Shown here: piece after piece, positions 1-64,000 of the stretch
Layout: every line of letters begins with the position of its first letter
How positions within the stretch are numbered: position 1 is the first letter of the stretch
NCBI GenBank assembly: GCA_019638775.1
Contig: JAHBTD010000003.1
Location: 310,001-374,000 of the forward strand
Direction: 5' to 3'
DNA: 64,000 bases
From: Fimbriimonadaceae bacterium
GTDB taxonomy: Bacteria; Armatimonadota; Fimbriimonadia; Fimbriimonadales; Fimbriimonadaceae
Made by a program: the position numbers and the translations under genes
Notes under the pieces: generated by a model
What the model was told of the DNA's origin: nothing
The model's database searches: none
Seen by the model: the letters and a program-made list of their open reading frames with translations, nothing else

Positions 1-412
1 CTATCCCGGAAATCAGGGGTACTGGGATGCAGCTTATCTCCCCCAATCGAGCCGAGTTCTTACCGCTGCCCGAGACGGGCGCATCGGGCTATGGGATGCA
101 AAAACGGGCAACCGGATTCAATTCCTCAATGGCCATCAGGATTGGGCTGTCCATGTCGTCGCTACCCCGAACGGCAAGTACGGCATCAGCAGTTCGGCAG
201 ACCGAACAGTTCGCGTCTGGGATCTGAAGACTCTTGCGAACGTCGCTACTCTTGAAGATCAGTCTCTTGTTGGCGCCCCGATCACCGTAACCGCCGACGG
301 CAAATATCTGATCTCTTGCAGCTCTTCGGAGTCGCTTCAAGTGAGCGCGTTGAATCCCCCGCAACCGCCAACTCCTGTGAAGGCAACGAAGGCCAAGAAG
401 CGCGGCGGCTAA
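1..412 (+). CDS. WD40-repeat protein, C-terminal fragment
   Basis: Open from the window edge in the frame starting at base 2 and ending at TAA 410-412. The visible 136 residues hold two recognisable WD40 blades: one ends in GRIGLWDAKTG and the next in DRTVRVWDLKT, each preceded by a GH-type or S-A-D turn. A third, degenerate blade (ADGKYLISCSSSESLQVSAL) follows, then a Pro/Lys-rich basic tail. WD40 propellers are protein-interaction platforms; the N-terminal part and any fused enzyme domain lie outside the window, so the function cannot be given. A strong hairpin follows at 437-469, so this is the last gene of its transcript. Confidence 0.8.
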   Translation, partial: YPGNQGYWDAAYLPQSSRVLTAARDGRIGLWDAKTGNRIQFLNGHQDWAVHVVATPNGKYGISSSADRTVRVWDLKTLANVATLEDQSLVGAPITVTADGKYLISCSSSESLQVSALNPPQPPTPVKATKAKKRGG

Positions 413-436
413 CCCTTCACAAACCAATCCAAATTC

Positions 437-469
437 AATCCCTCCTTGGCGATGCGCCAAGGAGGGATT
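437..469 (+). terminator. Hairpin terminator after the WD40 gene
   Basis: Perfect 14-bp inverted repeat (437-450 pairing with 456-469) around a 5-nt GATGC loop. It sits 24 bases after the WD40 stop codon. No long U-tract follows, so termination strength is uncertain, but position and stem fit a transcript end. Confidence 0.65.
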
Positions 470-631
470 CGTTGCTTACAAGCTTTGAAAATGACCGGAT
501 AGAGCGTTCCTTGCCAATTTCGGCAATTGTGGATAAATCGAACGTCCCGACGAGAGGCTTTTCGAATCGGCAGGGCGTCCCTTCATGCGAGCTTTGGAGA
601 GAAACCAGAGTGTGATTTTGTGAGTGAAGTG

Positions 632-1765
632 ATGCGACCAGAAAACCTTTTTGAAAGCCAAGCAACGATCAAAGTCCTTGGAATTGGCGGTGCCGGATGC
701 AACGCAGTCAACCGTATGATCTCGGAAGGGGTCTTGGGTGTCCAGTTCGTTGCACTCAACACCGACGGGCAGGCTCTGCAACTCTCGCGAGCTTCGAAGA
801 AGCTGCAGATTGGCGAAACGCTCACGCGTGGCCTCGGCGCGGGTGGTGATCCTGTGGTCGGCGAAAAAGCCGCCCACGAAAGCGAAAAGCTGATTGAAGC
901 CGAGCTCGAGGGCGCCGATATGATCTTTATCACGGCGGGCATGGGTGGTGGCACCGGAACCGGTGCAGCTCCGGTTGTCGCCGAGATCGCACGTCGCAAG
1001 GGGATCTTGACCGTTGGCGTTGTCACCAAGCCGTTCCTTTTCGAGGGCCCGCGAAGGCGCAAACTTGCCGAAGATGGCGCGGCAAGGCTTAAGGATTCGG
1101 TCGACACGCTGATCACAGTCCCCAACGACCGGTTGCTCAGCGTGGTGGAAAAGAAGACTACGATGCAGCAGGCGTTTGCCGAAGCCGACGACGTTCTCCG
1201 ACAAGGAGTGCAAGGCATCAGCGACATCATCCTGCTTCCCGGTGTGATCAACGTGGACTTTGCCGACGTCAGAAGCGTCATGCGCGGCGCTGGAGTCGCC
1301 CTGATGGGACTTGGCAAGGGTGTTGGCGATCAGAGAGCGCGTATGGCTGCTCAGCACGCCGCAAACTCGCCTTTGCTGGAAACCAGCATCCAAGGCGCGA
1401 AGCGGTTGCTGGTTAATATCACAGCCGGACCGGACTTCAGCATCGGGGAAGCCCACGAGGCGATGGAGTACATCCTGCAGTTTGCGGACTCTGAAGATGC
1501 CGATATCATCATGGGTCACGTCCTGCGCGACAACAGCGAAGGCGAAGTGAGTGTGACTCTGCTCGCCGCAGGCATGACAGGAACTGTTCCACTCCAACAC
1601 CGAGATCAGGAAGTTTTCGTCACGGACTCGACAGGCACTGTGAATGTTCCTCGACGAGACGTTTCCTCGACGCAACCCAATGCATCAACGCCGCCACCGA
1701 TAGGGCTTGACGAGATTGACCTCGATATTCCGACGTTCCTTCGACGCCAGCGCAGCGGCAATTAA
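632..1765 (+). CDS. ftsZ: Cell division protein FtsZ
   Basis: Tubulin-like GTPase that polymerises into the cytokinetic Z-ring. About 377 residues from the ATG at 632. The N-terminal nucleotide-binding part contains [16 protein letters not shown], followed by the tubulin signature [13 protein letters not shown] and a T6-region NDRLL. The C-terminal activation domain (about residues 200-310) is followed by a short linker and the conserved tail peptide [10 protein letters not shown] that binds FtsA-type partners, so the protein is complete. An in-frame GTG at 620 is an alternative start; upstream in-frame codons back to 527 give sequence with no FtsZ similarity. A GGAGAG lies around 595-600. 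No ftsA or ftsQ lies beside it: the gene stands alone between two hairpins, unlike the usual dcw cluster. Confidence 0.96.
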
Positions 1766-1771
1766 CAATGT

Positions 1772-1805
1772 GGTTGAGGAGCGAAACGGACTTCGCTCTT
1801 CAACC
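1772..1805 (+). terminator. Hairpin terminator after ftsZ
   Basis: A 14-bp inverted repeat (1772-1785 with 1792-1805, one G-U pair) around a 6-nt loop, 6 bases after the ftsZ stop codon. No T-run follows directly; a second hairpin with a T-tract lies at 1869-1900. Confidence 0.6.
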
Positions 1806-1814
1806 CTCGAATTC

Positions 1815-1900
1815 ATGACCGCTAGGCACTCCGGCGCTACAAGACCGGAGGCAACTGGTCCATAGCTAGCCCCGTCCTCAGTGGCGGGGCATTTTTCTTT
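1815..1900 (+). ncRNA. Possible structured RNA ending in an intrinsic terminator
   Basis: Seen: ATGACC (1815-1820) can pair with GGTC-CAT (1857-1863), CTCCGG (1829-1834) with CCGGAG (1845-1850), and GCTAG (1821-1825) with CTAGC (1866-1870). The last element overlaps the 5' arm of a GC-rich hairpin, GCCCCG (1869-1874) with CGGGGC (1885-1890), followed by ATTTTTCTTTT. This arrangement of a folded element competing with a terminator suggests a small RNA or attenuator. I could not match it to a known riboswitch family, and no gene begins for about 340 bases downstream, so it may simply be a second terminator for ftsZ. Confidence 0.3.
1869..1900 (+). terminator. Intrinsic terminator with T-tract
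   Basis: Six-bp all-GC stem GCCCCG/CGGGGC with a 10-base loop, immediately followed by ATTTTTCTTT. Classic Rho-independent layout, separating ftsZ from the repeat region and prmC. Confidence 0.75.
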
Positions 1901-2225
1901 TCCGCCTATCTCCCTCCCCTTGCGAAGCGAGGTGAATCAGACCGACGTGCCTGTCCAAGCTTATCGGGGAGAATGTTTTGTCGCAACACAGTTCCTCCCT
2001 CCAGGGGCAAGGGATTTCTGCTGCGGCACCCCAAACGCCGCTGGAGGGACACTGTCCACAGTGTCCAAAAGCCTTTGGTCATCGAGGACGATGACCCTAC
2101 AGCCTGGGCTTAGGCACGAACCCCCATCCCTCAGCTCACTGCGTTCGCAGGTCCCTTCCCCCTAAACGCAGAGGGAAGGGATATCTCTTGCGGCCCTCCA
2201 ACTCTGGCCGCGCAGGTGAATCCTC
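1901..2225. repeat. Intergenic region with dispersed GA/CT-rich repeats
   Basis: No convincing gene. Bases 1908-1931 hold a copy of CTCCCCTTGCGAAGCGAGG, also found at about 58396 and 58558. Bases about 2130-2166 (CCCTCAGCTCACTGCGTTCG, then CAGGTCCCTTCCCCCT) are nearly identical to about 58635-58671. The elements are palindromic (GCGAAGCGAGGG against CCCTCGCTTTGC-type arms) and appear only between genes, as expected for REP/MITE-like sequences. Confidence 0.6.
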
Positions 2226-2231
2226 CATAAT
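2226..2231 (+). promoter_or_regulatory. -10 element of a leaderless prmC transcript
   Basis: CATAAT followed by exactly six bases and the ATG of prmC at 2238; there is no ribosome-binding site. Part of a window-wide pattern. Confidence 0.55.
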
Positions 2232-2237
2232 TCTCCC

Positions 2238-3068
2238 ATGACCCTTGGCGAGTGGATTCCCCAAGCTGGAGCTGCGCTTCGTCAGAACGGCGTCGAATCC
2301 CCCACGCTTGAGGCACAGGTGCTCGCCGCGCACACGCTCGGGCGCGACCGCAGCTGGGTTCTTGCCCACCCCGAAGCCGAGCTTCCCGAGCTTGCCGCGA
2401 ATGCTCTGCTCGAACGCCGTCTGGGGCATGAGCCGCTGGCCTATATCCTCGGATATCGCGAGTTTTACGGACGCCGGTTTGCCGTGAATCCGAGCGTTCT
2501 GATCCCTCGCCAGGACACTGAGACGCTGATCGAGGCCGCCCTCATGCACCCTGCGCTCACGTCGGACAATCCTTTGCGCGTTCTCGACATCGGCACCGGC
2601 TCCGGCTGTATCGCGATCACGCTGAAGCTGGAGCGACCGCTTTGGAGCATAGCAGCGACCGACATCTCCCCGAAAGCTCTCCAGAGTGCCGAGCTGAATG
2701 CGGAGAGCCTTGGCGCGGTGGTTCGGCTGCTGCAAGGCGACCTCTTCGAGCCGGTGCAGGGAGAGACGTTCGATCTGATCGTCAGCAATCCACCCTATAT
2801 CGGCATTCATGAGGAGCTTGCGCCGGAAGTGCGCGAGCATGAGCCTGCATCGGCGCTTTTTGGCGGGGAGAGCGGGGATGAGTTCTACCGGCGTCTGGCC
2901 AGGGAGGTTGGGCCGCATCTGGCGGAAGGGGGCTGGGTGTTCGTCGAGGTGGGCTACCAGCAGGCTGAGGCAGTGCGGGGACTGCTTGAGGCGCAGGGGA
3001 TGCGGTTTGGGCAGGCTTATGCGGACATACAAGGGCACCAGCGCATCCTTTCGTTTTCGTTGGGATAG
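2238..3068 (+). CDS. prmC: Release factor glutamine N5-methyltransferase PrmC
   Basis: SAM-dependent methyltransferase that modifies the Gln of the GGQ motif in peptide release factors RF1 and RF2. 276 residues, the normal length for PrmC. Residues 1-75 form the helical N-terminal substrate-binding domain (EAQVLAAHTLGRDRSWVLAH). The Rossmann core has RVLDIGTGSGCIAITL (SAM-binding motif I) at about residue 115 and the hallmark catalytic SNPPYIG at about 183-189. Often found next to prfA; here it stands alone after the ftsZ-side repeat region. Start set by the leaderless -10 at 2226. Confidence 0.95.
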   Translation: MTLGEWIPQAGAALRQNGVESPTLEAQVLAAHTLGRDRSWVLAHPEAELPELAANALLERRLGHEPLAYILGYREFYGRRFAVNPSVLIPRQDTETLIEAALMHPALTSDNPLRVLDIGTGSGCIAITLKLERPLWSIAATDISPKALQSAELNAESLGAVVRLLQGDLFEPVQGETFDLIVSNPPYIGIHEELAPEVREHEPASALFGGESGDEFYRRLAREVGPHLAEGGWVFVEVGYQQAEAVRGLLEAQGMRFGQAYADIQGHQRILSFSLG

Positions 3069-3276
3069 GGCTTGCTCTGCGAGTTTTTCGTTTGCGTCAC
3101 CCCCACCAAGTTCGTAAGGTTGAAGCGGATCTTCCTCCCTTGATGGGAAGGGGACAAAGGGGGAGGGTGACGAAGGATACTGCCTTCGGCGGTCGGGCGA
3201 AGACTTCTTGAATGGAAAGCGGCCTGCGATGCAACGCCCGCGCAGGACTCTCTCATCGAGTGTTTCGAGATTGCCC
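3069..3276. other. Non-coding gap between prmC and the convergent minus-strand gene
   Basis: About 200 bases between two converging genes. It contains an imperfect GA/CT-rich palindrome near 3130-3165 (CCTCCC-TTGA-TGGGAAGG), related in composition to the dispersed repeats at 1.9-2.2 kb and 58.4-58.7 kb. No gene is recognisable. Confidence 0.4.
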
Positions 3277-3978
3277 CTAGTCGTCCAGCGGCAGGTCTTC
3301 GCCGTGTAGTAGCCGCAGTACCGATCCTGGGTGTGAGCGGTCCATGAACGCGACTTCCAGCGTCAGGCCTTCGCGGGCTTCGGAACCCTCCCCACCATCG
3401 AGCGCGGCGCTGCCCGCGTCCCAAATCTCCTTCAGCTCTTCGATCGCTTTTTCGACCGTCTTGATGCGCGAGTCGAACTTCTTCAGCCTCTCCTCGATCA
3501 CCTTGCGAACCTCTGCGTCGGCGGCAAGGAAGCCGTGCTTGCGTCGGGTGTGAAAGTCCCCATCGTATTCGATGGCGGAGAAGAGGTCTTGCTCCTGGGT
3601 GTCGCCGACCTCGGCAAAGAGGGCCATGGCGATGACGGGGGCCGAGGAGAAGTCGGCGAAGGCGCGCTTGATGGGCGCGGAGATGGCGGTGACGACGCGC
3701 TGAAGCGTCACGTCCTGCTCGCTGCGGCTGAAGCCCTCGCGGTGGGCAAAGTCGAGCGCGGCGGTGCGGATGGCTTCGGCGTCGGACTGCTGTCCCAGAG
3801 CCGCCATCGCCAGCCGGTCGTAGATTTCAAAGGTCTTGCGGGCGTTGCGGCGGTAGGTGAGGATGACGATTCCGGGCTCGATGGAGATTCCAAGGATCGG
3901 CGCACCGAGGGTCAGACGGGATTCGATATATTGGGCGCGGTTGCCGATGGCCTCCTGCCAGTCGTATGGTGTGAGCAT
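3277..3978 (-). CDS. Proteasome alpha-subunit-like protein (PrcA-like)
   Basis: 233 residues. The order of elements fits a bacterial 20S proteasome alpha chain: an opening helix (YDWQEAIGNRAQYIESR), a TLGAPILGISIEPGIVILTYRR strand-turn-strand region, then FEIYDRLAMAALGQQSDAEAI, which matches the alpha/beta family pattern (I-Y-D-x-x-x-x-A-x-x-G). About residue 130 onward gives the APVIAMALFAEVG strand. No N-terminal catalytic Thr is expected in alpha chains and none is seen. The C-terminal third (VRKVIEERLKKFDSRIKTVEKAIEEL) is a predicted coiled helix. No prcB, pup, mpa or pafA gene is adjacent, which is unusual. A TATAAC -10 lies 8 bases before the ATG. An Ntn-hydrolase-fold relative outside PrcA proper is the alternative. 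Confidence 0.6.
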   Translation of the reverse strand: MLTPYDWQEAIGNRAQYIESRLTLGAPILGISIEPGIVILTYRRNARKTFEIYDRLAMAALGQQSDAEAIRTAALDFAHREGFSRSEQDVTLQRVVTAISAPIKRAFADFSSAPVIAMALFAEVGDTQEQDLFSAIEYDGDFHTRRKHGFLAADAEVRKVIEERLKKFDSRIKTVEKAIEELKEIWDAGSAALDGGEGSEAREGLTLEVAFMDRSHPGSVLRLLHGEDLPLDD

Positions 3979-4043
3979 CTGTTGTAGTTATACGTGATTT
4001 TCAGAGATTTGCGTTAAGTGGGTCAGTGACTTCAGGATTTGCA

Positions 4044-4484
4044 CTACTCATCGGCTACCATCAGCTTCTGATATGCTTCTTCAAACTGCTTCTTGTAGCT
4101 CTCGACCGCCGCTTGAAATTCCGCCTCTGTCAGCACGATTGGAGACGCTTCGGGGCAAGTTACCCCTTGTTGGTAGAGAACTTCGGCGAGGGCATCACAG
4201 GCAGCATAAACATCAGGGGATCCGCGCTTTGCTCGCTTAGCCGCTTCGATTCCTTCTGTAGTAAGCCAATATCTGCCCTGAGAGTGCTCTATAAAACCTG
4301 CCCGGAGAAGTCTATTAAGGCCACTACTGAGTTCCGTTCGTGTGATCAGCAACTTTTGAATCCCGTCAACACTCCATATGACGTTGGGCAAATCAGTTGC
4401 TTTTCCATCAGAGGGAATCGCGCAGAATACCCATCCGTCGCTTGCCATCCGTCTAAGGATAGCATCCGTCAGGCATAGGTACAT
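4044..4484 (-). CDS. Small winged-helix protein
   Basis: 146 residues from the ATG at 4484, which overlaps the end of the upstream small membrane protein gene by 16 bases. The segment LSSGLNRLLRAGFIEHSQGRYWLTTEGI (residues about 52-79) has the helix-wing pattern of a winged helix-turn-helix domain, and the same pattern recurs in the first gene of this cluster (4847-5332). The C-terminal part is helical and charged (EAEFQAAVESYKKQFEEAYQ), possibly a coiled coil. No membrane segment is seen, in contrast to its paralogue. Function unknown; a local regulator of the cluster is only a guess. Confidence 0.55.
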   Translation of the reverse strand: MYLCLTDAILRRMASDGWVFCAIPSDGKATDLPNVIWSVDGIQKLLITRTELSSGLNRLLRAGFIEHSQGRYWLTTEGIEAAKRAKRGSPDVYAACDALAEVLYQQGVTCPEASPIVLTEAEFQAAVESYKKQFEEAYQKLMVADE

Positions 4485-4792
4485 GATGGGAGCGAGATGA
4501 ACAGCGCTAATCCCCAAATCACCCAGTAGATTAGGGCAATCGGCCGTCGCTTCACCAATGATGCAATAACACAAACCAATCCGAAGCCCATCAGCCCAGC
4601 GCTGATAAGGGCGCAGTATGTTGAAAATTGGTAAGCATAGGCGCCGTTGAACCACTCAACGTATGCTGGACTTGCCCACAACGCCAACAACGACGCAAGA
4701 CCAAACACATTCGTAAGCCCTAGCGCACGACTGCCTGGCTTCGATGCGCGGCTCTCAGAATTTGGTCGCGCAGTGGTCTCTTCGAATTCCAT
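4469..4792 (-). CDS. Small membrane protein with three predicted helices
   Basis: 107 residues. After a polar 25-residue start it shows three hydrophobic stretches (LTNVFGLASLLALWA, FSTYCALISAGLMGFGLVCVI and PIALIYWVIWGLALFISL), so it is probably an inner-membrane protein. An AAGG lies 6-9 bases before the ATG. It sits between two winged-helix paralogues with which it forms an apparent operon. No family recognised. Confidence 0.5.
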   Translation of the reverse strand: MEFEETTARPNSESRASKPGSRALGLTNVFGLASLLALWASPAYVEWFNGAYAYQFSTYCALISAGLMGFGLVCVIASLVKRRPIALIYWVIWGLALFISLPSCTYA

Positions 4793-4846
4793 AATTGCCT
4801 TGCCCGACCTCTACGTTCTAAGACGGTCTATCTCGTCTGTTTTGGG

Positions 4847-5332
4847 TCATCTCTTCAATCCAAATAGGAACACTACAGCCGATTTTGTAAGATGCCATAG
4901 CGCTACAAATGGCAATGCGATGATTATGAAGGGCGTTGCTGCGACTATCAAGGCGATTAATACTGTGTTCGACCACTTTGCTGCCCGATCAACCTCACCT
5001 TGTGTAATTGGCCTGAAGTCCCGTGGCGGTGTCGACCAGCTAAGTTCTTGTTCGAGAAATCGTAGCGCGTCATAAGCGGTGTGCGATCGCTCGGTTGCCA
5101 TTTCTTGCAAAGTGATACCTTTTGCCGTAAGCCGGTACTTCCACGCCGAGGACTCGACGTAGCCACCTCCTATAAGACTGCCAAGAGCGATGTTCAGAAC
5201 ATCAGCCGATAATGGTGCCTTTTCAAGAGCTTCATACACTCCGACAATATCGCTCAAAGGCGTCCATTTTCCTTCGCGTTTTAGGCTGTGAAGCACGATT
5301 GCAGCGGTATAGAGGGAAATGTGATCATGCAT
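4847..5332 (-). CDS. Winged-helix protein with C-terminal membrane segment
   Basis: 161 residues from the ATG at 5332 (an upstream in-frame TTG at 5362 is possible). Residues 1-85 are winged-helix-like (ALGSLIGGGYVESSAWKYRLTAKGI), clearly related to the protein at 4044-4484. About residues 125-155 are hydrophobic (WSNTVLIALIVAATPFIIIALPFVALWHL), giving one or two membrane helices. It would therefore be a membrane-anchored DNA-binding-type protein. First gene of a three-gene minus-strand cluster; partner or signal unknown. Confidence 0.55.
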   Translation of the reverse strand: MHDHISLYTAAIVLHSLKREGKWTPLSDIVGVYEALEKAPLSADVLNIALGSLIGGGYVESSAWKYRLTAKGITLQEMATERSHTAYDALRFLEQELSWSTPPRDFRPITQGEVDRAAKWSNTVLIALIVAATPFIIIALPFVALWHLTKSAVVFLFGLKR

Positions 5333-5496
5333 GGTCGGTTGATGTGGTGCTATGCGAGGCAAATCGGCAAGACACTGCAGATATAGATACAGGAAGATGA
5401 TTGTATCGGCAATGCATTTGCAAGATGCAGTGATGTGTAATCCTACTTGACTTCAGTTTTTAAAGTAGTTCAACACGCAATGCGACTAATTCGCTG

Positions 5497-5502
5497 TACA
5501 CT
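5497..5502 (+). promoter_or_regulatory. -10 element, leaderless
   Basis: TACACT, six bases, then the ATG at 5509. The same hexamer and spacing occur before the paralogue at 7028. Confidence 0.6.
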
Positions 5503-5508
5503 TGATGC

Positions 5509-6945
5509 ATGCAAATACGCCTGCGTTCGGGGTATGCCTGGCTTGGCGCTGCCGTTCTTCTCTCCGGCTTTCCGGCAACTGTGCCAGCCTCGACTGTTTC
5601 TGCGCTCGCATTCGCGTCGCTTGCCTACGGACCGAGGGATCAGCAAGATTGGACCGTTCTCGAGCAAGGCGACTTCAGTCCAGTCGCACTCGCGTCTGCC
5701 AATGAACTGGATAGATACGGGTTTCGCTCGGGCGTCGTTCTGAACTTGTACATCACGTATGAGGTTTTCTGGCTGGATGTGACCTGCTCAAGACGGGTCA
5801 CTCCAGGACTAAGCCTCTTTGGGACTTCCAACTACAACGAAACCTTTGCCAAGGCAGAGACGCCGGGTGGTGAGTACGTGCTGCTGCCGATCTTGCAGCG
5901 GGGCGACGAGCCGGGAAGCTACGCGATCCCTATTCCCATCGCCTACGCGCCAAAGGTCTCTACACTCAAGCTGACGCTTTCGTCGAGCGGATGCAAAAAC
6001 ACCGTGCTGCGCCTGAACCGTATTCCAAAGTCGATCGAGCAGACGCCGCAAAAGGCCAAGCCCGTCACCGAGCTGCGCGCGGATGGTATCAGCGTGTCTG
6101 GACGTGCGTTTCCGGTGACTTCGGACGCTACAGGAAGCGAGGTTGGGCTGGGCTATCGCCTGTCTTGGAGCGAGCTGTCCTCGGGGCTGTTCTGGCGTAT
6201 CCGGGTGGACCACCCGACGAAGCCGTTCGTTTCTCCGGCAATGCTGTCTTACGATGGCAATGCCAGCTTTATCGTCGAACCTTCGGCAGGGCATACGACG
6301 CGCGGTGCGATGATGTCGATTCCTTTTTCGCGCGATGTGAATATGCTGGGAGTCAAGGGCGTTTTTGAGGGCTATGCGGAAGAAACGGAAACGGTCGATT
6401 TTGGCACTCTGCCGCTTCTGCGCACTGAAGAGGAAGAGCATGAACAGAGAGTCCGTGACATCGTCGGGATCAGGGTCCGGAAGTATTCGTATCTCGACAT
6501 CAGCGAACCGATAGCACGAACGCTGCCCTCCGGTTTGCGCATCACCCTTCTTCCCCTGCGGTCGCCCCGGGAGCACAACCTCAGCCATACAAACGATATG
6601 ATCTACGTGCGCATTCAGGCCGATGCGGACAGTCTGCGCAGGGCAATAGGCAAGGCCCCCATGTCGGGGGAAGAGCCGATTGTGGAGGTTCGTCGAGAAA
6701 CCAACGACTTTTCTTTTCACCAAATTCAGCCTCCGCGCGACGGCATGAACAAGGCGAGCCCCATGATCGTGCTTCCGCTGGACAGTGCGGACCAGCAGTC
6801 GGTCTCCCTGCGCCTGAAGGTGCGCAAGCTTTCTCTGCAGAAGCGGCTTTCCTACAGCCTCTTGCTTCCGGTGGATCGCTCAAGGCCGGAAAAGGCAGTG
6901 TGGAGCCTACCGCTGCCTGGGTCGATGTCGGGTGCCGTTGATTGA
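5509..6945 (+). CDS. Secreted protein of unknown function (first of a tandem pair)
   Basis: 478 residues. A signal peptide (LGAAVLLSGFPATVPAS) covers about residues 10-28, so it is exported. The rest is predicted beta-rich with no recognised catalytic motif. It is a diverged copy of the next gene: shared segments include QGDFxxV near residue 53, S-x-x-GCxNTVLRL at about 160, and VDFGTL near 300 followed by a TLPSGLRITLLPLRS element near 345. Two Cys in conserved positions could form a disulphide. No known domain recognised; possibly an envelope or surface protein. Gene-specific TACACT promoter directly upstream. Confidence 0.6.
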   Translation: MQIRLRSGYAWLGAAVLLSGFPATVPASTVSALAFASLAYGPRDQQDWTVLEQGDFSPVALASANELDRYGFRSGVVLNLYITYEVFWLDVTCSRRVTPGLSLFGTSNYNETFAKAETPGGEYVLLPILQRGDEPGSYAIPIPIAYAPKVSTLKLTLSSSGCKNTVLRLNRIPKSIEQTPQKAKPVTELRADGISVSGRAFPVTSDATGSEVGLGYRLSWSELSSGLFWRIRVDHPTKPFVSPAMLSYDGNASFIVEPSAGHTTRGAMMSIPFSRDVNMLGVKGVFEGYAEETETVDFGTLPLLRTEEEEHEQRVRDIVGIRVRKYSYLDISEPIARTLPSGLRITLLPLRSPREHNLSHTNDMIYVRIQADADSLRRAIGKAPMSGEEPIVEVRRETNDFSFHQIQPPRDGMNKASPMIVLPLDSADQQSVSLRLKVRKLSLQKRLSYSLLLPVDRSRPEKAVWSLPLPGSMSGAVD

Positions 6946-7015
6946 GGCTGGCTGCAAACTTGAGGGGAGAAGACCAATAGGATAGTGTAGGTCCATAAGA
7001 GGACAGACCTTACTG

Positions 7016-7021
7016 TACACT
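7016..7021 (+). promoter_or_regulatory. -10 element, leaderless
   Basis: TACACT, six bases (GGAATC), then the ATG at 7028. Identical hexamer and spacing to the paralogue at 5509. Confidence 0.6.
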
Positions 7022-7027
7022 GGAATC

Positions 7028-8470
7028 ATGAAGAGGCGAAGGCTAAACTGGTCCGCAGCGCTTATCGTGTTTGCTTGTCTTGCTGCGGTCGGGGCAGTGA
7101 TCCATGTCGTTAAGCCGGCTTGGTATGCAAACGCTCTTGAGTCTTTGCGTAGGCGCAGCGAGGGTTGGGAAGTGCTAAAGCAGGGGGATTTCGAGGCTGT
7201 CAGCCTTCTGCCTGTTTCTGAGGAATTCGTGCAACCGCGTGAGTTTCCCCACGGATCGGGTCTCACGGTGCGTGCTGACACCAGCTCTTGGTTCTACTTC
7301 CGTTGTGGCAAGCCAGTTGGAACGTGGGAAAGCAATATGGGGCTCGAAACGAAGCCTTTGTCGGAGTTGCCCTCTTACGCCCGGTTGCAAACGCCGAGCG
7401 GGGCAAGCACCATTGTTGAGATTCAGGGCGGATTCTACGACCCCTACCTCTATTGCGTTCAGGTTCCTGGAAAACACCCGAGTAATCTTGATTTCATTGA
7501 TTTGACATTGAAAGCCAAGGGTTGCGAAGACACCGTCATACGGCTTTTTAAGCCGGGAAAGACGGTTCCAGTCCATGAGGGTCACCCTAAGGACACCCTT
7601 GTTCAGGATGGTGTCACCATCAAGGGCACGGCGAACGCGATTAAAGGCATCGAGTCGGGTGATACGGTAGGGATTGAGTGGTCAGTTGGTTGGCAGGGTC
7701 TTTCGGACCAGCTCGTTTGGCGGTACACGGCTTTTTCGGGGGGCAATGTTTTTCAGCCGCGCTACCTTGCAGATAAGAAGAGTAGTGGCAGCTTCAGCTT
7801 CCAAACGAAGAACGGCGGCGGCAGTGGCAATTCGCAGGCCATTGCCTATGCGACTGACCTCTTGGCGATGCCTACATCAGGCAAGCTTGAAGGCTATGAG
7901 ACATCAGAAGAACTTGTCGACTTCGGCACATTTGCCGTGATCGAGGAGACGGTTCGTTCAGAAGACCGTGGCGAAAAGCACTACTTTCTGGATTTCAAAA
8001 CTCCTATCGTGAGGACTACGCCCTCCGGCATGCGGATTGTTTTGGAGCCTCTGCGCTCTGTCATTGATTCCATTGGCAACGGTGGCCCCTCTGTGTTGCA
8101 CTACGCGTTGCGTGTCGACTCAAGTAGCCTCCTTGGTACCGGCAAAGCGCAATCGTTAGGCAATGGCCAGGTTCGCATCGAAGCTCGAATCCAAGAGGAG
8201 AAAAGTTTATTCTTCCCCATTGAGCCGCCTTCAAACTTGGCTGGCGGCATCAACGCGTCGCAGGTCGTGTGCCCGTGGGTGCCCAAGGGCAAAAGTGTGG
8301 AGATGAAGGTACGCGTGCGAAGATTGGATCGGCGGAAGTACATCCCGTTCGAACTCAACATACCGATCGACCAAAAGGATCGGGTGAATGGTCCATGGCG
8401 CTATTCAAGCTTGGACCTGGGCATGGGATGGCAGGGCAAGAAACCTGCTGCGCTGTTCAAGCAAAAGTAA
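7028..8470 (+). CDS. Membrane-anchored or secreted protein of unknown function (second of a tandem pair)
   Basis: 480 residues. Basic start MKRRRLNW followed by a hydrophobic stretch (SAALIVFACLAAVGAVIHVV) acting as signal or anchor, with the bulk outside the cytoplasm. Homologous along its length to the gene at 5509-6945: WEVLKQGDFEAVSLL, KGCEDTVIRLF, LEGYETSEELVDFGTF and TTPSGMRIVLEPLRS all have counterparts there. The two copies are strongly diverged, so the duplication is not recent. No enzymatic motif visible. The two small membrane proteins that follow also form a pair, suggesting a lineage-specific envelope module. Confidence 0.6.
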   Translation: MKRRRLNWSAALIVFACLAAVGAVIHVVKPAWYANALESLRRRSEGWEVLKQGDFEAVSLLPVSEEFVQPREFPHGSGLTVRADTSSWFYFRCGKPVGTWESNMGLETKPLSELPSYARLQTPSGASTIVEIQGGFYDPYLYCVQVPGKHPSNLDFIDLTLKAKGCEDTVIRLFKPGKTVPVHEGHPKDTLVQDGVTIKGTANAIKGIESGDTVGIEWSVGWQGLSDQLVWRYTAFSGGNVFQPRYLADKKSSGSFSFQTKNGGGSGNSQAIAYATDLLAMPTSGKLEGYETSEELVDFGTFAVIEETVRSEDRGEKHYFLDFKTPIVRTTPSGMRIVLEPLRSVIDSIGNGGPSVLHYALRVDSSSLLGTGKAQSLGNGQVRIEARIQEEKSLFFPIEPPSNLAGGINASQVVCPWVPKGKSVEMKVRVRRLDRRKYIPFELNIPIDQKDRVNGPWRYSSLDLGMGWQGKKPAALFKQK

Positions 8471-8502
8471 TCGCAAGCTTGGGTTTTGGTTGAGGTCGTT
8501 GA

Positions 8503-9006
8503 TTGTCGTCAAGTAATGTTGTGGAGACCATTCTTCCTGCCGTGATCGAAGAGACAAGACCCCGTAGGAAGTGGACAGATTTGCTGTGGCTCGGTGGGGC
8601 TGTGGCCTTCCTGCTGACTCTGCTTATCTCCTTTGAGATATGGTCTCCTTCCCGCGGCTCTGCACCGCACGACATCGTGAGCAAGGTTCCACTTGGCATA
8701 CATGTTTCGGAGCTCGATCCCTATCTGATTCGAGGTCACGGCAGTACCGGAGTGGTCACGGAGTGGACGGAGAAGACGACTGAGTCTTATACCGGTCGCG
8801 TGCCCATGAAAAATACGAAGTACGGAAAGTTTAAGACCCGCGGTCTGGGCAACTACGACACGTGGAAGAAGACGATCGACAGGCAGGACCGCTTTACGGG
8901 CGAGATTACATTCACGCACGAAAGTTTTTGGAGCACGGACGTAAACAGTTTTTACTTCAAGGATGGCGTGCTGGTCGACAAGGATTGGGGTTTTCTACCA
9001 GGGTAG
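8503..9006 (+). CDS. Small single-pass membrane protein (first of a pair)
   Basis: 167 residues with a TTG start at 8503, preceded by GAGG about 8 bases upstream. One membrane helix (LLWLGGAVAFLLTLLISFEI, about residues 28-47) follows a Pro-Arg-Arg-Lys positive patch, giving an N-in topology with a 120-residue outer domain. That domain has a DPYLIRGHGSTG motif and ends DGVLVDKDWGFLPG. Its neighbour at 9034 repeats the same plan. No named family recognised. Confidence 0.55.
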   Translation: MSSSNVVETILPAVIEETRPRRKWTDLLWLGGAVAFLLTLLISFEIWSPSRGSAPHDIVSKVPLGIHVSELDPYLIRGHGSTGVVTEWTEKTTESYTGRVPMKNTKYGKFKTRGLGNYDTWKKTIDRQDRFTGEITFTHESFWSTDVNSFYFKDGVLVDKDWGFLPG

Positions 9007-9021
9007 GGAGGTCGCCCGTCG

Positions 9022-9027
9022 TAAGAT
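9022..9027 (+). promoter_or_regulatory. -10 element, leaderless
   Basis: TAAGAT, six bases, then the GTG at 9034. This supports the GTG over the ATG two codons later. Confidence 0.5.
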
Positions 9028-9033
9028 AGAGTT

Positions 9034-9471
9034 GTGCAGATGGAAGCGCCGCCCGTCGTTGCGGATGTGAAACCACGTTGGAAATGGATCTGTTTGCTAT
9101 GGATAGCCATTGCTCTCACATGCCCATTCATTGGCTATCAAGCTCTTTTCCGGTACGAAGGTTCGGCGCCGCACAATGTTGTGGACTATGTCCCCTATAG
9201 CACCAAGCTCTCCGATCTCGATCGCTATCTTATTCGAGGCATTGGAAGCGAAGGTGAGGTCGAAGGCACCATCCTCGAGCCCGACGGGTCAGGCAAAAAG
9301 GTCGAAGTTAAAGAGGACTATGATCGATGGAAAGCAACACCTGAAGAGCGCGCCCGTTTTACAGGCAAGATCACCTTCTATCACATGGGGACGACCAGTA
9401 CCGACGTCAACGAGTTTGTGTTTCAGGATGGGAAGCTGGTCGACAAGGATTGGGGTTTTCTGCCGGGGTAG
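9034..9471 (+). CDS. Small single-pass membrane protein (second of a pair)
   Basis: 145 residues; GTG start chosen from the -10 spacing, ATG at 9040 possible. Same architecture as the 8503 gene: basic residues (KPRWKW), one membrane helix (ICLLWIAIALTCPFIGYQAL), GSAPHNVVDYVP, DRYLIRGIGSEGEV, and the near-identical ending DGKLVDKDWGFLPG. The region between the RGxGS motif and the C-terminus is shorter than in its twin. The two genes are tandem duplicates with strong conservation at the C-terminus, which marks that end as functionally important. Converges on typA with 6 bases between them. Confidence 0.55.
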   Translation: MQMEAPPVVADVKPRWKWICLLWIAIALTCPFIGYQALFRYEGSAPHNVVDYVPYSTKLSDLDRYLIRGIGSEGEVEGTILEPDGSGKKVEVKEDYDRWKATPEERARFTGKITFYHMGTTSTDVNEFVFQDGKLVDKDWGFLPG

Positions 9472-9477
9472 TGCCGC

Positions 9478-11304
9478 TTACACACTCACTTCCGAACGCC
9501 GCTCTTCGACCCTTCTCTGCGAGTGGTCGAGCGTCTTCTTTCGGAACCGCAACATCTTCGGCGTGACTTCCAGCAGCTCATCGTCCCGCAGCCAGGACAG
9601 CGCCTGTTCCAGCGAGAAATCCTTGTGCGCGTCCAGGACCGTCGTCGAGTCGGCGTTTGCAGAGCGCATGTTGGTGGCGTGCTTTTCCTTGGTCGCGTTC
9701 ACGATCATGTCTTCGTCGCGAGCGTTGGCCCCCACGACCATGCCGCCGTAGACCTCGGTGCCGACCGGATAGAAAAGGGTGCCGCGCTCTTGAATGTCCT
9801 CATAGGCGTAGCGTGTGAGCTTGCCCGGGTCCTTGGCGATGAGGGAGCCCTGCGTGCGCGATTCGATGGTGCCGGAATAGGGCCGGTAGCCTTCCAGCAG
9901 GCTGGACATGATGCCTAGCCCGCGTGTTAGGGTGAGGTAGTTCGACCGGAAGCCGATGATGCCGCGCGTGGGGATGAGGTAAGTGAGGCGAACGGTGCCG
10001 TTGGCCTCGGTCTCCATGTTGACCATCTCGCCCTTTCTTCGGGCGAGTTCCTCCATCACGTCGCCTGTGGAGTCGTTGGGCAGCTCCAGCGTGACGTTCT
10101 CATAAGGCTCCAGAACCTTCCCGTTCTCATCCTTCTTGAAGATGACCTGCGGACGGCTGATCTGCATCTCATAGCCCTCTCGCCGCATGGTTTCGATGAG
10201 GATGGCAAGCTGAAGCTCGCCTCGGGCGGCTACCTTGACCATATCGGCCGGGGCGTCGCGGTCGATGCGGACGCTGACAGAGACCGCCTCCTCCTTTTCC
10301 AGCCGCTCCTTGATCTTGTGGATGGTGAGGAATTTGCCGCCGTCCTTGCTGGCAAGGGGAGAGTTGTTGGCGTAAAAGCCCATGCTGAGCGTAGAGGGCT
10401 CGACCAGGATCGGGGGGAGTGGGTCGATGGCGGAGGCATCGCAGATGGAGTCGCTGATGAGTACGTCGTTCAGGCCGGACATCATGGCGATCTCTCCGGC
10501 AGAGACCTCTTCGACCTCCTTCATCTGAATGCCTTCATACGTCCAGAGTTTGGTGACGTTGAAGCCGACCTGCTTGTCCTCGCGGATTTGGGTCAGGCGG
10601 TCGCCCACCTTCACCTTGCCCCGCAGCACCTTGCCGCCGAACATCCGTCCGACGTAGTCGTTGTAGTCGAGGTTGTTGACCTGGAGCCGGAACGGTCCCT
10701 CAGCTTGCACGTCGGGCGGGGGCACCGCGTTCACGATCATCTCGAACAGCTCGCGCATGTCCTTCTCGCCGCCATCGGGCGAAACTCGCGCAAATCCTCC
10801 CGAGCCGGACGTGTAAAGGTGGGGGAAGAACAGGTCGTTCTCGTCTGCGCCCAGGTCGATGAAGAGGTCGATAGTTTTGTCGTAAGCCCAGAGCGGACGC
10901 GCGCCGTCGCGGTCGATCTTGTTGATGCAGACGATCGGCTTGAGCTTGTTCTGGAAGGCCTTTTTGAGCACGAACCGCGTCTGCGGCATGGGGCCTTCGT
11001 TGGCGTCTACGACGAGAAGGACGCCGTCCACCATGCTGAGCACGCGCTCCACCTCGCCGCCAAAGTCGGCGTGGCCGGGGGTGTCCACGATGTTGATCTT
11101 GTAATTCTTGTAGCGAACGCTCGCGACCTTGGAGAGGATGGTGATGCCCTTTTCGCGCTCAAGGTCGTTGGAGTCCATCACGCGCTCTTGCATGTGCTGG
11201 TTCTCCCGGAAGATGCCCGCCTGACGAAAAATGGCATCGACCAGGGTGGTTTTGCCGTGGTCGACGTGGGCAATGATCCCGATGTTGCGAACGTTGGACG
11301 CCAT
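9478..11304 (-). CDS. typA: Ribosome-associated GTPase TypA/BipA
   Basis: Translational GTPase of the EF-G/LepA class that acts on ribosomes, mostly under stress or low temperature, and in 50S assembly. 608 residues from the ATG at 11304, normal length. G1 AHVDHGKTT (about residues 11-19), G2 region REKGITI, G3 DTPGHADF, and G4 [10 protein letters not shown] are all intact. The C-terminal TypA-specific part contains the [12 protein letters not shown] segment and, further on, the basic tail [21 protein letters not shown] lies nine bases before the ATG, with TTG at 11313 as an in-frame alternative start, so the transcript is short-leadered or leaderless. Not in an operon with its neighbours. 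Confidence 0.95.
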
Positions 11305-11358
11305 TGAACCCAAATTGTACCGGTGGGCTCAATTTTAGCCTTGGGATGGGGCCTGCAT

Positions 11359-12477
11359 TTATCGGATGCGGAAGATCGTCGGCCATCGCCGGCAACCATA
11401 GAAGAAGCCAAGGACTAGGAAAAGAATGACACTGCCAGCAACATAATATGGACCGCTTGTGTACATGAATGGAACTGGCCACTTCTTCAGCTTCGCTGGC
11501 GGGACCTCTTCGTAACCATCCCAAAAATCTGAATCGGTGTCGGGGTGCTTGCGTTCCTTGAACCGTGCGAGCATGAACGCAGTTCGAGTTTGCTCGTATC
11601 TCTTGGCGTTTTCGCGCATGATCTCATAGTTCTCTTTGGCAAAGGCCGATCTTCCGTCTATAGTTTTTCGCTCTGTGCCTTCTACAGCGTCACGGCGGAC
11701 ACTTTCTTCCAAACCGGGATCGATCGCGTGCTTCCCGTGCTTATAGAGTTCAACCATCCGAAGCGTCGTGAAGGTTTTCAGACCTCCAAAATAGCCTGTG
11801 TCTCCAAGAACATTCATGATGTCGATGCTCTCCCATGCATTGCCGAGCACGATCAGACCGCTGAGTCCCTTAACCGAGTCAGAGAGTCTGCCAGTTTCAA
11901 GCAGATAACTTTTTAACTGAGGTCGCTCGTCGTTTGGTTTAGCGGACTTCAGGTCGATCAACCATTCGATGCAGGCAAGCTGGACTCGTTCGCGTCCAAA
12001 ATGCGCATCGGGATTGATCTCAATCGCTTTTTGGATGTGCTTAAAGCTTGCTTTGGCAAGTTCAATCTGCTCAATCTTTCCGCCCTCTCTCAGCCATTTG
12101 TGTATCTGGAATGTGCCGAGGTTTGCGTGGAATCGATACTGATGCTCGTTGTCAGGGCTTGCCTTGAGTCGCCTTTCCTTAGCGGCCATCACCTTTATCG
12201 CCTCATTGCCCTTCCCAATTCGGTCGTAAGCCACCGCCAAGTCGTCGAGTTCTTCAAGTGTTGTCTTCCCAGCCTCAAAGACCGGCAGCAGCCGGTCAAT
12301 GCGCATTTGGTAGTACTCGGGAGGGTTCCGCTCAAACCGGCCGACGATCGCTTCGGCGACACCGGGAAAGTTCTTCATCTCCATGGCGAGCGTATCGCGA
12401 TCCCACATGCAGGCTTGAGCCAAGCTAGCCAATACGCAGAACATTACAAGTGTCAGAAGTCGAAATCTTCTTTGCAT
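11359..12477 (-). CDS. Exported TPR-like protein with C-terminal membrane anchor
   Basis: 372 residues. Signal peptide MQRRFRLLTLVMFCVLASLAQAC, with a Cys at 23 that could be lipidated (LAQAC is a loose lipobox). Residues 50-170 are helical repeats in TPR style: LDDLAVAYDRIGKGNEAIKVM, then a block with FHANLGTFQIHKWL and ASFKHIQKAIEINPDAHFGR. Near the C-terminus is one membrane helix (YYVAGSVILFLVLGFFYGC) followed by a basic tail. It begins only 8 bases after the last STN-family gene, so it is probably the final gene of that long transcription unit. A scaffolding role with those exported proteins is possible, but nothing in the sequence shows it. Confidence 0.6.
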   Translation of the reverse strand: MQRRFRLLTLVMFCVLASLAQACMWDRDTLAMEMKNFPGVAEAIVGRFERNPPEYYQMRIDRLLPVFEAGKTTLEELDDLAVAYDRIGKGNEAIKVMAAKERRLKASPDNEHQYRFHANLGTFQIHKWLREGGKIEQIELAKASFKHIQKAIEINPDAHFGRERVQLACIEWLIDLKSAKPNDERPQLKSYLLETGRLSDSVKGLSGLIVLGNAWESIDIMNVLGDTGYFGGLKTFTTLRMVELYKHGKHAIDPGLEESVRRDAVEGTERKTIDGRSAFAKENYEIMRENAKRYEQTRTAFMLARFKERKHPDTDSDFWDGYEEVPPAKLKKWPVPFMYTSGPYYVAGSVILFLVLGFFYGCRRWPTIFRIR

Positions 12478-12485
12478 ACTTGAAG

Positions 12486-14579
12486 CTAATGGGCATAGAC
12501 AGGCGACAGGAGTTTTGAGGCATCCAAAAGCGAAGGCGGCTTGCGCGATTTTTGACGTTTCTTTAGTTCTTCCTCAAGCTCCCTGCGGTGGTCTTCTGGT
12601 AAGTCCTGCCAGCGGCTGACCCACTCTCCATCAATTCTCTGATCCTGGATCAGCGAGTATTTGGGCTCTTGGCCTGGGAACTCAAAGTAGACACGCTTAG
12701 ATAGCAGGGTCATAGGACGATAACCCGAGGCTTTGGTTTCAATGTTTCCAGCCTCAAACAAGCTGACATACAAGTATATGTCTCGTATACTCCCAGCCTT
12801 GAATCCTGGAGCTTCTCCTTCTGTCGAGGTTCCGATAATAATTCCGCGCTGCTCTTCATATTCGATACGAAGCGTGCCTTGATGAGGTAACCCTTGGGGC
12901 CAAATCTCCGTAAGCTCTTCCATCGCATCGTCGGAGTACGGCAATGCATCTTCATCTGACACATAGAGCCAAGTACCTCTGCCGCTGTAGTTGTACAGGA
13001 AGGATGATATGCTCGCTTGAACGTTCAGTGGCAGACTGCTGAATTGCATGGGTCGCCCAGAATCCAACTCTCTTAAGATGTTTGGCGGCAAGCTTTTCAA
13101 TAACCGACGAACAAAAGCTTCGCCAATGTTAAGCTCCCGTGGAGCGTTTGGACAAAGAAACCGGAAATACAACATCGGAACGTCGCTCTCGTCGACAATG
13201 CTATCTCTGGGGGGCACGAGCGGCTCAAGGTCAGCAAGTGTTGCATAACCCCTGGCCTCGACCGACTTCAGTATGTTACGAAGCCGTAATCGGTTTGCCC
13301 AAAAAGGGTTTTGGCCTTCGTCAAGATCGCTCGGACGGATGACGATCCAGTTACCTTGGAGCGTTGCATTCAGGCTCCTGATCGAGTCAATAAGGTCTTC
13401 AAGGATTTTTGACGATACTGTCAGATGTCTGTAATAGTACGAATAGTAGACTGTGAATGCATCGGGTGCAGCGATTACAAGTTGCATGCCTTCAGCCGCC
13501 GCCGCTTTTACGAGGCGTTCTCCAGTTCCAAGACTAACTGGCTCAAACAAGTCAGGTCTACGCACTTTTTCAAGGACGCTAATCATTGACTTGGGTACTG
13601 GGCCAAGCGGTTCCTCCAAATAATCGACACAATCTAGCCACGCCTGAGCGTCAGACGATAGCTGTATCTTTTTCGCCTCTTTGAAACGACCTCTGCTGTT
13701 GGATTGTTCCTTCCTTAATGACAAATAGATTGCATCCATACCGTGGATGCGGTGAAAGATAATGGACTTGCCTGCTTTAGAAAACTCGATTTCAGTTAAC
13801 GGGCGGATTTCGCCGTAGTCGCGTTCAACGCGAACTGTAACTTGAGTTGAACCCGTAGGATCTACTTCCCATCGCCATCCACTCCATTCGCCTTTTTCAG
13901 GCTTAGAAAGCACCCCAGAAGTCAGAATCTCGTCGACGTAATTCCTTTGCTCTCGTATGTAGGTGTCTATTGCTGCTCGAAGGGCTGGAGTAAGCGGTCG
14001 TTGCAATCGATTTGGTTTGAGCGCGTACACGATAGATTCTTCACAATGCAAGCTTGCAACTGTTTTCGAATCAAGTGCGGCTTCGATATTGTATTTAAGT
14101 CTTTGTGTAGGGGTCTCTTCCAACGTTTCACGGAGTTCATCACTTTTTTCATTGAATTGTTGGGTGATCTTAGTGATGAGAATCGTAGCCCGGTCTCTTG
14201 TGATTGCTTTTTGCTTCGACAGGATATCGCGGATCTTGCCTTGTATCCTGGTGAATTCTCGTTCGCGGTGTGCTACGGCTTCGTTCCAGATGCGGCGTTT
14301 GACTGTATCCGTTTGAACTAGCGTTCGCTCGTCTTTGCCGTTGATCACCCATTGCCCGCCTGCTGCATCCGCGATCCGGGATAAGAGCGCCTCGGGAGAC
14401 ACGTCCCGAACCGAAACAACCATAGGCATTTCCGCAAGGTTTGCTGCGACAGACAGCTTCAAGGAGGTCTGCTCTTTAAGTTGAGCAACCACCTTACCGA
14501 GCGCCAAGCCCGTCGTTTCGTAGCTAATTTGGACTTCTTGTGGGTTCAAGAGCAGTCCAGCGACGATTAAGCAAATCAT
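12486..14579 (-). CDS. STN-domain secreted protein, paralogue 5
   Basis: 697 residues and the most diverged of five tandem paralogues. The signal peptide is short (MICLIVAGLLL). Residues about 17-80 match the secretin/TonB short N-terminal (STN) pattern: a strand ending in LALGKVVAQLKEQTSLKLSV, then MVVSVRDVSPEALLSRIADAAGGQW. The family's PNRMQ appears as PNRLQ at 189-193. Family landmarks P-D-L-F-E-P-V-S-L-G and WPQGLP (for the usual FPNGLP) are present, and the C-terminal LPEDHRRELEEELKKRQKSR parallels the other members. No secretin barrel or TonB-receptor domain follows, so the STN domain here is not part of a pore. Function unknown. Confidence 0.65.
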   Translation of the reverse strand: MICLIVAGLLLNPQEVQISYETTGLALGKVVAQLKEQTSLKLSVAANLAEMPMVVSVRDVSPEALLSRIADAAGGQWVINGKDERTLVQTDTVKRRIWNEAVAHREREFTRIQGKIRDILSKQKAITRDRATILITKITQQFNEKSDELRETLEETPTQRLKYNIEAALDSKTVASLHCEESIVYALKPNRLQRPLTPALRAAIDTYIREQRNYVDEILTSGVLSKPEKGEWSGWRWEVDPTGSTQVTVRVERDYGEIRPLTEIEFSKAGKSIIFHRIHGMDAIYLSLRKEQSNSRGRFKEAKKIQLSSDAQAWLDCVDYLEEPLGPVPKSMISVLEKVRRPDLFEPVSLGTGERLVKAAAAEGMQLVIAAPDAFTVYYSYYYRHLTVSSKILEDLIDSIRSLNATLQGNWIVIRPSDLDEGQNPFWANRLRLRNILKSVEARGYATLADLEPLVPPRDSIVDESDVPMLYFRFLCPNAPRELNIGEAFVRRLLKSLPPNILRELDSGRPMQFSSLPLNVQASISSFLYNYSGRGTWLYVSDEDALPYSDDAMEELTEIWPQGLPHQGTLRIEYEEQRGIIIGTSTEGEAPGFKAGSIRDIYLYVSLFEAGNIETKASGYRPMTLLSKRVYFEFPGQEPKYSLIQDQRIDGEWVSRWQDLPEDHRRELEEELKKRQKSRKPPSLLDASKLLSPVYAH

Positions 14580-14634
14580 TTTGAGCGTCCTGTCTTAAAA
14601 TACGACCTCCAAGCAGCAGGGTTGCTGGCGCGGT

Positions 14635-16986
14635 TTACAGCCACAGAAAGGCGAAGCTGCGGCTTGAATGCGTTGTTGCCCGTTCACATTCTGAGAATGT
14701 TCTGTCTAAGACGTACTTGATAGAGTACGAAGAGAAATCGCCACCACCGCCTCCGCCATCGCCTTTTCGCTGTTCCTTGATCTCTTTAATCGCCTCTTCC
14801 TTGGCTTTCTTGATAAGGTCTTGGATGTCACTGGGCAGGTCTTCCAGACGTTTCACTTTTGCACCGGTCGGCTCCGTATCGCTCAGCGGAACCTGCATTT
14901 CGGCGTCTTTGGACAGATTGAATTTATAGTTCCAGACTGTCTGCTTGGCCATCCGGAAGCTCTTCCATTCGATGCTTCGGTAATACTCCTGCATCTCCAT
15001 ATCCGTCGAGCCAACCTCTTTTGCCGCAAGCTGGTATCCAATCGACTCAGGGTCTTGTTGAGTGGTGTGAAGCCCTGAGCCTTCATAGGTCTGCTCAATT
15101 TGAACCATCGGATTCTCTTCAAGCTCAAGAGTGATGAATGCATCCAAGGGGAGGCCATTTGGAAAGAGCTCTGTGGGCTCTTGCGGCGCATACTCCCAAT
15201 CCTCTTCATCCTCCTCTTCTTCAAACATCTCGGGGTCAAATTCGTTTTGACCAGGAGGAGTAATGGACTCCCCGTTTTTGAAGATCATATCGAAGACAAT
15301 CTGCTTCTGTTGTGGGGTTAGATCAGCAATCGCGATCCTCCCTCCGTTGATAAGGGCTTGCTTCTGACTTTGTGTGAGCAGGCCATGAAGCTGCATCATC
15401 TCTCGGCTGGCTTCGCGCCGCCTCCCATAGCGGTACATCATTGACTGGCTCGCCGGATCATCAAGGAGTAGGCTTGGATAGATCGAATAAAGGCTCCAAT
15501 AGCTCTGTTCTCCTTCTTGCAAGGCGATGAGGCACTGAACGTCGAGAGAAACTCGACCAACTTTAACGGCCTGCCTGATGACTTGCCCTAAGGCGGAGCG
15601 GTTGATACTGCCAAACTCTGCCATCTCTGAGAAATCCGCACGCTTGAAGATCAGCCACTCCCCATCAACAACAGCAGGATTGTCTTCATCCTTTGTCATC
15701 AGCATCATTCCGAGGAGTTCGGACGCTTTGAGCGCTGTCTCACTTCCCATGTAGAGAGCCATCATCACCATGAAATCGCCGGGCGCTGCGACTAACTGAA
15801 ACTTGCCGTGCTTGCCAAGAGCGAAGAGAATATCGGTCGCCCCAAACTTGAGTGGGTCGTGCTTTTCTGGGTTCAGAAGCGCTGCGCGAAGCTCGGGAGA
15901 GATCGGCTTTTTCTCTGCCTCGTCTTGCTCTGAAAAATACTGCCCAGATAGCTTAGCTCGAAACTCCTCGGCTAAGGGGTTCAGTTTGATCGGTTCTTCT
16001 TTCGCAGCGCCTTCGCGGAGTTTCAGAATTTGCTTTTCATAGTCTTCCGGAACCTCATAGTCTTCTCTGCTGGAACCGGAGATGTAGGTGTTCAAGTAAG
16101 CCATTGCCCGGCCCTTGGCGTCCAGAAGTTGCAGCTCAACTGACACAGAAGCTGACATCTCTGAGCCGCAGGTCAGGATGAGCAGAACTTTCGCCGGGGC
16201 TGCTGTGAATCGTCGACGGTATGAAAGAAGTTGGGCTGTCTCCCAGCCACCCTCATCCTCGTAGTTCGGCTCAGGAACGCCTCCCAAAACATCGGCCCAA
16301 ACATTTTGCTCGGCCATGAACTGCTTCACGGCAGGGATAACGCTCGAAGGCATGGGCTGCTGCATTCGATTCGGAGTTGTCGAAAGTACAACACGGTCAC
16401 CCTTCTTCATTGCCGCAAGGACCTCAGGCTTGAGACTAACGGCAACACGCTCGCCGAGTCGCGATTTAGGCAACTTGCCTTCAAGCTCAGAGATGCGCTC
16501 ATAGCGTTTCATCTCTTCGTCTTCATCGGCGGGCTTCGTTTGAAGGGATTCCGTTTCTTTAACGATGGCGAGAGCCGCCTTGGTGTCAAACGCGCCAAGT
16601 TTCGAGAGCGAGTCAAGCATCTCTTTTTGAGCTTTTGTGAAGGCCTTAAGGCGCTTCTGATAGGCTTCGTTCGCCTTTTTGCGAAGGAACGTGCTTGTTC
16701 GTGTCAGTCGAATTGACGCCGCTTCGTGAACCCAATCCGCCTCAACCGCAACGGCAAGCCTGTCCATAAGGTCTTGGACAGTGACGTCTTTGACGTCAAT
16801 GACCATAAGCATCGAGTTCAAAGTGCCAGCTGCGGCAAGCTTGACGCCTGTCTTTTCAGCGATCTCTTCGCAGACTGTTTTGAGGGGAATAGCCTCGGCG
16901 TGATAGCTGATTTTTTGGGTCAGACTTTGGGCCGACGAAAGCGTTGCGCCAAGCGCAAAGCACACGAGCAAAAGGATTCGTCGCAT
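14635..16986 (-). CDS. STN-domain secreted protein, paralogue 4
   Basis: 783 residues from ATG 16986 (a GTG three codons earlier, 16995, is possible). Signal peptide MRRILLLVCFALGATLSSAQ. STN-like domain at about residues 22-90 (IPLKTVCEEIAEKTGVKLAA, then MLMVIDVKDVTVQDLMDRLA). A helical Lys/Glu-rich stretch follows, then PNRMQ at 205-209, LLNPEKHDPLKFG, LHGLLTQSQKQAL, a second Q-rich LTPQQKQIVFDMIF, an acidic EEEEDEEDWEY loop, and TELFPNGLP. It is closest to paralogue 3. After a Gly run it carries about 33 extra residues that no sibling has, suggesting a lost stop codon or frameshift at the 3' end. TAAAGT at 17019-17024 may be its promoter. Function unknown. Confidence 0.65.
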   Translation of the reverse strand: MRRILLLVCFALGATLSSAQSLTQKISYHAEAIPLKTVCEEIAEKTGVKLAAAGTLNSMLMVIDVKDVTVQDLMDRLAVAVEADWVHEAASIRLTRTSTFLRKKANEAYQKRLKAFTKAQKEMLDSLSKLGAFDTKAALAIVKETESLQTKPADEDEEMKRYERISELEGKLPKSRLGERVAVSLKPEVLAAMKKGDRVVLSTTPNRMQQPMPSSVIPAVKQFMAEQNVWADVLGGVPEPNYEDEGGWETAQLLSYRRRFTAAPAKVLLILTCGSEMSASVSVELQLLDAKGRAMAYLNTYISGSSREDYEVPEDYEKQILKLREGAAKEEPIKLNPLAEEFRAKLSGQYFSEQDEAEKKPISPELRAALLNPEKHDPLKFGATDILFALGKHGKFQLVAAPGDFMVMMALYMGSETALKASELLGMMLMTKDEDNPAVVDGEWLIFKRADFSEMAEFGSINRSALGQVIRQAVKVGRVSLDVQCLIALQEGEQSYWSLYSIYPSLLLDDPASQSMMYRYGRRREASREMMQLHGLLTQSQKQALINGGRIAIADLTPQQKQIVFDMIFKNGESITPPGQNEFDPEMFEEEEDEEDWEYAPQEPTELFPNGLPLDAFITLELEENPMVQIEQTYEGSGLHTTQQDPESIGYQLAAKEVGSTDMEMQEYYRSIEWKSFRMAKQTVWNYKFNLSKDAEMQVPLSDTEPTGAKVKRLEDLPSDIQDLIKKAKEEAIKEIKEQRKGDGGGGGGDFSSYSIKYVLDRTFSECERATTHSSRSFAFLWL

Positions 16987-17083
16987 TTTTTTCACAACTC
17001 GTTAAGTAATGATCTACTTTACGCTATGTTGTGCCTGCGCGAGTGAAGAATTTGTACTATTATCTTAGGCCTATCTCAGGGGT

Positions 17084-19336
17084 TTAGCTCGCCTTCACAG
17101 TCAGGCCACCATCACCTCCCCCACCGGGAGGCTTCTGCTGCCCGTTGAGGGTCTTAACCATGTCGTCCTTGGCTTTCTTGATCGCTGCTTGTGTCTCGGA
17201 TGGAAGGGCGTCGATCGAGTTTACTTTTTCACCCTTGTTGACCGTATCTGTGAGCTGATGGGATGCGTGAATCTTCTCGGTGTATTCAAACATGTAGTGC
17301 CACGACGTTTGATCTGCCATTCGGAAGCTCTTCCACTCAATCTTGCTGTAATATTCGTCTGACCCCTGGCTGCGGCCCGCGCGGTCTTTCATCGCAAGGT
17401 GAAAACCAATGGACTGAGGATCCATCGGTTGCGTGAAGGAGTTCATCATGTCGAAAGACTGCTCGACCATGACGATGGCGTTTTGACCGAGCGTCGCGGT
17501 GATAACTCCATTGCGCGGCAAGCCGTTCGGAAATAGCTCGGTTGACTCTTCAGGTAACCAAGCTCCAGGTACTTCCTGTCCAACGCTATTGGAGTCTGAC
17601 AATTCAACAGCAGCGGGGACGATGCCGGAATCAAATCGCGAAGATTTGAACACCATGTTGTAGATGACTTGCTGCTGTTCGGGTGAGAGGCTTCCAATCA
17701 CCAACCGACCATCGTTCGCCAAAGTTGCTTTTTGGCTGCGGGTGAGCAGACCGTGCAGCCTTAGCATGTTTCGGTTCGAACCGCCCAAGTTCACTTCACT
17801 TGGCGTGGAATTAAGCAGTATCGGCGCGCAGATGTCATAAAGACTCCCGAAGGTGTACTCGCTAGCGCTTTGGAGTGCTATTTGACACTTGACATCCAGC
17901 GAAATTCGCCCATCTTGGCCAATCTGACGGATAATTTTTCCGTAAGTGGCGCGATCTGCGGTAGCCATCTCGCGGATGCCGCTGAAGTCGCCACGCTTGC
18001 CAGTCAGCCAACTGCCTTCTGCTGTGATTGGGCTGAGCTCTGGAGGCAGCATTTGCATCATGCCAAGTATTTCGCTGGGCTTGATTCCCGCCTTATCCCC
18101 GCTAAAGCCCATCATGGAGATCATAAAGTCGCCTGGTGCTGCCACAAGCTGAAGAGCCTTGGTCTTTGCAATCTCAAACAAGATGTCGGTAATTCCGAAA
18201 CGCAAGGGATCGTACTTTTCTGGGTTGAGTAAGGCTGTTCGGAAGGCCAGTGAAATCGGAGGCAAGGACTCGTTATCGGTCGATAGTCGTTGCATGGCAC
18301 GATCCCGAAACTCCTGAGCGAGCGGATTGAGCTCGACCGGGTTTTCGCTTGCACTCGCGGCGCGCAAGTCTGCCATCTTTTTGTTGAAGACATCCCCCAT
18401 TTCCGGATCACTCAGGATCGACGCAGCAATGCTGGTGCTGGTGGATGTGATGGTCCGGCCTGTACTGTTAAGTAACCGCACTTCCAGGCTGATTGACTGA
18501 CTGCTGTCCTGATCGTTCAGAACAAGCAGTACTTTGGCAGGGGTCTCCTCAATCTTTTTGCGATCCGTGAAGATAGAGTGACTTTGGTAATCGACTATTC
18601 CTCCCCCCTCAAAATTCGGCTGGTAGATGCGGGCAAGAGCATCCGACCAGATCGCCTGCTCGCGAATGAATGCCTCAATGTCCGGCATGACATTAAAAGG
18701 CATTGCCTTCTGCATACGATTGGGCGACGTGGAGTAAACGGTTCGTCCATTCTGTCGGATCGCAGCGATGAGTTCAGGCGAAAGATTAGCCGCGATACGA
18801 TCTGCAAGACGACGGGTCGGGAGCTTATCGGAGATTTGTTGGTACCTGCGCCAACGGTTTGTATCGTTAACCTCGGGGTTGAAAGTCTTAGCCATCATCT
18901 CGACATCGGTTGCAATAGCTTGCGCCGCTGCCGCATCAAATTCACCCGCCTTTTTGAGCGTCTCCCGAATCTTTGTTTGCGATTTCGTCACTGCGGCAAG
19001 GTGGCGTTGAAAAGCCTCTGCTTCCTTCTTGCGAATGAAAGCAGCTGTCCTTGTTAATCGTGTTGCTGCACTTTCTTTGAACCACTCCGCTTCAACAACC
19101 TCAGCAAGCTGGTCCATCAGCTCCTGTACGCTCACATCGCGCACGTCGATCACCATGATCATCGAGTTCAAAGTGCCAGAGGCGGCAATGGGAACACCCG
19201 TCTTTTGGGTGATCTCTTCACAAACAGTCTTTAGCGGAATAGCCTCGGCCCGGTATGTGATCTTTTGCGCCAAATCCTGCGCCGACACACAAGCAGCACA
19301 AGCGTAGAAAGTTGCAAGCAGTAGAAAACGCCTCAT
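17084..19336 (-). CDS. STN-domain secreted protein, paralogue 3
   Basis: 750 residues from ATG 19336, chosen because GAGG lies 8 bases upstream; a TTG at 19354 would add six residues. Signal peptide MRRFLLLATFYACAACVSAQ. STN-like domain at about 22-90 (IPLKTVCEEITQKTGVPIAA, VIDVRDVSVQELMDQLAEVV). PNRMQ at 205-209, identical in position to paralogue 4. Then LLNPEKYDPLRFGITDILFEIAK, LHGLLTRSQKATL, LSPEQQQVIYNMVF, TELFPNGLPRNG and a C-terminal helix ending in PPGGGGDGG. A TAGAGT -10-like site lies in the 116-base gap upstream. No catalytic motif was found; exported structural or binding role only by elimination. Confidence 0.65.
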   Translation of the reverse strand: MRRFLLLATFYACAACVSAQDLAQKITYRAEAIPLKTVCEEITQKTGVPIAASGTLNSMIMVIDVRDVSVQELMDQLAEVVEAEWFKESAATRLTRTAAFIRKKEAEAFQRHLAAVTKSQTKIRETLKKAGEFDAAAAQAIATDVEMMAKTFNPEVNDTNRWRRYQQISDKLPTRRLADRIAANLSPELIAAIRQNGRTVYSTSPNRMQKAMPFNVMPDIEAFIREQAIWSDALARIYQPNFEGGGIVDYQSHSIFTDRKKIEETPAKVLLVLNDQDSSQSISLEVRLLNSTGRTITSTSTSIAASILSDPEMGDVFNKKMADLRAASASENPVELNPLAQEFRDRAMQRLSTDNESLPPISLAFRTALLNPEKYDPLRFGITDILFEIAKTKALQLVAAPGDFMISMMGFSGDKAGIKPSEILGMMQMLPPELSPITAEGSWLTGKRGDFSGIREMATADRATYGKIIRQIGQDGRISLDVKCQIALQSASEYTFGSLYDICAPILLNSTPSEVNLGGSNRNMLRLHGLLTRSQKATLANDGRLVIGSLSPEQQQVIYNMVFKSSRFDSGIVPAAVELSDSNSVGQEVPGAWLPEESTELFPNGLPRNGVITATLGQNAIVMVEQSFDMMNSFTQPMDPQSIGFHLAMKDRAGRSQGSDEYYSKIEWKSFRMADQTSWHYMFEYTEKIHASHQLTDTVNKGEKVNSIDALPSETQAAIKKAKDDMVKTLNGQQKPPGGGGDGGLTVKAS

Positions 19337-19452
19337 GATTAGCCTCAGATTCAAATATCTCCAATAATTTACTCTACGTTATCTATTCTCGGGTCAGTGA
19401 GATGAATTTGGGAGTCGTGATCGCCTGTTAACAGGAATCGAACTGACTACCG

Positions 19453-21609
19453 CTACAACGCAGCTTCCGTGCCGCCGCTCGGTGGGGGGTTCTTCCTCAC
19501 TTCCTCGACTAACTTCTTGACTTCGTTGCGCACCTTCTCAGGTAGTTCCTCAAAGGTCTTAACCCATCCGCTAACCGGGACAGAATCAGTTAGCCTGCTT
19601 GTGTGAGACAGCTCGGATGATAACTGGATTTTGTAGAGATACTCCCGATCATCAAGGGATTGAAATCCTACGAAGGGCATTTGAGCATAAAGAGCGTTGC
19701 CAGATTCCAACCCGTAGAGGTGATTTGCGACCATCCAATAGGTGTAACGTTGGGTGACGACACGGTCGGATTGATGAGCGTTCTGTCGAATCTTCAGGCT
19801 GCCCCCGGATGTGACCTTGCAACTAATGCGCAAGTCAGATGGCAGGCCATTCGGAAAGGCCTCTGTTGGCTCCGGTGGATCGTACCAAGTCCGATTCGGG
19901 GCGTTCGGATCGACTGGGGTGGGCTTGGTCACATTGAACTCTTTGTCATCGTAAACAAGGCGGTGTACGAGGTTCTGTTGATAGGGTGTGAGCTGCCCCA
20001 GCCTGAGGTCGCTGCCAGCCTCCAGGCTCGTGCGCTGAGATTCGGATAAGGAACCGTGTAGCTGCAGGACGATTTGAGAGCGAAGCTCCATGTTCATCAT
20101 GTCGTTGAGGTTCTGTGGAATGAGGGTCGATGCGATTTCAGCTATCGGAGAAAGGTCTTCGTCGGTCAATAAGACGATCCGGGCCTTCGCCTCCAGGCCG
20201 ATTCGTCCGTCCGACGCTACTTGCCGAAGAATCGGCCCCATGACGCTTCGCTTGAGGGGCACGTTTACAGAGCCCGAGAAGGCAAAGGGATCCCACGTTG
20301 CCAACAGCCAGCCTTCATCTTCGACCACGGTCTTTGACTCACCACCAAACCACAGCGCTCGAGCAAGAATCTGGCTTGGCGTCTGGCCCATACGCGCCAG
20401 TATAGGCAAAGAAATCCAACTGTCAGTGAGGCACGCAACAGCTTGCAGGCTCTTAGATGCTGCAAATTGGCAAAATAGCTTTCCGGTAGCTAAACTTATC
20501 GGGTCGTATCGTTCTGGCTGAGTGAGACGGTCAAAAAGTGTTTTGGAAGGCGGTATCCAGGCATCGTCGACATCTTCATAAGATTTCAGTACACGGTCGA
20601 CAAACTCACCAGAGATCTCGTCAAATTCAAACGGCTTTTCGCCTTCGAGGGGCTTCGGTTGTATGTATCGCGTCCGCGGCACAAGTAGAAAGTGATCGCT
20701 GCTCACCCGTTTAGTACGTCCCTGAGCATCCACCAAGAAAACTTCAACCATTACGCCCCGATACCCAGCTTCCAGTTTTACGGAGACGATCGTCTTCGCG
20801 GGCATCTCTTCTGGTGCGTAGCGGTCTTGGATAAGCATGTAGGCATCAACATTGAAGCCGGGCAGCTCGAACCCTCGAATCTCCGGCAATGGATAGCGCT
20901 TGAGCGATGTCATCCACTGTTGCTGCTCCTCAACGTACACCTTGATCGCCGCCTCAGCTTCTTTGGGCAGTTGCTTTTGCATACGGTTTGGCTTTTGGGT
21001 CAGCACGATTCGACGGCTCTTTTCAACTGATGCGTAAAACTCGGGTGTGAGCAGCGTGGCGATCTGCTTTGCTAGCTTGGCCGCGGGCATCCGGTCTTGG
21101 AGGCTTCGCTGTTGTATATAGTTGATCTCTTCTTTTGACTTTAGAAGAGCATTGATCTGATCGGCGAGGGCATCCGCGGCCTGTTGGGTTAGCGGCTTAG
21201 CGGCGGCGAGCTCTTTCTTCTTATCTGCAATTGCTTGGCGATAAGCCTTCACCATAGATTTGTAGTGCTCCTCGGCCTCTCGCTTCTCCGTCGCAGGAGA
21301 CTTGACCAGCCACCACCCGTTGCTGTCTTGCTTCCATTCGGCATGGCAGACCCGCGCGACCTTGTCCATCAGCTCCTTAAGGGTCACATCACGAACATCA
21401 ATGACGAGCGGAAGTTCGTGGTACTGGGCGGAAGCAAGGAGCTTCGTGCCTGTTTTCGCGCTAACATCGTCAAAGACCGTTTTTAGGGAAGAGCCGTGAT
21501 TCGTGTAGGTGACTTTGACTTCTGACGGCTTAGTTTGCGCCACTGAGAAAGAGATGAGGCCAATTGTGAGAAGTGTGAACGTAGTCCACCGGATTCTCAT
21601 TTCGATCAT
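19453..21609 (-). CDS. STN-domain secreted protein, paralogue 2
   Basis: 718 residues. Its ATG shares the last base of the stop codon of the upstream paralogue (TAATG), so translation is probably coupled; GGAGGCGGAGGG serves as ribosome-binding site. Signal peptide about 1-25 (TLLTIGLISFSVAQ). STN-like domain about 31-93 (SLKTVFDDVSAKTGTKLLAS, LPLVIDVRDVTLKELMDKVA). Helical segment 105-165, PNRMQ 207-211, QPERYDPISLATGKLF, LHGSLSESQRTSL, LTPYQQNLVHRLVY, TEAFPNGLP, and LPEKVRNEVKKLVEEVRKN near the end. Closest to paralogue 1. Confidence 0.68.
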   Translation of the reverse strand: MIEMRIRWTTFTLLTIGLISFSVAQTKPSEVKVTYTNHGSSLKTVFDDVSAKTGTKLLASAQYHELPLVIDVRDVTLKELMDKVARVCHAEWKQDSNGWWLVKSPATEKREAEEHYKSMVKAYRQAIADKKKELAAAKPLTQQAADALADQINALLKSKEEINYIQQRSLQDRMPAAKLAKQIATLLTPEFYASVEKSRRIVLTQKPNRMQKQLPKEAEAAIKVYVEEQQQWMTSLKRYPLPEIRGFELPGFNVDAYMLIQDRYAPEEMPAKTIVSVKLEAGYRGVMVEVFLVDAQGRTKRVSSDHFLLVPRTRYIQPKPLEGEKPFEFDEISGEFVDRVLKSYEDVDDAWIPPSKTLFDRLTQPERYDPISLATGKLFCQFAASKSLQAVACLTDSWISLPILARMGQTPSQILARALWFGGESKTVVEDEGWLLATWDPFAFSGSVNVPLKRSVMGPILRQVASDGRIGLEAKARIVLLTDEDLSPIAEIASTLIPQNLNDMMNMELRSQIVLQLHGSLSESQRTSLEAGSDLRLGQLTPYQQNLVHRLVYDDKEFNVTKPTPVDPNAPNRTWYDPPEPTEAFPNGLPSDLRISCKVTSGGSLKIRQNAHQSDRVVTQRYTYWMVANHLYGLESGNALYAQMPFVGFQSLDDREYLYKIQLSSELSHTSRLTDSVPVSGWVKTFEELPEKVRNEVKKLVEEVRKNPPPSGGTEAAL

Positions 21610-23732
21610 TACCCTCCGCCTCCACTGTGCTTCCGATAGATGTCGATGTGCTTCTTAATCTCTGTCCGAATTTTCTCAGGCAGTTCCCCATACTTTTTCA
21701 CCCACTGCCCAATAGGAGCCGTGTCGCTTAGACCGAGCCCGCTGGTAACAGTTGGAGAGTAGGCAATTCTGTACGAAAACTCCGTTGTCAACGCCGTGCG
21801 GTAGCCTGCGATGGTAGCTCCATTCAGCATATTAGAATCGTCCGGTTCGCGGAAGATCTGACTGGCGAACGACTGCAATTCATATGAACTTTGCGACGCT
21901 GGGCTACTTCCCGTCGTTTGCATGATGCTGATACTCTCCTTCTCAAGAACAGTACAGGAGATTTCTAACTCAGTGGGAAGTCCGTTTGGAAAGAGCTCAG
22001 TCGCCTCAGGATAGTTTGTGTACCGAGGGCCGTCGGTAACAACGTCGGGAGGGAGGTTGTAGTTGTTTATCCCTCGAGTTCCGTAGAGCATCTTGCTCAA
22101 CTCATCCTTTTGGAAGGGAGTCAGCAACATCGTGTTCAGTTTGCTACCCTCCCTTAATGTCCTTAGCTGCGAAGGAGTGAGCGATCCATGCAGGCGGTAG
22201 AAAGCTATGTAAGTTGGGCTCGTTGCTGGGAAGTACGTGAATACCTCCGGTGTGATCGCTTTAGAGAGGTCATAGAGTACGGAATACACGGTATTCAGCT
22301 CCAATGCGATCTTACAGCTCGTATCCAATGTGATCCGTCCGTCATCATTGATTTGTCGAATCGTCTTTCCCATGAATGTTCGGGACATCGGACGCCCATA
22401 GCTTCCGCTGTTTGAGGTTGCATGCCAGGTGACGGTCAGCCAGCCGTCCTGGTTCGAAATCATCTGGGCTGGCGCCCAATACTGGAAGAGTTGATCCCAG
22501 AACATCGTCAGAGTCAACTTCCCTCGATGAGCATGTGCAGTTTGAGTGATCGCTGCATCGGGCGGACAGGCGACAAGTTGCAACCCACGATCTTTAGCCA
22601 GATTGATGAATACACGCCCCACACCCATTTGCATCGGCTCATGCTTTTCTGGATGAAGCAGCGCTTGCAACAGTGCACGAGAAGGGGGAGCCCAGTCCGA
22701 TACGGTCGGGATTTGATTGAGCCAAAGGCGCACACCCAACTCTCCCAAGAGTGGTGTGACCTCCATTGGAGCTTCACCAGGGTCCGGTTTAGGTTTCGTG
22801 ATTGTGATTTTAGGTGGCTCGTCAGTTGTCGGGAACATGGCGTCCCGAGCGATTGACCTCGTGATGCCATGGTTATCGATCATCAACAGGCTGATTTCGA
22901 GGCTTCCCGTGAACTCAATCGCGTCAATAGTCAAGATCGGCTTGAGAGAGAGATCGTTCTGTCTCAGGTTCTCCTTTAGACGCCATGTGAGTTCATTCTG
23001 GCTTTCGAGCAGGGTTCCGCTAAGCCCAACCGCCTTAATCCAGAGTCCTTGCTCCTTGGCAAACTGGGACAAAATCTCGAGGCATTCTTTCGGAAATGCC
23101 TGCTGCATACGGTTCGGTCTCGCCGAGAGGACGAGACGTTGGCCGTCCGCAGGCGTTGCCAGCAATTCTGGAGGCAGGGCATTGATCAGACGATTCATGA
23201 GACGCCGACTGGGCGACTTCTCCAGCATGGAGGAAAGTCCAGCCGCGGTAGCAGATGACTTGTCACGGAGGGCAGCTTCAATCTGCAGAGCGAGCAGATT
23301 AGCTGCTTGCTCATCAAAAGGTTCGTAAGCTTCGACCCGTTTCTTCCGAATCTCGAGGGCTTTGCTGTAGCCTGCAACTCTCCAACGATAAGAGTCTTCA
23401 AGCGCCTGCTTTACAAATTTATCAGTGGACCGGAGCCGATACCCGTCCTTTTCCTTAACCCATTCTGCATGAGTGACCCTGGCAAGGCGGTCCATCAGGT
23501 CTTTCAGCGTGACGTCCTTGACGTCGATGACGAGTGGCAGCTCGTGCAGGGTGGCCACTGCTTGCAAGCTGACCCCTGATTTCTTGGTCAGCTCCTCAAA
23601 GACGCTCTTGAGCGATGCGCCCTCATTCGAATAACTGAGATTGACTTTGGCTGGCTCAGGCTGACATAGCGCCAAGGCGCTAAAAACAAAAGTCCCCAGG
23701 CAAAGGAAAATGCGAGCAAAAAACTTCCCCAT
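21609..23732 (-). CDS. STN-domain secreted protein, paralogue 1
   Basis: 707 residues, first gene of the minus-strand run. Signal peptide about 1-23 (IFLCLGTFVFSALALC). STN-like domain about 30-92: two short blocks, ASLKSVFEELTKKSGVSLQA and LPLVIDVKDVTLKDLMDRLA, have the beta-alpha-beta pattern found at the N-terminus of secretins and FecA-type receptors. PNRMQ at 206-210. Then LLHPEKHEPMQMGVGRVF, LHGSLTPSQLRTL, LTPFQKDELSKMLYG, TELFPNGLP and LPEKIRTEIKKHIDIYRK before a final GGGG. AGAAGG lies 7-12 bases before the ATG. What the STN domain binds is unknown. Confidence 0.68.
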   Translation of the reverse strand: MGKFFARIFLCLGTFVFSALALCQPEPAKVNLSYSNEGASLKSVFEELTKKSGVSLQAVATLHELPLVIDVKDVTLKDLMDRLARVTHAEWVKEKDGYRLRSTDKFVKQALEDSYRWRVAGYSKALEIRKKRVEAYEPFDEQAANLLALQIEAALRDKSSATAAGLSSMLEKSPSRRLMNRLINALPPELLATPADGQRLVLSARPNRMQQAFPKECLEILSQFAKEQGLWIKAVGLSGTLLESQNELTWRLKENLRQNDLSLKPILTIDAIEFTGSLEISLLMIDNHGITRSIARDAMFPTTDEPPKITITKPKPDPGEAPMEVTPLLGELGVRLWLNQIPTVSDWAPPSRALLQALLHPEKHEPMQMGVGRVFINLAKDRGLQLVACPPDAAITQTAHAHRGKLTLTMFWDQLFQYWAPAQMISNQDGWLTVTWHATSNSGSYGRPMSRTFMGKTIRQINDDGRITLDTSCKIALELNTVYSVLYDLSKAITPEVFTYFPATSPTYIAFYRLHGSLTPSQLRTLREGSKLNTMLLTPFQKDELSKMLYGTRGINNYNLPPDVVTDGPRYTNYPEATELFPNGLPTELEISCTVLEKESISIMQTTGSSPASQSSYELQSFASQIFREPDDSNMLNGATIAGYRTALTTEFSYRIAYSPTVTSGLGLSDTAPIGQWVKKYGELPEKIRTEIKKHIDIYRKHSGGGG

Positions 23733-23841
23733 AAGCAGCCTTCTATATCAAGGATAGCGCAGACCTTGAATTAGTTCACAGTGGAATCGTAAATGTAGTT
23801 CAGGTAAACCTATCGGAGCTGCTACGGCTAAGTGACCAACA

Positions 23842-24684
23842 ATGAAAATCTACATCTCTGCCGACATTGAAGGCGTCACCGGGCTCGTCTCCTGGTCGCA
23901 GTGCGGACGCCCGAGCGGCGACCACTACGACTACCGCTGGGCCAGAGAACGCATGATCGCCGACGTCAACGCCGCGGTCCGAGGAGCGCGCAGCGCGGGC
24001 GCGACCGATATCCTCGTCAAAGACTCGCATGGCAACTCCAAGAACCTGATCCTAAGCGATCTTGAGCCTGGAGTTGAGCTGGTGAGCGGGCATGGCAGCG
24101 GCAACGACGGGATGATGCAGGGGATTGACGGCAGCTTCCACGCCGCAATGCTGATCGGTTACCACGCGATGGCCGGAACGCAGGGCGGGATTATGGAGCA
24201 CACGATCTCGGGACGCGTCCACCGGATGCGCATCAACGGGATGCCTGCCGGGGAGATGGCAATGAGCGCAGGCGTGGCGGGGCGATACGGGGTGCCGATC
24301 GTCGCCGTCAGCAGCGACCGAGCGGGATGCGTCGAAGCTCAGGCCCTGGTTCCCGGAGTACAGGCTGCCGAAGTGAAGGAGGGGTACGGACGCTACATGG
24401 GCTGCTGTCTGCCCGTTGAGGAGGCGGAAAGCCTGATCGAGCAGACCGCTGCCGAGGGGGTACGCAGGGCGAAGGCGATCCAGCCGTGGACGACTAACAG
24501 TCCGGTGACCTTCGAGATCGAATTCAACCGTAGCGAAGAGGCGGACATGGCGGCCAAGCTTGTGGGATGTGTGCGACAAGACGCTTACACCGTGTCTTAC
24601 ACGGGGCCAGATTACGAAACTGCCCACACTGCAGCATGGAATCTGATCCAGCTTGCAGGGTTGGGCCCGCAAGCGCACGATTAA
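23842..24684 (+). CDS. D-aminopeptidase DppA family (peptidase M55)
   Basis: Zinc-dependent self-compartmentalising aminopeptidase family that releases D-amino acids, best known from Bacillus subtilis DppA acting on D-Ala-D-Ala. 280 residues, typical. Metal-binding and catalytic landmarks are intact: ISADIEGVTG at 4-13, VKDSHGNSKN at about 58-67, SGHGSGNDGMMQG, and LIGYHAMAG near 109-117. The C-terminal half carries the long helix and strand pattern of the family. It may recycle peptidoglycan peptides or other D-residue peptides. Divergent from the STN-family run, with about 110 bases between starts; a weak TAAGTG lies just upstream. Confidence 0.88.
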   Translation: MKIYISADIEGVTGLVSWSQCGRPSGDHYDYRWARERMIADVNAAVRGARSAGATDILVKDSHGNSKNLILSDLEPGVELVSGHGSGNDGMMQGIDGSFHAAMLIGYHAMAGTQGGIMEHTISGRVHRMRINGMPAGEMAMSAGVAGRYGVPIVAVSSDRAGCVEAQALVPGVQAAEVKEGYGRYMGCCLPVEEAESLIEQTAAEGVRRAKAIQPWTTNSPVTFEIEFNRSEEADMAAKLVGCVRQDAYTVSYTGPDYETAHTAAWNLIQLAGLGPQAHD

Positions 24685-24714
24685 GTCACCTCTTGCTCAT
24701 AATCTAAAATCTTG

Positions 24715-24743
24715 TTGGAGAATACGAGATTGTCTTGTATATT
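24715..24743 (+). promoter_or_regulatory. Sigma-70-type promoter for the 24812 gene
   Basis: TTGGAG (24715-24720), 17-base spacer, TATATT (24738-24743). It lies about 70 bases before the start at 24812, which has its own GAAGGA ribosome-binding site. Confidence 0.4.
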
Positions 24744-24811
24744 TAGTACAACATAGCGTTGGGGAGCCAAATCGTAATAACGCTGTTCCTGCTCGACGCC
24801 TGAAGGACTCT

Positions 24812-26755
24812 ATGATGCACAGACGACTAATTGTAGTGGGCGCAGCCTGCTTTCTTTTCCTCCCTCTCATCGCCATTGCTTTAGGCAAAAGTCCGCAAGT
24901 AGCCGGTGGTGGGTGTCCTGCAGGATATGACGGGATATCAGCTGATTGGTGCGTTAAGTCGGAGTATCATGGAACGACTACCACCGTTAGCTGGGCGATG
25001 GACGAAAACGGTCAAGCGGTCCAGTCAAACATAACTTTGCCTTGGAGTCAGTGGTTAGGCTCCAGTGCAACAAACGGCACGCCGTACGTTCAAACAGTTT
25101 CTATTCATTCACAAGGCACAATTAAGGTCAAGTATAAGTGGAGAGGTTCGGGAACTGTTCCTGGTACTTTGCGATTAAAGGTTGCCTCAGCAGGCTATAT
25201 TGGCACCAATGGGTTTAGCACACTGGCCGCTACTGCTCCTGATTCTTGGAATTTAGACACAGGGTTGGGCTTGGCAGTTGAAGATGGAAGTCATCTTTAT
25301 AGTTGGCATAAGTATACGCCTGGACACGTTTTGCGGAAAGTCAAGATAGACGAAAATGGAGAAGGCGAACTTGTTGTGGATCAGGCTGCAAGTTTGGAGA
25401 GGATAGCGATAGGCACATTTACACTCAGTGCCGGAGCGCCATCACTTCAATGCGAAATTGACAATCGGGATGTCATGTTGACAACCCAGGTTTTCGGCAC
25501 TCCTCTCAAAAAGAAGACTTTTGATTGGCTCAATGATTGGCAGATAGTTTTGCCGCAAGATGATTACACATATTATTCGGGCTCAGAGCACGATCTCTAC
25601 TGGAGGAATAGAGTTTTCAGCTTCTTTCCTTCAATACCAGAAGTGACACCACTCTATTTTCCTAGTGACTCTACAGATTACATGGAGTGGCATGTTGGGT
25701 TGAAACAGGATGATCGTGTTGTGAATAGCTTTATCGACACTCAGATCGTTTTGTACGAGATATTGAGTTGTGTTGGACTTGTAGGCCCCTACTACGTTGG
25801 CGACTCCTATGATTGGACTTGGTCACTTGGCTACCCGATGGAATACCCCGACGACTACCCGTCAGCCGGCACTTATGACGGAACGAATATCGACCAAATC
25901 ACACACAGGGGCAGGCGCTTTACGAGGCCAAGCTTTTACATTCAATATCCTGGCACTTCACAGGCCAAACTTAGCCAGTATCCTGGGCATGCTAAGGACT
26001 CAACACTGGTAAAATTCAAATGGACCTGGGGATCCGATGGGCTTGTCGGCGAAAGCATACGGAATGTCTTTTTTCATCGCAATGCAGAGCCAGATGGGCA
26101 GGTGAGCTCACAGTGGTACGATCTTAAGGTAGGCGAGTCCTATCTGACTCCGCCTGGAATGAGTTTCGAGCCTCCGAGTAACGGTATTCCAGTAACGGGC
26201 TGGATCACCGCTGGCGCTGCGGATTGTGACTTCAGTGATGTTGAACTCGGCAAGATAAAGTTTGATACGTTCGACTCTGGAGTTCAAGCGCTTGTAGCGC
26301 TTTTCTTCGTAGTATCTGTGATAGAGCCGACGCCGTTTGTTGAAGCGATCACTGCATTTTTAGTGAATGGGACGCTGTCAGGGCTGTCTGTCGGCTGGGA
26401 TGATGCCGAGCCTGCGGTCAACTTGCGGAGAACCGATGCAAACACAGGGCAGTGTGATACTTTGATAGTGAGGCCGGCAATTAATGTTCCCGGATACGGC
26501 GCGATAAGCGAAGCTGATTATAGTGATCCGCAAAAGCTGTCTGCGCTCAAGGATGCTCTAATGGATGGGAATCTTGGGATTTACTACTGGAAATTGGACT
26601 ATCGTCGCATCTACAACTTCCACAAATACATGGTAGATAACTGGGGGCATGGCGGCTATGTCTTCCAGACATCTGACACAAAAAGCACCCCGCTTGGTTT
26701 TGGTTCCGCGTACTACAAGTTCACATTCGATACCAGACAAGGAGGAGGAGCATGA
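24812..26755 (+). CDS. Large secreted protein of unknown function
   Basis: 647 residues from the ATG at 24812; GAAGGA lies 5 bases upstream, and the upstream in-frame codons read into the end of dppA. Signal peptide about 1-28 (LIVVGAACFLFLPLIAIALG). The remainder is rich in Trp, Tyr, Ser, Thr and Gly and mostly beta by composition, with repeated W-x-W and Y-x-G motifs, like an extracellular or surface protein. One hydrophobic segment near residues 490-520 (ALVALFFVVSVIEPTPFVEA) could be a membrane helix. No known domain seen. Base composition is visibly more A/T-rich than in flanking housekeeping genes, which hints at foreign origin. Its stop overlaps the next start. Confidence 0.6.
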   Translation: MMHRRLIVVGAACFLFLPLIAIALGKSPQVAGGGCPAGYDGISADWCVKSEYHGTTTTVSWAMDENGQAVQSNITLPWSQWLGSSATNGTPYVQTVSIHSQGTIKVKYKWRGSGTVPGTLRLKVASAGYIGTNGFSTLAATAPDSWNLDTGLGLAVEDGSHLYSWHKYTPGHVLRKVKIDENGEGELVVDQAASLERIAIGTFTLSAGAPSLQCEIDNRDVMLTTQVFGTPLKKKTFDWLNDWQIVLPQDDYTYYSGSEHDLYWRNRVFSFFPSIPEVTPLYFPSDSTDYMEWHVGLKQDDRVVNSFIDTQIVLYEILSCVGLVGPYYVGDSYDWTWSLGYPMEYPDDYPSAGTYDGTNIDQITHRGRRFTRPSFYIQYPGTSQAKLSQYPGHAKDSTLVKFKWTWGSDGLVGESIRNVFFHRNAEPDGQVSSQWYDLKVGESYLTPPGMSFEPPSNGIPVTGWITAGAADCDFSDVELGKIKFDTFDSGVQALVALFFVVSVIEPTPFVEAITAFLVNGTLSGLSVGWDDAEPAVNLRRTDANTGQCDTLIVRPAINVPGYGAISEADYSDPQKLSALKDALMDGNLGIYYWKLDYRRIYNFHKYMVDNWGHGGYVFQTSDTKSTPLGFGSAYYKFTFDTRQGGGA

Positions 26756-27582
26756 AGCTCCGGAAGCCATCTGGGGTTGTCTTTCTCGTTGGGCTGATCG
26801 CGATTTCCGTTGCGCAGCAGACGCCGCGCGGTGGTCATACACCCAAGCCAAGCTGGCCCCCTTCGTGGGTGAGTACGAAGTGGACGTACGACGACACAGA
26901 GTTCCGCAAGGTTCGTGAGAAGCTTGAGCAGATGAAGTGGCACACAGACGTACCGAATCTCGAAACAATCGGGAGCTGGGTGGATAAGTATCTGCCGCCT
27001 GTGGAAAAGAAGGTAAAGGCGAATCGGTTCAAAGATGTGAAGCCTCTGGAGGCATACTGGGCGATGGCTCTTTGGGCTTACTTTCCTACGGAGTGCCAGA
27101 AGCACGCTCCGTGGGTGACCGACCTCGTTCGTTTTGTACCTGCTCCTCCTTCTTATGAATATGTGCGCGTAGCTGCATGCGTTGCTATTAAGCAAGATGA
27201 AGATAATGGTTTAGAGCCTTTAATGATCAGATTGCTGTCGAAGTGGTCAAAAGACCCTTTGGTTCGTTGGCGTTACATTGATCTTAAGGGATTTGACGGA
27301 TACATTCCAAGCATTCATGATAGGATGGCAAGATTTGCCGATGAACTCTACAAGGAACTACCCTTAAGAAATGAAATTTTATCCGTAACAGGTGTGGCTG
27401 TATATGCAGGGCACTGGATACGGAGCAAAAAACAGGAGTCCTTTAATCACCTGATGTTTTACTTCGATGAGGCTATCAAGAACTCACAAATATCAAAGCC
27501 TGAGCAAGATCGGTATAGGATGCTCAAGAAGGACTACATCGAGAGGGGGAGGAAGGCTGGGATGAAGGTTCCTGGCGGATAG
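26752..27582 (+). CDS. Secreted protein of unknown function
   Basis: 276 residues. ATGA overlap with the upstream gene and a GGAGGAGG ribosome-binding site, so translation is coupled and the pair probably work together. Signal peptide about 1-22 (VVFLVGLIAISVAQQ). The mature part is mainly helical with many Trp and Lys residues (EKLEQMKWHTDVPN, AYWAMALWAYFPTECQ, YIERGRKAG). No known domain. The second half is A/T-richer than the first. Confidence 0.6.
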   Translation: MKLRKPSGVVFLVGLIAISVAQQTPRGGHTPKPSWPPSWVSTKWTYDDTEFRKVREKLEQMKWHTDVPNLETIGSWVDKYLPPVEKKVKANRFKDVKPLEAYWAMALWAYFPTECQKHAPWVTDLVRFVPAPPSYEYVRVAACVAIKQDEDNGLEPLMIRLLSKWSKDPLVRWRYIDLKGFDGYIPSIHDRMARFADELYKELPLRNEILSVTGVAVYAGHWIRSKKQESFNHLMFYFDEAIKNSQISKPEQDRYRMLKKDYIERGRKAGMKVPGG

Positions 27583-27631
27583 GGTCCCACTGTCATGGAA
27601 CTTGCGGTACCGTTTTGCTGCTTGAAGGTTC

Positions 27632-27661
27632 TATAATTCAGTGTTCGCACAACGCGAACAC
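27632..27661 (+). promoter_or_regulatory. TATAAT -10 and leader hairpin before the 27671 gene
   Basis: A perfect TATAAT at 27632-27637 followed at 27641-27661 by GTGTTCG-CACAACG-CGAACAC, a 7-bp hairpin in the predicted 5' leader. The palindrome could be an operator or an RNA stem. No good -35 is seen. Confidence 0.4.
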
Positions 27662-27670
27662 CGAAGCGTC

Positions 27671-28063
27671 ATGCTCCACATCGTTCCTGCACTGCTTATT
27701 CTGCTCCTTCAAGGCCCTGGTGGCTTGGAGAAGATGGCGCATGCCGGAAAATGTCCCGAAGCGGTTGCTTTGCTTCGCTCGATGGGCATCCAGCACACAG
27801 AGCACCGCCAAAGTGCAAACCAAGGCAGTCTGTCTAACGCTTCGCCTGCCGTTGCGCTGAGCGCCATTCGCGCGTCCAAGCAAGACTTTGGAAAGCTGCT
27901 AGAGGCCATAGCAAGCCTCTATGCCGAGCTGGAATCGGCGTCGCCTTCGGTGCAGCCGGACACCGACACCGCTTGCCTCGCGCCACCGCCACAACCTAGT
28001 GCGGTCGGCACAGTTCACGACGGCTTTATTGCGAATTCACGTACTCGAGACGGCCCGCGATAG
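27671..28063 (+). CDS. Small possibly exported protein upstream of secA
   Basis: 130 residues from the ATG at 27671 (a GTG at 27641 would add ten). MLHIVPALLILLLQGPGG is a plausible signal segment, followed by HAGKCPEAVALLRSMGI and a helical stretch KQDFGKLLEAIASLYAELES, then a Pro-rich polar tail. It ends 63 bases before secA and shares its direction. Coding potential is moderate because competing frames are also open here. A secM-like role as a secretion-monitoring leader can be imagined from its place, but no arrest motif is visible. Confidence 0.4.
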   Translation: MLHIVPALLILLLQGPGGLEKMAHAGKCPEAVALLRSMGIQHTEHRQSANQGSLSNASPAVALSAIRASKQDFGKLLEAIASLYAELESASPSVQPDTDTACLAPPPQPSAVGTVHDGFIANSRTRDGPR

Positions 28064-28126
28064 GCGATTCTTCGCCTCGTTGTGCCGCGCCGTCGTGCGC
28101 CTCGACCCGAATTCCAATTCAAAGCC

Positions 28127-31100
28127 ATGCAATTTCTACGTAAATATTTCGACACCAGCAAAAAGGATGTTGTCGGCATCCAGCCAATCGTTCAAGCCAT
28201 TAATGAGTTTGAGCCGGCGATGGAATCGTTGTCCGACGCGGAGCTCTCCGCAAAAACCGTTGAATTCAAAAAGCGTCTGGCCGACGGTGAAACACTCGAC
28301 CAGCTTTTGCCCGAAGCCTTTGCTGCCGTCCGCGAAGTAAGTCGTCGGACTCTCGGCATGCGCCAGTTCGACGTGCAGATGGTCGGTGGTGTTGTGCTTC
28401 ATCAAGGCCGAATCGCCGAAATGAAAACGGGTGAAGGTAAGACGCTCGTCGCCGTGGCGCCGATGTATCTGAATGCGCTCACCGGGCTAGGCACCCACCT
28501 CGTTACGGTTAATGACTACCTTGCTCGTCGCGACGCCGTTTGGATGGGGCCGATCTATCACACCCTTGGCATGACGATCGGCATTATTCAGGGCCACGGT
28601 GAAGACAACGATGAGCGCGGTGGAAGCTATCGCTACGTTCCAGGTGCTGACGAGACGGGCGACCCACGCTACCTGAATCTGGTTCCCTGCAGCAGGCGCG
28701 AAGCCTACCTTTGCGACATCGTCTATGGCACGAACCACGAGTACGGTTTTGATTATCTGCGCGACAATATGGCGTTCTCGGTTGATGTTCTCAACCAACG
28801 AACCCTTAACTACGCGATCATCGACGAGGTCGACTCAATCCTCATCGACGAGGCACGTACTCCACACATCATCAGCGGTCCGTCTATGGACGATGTCTCG
28901 CTTTATATGCGCGTGGACGCTGTGGTTCGCAATCTTAAGAACGAAGAGCATTACACGTTCGACAAGAAAAACCACTCGGTAAGCATGACCGAAGAGGGCA
29001 TGGACCTTGCGGAGGAGTTGCTGGACATTGGCAACCTGGCGAATGAGCCAAAGTTGATGCACCACGTGAACGCGGCTGTTAAAGCCTATGCCCTATTTGA
29101 CAAGGACGTCGAATACGTCGTTCGTGCGGGTGAAGTTATCCTCGTTGACGAGAATACGGGCCGTCTGATGTTTGGGCGAAGGCTCTCTGATGGATTGCAT
29201 CAAGCGCTTGAGGCGAAGGAGAAGGTGCCGGTTCAGCGCGAAAGCCAGACCATCGCCGTCATCACGTTCCAAAACCTATTCCGACTCTATAACAAGCTCT
29301 CCGGTATGACGGGTACGGCCAAGACCGAAGAGGACGAGTTCCGCAAAATCTACGGCCTTGACGTGGTTACCGTGCCAACCCACCGTCCCATGATCCGTAA
29401 GGATCAGCCCGACATCATCTTCAAATCGGAAGAGGCAAAGTTTAGGGGTATCGCTTGGGAGATTCTGCGGCTGTACACCAAGCAGCAGCCTGTGCTGGTC
29501 GGGACACGTTCGATTGAAATGTCCGAGCGCGTTTCGTCTCGACTTGAGGCAGACATTCTGCAAAAGCTTGTGCTTTCGGCTCGTCTGCGGCACCATCTTG
29601 AGGTCAAGAAAGACGTTCCCAAAGAGCTAAAAGAGGATGCTGAGCGTATCGTTGTCGAGCCATTGAAGGAGGCCAAGAAGCAGGACTATGCAAGCATCTT
29701 CAGCAAGATGGATGTCGATACCGACGCCCTTTCAGACGCTTCCATTGAGTTTTGTCTTGAGCAGTTCAAGCTCGATGAAGATGACCGCGAATTCTTAGAC
29801 GAAGCGCTTCGGCATGGTATCCCCCACAACGTCCTTAATGCGAAATTCCACGAACGGGAAGCCATCATTATCGCCGAAGCTGGTCGTAAGGGTGGCGTCA
29901 CAATCGCGACCAACATGGCCGGTCGTGGTGTGGACATCCTCCTCGGTGGTCGTGTTCAGGACGACCTTGTCGTCAAAGCAAGAGATTCCAAGGGCGACGC
30001 TCACTTCGAGCAGGACTTCGCGTCTACATTCGCGAGCTTCCGACGTGGCGGCAAAGAGCGCGCTGCCCCCCCACTGCCTCTGAGCGATCAAGAGAGAAGC
30101 GACAGAGCGGACGAGGTTCGAGATCGAGGTGGAATGTATATCCTCGGTACCGAACGACACGAAAGCCGTCGTATTGATAACCAGCTTCGTGGACGAGCTG
30201 GCCGTCAAGGCGACCCTGGCGAAAGCCGATTCTTCGTCTCGCTAGAGGACCAGCTTTGGAAGATCTTTAATGCGAAGATGCTGGAAAACCCAATGCTCAA
30301 GGCTTGGCCCGAGCTCGAAGAGGTCAATGCGAAGTTCCTGAGCAAGATGATCGAGAAAACCCAGGAAAGGATTGAAAACCACTTCTTCGAAGCCCGTAAG
30401 CACGTTCTCGAATACGACGACGTTCTAAACGCCCAACGCGAGCATGTGTATGGCATGCGCCGCGACATTCTATTGGGCAAACACATCCGCGAAGATGTGA
30501 TCACTTACGTCAAGGACATGGTCACCGAGTTGGTACGCAATAGTTGGGACTTCGACGACAACGGCGTTCGAGTGTACGACTACGAGAACCTCTACGAAGA
30601 ACTGAACGATGTGTTTCCGCTTCTCGACTATGCCAAGGTTTCAGACCTTGAGGCGATTCCGCCGGACGAGCGACTGGAAGATTACTGCACCAAGCTCGCG
30701 ATGGACGAATATCGACGCAAGGCCGAGCGCCTTGGCGATGAGATGATGGGTTATCTCGAACAGCAAGTCATGCTTCACGCTGTAAACGACAAGTGGATGG
30801 ATCACCTCCAAATGATCGACTACATTCGAGAAGGCATTAACTTGCGATCATACGCACAGCAGGACCCGCTCGTGGCTTACAAAAAGGAGACGTACGATCT
30901 TTTCCAAACTACGCTGCGATTGATCCGCGATCACGCTGTCCGAACCATCTTCCGAGCCGAGATTGAACAGCAGCAGGCTGGTCGACCGGCAGATGACACC
31001 CCACAGATGGTGCGTGTGGAGGAGGAGCCCGTCGCGGTTGCCGCAGGCGCTCAGCCTACGATGAAGTCGATGACATCAAGTTCTCAGGTCGATCTAGATT

Positions 31101-31207
31101 CGATCGACTGGAAGAAAGTTGGCCGAAATGATGTCTGCCCGTGCGGAAGCGGTAAGAAGTTCAAAGCTTGCCACTATCCGCTGCTGAGACAGGCTGGCGT
31201 GCTTTGA
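28127..31207 (+). CDS. secA: Preprotein translocase ATPase SecA
   Basis: Motor that drives unfolded preproteins through SecYEG. 1026 residues from ATG 28127 (MQFLRKYFD is the usual SecA start; in-frame GTG at 28082 would add 15). Walker A MKTGEGKT near residue 103, DEAD-type EVDSILIDEARTP near 235, GMTGTAKTEEDEF near 402, ATNMAGRGVDI near 596, and LRGRAGRQGDPGESRF near 694. The C-terminal zinc motif VGRNDVCPCGSGKKFKACHY is complete. It is longer than E. coli SecA (901) because of an extra stretch near residues 162-195 and about 90 charged residues around 475-570 in nucleotide-binding domain 2. A large hairpin follows. Confidence 0.97.
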   Translation: MQFLRKYFDTSKKDVVGIQPIVQAINEFEPAMESLSDAELSAKTVEFKKRLADGETLDQLLPEAFAAVREVSRRTLGMRQFDVQMVGGVVLHQGRIAEMKTGEGKTLVAVAPMYLNALTGLGTHLVTVNDYLARRDAVWMGPIYHTLGMTIGIIQGHGEDNDERGGSYRYVPGADETGDPRYLNLVPCSRREAYLCDIVYGTNHEYGFDYLRDNMAFSVDVLNQRTLNYAIIDEVDSILIDEARTPHIISGPSMDDVSLYMRVDAVVRNLKNEEHYTFDKKNHSVSMTEEGMDLAEELLDIGNLANEPKLMHHVNAAVKAYALFDKDVEYVVRAGEVILVDENTGRLMFGRRLSDGLHQALEAKEKVPVQRESQTIAVITFQNLFRLYNKLSGMTGTAKTEEDEFRKIYGLDVVTVPTHRPMIRKDQPDIIFKSEEAKFRGIAWEILRLYTKQQPVLVGTRSIEMSERVSSRLEADILQKLVLSARLRHHLEVKKDVPKELKEDAERIVVEPLKEAKKQDYASIFSKMDVDTDALSDASIEFCLEQFKLDEDDREFLDEALRHGIPHNVLNAKFHEREAIIIAEAGRKGGVTIATNMAGRGVDILLGGRVQDDLVVKARDSKGDAHFEQDFASTFASFRRGGKERAAPPLPLSDQERSDRADEVRDRGGMYILGTERHESRRIDNQLRGRAGRQGDPGESRFFVSLEDQLWKIFNAKMLENPMLKAWPELEEVNAKFLSKMIEKTQERIENHFFEARKHVLEYDDVLNAQREHVYGMRRDILLGKHIREDVITYVKDMVTELVRNSWDFDDNGVRVYDYENLYEELNDVFPLLDYAKVSDLEAIPPDERLEDYCTKLAMDEYRRKAERLGDEMMGYLEQQVMLHAVNDKWMDHLQMIDYIREGINLRSYAQQDPLVAYKKETYDLFQTTLRLIRDHAVRTIFRAEIEQQQAGRPADDTPQMVRVEEEPVAVAAGAQPTMKSMTSSSQVDLDSIDWKKVGRNDVCPCGSGKKFKACHYPLLRQAGVL

Positions 31208-31211
31208 TCGA

Positions 31212-31261
31212 GTGTTGAGTACTAAGCGTTGAGCCCAATCTCAATACTTAGTACTCAACAC
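31212..31261. terminator. Bidirectional hairpin between secA and the MFS gene
   Basis: Long inverted repeat: 31212-31233 pairs with 31240-31261 (GTGTTGAGTACTAAG against its complement, then a short internal mismatch). It lies between two converging genes, 4 bases after the secA stop codon, and could terminate both transcripts. Confidence 0.65.
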
Positions 31262-31277
31262 CCACACCGTCCTGCCC

Positions 31278-32591
31278 CTACCCCTCCGGCAACTCTTTCC
31301 CTTTCGTCTCTGGCGCAAAGGGAAGGGCAAGCAATCCTATCAGGTACACACCTGCCGCAAGCGTTACTCCGTGCGCGGGCGAGCCTCTTCCTGCGGCGAT
31401 CAACAACCCTGTGAGCCAGGGTAAGGGCGCCTGCATGATCCTCGCCACGTTGTAGGCAAAACCGCTGCCCGTTGCTCGAAATCGAGTTGGGAACAGCTCG
31501 GGGAAGTACAGCCCAAAGGTTGCTGTCAGGCCGATCGCAAGGAAGGCCATCAGAGGACCGAAGACCAGCAGATTGGTATAGCTAAAGCCAATATTGAGAG
31601 CCACAAATACGCTTATGGGAGCAAGGATAAAGAACGCAAATAGAGTTGGTCTGCGTCCGACCTTCGTGCACAACCACGGCACAAGCAACACGCCAAGGAA
31701 GGTGCCGACATGCATAATGCTCGTCGCGTATGACTTCCTTGCGCTGATGTCTTCTGGGCTGAGTCCCTTGCTCACCTGCTCAACCAAGTTTGGAAGCCAG
31801 TAGGCGATGTTGCCTGCTCCTGCAATCCCTACGGCGCCAATAATCATTGCGACGATGACGTTGCGTCTCCATATCGGGTGTACGAACATCTCTTTGATCG
31901 GCTCAAGGGTGCTTGTCTTCGACTCTTGCTTTTGGGCCTCAGTCCATCTTTCCGGCTCCTTGATCTTGAAACGTATGACGACGGTCAAGAATGCCGGCAG
32001 GATACCAACGACAAACAGCCATCGCCAAAAGGTTGCCTGATCGAGTTCGTAGGCGGCCCAAGCCGACGTAAGGGCATAGTTCGCCAGAGATGCCAGCCAG
32101 GGCCCGAACGCTGCGGCGGTCTGCAAGAGGGCCGCAGCCCCCGCCCGGGCTTTGTTGGGCACCGTCTCGGCGATTAACGCCGCACCGGCCGCCCACTCTC
32201 CGCCGATGCCCAAGGCCGTAAGGAATCGGATAACGGCAACCTGCTCCCATGTCTGGCAAAGTCCGGTGAGCCCTGTGAAGAGGCAGTAGAGGAGAATGGT
32301 CAGGGTCATGGTGCGGGCACGACCCCACCGATCAGCCATCACTCCGAAGATGAGTCCACCGATTGCCCAGCCAATCAAGAACACGAGTTGCATCAGACCG
32401 TCAATCTCGTCTTTTCGCGCCATTGCGTCAGGCGTGGAAAGCAGTTCCTTGAGCATCGGCCCTTTGGCAAAGGCGAACAGTGCGGAGTCGAAGATGTCGA
32501 AGACCCACCCCAGCCAAGCCACGATCAGGACGAGCCACATCGTCTTGGTGAGTCCCTTCCACCATGGTGCTGAATCGACAGCTTCTGTCAT
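31278..32591 (-). CDS. MFS transporter
   Basis: 437 residues with twelve predicted membrane helices. The A-like motif GVMADRWGRARTM between helices 2 and 3 and the sugar-porter-like RFLTALGIGGEWAAGAALIAE in helix 4 place it in the major facilitator superfamily. It resembles the metabolite:H+ symporter or sugar-phosphate-type subgroup of carriers. A cytoplasmic loop rich in Lys/Glu (KIKEPERWTEAQKQESK) separates the halves. The substrate cannot be deduced. Single gene; no ribosome-binding site stands out. Confidence 0.88.
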   Translation of the reverse strand: MTEAVDSAPWWKGLTKTMWLVLIVAWLGWVFDIFDSALFAFAKGPMLKELLSTPDAMARKDEIDGLMQLVFLIGWAIGGLIFGVMADRWGRARTMTLTILLYCLFTGLTGLCQTWEQVAVIRFLTALGIGGEWAAGAALIAETVPNKARAGAAALLQTAAAFGPWLASLANYALTSAWAAYELDQATFWRWLFVVGILPAFLTVVIRFKIKEPERWTEAQKQESKTSTLEPIKEMFVHPIWRRNVIVAMIIGAVGIAGAGNIAYWLPNLVEQVSKGLSPEDISARKSYATSIMHVGTFLGVLLVPWLCTKVGRRPTLFAFFILAPISVFVALNIGFSYTNLLVFGPLMAFLAIGLTATFGLYFPELFPTRFRATGSGFAYNVARIMQAPLPWLTGLLIAAGRGSPAHGVTLAAGVYLIGLLALPFAPETKGKELPEG

Positions 32592-32727
32592 TCCGGGCTA
32601 ATTCGCCGCAGCCTTGCAAAATCCCTTCCCACAGAACAATCGCAAAGCACTTTTTGCAGCTACAGGAACGAAAGTCGCAATCCGAACGGTAAAGTGCTAA
32701 AAAGTTTGCACTGTCGGAGATGTGATG

Positions 32728-34023
32728 ATGAAAATAAGAAAGATGTTCGCTGTGTCCGCGCTTGTCGCGGCAATCCTCTGCGTCTGTGCCGGATTCATTC
32801 TGGCTTCCGACTTCAAGTCGGCCTTTGCTGACTACAAGGCCAAGCGAGAGGAACTGTTCAATAGGGGCAACGTGACCGTCAAGGATATCGAAGTCCTTCA
32901 CGACAACTTCTTCTCCAAGATTGAGATTGACAAGCTGTCTGTCGCGGAGATCGACGAACTATCGAACTTCAGCATGTTCGCCTACGAAAAGTGGATCAGC
33001 AAAACCAAGTCAAGGCTGGACATTCTTGCAAAGGCTCCAACTGTCGAAGGGGCATGGGCTTCAGCGCTCGTCCTTACCGTGACAGGAGGAGGTCGGTACG
33101 ACGACACTTCGCTGAGCGGCGAAGACCGTGCTAAGTACGCTGAAGCTTTCTTCGCTCATCCTAAATTGAATGACCTACTGGCATCCAATGAAATGAGCGC
33201 GGCATTGAATGCCTTCAGTTTGTGCCCCGCTGACCTGCGCCTCAAGCATAAGGGCGTGATCCTATCGTTGGGCGACCGGATGGCGGCAAACCCCACAGCA
33301 AAGACCGCCATGGCGGCAAGCGACTACTGGGGACTTGTACAGAGCATGACGAAGGAAGGCACCGAGCGACAAGCCGCGCGAAAGAAGATCGCGGCCTGTG
33401 TGGAAGGCGCGTTGAAGCTTAATGGCGAGAATGCACCCGACGAGAAGCAGAAGGAGTGGCTCAGGAAGATTAGCATGCAGATCAACGGTGCTTCCGCAAA
33501 GGGCGAGCTGGTTGGTTACGATGCTCCCAGCATGGAGTTCATCTGGTCTTCGATTCCTGGTACCAAGACCCTCGCCGATCTCAAAGGCAAGGTTGTTATC
33601 ATAGACTTCTGGGCCACCTGGTGCGGACCATGCATCGCGTCTTTCCCGAAGATTCGTGAAGTTCAAGCACACTACAAGGGCTACGACGTCGTCGTTTTGG
33701 GTGTGACCAGCATCCAGGGTTCGGTATTAGGTCTGAGCAAGGAGGAGCCGCAGATTGACTGCAAAGGCAATCCAGAAAAAGAGATGAATCTAATGCCGGA
33801 CTGGATGAAGGCCAAGGAGGTCACGTGGGATGTGGCGTTCAGCAAGCAGGACGTCTTCAATCCCGATTTCGGCGTGTACGGCATCCCCAGCATGGCGATT
33901 ATCGACGCCGCCGGCAAGGTCCGCTATGCGGGCATGCACCCGTCCTCGGTTTCGTTTGAGAAGAAGAAAGAGATGATCGACGGGCTGTTGAAGGAAGCAG
34001 GCAAGAAGACGCCGGGCAACTAG
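32728..34023 (+). CDS. Exported TlpA/thioredoxin-domain protein
   Basis: 431 residues. Start at the last of three consecutive start-like codons (GTG 32722, ATG 32725, ATG 32728), with GGAG 8 bases upstream. Signal peptide about 1-27 ([20 protein letters not shown]). About 240 residues of helical, unassigned sequence come first. Then a thioredoxin fold from about residue 275: [24 protein letters not shown] with the redox CGPC pair, and the cis-Pro loop [13 protein letters not shown]. Predicted to act as a thiol-disulphide oxidoreductase outside the cytoplasmic membrane. A perfect 12-bp hairpin lies just downstream. Confidence 0.85.
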
Positions 34024-34035
34024 CTCTGATCTCCC

Positions 34036-34064
34036 CTCCCTCCATTTTTGGGAAATGGAGGGAG
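34036..34064 (+). terminator. Hairpin after the TlpA-like gene
   Basis: Perfect 12-bp stem (34036-34047 with 34053-34064) around TTGGG. No T-run follows. Composition resembles the dispersed CT-rich repeats elsewhere in the window, so it may be one of those acting as a terminator. Confidence 0.55.
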
Positions 34065-34093
34065 GAGTCGGGGGAGGGAGGTCTCGCTCCGCG

Positions 34094-34099
34094 TACAAT
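34094..34099 (+). promoter_or_regulatory. -10 element of a leaderless hutU transcript
   Basis: TACAAT, six bases, then ATG at 34106. The spacing favours 34106 over the ATG at 34100 that directly abuts the hexamer. No -35 hexamer is visible. Confidence 0.6.
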
Positions 34100-34105
34100 A
34101 TGCGT

Positions 34106-35749
34106 ATGCCAACAAAGACCCCTGTCCGCGCCCCCCGAGGAACCCAACTATGCTGCAAAGGCTGGCACCAGGAAGCCGCCATGCGGATGCTCATGAACAA
34201 CCTCGACCCCGAGGTCGCCGAGCGCCCCGACGACCTTATCGTCTATGGGGGTACCGGGAAGGCCGCGCGGAACTGGGACTGCTTCCACGCCATCGTGCGC
34301 TCGCTGCAGAGTCTGGAGAACGACGAGACGCTGCTGGTCCAATCCGGCAAGCCGGTCGGCATTTTCCACACCCACGACCTTGCCCCTCGCGTCCTCATCG
34401 CCAACTCGAATCTGGTGGGGCGGTGGTCGCACTGGGAGCACTTCCTGGAGCTGGAGCGAAAGGGCCTGATGATGTACGGCCAGATGACGGCGGGCTCGTG
34501 GATCTACATCGGCTCGCAGGGGATCGTCCAGGGCACGTTTGAGACCTTCGCGGCCTGCGCCGACCAGCACTTTGGCGGCTCGCTGAAGGGCAAGCTAGTG
34601 GTCAGCGGCGGCATGGGAGGCATGGGCGGCGCTCAGCCCCTCGCCGCGACGATGAACGGCGCGTCCTTCCTTGGCATCGATGTGGACCCCACCCGCATCG
34701 AAAAGCGGCTGAAGAGCGGCTATTGCGACATGATCGCCTACACGCTGGATGAGGCGATGGAAATGCTGGAAGGCAGACCAGCGATCTCGGTCGGCTTGGT
34801 GGGCAACTGTGCCGATGTCCTGCCGGAGATGGTCCGGCGCGGGATTGTTCCCGACGTCCTTACCGACCAGACCAGCGCCCACGACCCGCTTAACGGCTAC
34901 GTGCCCAACGGAATGACCCTTGCCGAAGCCCAGGAGTTGAGGCAAAGCGACCCCGAGACGTACACCAAGAAGTCGGTAGATGCGATGGGGGTTCACGTTC
35001 AGGCGATGCTGAATCTTAAGTCGCTCGGAGCGGTCACCTTCGACTACGGGAATAACATCCGCGCGTTTGCTGAGCAAGCCGGTGTACGCAACGCTTTCGA
35101 TATCCCCGGCTTCGTTCCCGAGTACATCCGTCCGCTGTTCTGCGAAGGGAAGGGGCCGTTCCGCTGGGCGGCGTTATCCGGCTCGCCAGAAGACATAGCC
35201 CGAACCGATAAGCTCGCCTTGGAGATGTTCCCCCACAACGAGACCCTGAAGCGGTGGATGACCCTTGCCCAAGAGCGAATTCACTTCCAAGGCTTGCCGT
35301 CTCGCATCTGCTGGCTGGGTTATGGCGAACGGGCTGAATTTGGGTTGGCGATGAACGATTTGGTGCGAAAAGGCGAAGTGCAGGCTCCGCTCGTGATCGG
35401 GCGCGACCACCTGGACTGCGGCTCCGTCGCCTCCCCCAACCGCGAAACGGAAGCCATGAAGGACGGCACCGACGCAGTTGCAGACTGGGCCTTGCTGAAC
35501 GCGCTTGTCAATACGGCTGCCGGAGCCTCTTGGGTGTCGCTGCATAACGGCGGTGGCGTGGGGATAGGTTATTCCCAGCATGCGGGCATGGTTGTGGTCG
35601 CGGATGGGACGGACAACTCGGCTTTCCGACTGGAGCGCGTACTGACCTCCGACCCCGGTATGGGCATCGTCCGGCATGTGGACGCAGGTTATGAGAAGGC
35701 GTCGGAAGTGGCGCAGGCAAAGGGCGTGAAGATTCCGATGGAGCCTTAA
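34106..35749 (+). CDS. hutU: Urocanate hydratase
   Basis: Second enzyme of histidine degradation: adds water to urocanate using tightly bound NAD+ to give imidazolonepropionate. 547 residues, typical. Landmarks: [17 protein letters not shown] near residue 47, [18 protein letters not shown] near 127, the NAD-binding [11 protein letters not shown] near 168, [14 protein letters not shown] near 230, and [14 protein letters not shown] near 253. hutI and a hutG-like gene lie 7-9 kb downstream, separated by hipBA and other genes; hutH is not in the window. An 18-bp hairpin at the stop codon ends the transcript. Confidence 0.97.
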
Positions 35750-35790
35750 AATGGCTTTGATGCATGTGTTCGCATGCATCAAAGCCATTT
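35749..35790 (+). terminator. 18-bp perfect hairpin at the end of hutU, containing a hip operator core
   Basis: Bases 35749-35766 pair perfectly with 35773-35790 around TGTTCG, ending in TTTCTAT. Placed right at the hutU stop codon it fits a terminator. The centre, ATGTGTTCGCAT, is also the first of three similar sites running towards hipB. Confidence 0.7.
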
Positions 35791-35899
35791 CTATACGAAC
35801 ATCGGATGATTCTGTGCGGCAAATGAATGCATTCGCATGCAGAATAGTGATTCTTGTCGCATAATAAGGGTGAAGAGTCCGATTTATATGCGTTCACAT
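35764..35899 (+). promoter_or_regulatory. Three repeated operator-like sites upstream of hipBA
   Basis: ATGTGTTCGCAT at 35764-35775, ATGCATTCGCAT at 35827-35838 and ATGCGTTCACAT at 35888-35899 share the form ATG-N2-TTC-R-CAT. Start-to-start distances are 63 and 61 bases, about six helical turns, so bound dimers would lie on nearly the same face. The third overlaps the chosen hipB start codon. HipB-type antitoxins are known to bind several operators before their own operon and repress it; assigning these sites to HipB is inference. Confidence 0.55.
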
Positions 35900-36163
35900 T
35901 CAAAGATAGGTGTTTCTCTGCCGCATACCCGCCTGGCAAAGGCCATTCGCGTGCGGCGGCGAGATCTCGGTCTAACTCAAACCGAGGCGGCTGAGCTTGC
36001 CGGGTGCACTCGGCTCTTTGTGTCGGAAGTGGAGCGCGGCAAGCAGACGGTGAGGTTCGACAAGCTACTCAATCTGTTGCAGGTGCTGGGGCTGCAGCTT
36101 GCGCTGGAGACGGGCAAGTCAAAGCTGGAGGTCAGAGTCGATGCTGAGATCGACGGAAATTGA
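35888..36163 (+). CDS. hipB: HipB-type antitoxin (helix-turn-helix)
   Basis: 91 residues from ATG 35888 (an upstream in-frame ATG at 35837 would add 17). A Cro/C1-type helix-turn-helix at about residues 18-70: LAKAIRVRRRDLGLTQTEAAELAGCTRLFVSEVERGKQTVRF has the classic L-T-Q-x-x-x-A and S-x-x-E-x-G-K pattern. The tail KSKLEVRVDAEIDGN probably contacts HipA. It overlaps hipA by 23 bases. Neutralises HipA and represses the operon by analogy with E. coli HipB. Confidence 0.85.
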   Translation: MRSHSKIGVSLPHTRLAKAIRVRRRDLGLTQTEAAELAGCTRLFVSEVERGKQTVRFDKLLNLLQVLGLQLALETGKSKLEVRVDAEIDGN

Positions 36164-37361
36164 GAGAGTTTCGATCTACTGCGACGGAGTTCTTTGCGGG
36201 GAGCTTCGTCGGACGCCGAAGGGTTCGGCTTTCCAGTACGACAGAGCATTTCTCACACGGGAAGAAAAGCCGCTACGCGGCATTGCGGTCCACCTGCCGT
36301 ATCGCGAATCTCCTTACATCACCCAAGGCGTCAATCTCCACACCTTCTTTGCCGGTCTACTCCCAGAGGGGCTCCGGCTCGAAGCGATCATCGCCAAGGC
36401 TCGGACATCGCGAGACGACCTCTTCTCTCTGTTTGTCGAGGCGGGACCAGATTCAGTTGGAGACGTCTACGGCGTACCGGCGGGGCAGACGGTCGATCCC
36501 GATATCGCCACCGTGGATCTTGCCAAAATTCAGGGGGCAGGCTTCGACGAGCTTGAAGAGGGGTTCGTCTCAGGGGCGCGGGATGCGAGCATCCCTGGTG
36601 TGCAGGCGAAGCTGTCTGCCGGTCGTATCAACCAGCCAATTGGTTCTACTCAAAGCTTCGGGCCTTCTATTTTGAAACTTGCGCCAAGGTCTTACCCGCG
36701 TCTCGTCGAGAACGAATACTTCTTTTTGAACTTGGGTGCAAAGTGCGGCATGGCAGTGCCAAAAGTAGAGATCGTTCATGACCGACGAGATCGTAGCGGC
36801 TTGATTGTCTGGCGATTTGACCGGGATGAAGACCTCGCCAGTGGAACCATCAGGAGAATCCACCAGGAAGATGCCTGTCAGTTGGCAAACCGCTACTCAG
36901 CTGACAAGTATCGGCTGACAATGAGGGAGATCGCGGAGGCGATTTGCGAGCACTGCGACACACCAGCCGTATCGCTCTACAAGCTGGCTAAGCTCTGCAT
37001 CTTCAGCTATCTCATCGGCAACGGAGACCTTCACGCCAAGAACATCAGTGTCTTTCGCAGGAAGCAGAACGGCCCGCTGACGCTGACCCCGGCATACGAC
37101 CTTGTCTCGACACTGGCCTATCCCGATCTGGATACAAGGATGGCACTGCAATTAGATGGCAAGGACGACAATATCAAGAAGCGCGACTTTGCCGCATTCT
37201 TTGAAAGGCATGGGCTTAAGGCATCGATTGTGGAATCGGAGGTTGAACAGATCGCAAACGGAGTCGGGGCAGCCTTGACTGACTTACCAGAAATCGGACT
37301 TGACGAAAAGACGACGGCGCGGATGACGCGCATCATGCAAGAGCGCATTGCAAGGCTTTAA
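36141..37361 (+). CDS. hipA: HipA-type toxin kinase
   Basis: Serine/threonine kinase toxin; E. coli HipA phosphorylates glutamyl-tRNA synthetase and halts growth. 406 residues from ATG 36141, with GGAGG nine bases upstream inside the end of hipB. The N-terminal domain (about 1-105) contains AVHLPYRESPY and FFAGLLPEG. The kinase part has the P-loop-like SIPGVQAKLSAGR near 155, the catalytic NGDLHAKNIS near 300, and the metal-binding AYDLVS near 325. All key residues look intact, so the module is probably active. It separates hutU from the rest of the region and may be a mobile insertion in the locus. Confidence 0.92.
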   Translation: MLRSTEIERVSIYCDGVLCGELRRTPKGSAFQYDRAFLTREEKPLRGIAVHLPYRESPYITQGVNLHTFFAGLLPEGLRLEAIIAKARTSRDDLFSLFVEAGPDSVGDVYGVPAGQTVDPDIATVDLAKIQGAGFDELEEGFVSGARDASIPGVQAKLSAGRINQPIGSTQSFGPSILKLAPRSYPRLVENEYFFLNLGAKCGMAVPKVEIVHDRRDRSGLIVWRFDRDEDLASGTIRRIHQEDACQLANRYSADKYRLTMREIAEAICEHCDTPAVSLYKLAKLCIFSYLIGNGDLHAKNISVFRRKQNGPLTLTPAYDLVSTLAYPDLDTRMALQLDGKDDNIKKRDFAAFFERHGLKASIVESEVEQIANGVGAALTDLPEIGLDEKTTARMTRIMQERIARL

Positions 37362-37426
37362 CGGGTTCGGTCAGCGATTGGGCAGCTTGCCGTCTCCCCG
37401 ATTCTCGCTTTGCTTGCCCTGCCCTT

Positions 37427-38023
37427 TCAGCTCTTGGTCAGCGTCTCCAACGTCGGCAGCATCTCATCTGGCTTGAAGCCCGCTGGACCAGGCCCGGATT
37501 TGTACGCCACTTTCCCATCTAGGTCGATCACATAGATCCGGTCTGGCCATGCAGCGAAGGCTTTATTAGCGGCGTCATCCATCCCGTCGATATAAATCGG
37601 GAGCTTGATCGAGAACTGCTGGGCGAAGTCTTGGGCGACCTTGCGGCGCTCGGCCTCTGTCTTGGGATCATTGATCACGATGCCGTCTTTCTTGTTTTGG
37701 GGCACCTGCCAGCCATCATCTGGGTGGGCTTCCCGAATGTAGACGACGGCAAAATCAACTTTCGATTTCCATTCGGTGTAAATCTTCTGAACCCGGTCGA
37801 CCGACCGGCGGAAGGGTGGTCACGTACAGCTGCCGAAGATCAACACCAGCGGCTTTTCGCGCTTGCCGGAGATCTCCAATTTTGTCTTCTCGTCCAGCGA
37901 ACCCAAAGAGAGCTTCGGTGCGGCGTCGCCGATGTTAAGGCTGTCTGGAGGGCGGTTTTGGCGTTGGAATCCCGTCAGCGTCAGCCCGAGTAGTCCCGTA
38001 CAAAGCAAGAGTCCGGTTCTCAT
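37427..38023 (-). CDS. Deiodinase-like selenoprotein (Sec encoded by in-frame TGA)
   Basis: One gene read through an in-frame TGA at 37820-37822. From ATG 38023 it gives 198 residues with selenocysteine at 68. Upstream of the TGA the reading is LVLIFGSCT and downstream PPFRRSVDRVQKIY in the same frame, so together they spell FGSCT-U-PPF, the active-site signature of iodothyronine deiodinase family proteins. Past it, VVYIREAHPDDGWQVP is also family-like. Signal peptide MRTGLLLCTGLLGLTLTG. The fold is thioredoxin-like and the Sec would be the redox centre. A SECIS-like hairpin follows the TGA. An earlier start at 38110 is possible but adds unrelated residues. Substrate unknown; bacterial members need not act on iodinated compounds. 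Confidence 0.88.
37793..37808 (-). promoter_or_regulatory. Bacterial SECIS-like hairpin downstream of the TGA codon
   Basis: On the minus strand the sequence CCGGTC-GGTC-GACCGG forms a perfect 6-bp stem with a GGTC loop. It starts 11 bases after the TGA, so the loop lies 17 bases after it. In E. coli fdhF the SelB-binding hairpin has a GGUC apical loop about 18 bases after UGA. Sequence, distance and in-frame position all fit a SelB-recognised element. Confidence 0.8.
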
Positions 38024-38066
38024 GGTCAGGTTGGACGTTGAGCTTGGTGTGAAGTTCAATTCGTTG

Positions 38067-38104
38067 TTTCTCACGAAACTTGACCTTTGTGTCTTTGTGA
38101 GAAA
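38067..38104. repeat. CACAAAG-type dispersed repeat forming a hairpin
   Basis: TTTCTCACGAAA (38067-38078) pairs with TTTGTGAGAAA (38094-38104). The motif (TTTCTCACAAAG with short variations) also occurs at about 54118-54160, 54396-54420 and 58333-58350. It lies between the SGNH gene and the selenoprotein start. Confidence 0.5.
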
Positions 38105-38114
38105 TAACATGTCT

Positions 38115-38843
38115 CTACGGCATCGACGGAGCGATGCCCTCCCCCAACATCTCCCGAACAGTCGGCTCGATAGCTTTGCCCCAGATTTCGTAACCTGCGG
38201 CGTTGAGATGCAGCAGGTCCGGCATCATTGTCGTGCGCAGGGTTCCATCAACCCGCATAAAGAACTTCCCGATGTCCAAAAATCGCACATGATTCCCATC
38301 GTCAAGGCCCATGAATAGCTCCGTCGCTTTGGCAACTTTCATGCGCATCCCATCTTCGGGCGTCAAGCCGCGCGGAAAGATGCCAAGCAAAAGAATCTTC
38401 GCATTCTTGAAGCTGGCTTGCATCTTAGCGACAATCGCGCGGACACCATCCGCAGTCTGCTCGGGGGTGGAAGAGCCGTGGCCGATGTTGTTCGTGCCGA
38501 TCATCATCACAATCACTTTCGGATTCAACCCAACCATTTCCCCGTGCTCCATTCGCCAAAGAACATGCTCAGTACGGTCACCCGAAAAGCCAAAATTTGC
38601 GGCCTTTAGAGGGGCAAAAAGCTTATCCCATGTCGCCTTCCCGCCTCCTTCCCAGCCTTGAGTGATGGAGTCGCCTACAAAAATCACATCTACGCCACCC
38701 CTCTTAGTGAGCTCAACACAAGCCTCGTGTCGCTGTTTCCACCAAGCCTCCGAGAGTCTTTCAACGGGTGTCGTTGCAACGTGTTGGGGAGCCTGCGAAA
38801 AACCATTCAGGGCAAAGAAGCAGGTGACGGCAGATAGGAACAT
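38115..38843 (-). CDS. Exported SGNH/GDSL hydrolase
   Basis: 242 residues. N-terminal signal (FLSAVTCFFALNGFSQA). Block I FVGDSITQGW with the nucleophilic Ser near residue 57, block II NFGFSGDR (Gly), block III IGTNN (Asn), and block V DLLHLNAAGY with the catalytic Asp and His near 210-213. All four SGNH residues are present. Resembles the platelet-activating-factor acetylhydrolase-like group, which deacylates or deacetylates carbohydrates or lipids. Start supported by a CATAAT exactly six bases upstream. The selenoprotein gene follows in the same direction and may be co-transcribed. Confidence 0.9.
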   Translation of the reverse strand: MFLSAVTCFFALNGFSQAPQHVATTPVERLSEAWWKQRHEACVELTKRGGVDVIFVGDSITQGWEGGGKATWDKLFAPLKAANFGFSGDRTEHVLWRMEHGEMVGLNPKVIVMMIGTNNIGHGSSTPEQTADGVRAIVAKMQASFKNAKILLLGIFPRGLTPEDGMRMKVAKATELFMGLDDGNHVRFLDIGKFFMRVDGTLRTTMMPDLLHLNAAGYEIWGKAIEPTVREMLGEGIAPSMP

Positions 38844-38849
38844 AAGCCG

Positions 38850-38855
38850 ATTATG
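38850..38855 (-). promoter_or_regulatory. -10 element, leaderless, for the SGNH hydrolase
   Basis: CATAAT on the minus strand, six bases, then ATG at 38843. Confidence 0.5.
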
Positions 38856-38975
38856 GACTGATCACTCTCCCGCCCACGTTCGAGGCTGTTATTGACGAAC
38901 CTACTCCGCAAGAAGAGATGCATTATTTTTCAGAATTTGCGGGATAACGGAAACTCTCGATGCACAACCATCGTA

Positions 38976-39011
38976 ACTACTCGTGTAGTAACTACGACGG
39001 TCGTCGTTGTT
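38976..39011 (+). promoter_or_regulatory. Adjacent palindromes resembling BlaI/MecI-type operators
   Basis: ACTAC-TCGT-GTAGT at 38976-38989 is a perfect palindrome. It is followed directly by AACTACGACG-GT-CGTCGTTGTT at 38990-39011, a 10-bp palindrome with one mismatch. Both share ACTAC half-sites, like the TACTAC/GTAGTA operators of BlaI/MecI repressors. They lie 34-69 bases before the start at 39045, where an operator would act. No blaI-type gene is in the window. Confidence 0.45.
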
Positions 39012-39044
39012 CTGATTCTATTCACCACCGAGGTTTAAGAAAGT

Positions 39045-40154
39045 ATGATCAGTCTCCTTTTGCCATTTGCCCTGATGCTGAATCAGACCGACGGAAAAGC
39101 CGCCTTGCAGGCCTGGCAGACAAAGCTTAAGTCTGCTCAAACGCTTACCGGGTCACTCGTCGTGGACGGCGGTCCTTTCAGTGACAAGGTCGATTTTCAG
39201 CTCATGAAGCCAAACTTGGGTCGCTCGGTCTCGAAAAGCTCAGAGCGTGTCAGTGACGGTGCAATTTCATACGACTTCAATCGAGAAGACAAAACCTACT
39301 TCAAGATGAAGTCTGCTGGTATGCCGTTCGTCACCACCCTCTTCTTTGGGTTCGAGGCTTTCTACGGGGATGAGGGCGATTTCGAGTACAAGAAGGAAAC
39401 GAAAGAGAAGGTCAATGGAGAGGATGTAACGGCGGTCACCCTCGGTCTAATTCCAGGGCGGCTCCTCATTGTTGGATTCGAATCCAATGGAGGGCCACCC
39501 ATCGGCATTACAGGCGCAGGCTATACGGTCAAGCTCTACTTTAAAGCAAAGGGTGAAGCCCCCCTCGGATTTGAACTCAATATGCCCGATCAAGTCATCA
39601 AAGGCGCTTACCGGAACATAAAGCTCAATGAAAAGCTGGATATCAAATCTTTCGCGTGGGTGCCGCCAAAAGGGGCTAAGGAGACCAAGCTGGACGAGCT
39701 TGACGATGTTGAAGCCAAGCTTCTCCCAGTGGGTTCAAAAGCGCCAGACTTCACCTTAAAGACTCACGACGGCAAGACGATCAAGCTCAGCGAGTACGTG
39801 AAAGACAAGAAAGCCACACTTCTCAATTTTTGGTATTGGGGCTGTGCGGGATGCTTGATCGAATTCCCACATCTGGAAAAACTCAACACCTCCCTTAAAG
39901 GCAAGGGCCTGGGGCTGCTAACTTTGAATCTGCTTGATGACGCGGCAACTGTGAAGAAATACTACGCTGAAGGGAAATTCACTCTGCCATGCCTGCTGAT
40001 GAAAGATGCTAAGGTCGACATTCCCAAGCAGTACGGAGTTCTCGCCTATCCGACAAATTACATCGTCGACAAAAACATGAAGATCCTTTACAGAGCTACC
40101 GGCGAGTATCTTGACGACATCAAAGCCACGCTTACCAAAGCTGGCGTGAAGTAA
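39045..40154 (+). CDS. Exported protein with LolA-like N-domain and thioredoxin C-domain
   Basis: 369 residues. Short signal peptide MISLLLPFALMLNQT. Residues about 20-215 form a beta-rich domain (LVVDGGPFSDKVDFQLMKPN and ISYDFNREDKTYFKM) of the lipoprotein-carrier-like type often seen before redox domains in this kind of genome. From about 228, GSKAPDFTLKTHDGK opens a peroxiredoxin/TlpA-type thioredoxin fold with LLNFWYWGCAGCLIEFPHL (redox CAGC) and the cis-Pro YGVLAYPTNYIVD. Predicted envelope thiol oxidoreductase. GAGG lies about 11 bases before the ATG. Two palindromes upstream suggest control by a repressor. Confidence 0.8.
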   Translation: MISLLLPFALMLNQTDGKAALQAWQTKLKSAQTLTGSLVVDGGPFSDKVDFQLMKPNLGRSVSKSSERVSDGAISYDFNREDKTYFKMKSAGMPFVTTLFFGFEAFYGDEGDFEYKKETKEKVNGEDVTAVTLGLIPGRLLIVGFESNGGPPIGITGAGYTVKLYFKAKGEAPLGFELNMPDQVIKGAYRNIKLNEKLDIKSFAWVPPKGAKETKLDELDDVEAKLLPVGSKAPDFTLKTHDGKTIKLSEYVKDKKATLLNFWYWGCAGCLIEFPHLEKLNTSLKGKGLGLLTLNLLDDAATVKKYYAEGKFTLPCLLMKDAKVDIPKQYGVLAYPTNYIVDKNMKILYRATGEYLDDIKATLTKAGVK

Positions 40155-40183
40155 GTATTTCCTCACGGGAAACTTGAATCTGT

Positions 40184-40216
40184 CCGTTCTCCCGGATTCA
40201 ACATCCGGGAGAACGG
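40184..40216 (+). terminator. Hairpin terminator after the thioredoxin gene
   Basis: Perfect 14-bp stem (40184-40197 with 40203-40216), loop TCAAC, followed by AGGTCTTT. It lies 30 bases after the stop codon. Confidence 0.7.
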
Positions 40217-40301
40217 AGGTCTTTACCCATTGCTACGCGGTGTCGTGTAAAGAAGCTCATCACGCACTCAAGTTGGGACTCGCTACGTCCTGCGAAATAG
40301 C

Positions 40302-40307
40302 TATACT
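40302..40307 (+). promoter_or_regulatory. -10 element, leaderless
   Basis: TATACT, five bases, then the ATG at 40313. Confidence 0.5.
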
Positions 40308-40312
40308 CACCC

Positions 40313-41338
40313 ATGCCTGCAGTTTCGAGTCTTGTAGCCCTCCTGCTGATTGCGCAGCAGCCTGCTCTTGCGCCGGTTGCCAAACCGTATGACAAGATCA
40401 CTCCCAAGTCGGTGATGGCCCACATCCGGTTTTTGTCCCACGATCTTCTGGAAGGCCGGGGGACGCCCTCGCGCGGGCTGGATATCGCAGCCGAGTACAT
40501 TGCGGCTCAGTTCCAGATCGCGGGCCTGGAGCTGGTAGGAGACGACGGCTACTTCCAGACCACCGAATTCACAAACCGCCGAACCCAAACGACCGCTAAG
40601 GTACGCAACGTCATCGGCGTTATTCGCGGTACCGACCCCGCGCTGAAGGACACCTATGTCATCGTGACCGCCCACTACGACCATCTGGGCAAGCGCGAAG
40701 GAGAGGGAGACACCATCTTCAACGGTGCAAACGACGATGGCAGCGGCGTGGCGGGAGTGATCGAGTGCGCCCGCGCGCTTTCCGAGATGAAGCCGAAGCG
40801 GAGCATCGTCTTCATGTGCTTCTGGGGCGAAGAAGCGGGCCTGCAAGGCTCGCGCTACTATTGCCAGAAGCCGGTCTTCCCACTCGCCAAGACCATCGCC
40901 AACGTGAACCTGGAGCAGATTGGGCGTACCGACGACGACGAGGGGCCCCGCGTCAGCGAGTTCAACATCACCGGCTTCGACTATACGAACCTCGCCGAGT
41001 ATATGACCAAGGAGGCCAAGGCGTTTGGCGTGAAGGTCACCAAGCACGAACGGTTTAGCGATCCCTACTTCAACGCCAGCGACAACGCCGCTTTTGCGAA
41101 TGCGGGCGTTCCGGCAAACACGATCAGCACCGCCTACTCCTTCCCCGACTATCACAAGGTCGGCGACGAGTGGCCCAAGATCGACGCGGAGAATACGGTG
41201 AAGATTGTGCGGTCGGCATGTGCGGGCGTGTGGGCGATCGCCAATTCGACCGAGCCGGTGAAGTGGAACGAGGCCAACCCCCGTACCAAGCGGTACGTCG
41301 ATGCTTGGAAGAAGCTGATGGGGGGAGAGGGGCAGTGA
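40313..41338 (+). CDS. Exported peptidase of family M28
   Basis: 341 residues. N-terminal hydrophobic signal (SLVALLLIAQQPALA). Di-zinc aminopeptidase core: TAHYDHLGK (first His), NGANDDGSGVAGVIE (bridging Asp), FWGEEAGLQGS (Glu-Glu catalytic pair), NLEQIGR, and a final His in FPDYHKVGDEW. All metal ligands are present. No PA domain insert, so it is a compact form. Probably degrades peptides outside the cytoplasm; the M61 peptidase gene follows 79 bases later in the same direction. Confidence 0.9.
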   Translation: MPAVSSLVALLLIAQQPALAPVAKPYDKITPKSVMAHIRFLSHDLLEGRGTPSRGLDIAAEYIAAQFQIAGLELVGDDGYFQTTEFTNRRTQTTAKVRNVIGVIRGTDPALKDTYVIVTAHYDHLGKREGEGDTIFNGANDDGSGVAGVIECARALSEMKPKRSIVFMCFWGEEAGLQGSRYYCQKPVFPLAKTIANVNLEQIGRTDDDEGPRVSEFNITGFDYTNLAEYMTKEAKAFGVKVTKHERFSDPYFNASDNAAFANAGVPANTISTAYSFPDYHKVGDEWPKIDAENTVKIVRSACAGVWAIANSTEPVKWNEANPRTKRYVDAWKKLMGGEGQ

Positions 41339-41372
41339 TCCGTTATCCTTGATCGGTGATCAGAGCCGTGAG
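41337..41372. repeat. GATC-rich intergenic repeat
   Basis: GTGATCCGTTATCCTTGATC followed by GGTGATCAGAG. It resembles 54258-54300 (GATCTGTGATCCGTAATCCG and onward) and the tract inside lpxK near 55178-55200. Irregular copies of short ATCNGANATC-like words; not coding. Confidence 0.4.
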
Positions 41373-41417
41373 TCCTTGCAAACAGGACTTCATGCGTTGG
41401 GCGTAGAATCAACCATC

Positions 41418-42899
41418 ATGCGCCGAATCTTCACCTTCGCCGGGCTTGCGCTTGCCGCAGCGTTTTCGCAAGCCGCCGAGTACACCTTCACACCCCTTCC
41501 CGACACGAACACTGGGCAGATTCGGGTGAAGCTGGATAAGGGAACGGCGAAGGAGTTCCGGGTTGCGGCGTGGTGTCCCGGCGACTATCAAATTTTCAAC
41601 TACGGCAATAATGTGACGGCGATCCGGTTTCTGAAGGCAGGGCAGGCGGTCACCGCGACGAAAAGGAGCGACCCTAACCTATGGACCATCGCAGAAGGCG
41701 CGGACGAGGTGATCTACGAAATGAAGCCGAGCCGGGGCAACTTCACGGTGAACCTGAGCGTGAAGGCGAACGAGGCTTTTGTGAGCCCCAGCGCGGTGTT
41801 CGGATGGTTTACAGGCCACACCAAGGAGCAGCACACGCTGATTGTTCAGACGTCCTCTGCCGAGTTCAAAGTGGAGTGTCCGCTGCCGAAGGCAAAGAGC
41901 CAGAACGAACGGCTGCATCGGTTCACCGCGAAAGACCTCGACGAGCTGCTCGACTCGCCGTTTGTGCTCAGCAAGAACCTGCAGGTCAAGGATTACAAGG
42001 TTCGGGGCAAGGACCACGCCATCGTCACGTTCGGAAACAACTCCGGCGTCGATCTGGACAGCTTTGCCAAGAACGCTCAGCTTGCCGCCGAGGAGTCTTA
42101 CAAGCTGTTCGGCGAGCTGCCCTACTCCCGCTATGTCTATTTCTTCGATTTTGGCGGCGGGGGGGGCGGGCTGGAGCACATGAGCAGCACCCGCATCGGC
42201 GCGTTCTCCCGGAACGGAGCCAGCTCGGCGGGGATCATGTTCCACGAATATTTCCACGCCTTCAACGTCAAGCGCATCCGACCCAAGGTTCTTGGACCGT
42301 TCGACTACAGCAAGCCTGCAATCACGCCGTCGATCTGGTGGCTGGAGGGCGTCACCGACTACTACGCCGAAGTGCTCCAGGTGCGAAGTGGATTGCAGGA
42401 TCGCAACAGCTTCCTGCGCGATATGTGGGAAACGCTCAGCAGCCTAGCCGGAAACTCAGCAAGCGAGAGAGTCTCTGCCGAGGAGTCGAGCAGACGGGTT
42501 TGGGAGAGTCGGGGCAGCGGGGGCTACGGCGGCATCAATTACTACGTGAAAGGACGCGCGATTGGATTTCTGCTGGATGTCGCTATCCGTGCCCAGACCA
42601 AGAACAAGCACTCGCTGGACGACGTGATCCGGCAGCTGTATGAGGAGTGCAAGAACGGCCAGCCCGGTTATGAGGAGAGCCGGATTCGGGAGCTTTGTGT
42701 GAAGTTCGGCGGGGCTGAGCTTGGCCCGATCTACGATGACTGCGTTGTCAAGGCTCAGCATCTTCCTGCGGCGCGGGTGCTGGCGATGGGTGGTCTGGTC
42801 CTGACCGACAGCGGCATCGCCGACGACAGTAACAACCCGGGTGCCCTCGGTCCCACTTTCCCATTCGATCTGCGCGGGAAGTCCGTCTCTTTGCCATAG
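41418..42899 (+). CDS. Exported peptidase of family M61 (glycyl aminopeptidase-like)
   Basis: 493 residues from ATG 41418, with TAGAAT eight bases upstream. Signal peptide about 1-19 (IFTFAGLALAAAFSQA). Beta-rich N-domain (FRVAAWCPGDYQIFNYG), then the zinc motif MFHEYFHAFNVKRIRP (HExxH) near residue 275 and the downstream Glu in WWLEGVTDYYAE near 312. M61 proteins usually end with a PDZ domain; here the sequence after about residue 440 is too short for one, so the C-terminus looks reduced. Possible metallopeptidase partner of the M28 enzyme upstream. The hutG-like gene starts one base after its stop codon. Confidence 0.88.
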   Translation: MRRIFTFAGLALAAAFSQAAEYTFTPLPDTNTGQIRVKLDKGTAKEFRVAAWCPGDYQIFNYGNNVTAIRFLKAGQAVTATKRSDPNLWTIAEGADEVIYEMKPSRGNFTVNLSVKANEAFVSPSAVFGWFTGHTKEQHTLIVQTSSAEFKVECPLPKAKSQNERLHRFTAKDLDELLDSPFVLSKNLQVKDYKVRGKDHAIVTFGNNSGVDLDSFAKNAQLAAEESYKLFGELPYSRYVYFFDFGGGGGGLEHMSSTRIGAFSRNGASSAGIMFHEYFHAFNVKRIRPKVLGPFDYSKPAITPSIWWLEGVTDYYAEVLQVRSGLQDRNSFLRDMWETLSSLAGNSASERVSAEESSRRVWESRGSGGYGGINYYVKGRAIGFLLDVAIRAQTKNKHSLDDVIRQLYEECKNGQPGYEESRIRELCVKFGGAELGPIYDDCVVKAQHLPAARVLAMGGLVLTDSGIADDSNNPGALGPTFPFDLRGKSVSLP

Positions 42900-42900
42900 C

Positions 42901-43818
42901 ATGTCACAACCGCACCACGATCCGAACTGGCCTCGGGCTTCGGCCTGGCTGGAGGGCGCGACCCTCGAGCCCACTGTCGGGAAGCTTGGGATTCTCGGCG
43001 TTCCGCTGAACCGCTCGATCACCCCCGGCCGGTGCGACCTTGCGCCGAAGGCAATCCGGGATGCGATGTTCAGGCTGAGCACGTACGATCTGCGCCATGA
43101 GCGGGACATTCGCCAAGTTTCGGCGCGGGATTATGGCGACGCCGACGTCTCCGAGCTGAGTCCTGAGGAAGCTTTAGCACCGATTCGGTCTGCGATGGGG
43201 CGAGCTTTGGGAGAGTCCGATGCGCTGGTTTTACTCGGCGGGGATAACGGGATCACTCGGCCTGGAGTGCTTGGTTTTGGGCTGCCGCTTGAGCGTGTAG
43301 GCGTCGTTACACTCGATGCCCATCTGGATTTGCGAGACACCAAGGACGGCCTGATGAACGGCAACCCGATCCGTGCTTTGCTCGATGACGGCCTGCCGGG
43401 AAAGAACGTCGTGCAGATCGGGATTCAGGATTTTGCGAATTCAGCCGCTTATCATCGGGTGGCTAAGGATGCGGGCATTTGCATCGTCTCGATGCAGGAG
43501 GCTGTAGCCCAGGGTATCGGCAAGGCGGTCGGTGCTGCTTTCGAGCAGCTTGCCGAGCGTGTCGACGCCATCTACTTCGACCTTGACATCGACGTGCTGG
43601 ACCGCGCGTTCTCTCCGGCGACTCCCGGCGCGAGGCCGGGAGGGCTCACGCCCACCCAGCTTTTTGAGGCGGCCTACGAAGCGGGCAAGCATCCGAAAGT
43701 CAAAGTGATGGACCTGGTCGAGATCGACCCGACGAAGGACATCAACGACGTCACCTGCCTCACGGCAGCGACCTGCATCTTGCACTTTGCGTCCGGGCTG
43801 ATGGAGCGTCACCGTTGA
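42901..43818 (+). CDS. Arginase-family amidinohydrolase, probable formimidoylglutamase
   Basis: 305 residues, ureohydrolase fold. Metal-site motifs: VTLDAHLDLRD (the D-A-H-x-D ligands) near residue 140 and YFDLDIDVLDRAF near 223. The first ligand motif, usually GGDHS, reads GGDNGIT, so Asn replaces the His. The start is one base after the M61 stop and the stop overlaps hutI by 4 bases, a tight coupling that makes the histidine pathway (formimidoylglutamate to glutamate plus formamide) the likeliest role. Agmatinase-type activity is an alternative. Metal binding with Asn may be altered, but some family members carry changes here. Confidence 0.8.
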   Translation: MSQPHHDPNWPRASAWLEGATLEPTVGKLGILGVPLNRSITPGRCDLAPKAIRDAMFRLSTYDLRHERDIRQVSARDYGDADVSELSPEEALAPIRSAMGRALGESDALVLLGGDNGITRPGVLGFGLPLERVGVVTLDAHLDLRDTKDGLMNGNPIRALLDDGLPGKNVVQIGIQDFANSAAYHRVAKDAGICIVSMQEAVAQGIGKAVGAAFEQLAERVDAIYFDLDIDVLDRAFSPATPGARPGGLTPTQLFEAAYEAGKHPKVKVMDLVEIDPTKDINDVTCLTAATCILHFASGLMERHR

Positions 43819-45053
43819 GCCGCTTTGCGGTGGTCCATGCGGGCCAGCTGGTCACACTGCGAGGCCGGGCGGGGGCACGCCCCGGGCCGGAGATGGACGA
43901 GCTTTCGATCATCGAAGATGGGGCGATGATCGTTGCCGATGGGCAGATCGAAGCGGTGGGCACGACGGACGAGCTATCTGCCCAGTTGCCAGAGGACGTT
44001 TCGGACGCGGGAGGGCGGCTGGTCACCCCCGGCCTGATCGATGCGCACACGCATGCCGTTTTCGGGGGCTGCCGCGCCAACGAGTTTGAGATGCGATGCG
44101 GCGGGTTCGGCTACCAGGAGATTGCCGAGGTGGGGGGCGGCATCCGGTCGTCGATGCGCTCCACAAGAGCTGCCACCGAGGACGAGTTGTTTGAGCTGGG
44201 AAGGCAGAGGGTTCAGAGGTTCTTTGATCTGGGAACGACGACGATCGAGTGTAAGTCCGGCTATGGACTGACCTTCGACGACGAGCTGAAAATGCTCCGG
44301 GTGATGCGCCGTCTCGACGACGAAACGCCGATGACGGTAGTTCCGACTCTGCTTGCGGCTCACGCCATCCCCCCAGAGTTTGAGGGCAATCGTGAGGCGT
44401 ATGTAAACCTCATCTGCGACGAAATCATTCCGGCTGTCGTCAGGAGGGGGCTGGCGAAGTACGTCGATGCGTTCTGCGAGGATCGTTACTTTACGGCAGA
44501 CGAGGTTCTCAAGATCGCGACCACGGCCCAGAAGTACGACCTCGAACTGCGCCTCCATGTCGACCAGCTCACCAACGGCGGCGGGGCCGCGCTTGCGGCG
44601 GAGCTTGGGGCCAAGACCGCGGATCATTTGGAGCAGACGGATGAGGACGGGATTCGCGCTTTGGCGGGCTCAAAGACGATGCCTGTGCTGCTTCCGGCGT
44701 CGGTCTTCATGCTGGGCCTGGACAAGTATCCAGATGCGCGGCGGATGATCGACGGCGGGCTGCCTGTAGTCCTTGCTACAGACTTCAATCCAGGCTCTTC
44801 GCCCACGCAGTCGCTGCCGTTCGTGATGACGCTGGCCTGCCTGAAGATGGGGATGTCGCCCGCTGAGGCGCTGACAGCCTGCACGGTCAACGCCGCCGCA
44901 AGCCTCGATTTGGCTCACGATCGCGGCACGCTGGAGGCCGGGAAGCGGGCGGACTTTGCGGTCTGGGAAGCGGAGGACTATCGGGAGATTCCGTACTGGG
45001 CGGCGACGGTCAGGCCGCACAGCGTCTATGTGCGCGGGCAAAAGGTGGGCTGA
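43815..45053 (+). CDS. hutI: Imidazolonepropionase
   Basis: Third step of histidine degradation: hydrolyses imidazolone-5-propionate to N-formimidoyl-glutamate. 412 residues, typical of the amidohydrolase family. Metal motif GLIDAHTHAVFGG near residue 76, IECKSGYGLT near 140, RLHVDQLTNGGG near 240 and ATDFNPGSSPTQSLPFVM near 318 are all HutI signatures. TTG start overlapping the TGA of the preceding gene by 4 bases indicates translational coupling. Together with hutU (34 kb) this gives three of four hut steps; hutH is missing from the window. Confidence 0.95.
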   Translation: MSRFAVVHAGQLVTLRGRAGARPGPEMDELSIIEDGAMIVADGQIEAVGTTDELSAQLPEDVSDAGGRLVTPGLIDAHTHAVFGGCRANEFEMRCGGFGYQEIAEVGGGIRSSMRSTRAATEDELFELGRQRVQRFFDLGTTTIECKSGYGLTFDDELKMLRVMRRLDDETPMTVVPTLLAAHAIPPEFEGNREAYVNLICDEIIPAVVRRGLAKYVDAFCEDRYFTADEVLKIATTAQKYDLELRLHVDQLTNGGGAALAAELGAKTADHLEQTDEDGIRALAGSKTMPVLLPASVFMLGLDKYPDARRMIDGGLPVVLATDFNPGSSPTQSLPFVMTLACLKMGMSPAEALTACTVNAAASLDLAHDRGTLEAGKRADFAVWEAEDYREIPYWAATVRPHSVYVRGQKVG

Positions 45054-45084
45054 GGCTTCCCTTTCGAAGCGGCTTCGCTTCAAG

Positions 45085-47763
45085 ATGAGCGATATGTCTG
45101 CGCCTGCCGCACCAACCGACCTCCGCGTCGAACACTTGACCGAAGCTTTCGGCATCGACGTCGCCAAGCCCCGGTTTTCTTGGAAACTTCCTTGGACACA
45201 ACAAGGGGCTCACCAGATAGCATTTCATGTCCAGGTTTTCGTTGGAGATCGTGTCGCGTGGGATTCTGGGGAAGTCCCGTCAGCACAGAGTGTTCTTGTT
45301 GAATACGAAGGCGAAGACTTAGCCCCTAAGACGGCTTATCGTTGGCGAGTCAGAGCGAAATCAGAGTCGGGCGAATGGTCGGACTGGAGCGATTACAGCG
45401 GACTTGAAACGGGATTTTTGGATACGGCTTGGACCGCCCGTTGGATCGGCGCTGGTTGGCATGGCACAACCCAAGATTCGGCACCCTGTCCTTACCTTCG
45501 AACTGAGTTTGAGCTGCCTGCGGCACCCATCAAGGCCCGACTCTATATCTCTGCTCTTGGCCTCTTCGAGGGCTGGATCAACGGCAAAAAGATCGGAAAC
45601 GATCTGCTTGCTCCCGGCTGGACCGAGTACGACAAGCGAGTTTATTACCATACGTACGATGTGCTCAATCTGGTTCATGCAGGTTCAAATGCTATCGGGG
45701 CCATCTTGGGAGATGGCTGGTATTGCGGGCACGTTGGGCTTGCCGCTCGTGAGCAGTACGGCGATCGACCCTACCTGCTTGCGCAGCTTGAGGTGGAGTG
45801 TGCCGACGGGAGCCTTGTAACAACCACTACAGATTCAAGCTGGCAGTGCGCAAAGGGAGCGTTGTTGGAATCCGACTTGCTCATGGGTGAGTCTTACGAC
45901 GCGAATCAGGAACTGACGGGATGGGCGACAACCGAATACAGCGGTGGGGATTGGGAGGCGGCAACGCTCGGAGAGAGCTTGAACCCCAAACTTGTGGGAT
46001 TCCCCCGCCCTCCGATCCGTGCAGTCAAAACGCTGCAACCTGTCACCGAACCTGTGAAGATCGAGTCCGAGTCTGGCCCTCAATGGATCGTTGACTTTGG
46101 CCAGAACATGGTCGGATGGGTGCGAATCAAGCTCACGGCGCCGCAAGGGACGACGATGATCCTGCGGCACGGGGAGATGCTGAGCCCGGACGGCACTCTC
46201 TATACCGAGAACCTGCGCAGTGCCAAGCAGACCAATACTTATGTCTTCAAGGGCGATCCGGTAGGAGAGGTCTTTGAACCAAGATTCACCTTTCACGGCT
46301 TCCGATATCTTGAGATCTCCGGTGTGCCTGAAGCGCCCAAGCAGGCGGATATCCAGGGTGTTGTGTTATGCAGCGATCTTGAAGAAACGGGGAGCTTTGA
46401 GTGTTCGCATCCGCTGATCAACCAGTTGCAGAGCAACATCGTGTGGGGGCAGCGCGGCAATTTCCTTGATGTCCCGACCGATTGCCCACAGCGCGACGAG
46501 CGCCTAGGTTGGACTGGGGATGCCCAAGCTTTCGTGGGGACAGCTGCCTTCAACATGAACGTCGCTCCGTTCTTTGCGAAATGGCTCCAGGACCTCACCG
46601 ACTCTCAAAAGGCAGACGGGCGCATCCCCCCGGTTGCGCCTCACCCAAGCCTCAAGGTTGTGCCCGATGATGGCGGGCCGGGATGGGCCGATGCACTGGC
46701 AATCTGCCCTTGGTCGATCTATCAAGACTATGCGGATCGGGGACTGCTGGAGAAGATCTACGAGCCGCTTTGTCGGTTCGTGAACTTTCTCGAAGCGAAC
46801 TCACCGGGGGGCATCAGGGCGAGCGCCGATGGCGAACTCTTCCGAGGATTCGGAGACTGGCTTAGCATCGGCGTGGACACTCCGCTCGATCTCGTTGGGA
46901 CCGCGTTCTATGCAAACTCAGTGGATGTCGTGAGCAAGATTGCAGCTGTGGTCCGGCCGGGAGATGTCCTCAAATGGGAAGCCAAACATGCAGCGGTGGT
47001 GCAAGCGTTTCGCAACCGATTTGTCTCCCCCGATGGCCTTGTCGTTGGGAATACACAAAGCTCTTACGTGCTTGCGCTCGCCTTTGGATTGATCCCGAAA
47101 GACAAGGAACAGGTCGCTGTTCAAGCGCTCGTGGACGATATCGGCAAACGGGGTTGGCTCCTCACAACCGGATTTTTGGGGTCGGGGTACTTACTTCATG
47201 TTCTTTCCGATCATGGGCGTACAGATGTGGCCTTCCGGCTCCTTCTTCAAACCAAGTGCCCCAGTTGGCTCTACCCCGTCACGCAAGGGGCGACGACGAT
47301 CTGGGAGAGATGGGATGGCTGGACACAGGAAAAGGGCTTCCAAGACGTTGGGATGAACTCCTTCAACCACTATGCTTTTGGCGCTGTCGGTTCGTGGCTC
47401 TATCAAAAACTGGCGGGAATATCGCCGGGGAGCGAGCCCGGCTACAAGTCCTTTACTCTCAAACCATTTATCGGAGGAGGACTCCGATCAGCACGAGCAA
47501 GCTACGAAAGCTCGTATGGCCTCATCGAGAGCAACTGGTCAGTGGATGGGGATCGGTTCGCGTGGGACATTGCGATCCCGGCAAATACGGAGGCTGATGT
47601 GTGGGTGCCGTGCGGAGAAGACGATGCCTTTGCAAGCCCGCATCAAGATCAGTTCTCACCTTCGAGCCCCTGGAAACACGCAAAAATGCCTGCTGGAAGA
47701 TACCAATTTGAGGTTGCTGGCCCAGGGATTGTATCGATGTCCGCTCGCGGAGAATCGGGCTAG
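45085..47763 (+). CDS. Alpha-L-rhamnosidase (GH78)
   Basis: 892 residues from ATG 45085 (ATG 45094 also possible). Domain order typical for GH78: fibronectin-type beta domain (about 10-100, FSWKLPWTQQGAHQIAFHVQ), jelly-roll carbohydrate-binding region (ISALGLFEGWINGKKIG near 170), a second beta domain with VDFGQNMVGW, and an (alpha/alpha)6 catalytic barrel beginning near 460 with FLDVPTDCPQRDERLGWTGD, which carries the catalytic acidic residues. The C-terminal beta domain ends near residue 870. No signal peptide, so it acts in the cytoplasm or is exported by other means. It would trim rhamnose from plant or microbial glycosides. Thirty-one bases after hutI, same direction. Confidence 0.92.
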   Translation: MSDMSAPAAPTDLRVEHLTEAFGIDVAKPRFSWKLPWTQQGAHQIAFHVQVFVGDRVAWDSGEVPSAQSVLVEYEGEDLAPKTAYRWRVRAKSESGEWSDWSDYSGLETGFLDTAWTARWIGAGWHGTTQDSAPCPYLRTEFELPAAPIKARLYISALGLFEGWINGKKIGNDLLAPGWTEYDKRVYYHTYDVLNLVHAGSNAIGAILGDGWYCGHVGLAAREQYGDRPYLLAQLEVECADGSLVTTTTDSSWQCAKGALLESDLLMGESYDANQELTGWATTEYSGGDWEAATLGESLNPKLVGFPRPPIRAVKTLQPVTEPVKIESESGPQWIVDFGQNMVGWVRIKLTAPQGTTMILRHGEMLSPDGTLYTENLRSAKQTNTYVFKGDPVGEVFEPRFTFHGFRYLEISGVPEAPKQADIQGVVLCSDLEETGSFECSHPLINQLQSNIVWGQRGNFLDVPTDCPQRDERLGWTGDAQAFVGTAAFNMNVAPFFAKWLQDLTDSQKADGRIPPVAPHPSLKVVPDDGGPGWADALAICPWSIYQDYADRGLLEKIYEPLCRFVNFLEANSPGGIRASADGELFRGFGDWLSIGVDTPLDLVGTAFYANSVDVVSKIAAVVRPGDVLKWEAKHAAVVQAFRNRFVSPDGLVVGNTQSSYVLALAFGLIPKDKEQVAVQALVDDIGKRGWLLTTGFLGSGYLLHVLSDHGRTDVAFRLLLQTKCPSWLYPVTQGATTIWERWDGWTQEKGFQDVGMNSFNHYAFGAVGSWLYQKLAGISPGSEPGYKSFTLKPFIGGGLRSARASYESSYGLIESNWSVDGDRFAWDIAIPANTEADVWVPCGEDDAFASPHQDQFSPSSPWKHAKMPAGRYQFEVAGPGIVSMSARGESG

Positions 47764-47883
47764 TCAAAAGAGTGGAACCCCAAGGCCACAGATTCCGTAA
47801 AAGTTAAGGCTCGTCGAATCAAGGTAAAATGGTTCGATAAATTGCCGTATACACGGCTTTTGCTTTGGGAGTTTCAGACCAGA

Positions 47884-48219
47884 ATGATCTACCGGCCGCT
47901 ACGCTATGAACTGCTCATGAAAGCAGCAGATGTGTATGACGTCCGGGCGCGACGCATGTTTAACGGCATGGGCGTGTACAACGGAGAGAAGATGTTCGCC
48001 TTCCTTTACGAGGCGGAGGTCGGGCTGAAACTGTCTCCCGAAGATATGCAAGAAGCGCTTGAACTGCCTGGAGCGGAACCATTACGCCCCGATCCGGATT
48101 CTGACCCTATGAAGGAATATGTCCGGATTCCCGAAGAGATCCTCGAAAACTTCGACTCGTTCGTACGCTGGGTTCGACTCAGTGCGGACTACGTCGCTAG
48201 GAAGCAATCGAAGGTTTAG
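47884..48219 (+). CDS. TfoX N-terminal-domain protein
   Basis: 111 residues from ATG 47884 (GGGAG 12 bases upstream; in-frame ATG 47920 is possible). VRARRMFNGMGVYNGEKMFAFLYEAEVGLKL, then PMKEYVRIPEEILENFDSFVRWVRLS, fits the stand-alone TfoX_N family (small alpha/beta domain, M-F-G-x-x-G-x-Y and Y-x-x-x-P-E-E-x-L motifs). The name comes from the competence regulator, but stand-alone members have no proven role. Twenty-four bases before the next gene. Confidence 0.75.
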   Translation: MIYRPLRYELLMKAADVYDVRARRMFNGMGVYNGEKMFAFLYEAEVGLKLSPEDMQEALELPGAEPLRPDPDSDPMKEYVRIPEEILENFDSFVRWVRLSADYVARKQSKV

Positions 48220-48243
48220 TTCTCGCGATCCGGGAGGAACCGG

Positions 48244-49626
48244 ATGCGTCTACGTAAACAGAGAATAATTGTTGGACTGCTGATTGTTGGGTTTTTATGT
48301 GCGGGTAGCTGGGCTTTCTGGCACTATTGGCAATATCGTGTCCCATATCTGAGCGCAGCAAACAGGCTCGCAGAAACCACCAAAGAGGCTAAGGCCCTTG
48401 GTCTGGCGCTCACTCCCGATGACCTGCGATCAACTCGCGGCAAAGACCCAAGGGACAACGCGGCCGAAGATTTTCGTAGGGCCACAATTTTGATCTCTGG
48501 ATCGGGTTTACGGCTCCAGGGCGGAAATGCCGTTCCTTTACAGAATTTTGTGTTCTCAGGGGGAGATTCGTCTTACCGGGCCACGGCAGACATCGCCATC
48601 AAGATGGGTGAAGTGCCCGAGAAGGCGTTGGACGAAGCATTCACGAAACCCTACTGCGACTTTGAGCTCGACTATTCCAAGGGAATAAGTGTCGAAATCA
48701 GCTCGGTCGTCGATCTTCGCCCCATGACTTCCGTGTTTGGCGCAAAGGCAGTACTCGCCGCTCAAGAAGGCGATATTGACACCGCGCTTGCTTACATCGA
48801 GCGTGTGAACGCCTTGCGTACACAGTTGGTAAAAGACCCTGGCATGCGCCGCGCCCTTCTAACGACTTCAGCAGATGCGCCAGCTCCTGTGATGCTGTTT
48901 GTCATACTTTCGATCCTTGGGGAGTCACCGGAAGTAATCTCAAAGACGCGGGAGTTGCTCAAGCGCATCCCTGTCGAATACACGTTTGAATCAGCGATGC
49001 AGGCGGACCTCTGCGTGGGTCTGCTCGACATCGAGCAGATTGGCGAGCCAGCCCCCGAAAGAGGCAGCAACCGAGGGCGTCGCAACCGCGAGGAGCTTAT
49101 TGCGGACTACGTTCCCGATCGCGTACTCAAGGATGCTTATAAGGAACGATACATCCGCTTCTGGATCAACGCGTTCAAAGGGATTCGCAAGCATCCTGAC
49201 TCGACGCTTGCCGCCGCTTCAGAGATCGACAAGCTCATCCTTTCTTACAACTCCAAGAGCGAGAAACCGGACGACAAGTACACCACGTATGCATTTCCTC
49301 GGAATTATTGGGGGGTTGCCTCAAGCATCATGCGCCATCAAGGAATGCTCACTCTTGCTAGCGGCTACCTCGATCTGATCGAATTCAAGAACAAGAATGG
49401 ACGTTTTCCGAACGATGGAGAGCTTGAGCTACCGATCGATCCCTACACTGGGCAGGCGCTTCGCTACGAACGAAGAGGCAGCGAGTTCATTCTTTGGTGC
49501 CAAACAGGCACAAACCCGTCAACGGGTGGTCCTGCGGCGCCGCTTGGCATTGAGTATCCCGGGCTCTCACCGATGAACTTTGGTTCGCGCGGTTCAGGGT
49601 TTAACCGTCGGCCTAATTCGGGTTAA
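48244..49626 (+). CDS. Membrane-anchored protein of unknown function
   Basis: 460 residues; GGGAGGAACCGG lies directly before the ATG. One N-terminal membrane helix (RIIVGLLIVGFLCAGSWAFWHYW, residues 7-29) followed by an exported helical domain. Near residue 365 a segment HQGMLTLASGYLDLIEFKNKNGRFPNDGELELPIDPYTGQALRYER carries the DPYTGQ-L-x-Y and following FILWCQTG pattern found at the C-termini of many planctomycete and related large-cell-envelope proteins. Function not known. Its end overlaps the converging Lon-N gene by 14 bases. Confidence 0.6.
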   Translation: MRLRKQRIIVGLLIVGFLCAGSWAFWHYWQYRVPYLSAANRLAETTKEAKALGLALTPDDLRSTRGKDPRDNAAEDFRRATILISGSGLRLQGGNAVPLQNFVFSGGDSSYRATADIAIKMGEVPEKALDEAFTKPYCDFELDYSKGISVEISSVVDLRPMTSVFGAKAVLAAQEGDIDTALAYIERVNALRTQLVKDPGMRRALLTTSADAPAPVMLFVILSILGESPEVISKTRELLKRIPVEYTFESAMQADLCVGLLDIEQIGEPAPERGSNRGRRNREELIADYVPDRVLKDAYKERYIRFWINAFKGIRKHPDSTLAAASEIDKLILSYNSKSEKPDDKYTTYAFPRNYWGVASSIMRHQGMLTLASGYLDLIEFKNKNGRFPNDGELELPIDPYTGQALRYERRGSEFILWCQTGTNPSTGGPAAPLGIEYPGLSPMNFGSRGSGFNRRPNSG

Positions 49627-50305
49627 TCCATTCCCTTAAGTCGGTATGGGTCAGGCGTCTCGGCCCTCGATCGTCATAAATGCGGCTTCTTAGATCATCG
49701 ATCTCAAGGAGTTGATTTTCAAGAATCGGGATGATTCGGCTTAGTCTCTCGATGGTATCTGTGGTTTCGAGCAGTGACTGCTTTTCCCTGTTTTCGATTG
49801 GAAGCAGGTTAGCGATTGTGAATGAGAGCGCCATCGGGTCCGGCGGGAAAATGACCTGAACATTGAATCCTGGGCGTGCGATCAGGCCCTCAACAAGCAG
49901 CTGGAAGTCCTCGCGGGCCTTGAGGACCAGAGCATCGGTGCGGGGTGAATCGTCAGGCTCACCCTCAATGACGGGTTCTACCAATCCCGTGAGATAAGGT
50001 TTGGATTCATCGAGCCTGCGAATACGGAAGCGATGTTCTCCTTGAACTTGCAGGTCCATCCTGCCGTCATCATAGGTGTGCAAGTTGACGATGCGGACCG
50101 CTGTGCCCACCAGATACGGTTCAATGTGCTCGTCAGTCTCCGACCCCGAACGAATCAGCACAATCCCGAACAGCCGTCCATCTTCCATGCACTCGCTGAC
50201 CATCTCACGATACCGATCCTCGAAGACGTGAAGCTGAACCGAAGCGAACGGGAAGAGCACCGTCTCCAGGGGGAAAAGGGCGAGTTCTTCGAGTTGCTCT
50301 GCCAT
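49613..50305 (-). CDS. Lon N-terminal-domain protein
   Basis: 230 residues. Residues about 6-200 match the LON substrate-binding domain (PF02190): LALFPLETVLFPFASVQLHVFEDRYREMV, FGIVLIR, GTAVRIV and DGRMDLQVQGEHRFRIRRL. No AAA or protease domain follows, so it is a free-standing LAN-type protein of unknown role, seen in many bacteria. A CATAAT lies eight bases before the ATG. Confidence 0.85.
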   Translation of the reverse strand: MAEQLEELALFPLETVLFPFASVQLHVFEDRYREMVSECMEDGRLFGIVLIRSGSETDEHIEPYLVGTAVRIVNLHTYDDGRMDLQVQGEHRFRIRRLDESKPYLTGLVEPVIEGEPDDSPRTDALVLKAREDFQLLVEGLIARPGFNVQVIFPPDPMALSFTIANLLPIENREKQSLLETTDTIERLSRIIPILENQLLEIDDLRSRIYDDRGPRRLTHTDLREWINPN

Positions 50306-50407
50306 CTGACCGCATTATGACGCGGTTTTTGCGAAGATCGCCGCTGGGCCAGGGGAACCCGACTCATTGGGGTGCTGTCAAAAGGTAAGCTATCGAGGCA
50401 ATTTTCC

Positions 50408-52159
50408 ATGGAAGTGCGAAGTAATAATATGTCCGGAGCAATAGACTTTGATCTGCCCAATGACCCAGCCGAGTTGAAGCGGCGGTTAACAGCGGCAATC
50501 CAAAAAATTCAGGAACTGCAGGCGCAGATCAAACTCGCCCAGGAGAAGAGTGAATCTCAAGTCCCCCGCGGTGGGATGGACGCTGGGATGGAAGTCGCCC
50601 CGATTAACGAATCGGATGTGACCCTACGCCGGCTTGTTCAGCGCATCGCCATGATTCTTCAGGCAGAGAAGATCGTGATCATGTTCTATGACCGCGAGCA
50701 GGGCGATCTTTGCGGAATTACACCCGCATATGGCATCGAAGAAAGCCGAGTACCGCACTTCAAAGTTCGAGCAACACAAGGAATCTCAGGGCAGGTTTTT
50801 CGAGATGGCGAGCCCGTCATCTTCCACGACGCCAACAACGACCCCCGTACGCAAAAGGACCCCTTCTCATTGCTCGGCGTACAGAACGGCATAACCGTCC
50901 CGCTTGTGCTTGAACAGCGCGATGAGGAGAACAGAGTGGTGGATAAGACCACAATCGGTGTTCTTCATGCGTTCAACAAGCGCCATGGCGAAGATTTTAA
51001 CGAGGAAGATGTTCGGCTTCTGGAGAGAATGGCGAAGAACGTTGGTTCGATCATCGCCAACCTTCAACTCTATCGCGAGGTCATCGAACAGCGCGAGGAA
51101 CTGCTACAAACTTTTGAATCGCTGACTGCCGGTCTGATTCTTGTCACCGCTGAGGGCAAGGTCACGCAGATGAACGCCTCGGCCCGAGCGATCTTCGGGG
51201 CTGGCAACGATGCCGTGGGCAAGCAGTACCACGACGTTATCAACGTTGAAGAGTTCAAGACGGTCTACGATATGGCCTTACGTGGTGAGGAAACGCCGAG
51301 AAGAGACATCACCACGCATATCGCAGGCATCGAGCGCCATTACCAAATGCAAGCCGCGCTGGTGCGCAGCGAAGAGGGCAAGGAGATTGGCGTTGTCTTT
51401 ATCCTGAACGACATCACCGAGTTGATGAACATCGACAAGATGAAGTCCAGCTTCGTCGCGATGGCATCTCACGAGTTAAGGACCCCACTCACGGCTATCA
51501 AGGGCTTCTCTACGACTCTGCTTGACGGCGTCGAAGACGCGCTGTATTCTGTCGATGAACAAAAGGAGTTTTTGGGAATCGTCGTCCACGAGTGCGACCG
51601 CTTGCGGCGGCTCATCGACGACCTTTTGAACACGGCAAGAATCGAATCGGGAGAATCGCTCAAGCCGAACTACACTGAGGTCGATATGAACACCTTGGTT
51701 CAAAAAGTTGTTACCATCCAAAAGCAGGCCTCGCACAAGCACACGATCCTCTCCAAGATCGAAGGCACTTTGCCGGTCATGGTTGGGGATGAGGACAAGC
51801 TCGACCAGATCCTGACGAACCTGCTCAACAACTCCATCAAGTACGCACCAAACGGTGGCGACATCATCGTCCATGCGAAAGTCGAAGGCAAGGATCTTGT
51901 CATGTGCGTCGAGGATCATGGCATGGGCATTCCCAAGGATCACGTGGCCAAGATTTTTGAGAAGTTCCACCGGGTGAACAACGACGATAACCGAAAGATA
52001 TATGGAACGGGCCTTGGTCTTTACCTGGTCAAGCACCTCGTCGAAAAGGTTCACATGGGCACAATTTGGTGCGAATCCGAAGTTGGTGTGGGTTCGAAGT
52101 TCTGGATCAGAATTCCAACCGATATCGACATCGAAAAGGCAAAGGAACTGAATACGTAA
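50408..52159 (+). CDS. GAF-PAS sensor histidine kinase
   Basis: 583 residues from ATG 50408 (GAGG 11 bases upstream); ATG 50429 and an earlier 50372 are alternatives. Order: short coiled coil (ELKRRLTAAIQKIQELQAQI), GAF domain about 55-220, PAS domain about 225-335 (TAEGKVTQMNASARAIFG), HisKA about 350-415 with phospho-acceptor His in ASHELRTPLTAIKG, and HATPase_c about 455-575 with N box LLNNSIKYA, G1 DHGMGIP and G2 GTGLGLYLV. No membrane helices, so it is soluble and senses a cytoplasmic ligand. No response regulator gene is adjacent. Confidence 0.93.
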   Translation: MEVRSNNMSGAIDFDLPNDPAELKRRLTAAIQKIQELQAQIKLAQEKSESQVPRGGMDAGMEVAPINESDVTLRRLVQRIAMILQAEKIVIMFYDREQGDLCGITPAYGIEESRVPHFKVRATQGISGQVFRDGEPVIFHDANNDPRTQKDPFSLLGVQNGITVPLVLEQRDEENRVVDKTTIGVLHAFNKRHGEDFNEEDVRLLERMAKNVGSIIANLQLYREVIEQREELLQTFESLTAGLILVTAEGKVTQMNASARAIFGAGNDAVGKQYHDVINVEEFKTVYDMALRGEETPRRDITTHIAGIERHYQMQAALVRSEEGKEIGVVFILNDITELMNIDKMKSSFVAMASHELRTPLTAIKGFSTTLLDGVEDALYSVDEQKEFLGIVVHECDRLRRLIDDLLNTARIESGESLKPNYTEVDMNTLVQKVVTIQKQASHKHTILSKIEGTLPVMVGDEDKLDQILTNLLNNSIKYAPNGGDIIVHAKVEGKDLVMCVEDHGMGIPKDHVAKIFEKFHRVNNDDNRKIYGTGLGLYLVKHLVEKVHMGTIWCESEVGVGSKFWIRIPTDIDIEKAKELNT

Positions 52160-52218
52160 GGTCGTCTGATCGACTGTGCGTTGCGAGCCATTAGGCTCAA
52201 GATTCGTGTAAGTAAAGG

Positions 52219-52254
52219 CCTGGGAGGTGCAATTGATGTGCATCCCAGGTTTTT
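52219..52254 (+). terminator. Intrinsic terminator after the histidine kinase
   Basis: CCTGGGA-GG-TGCA (52219-52231) pairs with TGCATCCCAGG (52239-52249), with the GG bulged, and is followed by TTTTT (52250-52254). Confidence 0.8.
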
Positions 52255-52323
52255 CTACAGATGCCAGCCAAAACGACGGTCTATTCCATTCCAAACAGTG
52301 TCGAGTCGTTGCCCACCATCGCG

Positions 52324-52329
52324 TATTCT
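52324..52329 (+). promoter_or_regulatory. -10 element, leaderless
   Basis: TATTCT, six bases, then the ATG at 52336. Confidence 0.5.
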
Positions 52330-52335
52330 TGACCC

Positions 52336-52653
52336 ATGAAGTACCGCATGAGCAACTGTATCGCCTTGGGCGTTCCGGACAAGGAGGCCGCCGCTAGGTT
52401 CTATCAAGAAACGATGGACTTCGAGCGTGTGAAGGACGGACCTGGCTGGATCGAGATGAAAACCGGACCGTTGAGGATTTTCTTTTGTTCCGACGATGTG
52501 ATGGAACCGGCGTTTGACCTTGAAGTGGACAGCCTGGAAGTGGCGATTCCAAGACTTGAAGCGGCTGGATGCGTTAAAGAAGACCTTGTCCCGAACGAGG
52601 TTTTCATGCGGACGCCGTTTGGACACCTCTTTGCGATTACACCAAAGGACTGA
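52336..52653 (+). CDS. VOC (glyoxalase/bleomycin-resistance fold) protein
   Basis: 105 residues, a single vicinal-oxygen-chelate domain: IALGVPDKEAAARFYQETMDFERV is the first beta-alpha-beta, and EVFMRTPFGHLFAITPKD the last strand. Members bind a metal or hydrophobic ligand as dimers. A metal ligand His/Glu set is not complete here, so enzyme activity is doubtful. Convergent with mtaB. Start supported by a -10 exactly six bases upstream. Confidence 0.8.
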   Translation: MKYRMSNCIALGVPDKEAAARFYQETMDFERVKDGPGWIEMKTGPLRIFFCSDDVMEPAFDLEVDSLEVAIPRLEAAGCVKEDLVPNEVFMRTPFGHLFAITPKD

Positions 52654-52681
52654 AGCTATGCTGAGCTAATGTAGAAGGCAC

Positions 52682-54016
52682 CTATGCCATTGGCAACATG
52701 ACTTGGCCTTTGCTATGAGTGTCTTCCGCAGGCTCACTCACCAGCTCCCCAAACACCGCTCCATCCCGAACCTCATCCAATCGCACCCAGGCGATCTGCC
52801 TACGCAACGACTGCGGTCCCGCAAATTTGACTTCAAGGTAGTTATCAGTCAACCCGGAAAGCAGACCTTCTTGGTCAATCTTGCCTTCTACCAGAACCCG
52901 CATCGTGCGCCCCAGGAACTTTCTCATGTGCAGGTCCGCCGTTCGATTGGCGATCTCTTGGATACGGTGACTCCGCTCAGTTTTCTCCTGAGGGCTGATC
53001 GGGTCGCCCCATTGATCGGCAGGAGTGCCAAAGCGTGGGCTGAACCGGAAGACATGCGCTTTCAGATACTTCGCCTCTTCGCAAACGTGGAGTGAAGATT
53101 GGAAACGTTCTTCGGTTTCGGTGGGGAAGCCGACCATGATGTCGGTTGTAATCGAAATATCCGGCAGTTGGGCGTACAGCTTGTCGCAGAGTCGTAGGTA
53201 ATCGTCCTGTGTGTAGCGGCGATTCATCTCCTGAAGGACCTCCGTGTCGCCACACTGGAGTGGAATGTGAAGGTGTGGAACCACTTTTCCTGACTTAATC
53301 AGCTCGATAAGACGATCCGAAACTTGGGGCATTTCGATGCTGGAGATGCGCAGGCGTGCGATTCCCTCGACCTCTGATAGCCGCTCAACTAAAGTCTCAA
53401 AGTCTGGGCCTTCACTCCCCGATTCCGGTCCATAAGCTCCGATCAAAACGCCGGTAAGCACGATCTCTCGGTAGCCCATCTCCGCCATCTTTTCGGCTTC
53501 CACAATGACATCCCGCCAAGGCCGTGAGACCATCCCTGGGCGGGTGAAGGGGATACTGCAATAGCTGCAATGGACGCTGCATCCATCCTGAATCTTGAGC
53601 GTTGCGCGGGTTCGAGTGTGGAGGGAGTTATTGATTGGTGGCTTGGGTTCGGATTTCAAACGGGCGGCAAACTCAGGAAATGCCTTCATGAAATATCCGA
53701 GGGCGTTCAGCTTGTCGGGGTTGGGGACGATCACGTCCGTCCCTTCAATCGGCTCATCTTTGTTGATCGCCATTTGCATGGCGCAGCCGGTGACGACGAC
53801 CCTTGCGGTTGGGTTGTTTCGGGTTGCCTTCCGAACGGTGTAGCGGCTCTTACTTTCGGCGATGCTGGTGACGCTGCAAGTGTTGATGACGTAGACGTCG
53901 GCAGGCGAATCAAAGGGGACGACCGCGAAGCCCGCGCTCTCAAAGCTCTCCAGAATTCTCTGGGTTTCGTATTGGTTGACCTTGCAGCCAAGCGTCGTGA
54001 ACGCTGCCGTCGGCAT
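52682..54016 (-). CDS. mtaB: tRNA t6A37 methylthiotransferase MtaB
   Basis: Radical-SAM enzyme converting t6A to ms2t6A at position 37 of certain tRNAs. 444 residues. UPF0004 domain with TLGCKVNQYE (first cluster Cys) near residue 8, NTCSVT near 45 and VVTGCAMQ near 73 (three Cys ligands). Radical-SAM CxxxCxxC in GCSVHCSYCSIPFTRPG near 145. Mid region LHIPLQCGDTEVLQEMNRRYT; C-terminal TRAM domain about 370-430. HGCKVN-type opening (TLGCKVNQYE) marks MtaB rather than MiaB or RimO. A TAAACT lies seven bases before the ATG. Confidence 0.93.
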   Translation of the reverse strand: MPTAAFTTLGCKVNQYETQRILESFESAGFAVVPFDSPADVYVINTCSVTSIAESKSRYTVRKATRNNPTARVVVTGCAMQMAINKDEPIEGTDVIVPNPDKLNALGYFMKAFPEFAARLKSEPKPPINNSLHTRTRATLKIQDGCSVHCSYCSIPFTRPGMVSRPWRDVIVEAEKMAEMGYREIVLTGVLIGAYGPESGSEGPDFETLVERLSEVEGIARLRISSIEMPQVSDRLIELIKSGKVVPHLHIPLQCGDTEVLQEMNRRYTQDDYLRLCDKLYAQLPDISITTDIMVGFPTETEERFQSSLHVCEEAKYLKAHVFRFSPRFGTPADQWGDPISPQEKTERSHRIQEIANRTADLHMRKFLGRTMRVLVEGKIDQEGLLSGLTDNYLEVKFAGPQSLRRQIAWVRLDEVRDGAVFGELVSEPAEDTHSKGQVMLPMA

Positions 54017-54029
54017 AGAGGAGAGTTTA

Positions 54030-54513
54030 CTCGGGAGGGACGATGAAGGCGGAACGATGAATGATGAATGGGGAGGGAATATGGGAGGGCAACGTTCCGT
54101 CGTTGCCGCGTGTCAGATTTCTCACAAAGGCACGAAGAACCACAAAGACACAAAAAAGGATAGTGGGAGGGCAACACTCCGTTGTTGCCGTTCAACACCG
54201 CGCATATGCAGGCAAGGATGCCTGCACCACAACCGGTTAAACAGGCTATACACGCGTGATCTGTGATCCGTAATCCGATCTCAGATATCTGATCTCCGAT
54301 TTCCACACACCGGGAGGGCATCACTCCGTTGATGCCGTGCAGCACCACTAGTGCGCGGGCATGACCGCATTCACCACAACCGGATAAATAGGCTTTGCGC
54401 CTTGGCGTCTTTGCGAGAAAAGCATGGAGAGCGACACAATCGGTAATCCGATCTTCGAAGGAGGTTTCTGCGGCAATGACGGAGCATTGCCCTCTCGGGT
54501 CGAGTAGAACCTG
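54030..54513. repeat. Intergenic region with REP-like and other short repeats
   Basis: Non-coding. Four copies of a 25-base palindrome GGGAGGGCAAC-x-x-TCCGTxGTTGCC: 54083-54108, 54164-54190, 54312-54337, and reversed at 54471-54496. Also holds CACAAAG-type words at about 54118-54160 and 54396-54420, and a GATC-rich tract at 54258-54300. No gene recognised. Confidence 0.6.
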
Positions 54514-54519
54514 TAAAAT
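54514..54519 (+). promoter_or_regulatory. -10 element, leaderless
   Basis: TAAAAT, six bases (GTCCGC), then the lpxK ATG at 54526. It heads the probable LPS operon 54526-59926. Confidence 0.6.
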
Positions 54520-54525
54520 GTCCGC

Positions 54526-55545
54526 ATGCCGAGGATCGAGGAGCTTTGGGAGGAAGTTGGGTTTGCCAACTATCTCCTTGCACCTGCATCCTGGCTGTAC
54601 TCCGCAGGCTGGCTGACTTACGAAGCCCTCTATAAGATTGGACTGAAGCGCCCAAAAGAGCCGCATTGGCCGGTGGTCTGCGTTGGGAATCTGACAGTCG
54701 GGGGGAGTGGGAAGAGCCCTGTCACGATCCATGTCGCTCAAGTTCTTCAGGAGCTCGGTTGCGAGGTTGTGATTTCATGCAGCGGATATGGAAGTCCGGC
54801 GTCGGAGATGGCTTCCCTTGCTCCTGAAGGTGAGCTGTCGGCGAAAGAGTGGGGCGATGAGCCAGCGATGATCCGTGATGCCCTTCGCAAAATACCATTA
54901 ATCGTCGGGAGAAACCGAGTCCGGGCGGCGGAGCTTTGCCATGAGCATTTTCCGAATGCTGTCCTTTTGATGGACGACGGGTTCCAGCACCTTCCCGTCA
55001 AAAAACATGTCGTGATTCTCCTGGACGACCCGGATCGGAAGAACCACTTCTGCATGCCCGCAGGGCCGTATCGTCAGCCTTGGCGGATCGGGCTAGGGAA
55101 GGGAGACACCGTAATCCCAGGCGAGTTTCAGGTTGAAGCCCAAGAATTGCAGATTGATGATTGCAGATTGATGATTGAGAGTGATCTGAGATCGGAGATC
55201 GGACTGGAAATCCAAAATCCAAAATCCAAAATCGCCAACGCTCTTTGCGCCATCGCCCGCCCCGAGCGCTTTCGCAAGTCACTGGAGGAAGCAGGATTAA
55301 CCCTTCAAGTCTTCAAGGCCCTGCCCGATCACGCCGACCTCACCACGGGTACCATTTTTCACGGGTTAGACCCGAATTTGCCGCTTATCGTCACGGCAAA
55401 GGATTGGGTGAAGCTCCGCGAAAACCCAGAGTCGCAACGTTTCGATATCCGAGTGGCACAATATAGTGTCACTATCCAACCTGCCGACGATTTTCGGTCC
55501 TGGCTCCATGGCAAGCTCAAAGATCAGATTCAAAAAACGGTTTGA
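54526..55545 (+). CDS. lpxK: Tetraacyldisaccharide 4'-kinase LpxK
   Basis: Phosphorylates the lipid A disaccharide at the inner membrane. 339 residues. GNLTVGGSGKSPVTIHV near 55 (P-loop), MDDGFQHLPVKKHVVILL near 148, GPYRQPWRIGL, and the later AIARPERFRKSLEEAGL. A membrane-associated helix (ASWLYSAGWLTYEALYKIG) at the N-terminus. Oddity: about 30 residues near 208-237, EAQELQIDDCRLMIESDL-to-KSKIAN, come from a tandem 14-base repeat, a GATC-rich tract and AAAATCC heptamers. They keep the frame and lie in a loop before the conserved ARPERF. Overlaps the acyltransferase gene by 38 bases. Confidence 0.93.
   Translation: MPRIEELWEEVGFANYLLAPASWLYSAGWLTYEALYKIGLKRPKEPHWPVVCVGNLTVGGSGKSPVTIHVAQVLQELGCEVVISCSGYGSPASEMASLAPEGELSAKEWGDEPAMIRDALRKIPLIVGRNRVRAAELCHEHFPNAVLLMDDGFQHLPVKKHVVILLDDPDRKNHFCMPAGPYRQPWRIGLGKGDTVIPGEFQVEAQELQIDDCRLMIESDLRSEIGLEIQNPKSKIANALCAIARPERFRKSLEEAGLTLQVFKALPDHADLTTGTIFHGLDPNLPLIVTAKDWVKLRENPESQRFDIRVAQYSVTIQPADDFRSWLHGKLKDQIQKTV
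55149..55233 (+). repeat. Short-repeat insertion inside lpxK
   Basis: GCAGATTGATGATT twice in tandem (55149-55176), a GATCTGAGATCGGAGATCGG tract, then AAATCC followed by AAAATCC heptamers (55208-55233). The same heptamer, reversed as GGATTTT, occurs in the gap at 58291. Inserted length keeps the lpxK frame. Confidence 0.7.
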
Positions 55546-56413
55546 GAATGCGGCGGGCGCTTTCGCTTTTGGTCTTGTCAAGGCTTGGATGAGCCGCAAG
55601 ACGGTTCTGCAGGCAGAGAAAACTGGGAAAAAGCTAGGACGACTGTTTTTCAAGCTTTCACGCAAGCATCGCGAACGCGCTCTTTCAAACCTTGAACTCG
55701 CCATGCCCGAGCTCTCCGCCTCCGAGCGAGAGGCCATGGCGCTCAAGGTGTTCGAGCATTACGGGATCGTAGGGACTGACTTCCTCCGCACTGAGCGTCG
55801 CAACTACGAAGAGGACCTCGCCAATACCGAATTTGAGAATTGGGAGATTTATGAGGAAGCCTGCAAAGCTGGGGGGGTACTCATTGTCTGCGCCCACTTC
55901 GGCAACTGGGAGAGACTCGGGGAGATCTTCGCCAAGAAAGGTTATCCCATTTATGCGGTAGCCCGAGACGCCGACGACGAAGGTGTGAACCGTCAGGTAC
56001 TTGAATTGCGCCAGCATGCAGGGCTGCAGATTCTTCCACGCGGGAATGCCGCCATTCAGATACTGAAAGCGATGAAGCAGAAATTGAGAGTCGGCTTACT
56101 GCCCGACCAGAACTGCGATGAAAGCTTTTATCCGTTCTTTGGCAAGTTAACTGGGACAGTTCTTGGCCCGGCAACATTGCACATCCGTACGGGTGCGCCG
56201 CTGGTCCCCGTTTTTTGTGTGCGTACGGGACCAGGGAAGTACAAGGTTATCGTTCTGCCAAAAATCGAGCCGTTGCCTGGCTACGAGGACAAGATCGAGG
56301 CGATCACACGCTCAATGAATCTGACCTTGGAGGGTGTGATCCGACGCTATCCCGAACAGTGGCTTTGGTTTCATGACCGTTGGAAAGCCGCTCGAAAACG
56401 GGGCCTGTTGTGA
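55508..56413 (+). CDS. Lipid A late acyltransferase (LpxL/HtrB family)
   Basis: Transfers a secondary acyl chain to lipid A. 301 residues from ATG 55508, overlapping the lpxK end by 38 bases; a later in-frame start is possible. Hydrophobic/basic N-terminus, RKHRERALSNLELAMPELS (family helix), then AHFGNWERLG with the catalytic H-x4-E near residue 135. LPDQNCDESFYPFFGKLTGTVLGPA near 202 and PVFCVRTGPGKYKV are family motifs. C-terminal EQWLWFHDRWK is typical. Next to lpxK this confirms a lipid-A-making diderm. Confidence 0.92.
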   Translation: MASSKIRFKKRFENAAGAFAFGLVKAWMSRKTVLQAEKTGKKLGRLFFKLSRKHRERALSNLELAMPELSASEREAMALKVFEHYGIVGTDFLRTERRNYEEDLANTEFENWEIYEEACKAGGVLIVCAHFGNWERLGEIFAKKGYPIYAVARDADDEGVNRQVLELRQHAGLQILPRGNAAIQILKAMKQKLRVGLLPDQNCDESFYPFFGKLTGTVLGPATLHIRTGAPLVPVFCVRTGPGKYKVIVLPKIEPLPGYEDKIEAITRSMNLTLEGVIRRYPEQWLWFHDRWKAARKRGLL

Positions 56414-57372
56414 GGTTCTTACTAGTGCGATATTCGGCGATCGGAGATTGTGTGATGGCGGCTCCAGTAGCGTCCTCTGTGCGCCGGGCATCTCCCGAAT
56501 CATTCATCGGTTGGGCGGTGGAAAAGAGATGCGAAGACGTTGTTGATACACAGAGGTTGGTCGACGACCGCGCATCCTATGATCCCAAGGTCTTTCGCAA
56601 GGCGAAGAACCGTGTTGCCGGAATGCGCCGCGAATGGGCCTATTTCATTCGTTTGCGAACTCTAAGGTTCGACGTTGGCCTGGACCTTCAAGGACATTCC
56701 AAAACTGCTCTATGTCTTCGTCTGGCTAAGCCAACCAAACGCTTCGCGATCCGTGCCACAGATGTTTTCGCCCGATCCCTCAATCCGATTCTGTCGATCA
56801 AGGAGGGGCAGCACACGGTCGAACGAAACCTTGAGGCCTTGCGGCTTGCCACTGGTCTGGACACCGATCCAACACCGATCATGCCAGAGCACTCTTTAGA
56901 GAAAGAGGAGATGTTGAGCAAACTCGGGAAGGACCGGCGGATCGCGACGATCTCTGTAAGCGCGGGAGCCCAAATCAAGGAGTATCCACTTGATCGATGG
57001 TCGGTCGTGGCTCAAGAGCTTCTGAAGCAAGGCTACACGGTCGCGTTTTTGGGTGGCCCGACCGACAAAGCCCCCGGCACTCCGAACGCTTTCGACTTTG
57101 TCGGCAAGCTGAGCCTTGCCCAATCGATGGCGGCGGTTGCCGTCAGTTCCATTCACCTTGCTGCTGACACGGGGACCGGGCATATGGCAGCGGCCTACGG
57201 AGTGCCGGTTGTGTCGATCTTCGGCCCGACCGATCCAAATCTCTACCGCCCGTACATAGAGAAGGGTATCGTCCTGTGCAAGGGGGATGCGACCGAGAAT
57301 GTCTCTACCGACGAGGTGATCCAAGCGGCGATCACTCTAAACGACCGTTATGGCGACCAGGTTTCTCATTAG
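56410..57372 (+). CDS. Glycosyltransferase family 9 (heptosyltransferase-like), first copy
   Basis: 320 residues from GTG 56410, which overlaps the TGA of the acyltransferase gene (GTGA). N-terminal FLLVRYSAIGDCVMAAPVASSVRRA is the GT9 nucleotide-sugar fold start, VGLDLQGHSKTALCLRLA the D-x-Q-x-x-x-K-S-type segment, and VSAGAQIKEYPLDRW and HLAADTGTGHMAAAYGVPVVSIFGPTDP the C-domain donor-site motifs. Adds heptose or a related sugar to the LPS core in the cytoplasm. Overlaps its paralogue by 23 bases. Confidence 0.92.
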   Translation: MRFLLVRYSAIGDCVMAAPVASSVRRASPESFIGWAVEKRCEDVVDTQRLVDDRASYDPKVFRKAKNRVAGMRREWAYFIRLRTLRFDVGLDLQGHSKTALCLRLAKPTKRFAIRATDVFARSLNPILSIKEGQHTVERNLEALRLATGLDTDPTPIMPEHSLEKEEMLSKLGKDRRIATISVSAGAQIKEYPLDRWSVVAQELLKQGYTVAFLGGPTDKAPGTPNAFDFVGKLSLAQSMAAVAVSSIHLAADTGTGHMAAAYGVPVVSIFGPTDPNLYRPYIEKGIVLCKGDATENVSTDEVIQAAITLNDRYGDQVSH

Positions 57373-58291
57373 TCGGCTCTCCTCGCTGGGCGATGTCGTT
57401 TGCTCTCTTCCGGCTGCGGCGGCGCTGAAAGCCGGATTTGACGACTCGCACATCGTTTGGATCGTCGATCGGCGCTTTGCCGGCATCGTCGAATGTTGTC
57501 GGTTTGTGGACGAGGTTATGGTGGCGGCTCCTGGGTTACACCCAAGAACGTGGCCCAAACCAGAAGGACATTTTGAGGCGGCGCTTGACCTTCAAGGGCT
57601 ATTTAAGAGCAGCATAGCCATCGGTCGAGCGAAGGCTGTGCACAAACTGGGTTACCATTGGCAGCGAGAGGCCTCTGGACTCTTTTCGCATCCTGTCACT
57701 CCCGATGACACGTCTTGGCATATCGTGGATCAGTATGTGGATGTTGCTCGCGCCGCTGGAGGAAAGGCAGGTCGGGCAGAGTTTGGGCTTGAGCCGCACT
57801 TGGACGACAAAGGCTCGGTCCAACAGAAGCTTAGGGACATCGGTGTGAGTGGGCGATTTGTGGCAATCAATGCCGGTGCGGGATGGGTGACGAAACGCTG
57901 GCCCGCTTCCTCTTATGCAGCCCTGATCGGCAGGCTGGCTGAAGCGGGTTTGCAGACCGTGTTGATCGGGGGGAAGGCAAGTGCTGATCGGGAAGCTGCG
58001 AACGATGTCGTATCAGGCGCTGACTCGAAGCCAATCGACATGCTCGGGCAGACCTCGGTTAGGGAGTTGGTGGCTCTGATTTCGATGTCGGAGGCGCATA
58101 TCGGCGGCGATACTGGAAGCACGCATATTGCGGCGGCGCTGGATAAGCCAGCGATTGGGCTGTACTCTATTACGCGTCCCAAGCGTTCGTGTCCATACGG
58201 ACAGGTTGAGCGGTGCCTTTACGATCCAAGTTCTTTGGCGAATATTGGTGTAGTTGCCGTGTTTGAGAAGGTGATGGAGGCGGTGGGTTGA
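57350..58291 (+). CDS. Glycosyltransferase family 9 (heptosyltransferase-like), second copy
   Basis: 313 residues. [59 protein letters not shown] and [22 protein letters not shown] are GT9 motifs in the right order. Paralogous to the previous gene, suggesting sequential addition of two core sugars. Probably the last gene of the tightly packed LPS block; a heptamer repeat begins exactly at its stop codon. Confidence 0.92.
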
Positions 58292-58318
58292 TTTTGGATT
58301 TTGGATTTTGGATTTTGG
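58291..58318 (+). repeat. Heptanucleotide tandem repeat (ATTTTGG, four units)
   Basis: Four perfect copies of ATTTTGG beginning at the last base of the upstream stop codon. The complement (AAAATCC) forms the repeat inside lpxK, so the two tracts belong to one family. Confidence 0.7.
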
Positions 58319-58718
58319 ATGCGGGGGGAGTATCTCACGAAGGCGCAAAGGTGCAATGGGGAATGGCCAATGCGCGGAATATTGTTGCGAGCTCTCCCCT
58401 CCCCTTGCGAAGCGAGGGGGCAGGGGGTGGGGGTTCCCATATCTGTTGCTATCACAGCCCAACGATGACAGTGAGGGTGATAGCGTCGGGAGCCTTTTGC
58501 AAAGTTGCAAATGCTCAATGGGGAATGGCCAATGCGCGGAATATTGTTGCGAGCTCTCCCCTCCCCCTGCGAAGCGAGGGGGAGGGGATGAAGGGGTGGG
58601 GGTTCCGGTTTGCGGGTTTATTGCTATCACCCCTATCCCTCAGTTCACTTCGTTCACAGGTCCCTTCCCCCTCGCTTTGCAGGGGGAAGGGAACGAGTCC
58701 ATATTGGGGTGTCCGGGC
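58292..58718. other. Repeat-filled gap inside the LPS gene cluster
   Basis: More than 400 bases with no supported gene. Besides the heptamers and the 67-base direct repeat, 58635-58691 has CCCTCAGTTCACTTCGTTCA, then a CCCTTCCCCCTCGC/GCAGGGGGAAGGG palindrome, matching the repeat at 2130-2166 almost base for base. Open frames across it look artefactual. Confidence 0.6.
58354..58583 (+). repeat. 67-base direct repeat, two copies 162 bases apart
   Basis: Copies at 58354-58421 and 58516-58583 begin CAATGGGGAATGGCCAATGC and end in CCCTGCGAAGCGAGGGGG (one base differs in the CCCCT run). The ends carry the same GCGAAGCGAGGG palindrome as 1908-1931. Non-coding. Confidence 0.65.
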
Positions 58719-59174
58719 TTGAGTCTGCTCACTCCTGAACAAGCCGTTGCCCTTCGCCAAGGCAAGAAGCTTGTCTTCACCAACGGTGTTTTCGATATCC
58801 TTCACGCCGGACACGTCCAGTATCTCAAGCAAGCGCGAGCGCTGGGCGATCTGCTGATCGTAGGCATGAACTCCGACGCAAGCACTCGAACCCTCGCCAA
58901 AGCCCCCGACCGCCCTATCAACACGCTCGAAGACCGAGCCGCCGTCCTGAGCGAGCTGAGGTGCGTCGATGGAGTGGTGTCTTTTGAAGAGAGTACACCG
59001 GAGCAACTGATCGAGCTTCTGAAGCCGGAGGTTCACGTCAAGGGTGGAGACTACAGGATTGAGGACTTGCCCGAGGCCAAGATTGTCCACGCATATGGCG
59101 GCGAAGTCGTGATCCTGCCGTTTTTGAGCGGGCACAGCACCACCGAAACCTTGAAGAGGCTGCGCGGCGAATGA
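58719..59174 (+). CDS. HldE-type cytidylyltransferase domain (ADP-heptose/nucleotidyltransferase)
   Basis: 151 residues from TTG 58719 (TTG 58704 also possible). [31 protein letters not shown] contains the HxGH nucleotidyltransferase motif near residue 29, followed by [16 protein letters not shown] and [18 protein letters not shown] with a lid region. This is the second half of HldE (RfaE), the adenylyltransferase that makes ADP-heptose; the kinase half is absent here, so it must be encoded separately. Overlaps the next start by 4 bases. Fits with the two GT9 genes. Confidence 0.88.
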
Positions 59175-59926
59175 CCTGTTTCGATACCGATCCAAATCTG
59201 CGCTGGCTGCTATGCATCACCCATCCTGACGATGAGCTTGCTATCGCTGCTTGGCTTAGAAGACTCACGCGGCAAGGGAATGAGGTCTTTGTTTCTTGGA
59301 CGCACACCACCGATGAACGCACCGAGGAGGCAATTCAGGCCGCAAAACGCATCGGCATCCCTAAGGATCGGTTACTCTTCCATCGAGGCCGTGATGGACA
59401 CGTTGTTGACGACATCCCATCGTTGCTTCCCGATTTCAAGCAGATGATGAAAACGGTGAACCCCTGCCGTGTGATTGTCGGAGCTTATGAGCAGGGGCAC
59501 CTGGATCACGACGCAACCAACTTCCTCGTGCATCAAACGTACGATAGCCCCACGCTCGAAGTGCCCCTCTACCATGCCTACTACACATGGGTTCAAAGGC
59601 TGAATCGTTTTGCCGATCCGGCTACCGAGGAAGTGATCGATTTGGATGAAGAGGAACAGGCTTTCAAAGTTGAACTGGCGCATATGTATCCCAGCCAGAC
59701 GATTTGGAGTGCGCTGGCCTGGTACGAGTTCATGCAGTTGGTGAGGATGAACCCGGTCGAGCTCAAAAGGTCAGAACGCATGCGTGTTCAAACCCATTTC
59801 GACTACCTCACCCCTAACCTGCCCGAGCACCTCGCACACCGGGTCAGAAAGACGTCTCGGTGGGCAAGATGGGAAAGTGCAATGAATCAGTACGCTTGGC
59901 AAGGGCTTTGGAATCCTGCAGGCTAG
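59171..59926 (+). CDS. PIG-L family deacetylase
   Basis: 251 residues. Metal motif [13 protein letters not shown] near residue 18 (H-P-D-D-E) and the later [14 protein letters not shown] near 113 (H-x-D-H) are the zinc-binding pattern of LmbE/PIG-L N-acetylglucosaminyl deacetylases. Starts within the end of the HldE-like gene (ATGA), so it is translated with the LPS block. May deacetylate a sugar of the LPS or another glycan. Confidence 0.85.
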
Positions 59927-59990
59927 AAGGAAGCGAAACCTGTCTGTCGAATAATCAACTTAACAGTTTTTTCCCGCTACGGAGACAACC

Positions 59991-60572
59991 ATGTTCACAA
60001 CTCTCATCGCCGCCATTGCCCTCTCTACCGCACAACCCCAGGCCAAGCTCCCTGGGCCAGATGATTATAATCCAACGGGTCCCGTCATCCGCTTCACTCT
60101 TGAAAGCAAAAAGAGCTTTGAAATCACGACGGACCCCAAGAGTTCTCCCAGAACGGTGGAACACATTCTGGACCTGGTGAAAAGGGGATTCTATGATCGA
60201 CAGCGGTTTCACCGGGTCGAGAGTTGGGTGACTCAGTGGGGCGCACCGCAGAGCAAGAACCTTCCGATGGATGTGAAGGACCCCAAGACGGGCAAGATGG
60301 TCACGAATCCTGTGATTGCCAATGGCGAATCTGGCAAGCAGCTTCCGTTTGAAGAGTCGCTCGTGGACTACTATCGGGGCGTTGTCGGTGTTGCATCGAC
60401 TGGACTGCAAGTTGGCGGGGACAGCCAGTTGTTTATTCTCAAGGGCGACGCTCTACGGCTGTTCCGGTCGTATGCGGTGGTCGGCAAAGTCACCAAAGGA
60501 ATGGATGTTGTTGACGGGATCAAGCGTGGCGACCGGATCACAAAAGCCCAGGTTCTCGCCAAAAAGAAGTGA
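59991..60572 (+). CDS. Exported cyclophilin-type peptidyl-prolyl isomerase
   Basis: 193 residues; GGAG lies before the ATG. Signal peptide MFTTLIAAIALSTAQP. Cyclophilin core: SPRTVEHILDLVKRGFYDRQRFHRVESWVTQWGAP (with the F-H-R active-site trio), then GVVGVAST and SQLFILKGD, and FRSYAVVGKVTKGMDVVDGI. Slightly shorter core than the E. coli protein. It would help fold proteins outside the inner membrane. Confidence 0.92.
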   Translation: MFTTLIAAIALSTAQPQAKLPGPDDYNPTGPVIRFTLESKKSFEITTDPKSSPRTVEHILDLVKRGFYDRQRFHRVESWVTQWGAPQSKNLPMDVKDPKTGKMVTNPVIANGESGKQLPFEESLVDYYRGVVGVASTGLQVGGDSQLFILKGDALRLFRSYAVVGKVTKGMDVVDGIKRGDRITKAQVLAKKK

Positions 60573-60629
60573 ATGCGGAGCCAGAAGCCCTGAAAACCGC
60601 GTAGGTCTGCGAGTAGGTCCATGAAACCG

Positions 60630-60658
60630 TTGCTTTCGCCTCTCGTGTTGTTTACAAT
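60630..60658 (+). promoter_or_regulatory. Sigma-70-type promoter for the GT4 gene
   Basis: TTGCTT (60630-60635), 17-base spacer, TACAAT (60653-60658). Transcription would start near 60665, leaving a 60-base leader to the ATG at 60727. Confidence 0.55.
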
Positions 60659-60726
60659 GAATGGACAGGGGCTTTTGGCAAGGTCCTTGCGTCCATGACA
60701 GCAGGAAGCGAATTATCAAGAAGCCT

Positions 60727-61938
60727 ATGAAGGTCGCCATTTTCTCCGAATGTTATCTACCCACCACGAACGGGGTTGTTACGAGCATCGTGACGCTGCG
60801 TCGGACGTTGGAGGAGATGGGCCATACCGTCTACATCTTTGCGCCGGGCAGGCCCGAGCGTGAGGACGACCCGTTCGTCTATCGGCTTCCCGAACTTCCT
60901 TTTCCATCGCACCCGTATCGTTGGGCTAGGCCTTATCCGAGGCTTGGCTTTGACTTTGGCGCGCTTGGCGTGGACATCATCCACTGCCAACATCCCTTCT
61001 CAGTTGGCACGCTCGGTTTGGAATTGAGCGAGAAATACGACATTCCAGTTGTCTACACCGTCCACGCGCTCTACGACGATCTTGCCCGGTATCTGCGCAG
61101 CAGCACCCTCCGAAAAGTTGGTCCTGCGATTTTGCGAACCAAGATGCGCAAGTTCTGCTCGCGTATCGAGAACGTTATCGCCCCCTCCGAATACGCGCGC
61201 GACCAGCTTTATGCCGACCGAATCAACTCAAGAATCACGGTAATCCCAAGCGGAATTCGACCCGTCGTCCCCACCGCTGGAGCCCGTGAGCGGATTCGGC
61301 GTGTCCTTGGCTTGCGCCAGGGGGACAAGATGATCTTTGCGGCTGGGCGCCTCAGCCCCGAAAAGCGGATCGATGTCTTGCTTCGGGCGTTTGCGGTTCT
61401 CAAGGCGATCATGAGCCCGGTTGAAGCCGCCTCCCTCAAGCTTGTGCTTGTGGGTGACGGGCCGGTAAAGCGTGATCTGTTCCAGCTGGCCTATGACCTC
61501 GGGACTACGGATTCGGTGATCTTTGCAGGCAAGAAGCCGAATAACCAGATGAGCGATTGGTACGCCGCTGCCGACATCTTCGCCTGTTCGTCACCAGTCG
61601 AGACGCAAGGTCTTGTGTTTGTCGAGGCGATGAGCATGGGGCTGCCGTGTATCGCCGCAAATCAGGGCGGCGCTCGCGAGATCGTTGTACGCAACAAGAC
61701 CGGTCTCCATGTACCGCTCGACGCTGGGGCGTTCGCTCAAGCGATGCGAACACTCCTCACCGACCCCGAACTCTGCGCCGAGATGAGCCAATATGGGCGA
61801 ATTGAGGCTCAGCGGTACACCCCGGAAGCGATGGCAAAGAGCGTTCTAAAGGTCTACAACGCCGCCATCCACGGCCCGCACATGCTTCACGTCGATCCGA
61901 CGGATGCCGAGAGAGCCGCTTACGCGACGACCCTTTAA
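60727..61938 (+). CDS. Glycosyltransferase family 4
   Basis: 403 residues from ATG 60727; AGAAG lies a few bases upstream. N-domain KVAIFSECYLPTTNGVVTSI and the TVYIFAPG strand, C-domain FAAGRLSPEKRIDVLLRAF near residue 204 and SPVETQGLVFVEAMSMGLPCIAANQGGAREIV near 290 with the E-x7-E motif. The pattern resembles diacylglycerol glucosyltransferase and mannosyltransferase relatives that make glycolipids. Acceptor unknown. Own promoter, separate from the LPS operon. Confidence 0.9.
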   Translation: MKVAIFSECYLPTTNGVVTSIVTLRRTLEEMGHTVYIFAPGRPEREDDPFVYRLPELPFPSHPYRWARPYPRLGFDFGALGVDIIHCQHPFSVGTLGLELSEKYDIPVVYTVHALYDDLARYLRSSTLRKVGPAILRTKMRKFCSRIENVIAPSEYARDQLYADRINSRITVIPSGIRPVVPTAGARERIRRVLGLRQGDKMIFAAGRLSPEKRIDVLLRAFAVLKAIMSPVEAASLKLVLVGDGPVKRDLFQLAYDLGTTDSVIFAGKKPNNQMSDWYAAADIFACSSPVETQGLVFVEAMSMGLPCIAANQGGAREIVVRNKTGLHVPLDAGAFAQAMRTLLTDPELCAEMSQYGRIEAQRYTPEAMAKSVLKVYNAAIHGPHMLHVDPTDAERAAYATTL

Positions 61939-61959
61939 ACTCGGACCATCGCCCAAGCG

Positions 61960-63156
61960 CTACACTTCCGTCAGCGCAAGCTCGCAGAAAACGCGAATGC
62001 CTGTTGCGATGGCATCATCGTTGAAGTCAAACATCGGCGTATGCACGTTCGGATAGTGACCCTGCCCAACCGGGACTAGGCCAAGTTGGAAGAAGCATGC
62101 CGGGATTTCGTAGCCGTAGTAGCTAAAATCTTCGCCTCCCATCGTTGGCACGGCATTGCTATCGACAAACTCTGGTCCAAGCACACTGCTGGCAACTTTC
62201 ACAAAGTGCGCTGTTGCCCCCGGATCGTTCATCGTCACTGGGTAACCCTCATGCCAGTTGATCTCAGCGGTTGCCCCAAATGCCTCGGCGACTGAGCTTA
62301 CAATCTCCTTAAAGCGCTTTTCCGCATACGCCCGAGTATCGGGCAGCATCGTACGGATTGTTCCATTGAGCCAGGCAGTCTGAGGGATGATATTCTCGGC
62401 GGTGCCCGCCTTAAACTGACCGACGGTAAGCACGATCGAATCGAACGGGTCCGTGTTTCGAGATGCGATCGTCTGCAGTGCAGTGACGATATGTGCAGCC
62501 ACGACAACCGGGTCGATCGTGGTGTTGGGAGCGGCGGCGTGCCCGCCTACACCCTTAACGGTTACTTCGAAGGTGTTTGTGGCCGCCATGAGCGCTCCAG
62601 TTCGGGTGGCCACGTGCCCGATACGAACGGTTGTCCAACCATGCAGGCCAAAGATCATTTTGGCTTTGTGAGGAAAGATTGAGCCATTGAGGACGCCGTC
62701 GTTGCACATCTCTCTTCCACCAGCGCCCCCCTCCTCAGCAGGTTGAAAAACGAGCAGAGTATTGTTGGGTCGATCTTGCGTCTTTGCCAGTGCCCGAGCG
62801 ACGCCGATAAGGATGGACGTGTGTCCATCGTGTCCGCAGGCGTGCATCTTCCCAGGGATCGTTGAGCCGTAGAGTTTGCCCGTCTCCTCGTGGATCGGCA
62901 AAGCGTCCATATCCGCGCGCAGCGCAATCGTGGATGCGGAGCTGGGGTCTTTGGTGGTCGCAGGAAGAAAGCCCAAGACGCCAGTACCTTTGGCAAGCCC
63001 CGCTTTGAACTCTATGCCTGCTTTGGTCAGCTCGCGTTGGACAAGCTCGCTGGTTCTGTGCTCCTCAAACATCAGTTCGGGGTGCTTGTGGAGATCGTGA
63101 CGAATAGCTACGATTTCAGCGAGTTCACTTTGGACTCTTTCGGCGATGGCACTCAT
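61960..63156 (-). CDS. M20-family amidohydrolase
   Basis: 398 residues from ATG 63156 (further upstream in-frame start at 63198 adds 14 unrelated residues). HDLHKHPELMFEEHRTSELV, ALRADMDALPIHEETG, KMHACGHDGHTSILIGVARAL and FQPAEEGGAGGREM carry the metal-binding Cys/His/Glu set. A dimerisation domain (VTVKGVGGHAAAP) lies near 190. Resembles hippurate/N-acyl-amino-acid hydrolases of the M20D group; it removes N-acyl groups from amino acids. A TACGCT six bases before the ATG supports this start. Confidence 0.92.
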   Translation of the reverse strand: MSAIAERVQSELAEIVAIRHDLHKHPELMFEEHRTSELVQRELTKAGIEFKAGLAKGTGVLGFLPATTKDPSSASTIALRADMDALPIHEETGKLYGSTIPGKMHACGHDGHTSILIGVARALAKTQDRPNNTLLVFQPAEEGGAGGREMCNDGVLNGSIFPHKAKMIFGLHGWTTVRIGHVATRTGALMAATNTFEVTVKGVGGHAAAPNTTIDPVVVAAHIVTALQTIASRNTDPFDSIVLTVGQFKAGTAENIIPQTAWLNGTIRTMLPDTRAYAEKRFKEIVSSVAEAFGATAEINWHEGYPVTMNDPGATAHFVKVASSVLGPEFVDSNAVPTMGGEDFSYYGYEIPACFFQLGLVPVGQGHYPNVHTPMFDFNDDAIATGIRVFCELALTEV

Positions 63157-63162
63157 AGAGTG

Positions 63163-63168
63163 AGCGTA
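63163..63168 (-). promoter_or_regulatory. -10 element, leaderless
   Basis: TACGCT on the minus strand, six bases, then the amidohydrolase ATG at 63156. Confidence 0.5.
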
Positions 63169-63401
63169 CCCCGTGGGGCAATTCGCAATTTTCGCCACTC
63201 AGGATGCTATCGCGTCCTGTTAGGTTCGCGGGCCTCCTGGTAGACTCAGGCTGTGCCGAAAGGCAATTCGAGGGCCGAATGGACCGTGCGGATGAATCGC
63301 TCGAACCTACCGCAAGCGCAACAACCGCGTCCGTGGTTCATCTCTCTGCCCTCATTCAGCAGATTTCCAATATTCCTGCCCCAGAGGAGCAAGAGCAACC
63401 C

Positions 63402-64000
63402 ATGCCCACAGACAACTTCGATGCAGATATCATCGTCATTGGCGCCGGACCCGGCGGCTACGTCGCTGCCATTCGTGCAGCCCAGCTTGGAGCGAAGGTC
63501 ACCGTAGTCGAGAAGGAGTATCTCGGCGGCACCTGTCTTAATTGGGGCTGTATCCCATCCAAAGCTCTGATTGCCTCTGCTGAGGCTTACCAGCACACGA
63601 AGCATCTGGACGCTTTTGGCGTCTCGATCAAAGGCGATGTGACGTTCGATTTCGACAAGATCAACGCACGAAAGGACAAGATCGTCCAAGCCCAGCGTGG
63701 TGGCATTGGCATGTTGTTCAAAAAGAACGGCGTGACCCATGTCGAAGGTTTTGCCTCCTTCGTCGACAAGAACACGATTGAAGTGGAGAAGGACGGCAAG
63801 AAAACGAAGCTCCGAGCTAAGAGCTTCATTCTCGCCAGCGGCTCGACGATCATCGTGCCCAAGATTCCAGGCCTTGAAGGCGGACGAAAGGAAGGCATCT
63901 GGACGAGCGACGATGCCGTCACCGCTCCCCACCTGCCCAAGAAGATGGTTATCATCGGTGGGGGTGTTATCGGGGTCGAATTCAGCTACGTTTTCAATGC
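63402..64000 (+). CDS. lpdA: Dihydrolipoamide dehydrogenase, N-terminal part
   Basis: Flavoprotein (E3) of 2-oxoacid dehydrogenase complexes; cut by the window edge. From ATG 63402: IIVIGAGPGGYVAAIRAAQLG (FAD Rossmann motif), then GGTCLNWGCIPSKAL with the redox Cys pair, and later IIGGGVIGVEF, the NAD-domain start. An in-frame ATG at 63279 would add 41 residues (opening MDRADESLEPTASATTASVV), a polar linker-like stretch not typical of E3; GAGG before 63279 and TAGACT at 63241 make that longer form possible. Confidence 0.93.
   Translation, partial: MPTDNFDADIIVIGAGPGGYVAAIRAAQLGAKVTVVEKEYLGGTCLNWGCIPSKALIASAEAYQHTKHLDAFGVSIKGDVTFDFDKINARKDKIVQAQRGGIGMLFKKNGVTHVEGFASFVDKNTIEVEKDGKKTKLRAKSFILASGSTIIVPKIPGLEGGRKEGIWTSDDAVTAPHLPKKMVIIGGGVIGVEFSYVFN

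Follow-up and report, generated by a model that had tools for sequence, protein, structure and literature searches.

The minus strand of the window, the 64,000-nucleotide stretch of the genome of an uncultured Fimbriimonadaceae bacterium (phylum Armatimonadota) analyzed here, carries a gene whose product is almost certainly a genuine selenoprotein and, by sequence and predicted fold, a member of the bacterial deiodinase-like (PF00837) family. This type of gene is already known: bacterial deiodinase-like selenoproteins with a bacterial SECIS element, together with their Cys homologues, were reported from the Sargasso Sea in 2005 (PMC1088965) and were listed again in GOS 2008 (PMC2398784) and in later reviews. 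The window protein shares with these proteins the PF00837 domain, the position of selenocysteine (Sec), a SECIS placed right past the UGA, and the occurrence of Cys homologues, but differs from them in carrying a Cys two residues before the Sec (Sec−2) and in lacking a distal Cys. The less expected part of the finding is this second redox residue. The name Armatimonadota does not occur in the passages of two reviews that were searched for it.

The reading frame is interrupted by a single in-frame TGA, in the context FGSCT-U-PPF, and terminates with another TGA (37427–37429, minus strand). A preliminary description, made from the letters of the window, had read the two same-frame ORF pieces around the internal TGA as one deiodinase-family selenoprotein with a bacterial SECIS, and had deduced that selA, selB, selC, and selD must exist elsewhere in the genome. 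The frame and the hairpin lie exactly where it had placed them (Table 1), and the family assignment, the SECIS, and all four genes were recovered in the analyses described below. About the first 20 residues are predicted from the sequence to form a hydrophobic export signal or anchor. The upstream gene encodes a GDSL-like lipase/acylhydrolase, and 91 bp separate its end from the start of the selenoprotein gene. A search for sigma-70 promoter-like sites found none, and the sole terminator-like site scores below the shuffled mean. Beside the selenoprotein gene, on the opposite strand, a gene for an HTH protein (35837–36163) is followed by one for a HipA-like kinase (36099–37361); by content and order, the two would constitute a HipBA-type toxin-antitoxin pair.

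Table 1. Positions in the window of the selenoprotein gene, its elements, and the upstream gene.
Feature	Position	Strand	Basis
Deiodinase-like selenoprotein gene, 198 aa with Sec68	37427..38023	−	Translation with TGA = U; PF00837
Sec codon UGA (codon 68)	37820..37822	−	Alignment column: TGA in 96/104 distinct relatives, Cys in 8/104
bSECIS hairpin, 6 bp stem, apical loop GGUC, spacing 17 nt	37793..37808	−	bSECIS model limits
Cys66 codon TGT, proximal candidate resolving Cys (Sec−2)	37826..37828	−	Alignment
Site of relatives' distal Cys (consensus VAxxC, mostly Sec+65)	37622..37630	−	Alignment
GDSL-like lipase/acylhydrolase, upstream gene	38115..38843	−	PF13472, E = 2.6e-29

Standard annotation would call this locus a pseudogene or two genes, and the ORF list does split it into ORFs of 96 and 92 aa, as the preliminary description had anticipated. 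Given its conservation in relatives, it is nonetheless exceedingly improbable that the TGA truly terminates translation or disables the gene, leaving a pseudogene or two separate short proteins. Relatives from the phylum and from other phyla were collected only if the Sec column held a stop, Cys, Ser, or Thr, and those with other residues there would have been missed. Of the 104 distinct sequences obtained, 96 have TGA at this single ungapped column and the other 8 have Cys. The TGA members come from several phyla, and coding is conserved on both sides of the codon. The preliminary description had named an ordinary codon or a real stop in relatives as evidence against a selenoprotein; the composition of the column instead favors Sec, and the presence of the Sec machinery in the genome likewise argues against a stop. 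The EAH motif starts at Sec+30 in every one of the 96 TGA members. An alignment-based scan of contigs yielded 182 encoding stretches, and 80 of them were retained; scanning contigs with only the window protein as query recovered no relative. Among 392 Planctomycetota genomes, the exact FGSCTUPPF DNA pattern did not occur.

Within the phylum, a PF00837 search of 291 genomes identified 19 with a TGA form and five with a Cys form above the cut-off. The selA gene is present in all 19 TGA-form genomes and in none of the five Cys-form genomes (Fisher p = 2.4e-5), against a background of 141 of the 291 genomes (hypergeometric p = 5e-7 for the TGA-form genomes); both p-values are too small, as related genomes are non-independent and no correction for phylogeny was applied. 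Two family arrangements were observed in the course of these searches. In a Fimbriimonadia MAG (L023 and L059), three deiodinase-like Sec genes stand in tandem within about 2 kb, and in genomes of the phylum without selA (L039–L043; families f42, f43, and f45), a Cys-form deiodinase domain is followed by a putative in-frame alpha/beta hydrolase with an HGGGW motif.

The host genome (4.3 Mb, 99.9% complete) contains selA (491 bits), selB (377 bits), and selD (358 bits), each above its curated cut-off, as well as a tRNA-Sec gene (selC; 70.8 bits, also above its curated cut-off) for which ARAGORN reports the anticodon tca. The preliminary description would have been undercut by a genome without Sec machinery, which is not the case here. 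As for contamination, which is listed at 3.96% for the genome, the gene nevertheless sits on a 570-kb contig that also bears selD. The selD gene (L019, G000:C3, about 203.4 kb) itself has an in-frame TGA, in the context CAG-U-ASKLGP, and probably encodes a Sec-containing selenophosphate synthetase. In three TlpA/ResA-like redoxins of the same genome, an in-frame TGA replaces the first active-site Cys (UGPC, UGPC, and UGCR; contexts FWGFW-U-GPC, FWAHW-U-GPC, and NWASW-U-GC); these lie on G000:C1 at about 1200579–1200935 (L146), 696278–696586 (L147), and 1241391–1241741 (L148), and are likely further selenoproteins that are also prone to misannotation. Because the sel machinery is accompanied by in-frame TGA codons in selD and the three redoxins, the organism very probably makes several selenoproteins.

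The stem-loop CCGGTC-GGTC-GACCGG (37808..37793) begins its loop 17 nt past the TGA. The bSECIS model (PMC13188914) calls for a loop of 3–9 nt with G in the first two loop positions, a stem of 4–16 bp, a spacing of 16–37 nt, and MFE ≤ −7.5. With a loop of 4 nt in which G comes first, a stem of 6 bp, and −9.5 kcal/mol, the window hairpin falls within all of these limits. Synonymous recodings of the same peptide average −3.2 kcal/mol (p = 0.039), so that for the window gene alone the excess in stability is modest. Across the family, the same test gave a mean of −6.7 against a null of −2.2 for the TGA members (p < 0.05 in 46 of 96), and no excess for the Cys members (−1.5 vs −1.4; p < 0.05 in 0 of 8). 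The loop starts 16, 17, or 20 nt past the UGA in most family members. An uninterrupted hairpin is absent from 13 TGA members in a simple scan that allows no bulges and is therefore incomplete as a SECIS test; an Rfam search of the window returned zero matches, which has little bearing on a bSECIS.

The confinement of the hairpin excess to TGA members also speaks to a second way of accounting for the codon, in which UGA-68 is read by near-cognate suppression independent of a SECIS, or is a reassigned UGA, with Trp or Cys inserted. This we regard as highly improbable: the selenoprotein gene itself terminates with TGA, the TGA form within the phylum occurs only in selA-positive genomes, and Cys stands in place of Sec in genomes that lack selA. 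We infer instead that Sec is actually inserted at codon 68.

The read-through protein gives a single match to PF00837 (T4_deiodinase; residues 29–194, E = 2e-35, 122.7 bits against a gathering cut-off of 27). It is related to the NCBIfam family NF038285 (deiodinase family protein) but falls outside it by cut-off, scoring 187 bits where 250 are needed in a match limited to the C-terminal half of the 347-aa model. An AlphaFold2 model, computed from the window protein aligned with 30 relatives, has a pLDDT of 93, and its closest PDB matches are mouse DIO2 (9h48; Z = 21.1, rmsd 3.2, 172 aligned; Foldseek E = 1.6e-14) and DIO3 (4tr3; Z = 20.6, rmsd 3.0, 167 aligned; Foldseek E = 3.3e-14), which stand above all other chains listed. 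ResA and AhpE follow, with Z of about 17. With the ResA/TlpA-type thiol-disulfide oxidoreductases and AhpE/Bcp peroxiredoxins, the window protein has in common the thioredoxin fold and a redox residue at the start of a helix; it differs from them in the absence of a CxxC motif, in structural Z (about 17 vs 21), and in the deiodinase EAH and PDR motifs that are conserved among PF00837 relatives. With vertebrate DIO1 and DIO3 (DIO3 structure, 4tr3) it shares the fold, Thr at −1, Glu at +30, and His at +32, and with DIO3 the motif GSCTUPPF. In contrast, its SECIS is bacterial and in frame, whereas the vertebrate SECIS is in the 3′UTR, and it lacks a distal Cys.

The deiodinase label holds for sequence and predicted fold, with deiodinase activity itself a candidate. 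The protein could be a genuine reductive deiodinase or dehalogenase that acts on natural aromatic halides, and not a redox enzyme of peroxides or thiols, as its best relatives in sequence and fold are DIO2 and DIO3 and as it retains SCTU together with the Glu (+30) and His (+32) of the EAH motif. The DIO1 proton-relay set of Thr125, Glu156, and His174 (numbering and roles from PMC9141512) is, however, incomplete in the alignments: Thr67 and Glu98 are present, but Pro120 occupies the place of His174. Moreover, thyroid hormones are unexpected in bacteria (PMC1088965), and no halide-related genes were noticed among the neighbors. On balance, we consider a true deiodinase distinctly unlikely, and favor a more general selenol-based redox enzyme.

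The second redox residue distinguishes the window protein from nearly all of its Sec-containing relatives. A distal Cys occurs between Sec+55 and Sec+66 in 93 of the 96 Sec members, at exactly +65 in 83 of them, and probably serves most bacterial relatives for the resolving step. Residues 132–134 of the window protein, in the corresponding region, are Asp-Phe-Ala. Conversely, a Cys at Sec−2 is found in none of the 93 members with a distal Cys and in only two of the 96 Sec members, the window protein and a homologue from Candidatus Poribacteria (L072, selA present), both of which lack the distal Cys and have the proximal CTU motif known from vertebrate DIO1 and DIO3. These two proteins form a clade (support 98/94) outside the group that holds Sec copies from the window's own order; because of this position, the window copy is divergent, and may be a lateral acquisition or an old paralogue. 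The cysteine swap comprises two sequences in one clade, and thus possibly one evolutionary event. A strict exchange, in which one or the other cysteine is always present, was rejected on account of a Sec-form protein (L135), from a genome of the same phylum as the Poribacteria homologue, that has neither. This protein, possibly an enzyme that works with one Sec or an intermediate state, means that a second Cys is not an absolute requirement. We found no description of proximal/distal Cys variation in bacterial members in the open-access literature. PMC9312934 gives the bacterial deiodinase-like motif as UxxC, in contrast to the 96 Sec sequences analyzed here, in which Sec+3 is Phe or Tyr and never Cys.

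In human DIO1, mass spectrometry of the U126C enzyme showed a link between Cys124 and residue 126; reduction by glutathione depends on Cys124, and no role has been assigned to the distal Cys194 (PMC9141512). The distal Cys of the bacterial members, when aligned to DIO3 by profile, misses the column of the sole Cys in that stretch of DIO3. Our proposed mechanism begins with SelB, which, guided by the hairpin just past the codon, would insert Sec at UGA-68. The product, a single thioredoxin-fold domain behind the putative N-terminal export signal or anchor, would act as an exported redox enzyme of the peroxiredoxin or reductive-dehalogenase type. In the first step, an oxidized or halogenated substrate would be attacked by Sec68; Cys66 would then attack the oxidized selenium, giving a Cys66–Sec68 selenenyl-sulfide like that proposed for Cys124–Sec126 of human DIO1, and this bond would be reset by a thioredoxin-like reductant. 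The recycling step is proposed because of the cysteine swap, the role of DIO1 Cys124 (PMC9141512), and the mismatch between the bacterial distal Cys and DIO3. Our high confidence pertains to the identity of the selenoprotein; taken by itself, recycling through Cys66 is somewhat favored.

Alternatively, the missing distal Cys and the presence of Cys66 may be unrelated drift in a peroxidase with one Sec that is reset by external thiols, like the 1-Cys peroxiredoxin AhpE, which is among the good fold matches. L135 retains Sec with neither cysteine, and the Cys forms of the phylum also lack both, as this alternative would have it. Drift would not, however, readily account for the distribution of the Sec−2 Cys (0 of 93 with a distal Cys vs 2 of 3 without) or for the gain of precisely the position at which the Cys of DIO1 and DIO3 has a function (PMC9141512). 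We therefore deem drift rather unlikely and prefer recycling through Cys66. A broader evolutionary account, which we offer as a tentative possibility, is that in a bacterial lineage the resolving Cys moved from the distal helix to Sec−2, and that the CTU redox motif of vertebrate DIO1 and DIO3 was thereby reached independently.

If this account is true, the two Cys positions would be interchangeable routes for recycling oxidized Sec in this fold. The bacterial proteins with a distal Cys only, a proximal Cys only, or neither are natural variants that allow the two roles to be separated. Genes of this kind would be split or labeled pseudogenes by automatic annotation, so that redox enzymes that depend on Sec are easily overlooked in Armatimonadota and other uncultured phyla.
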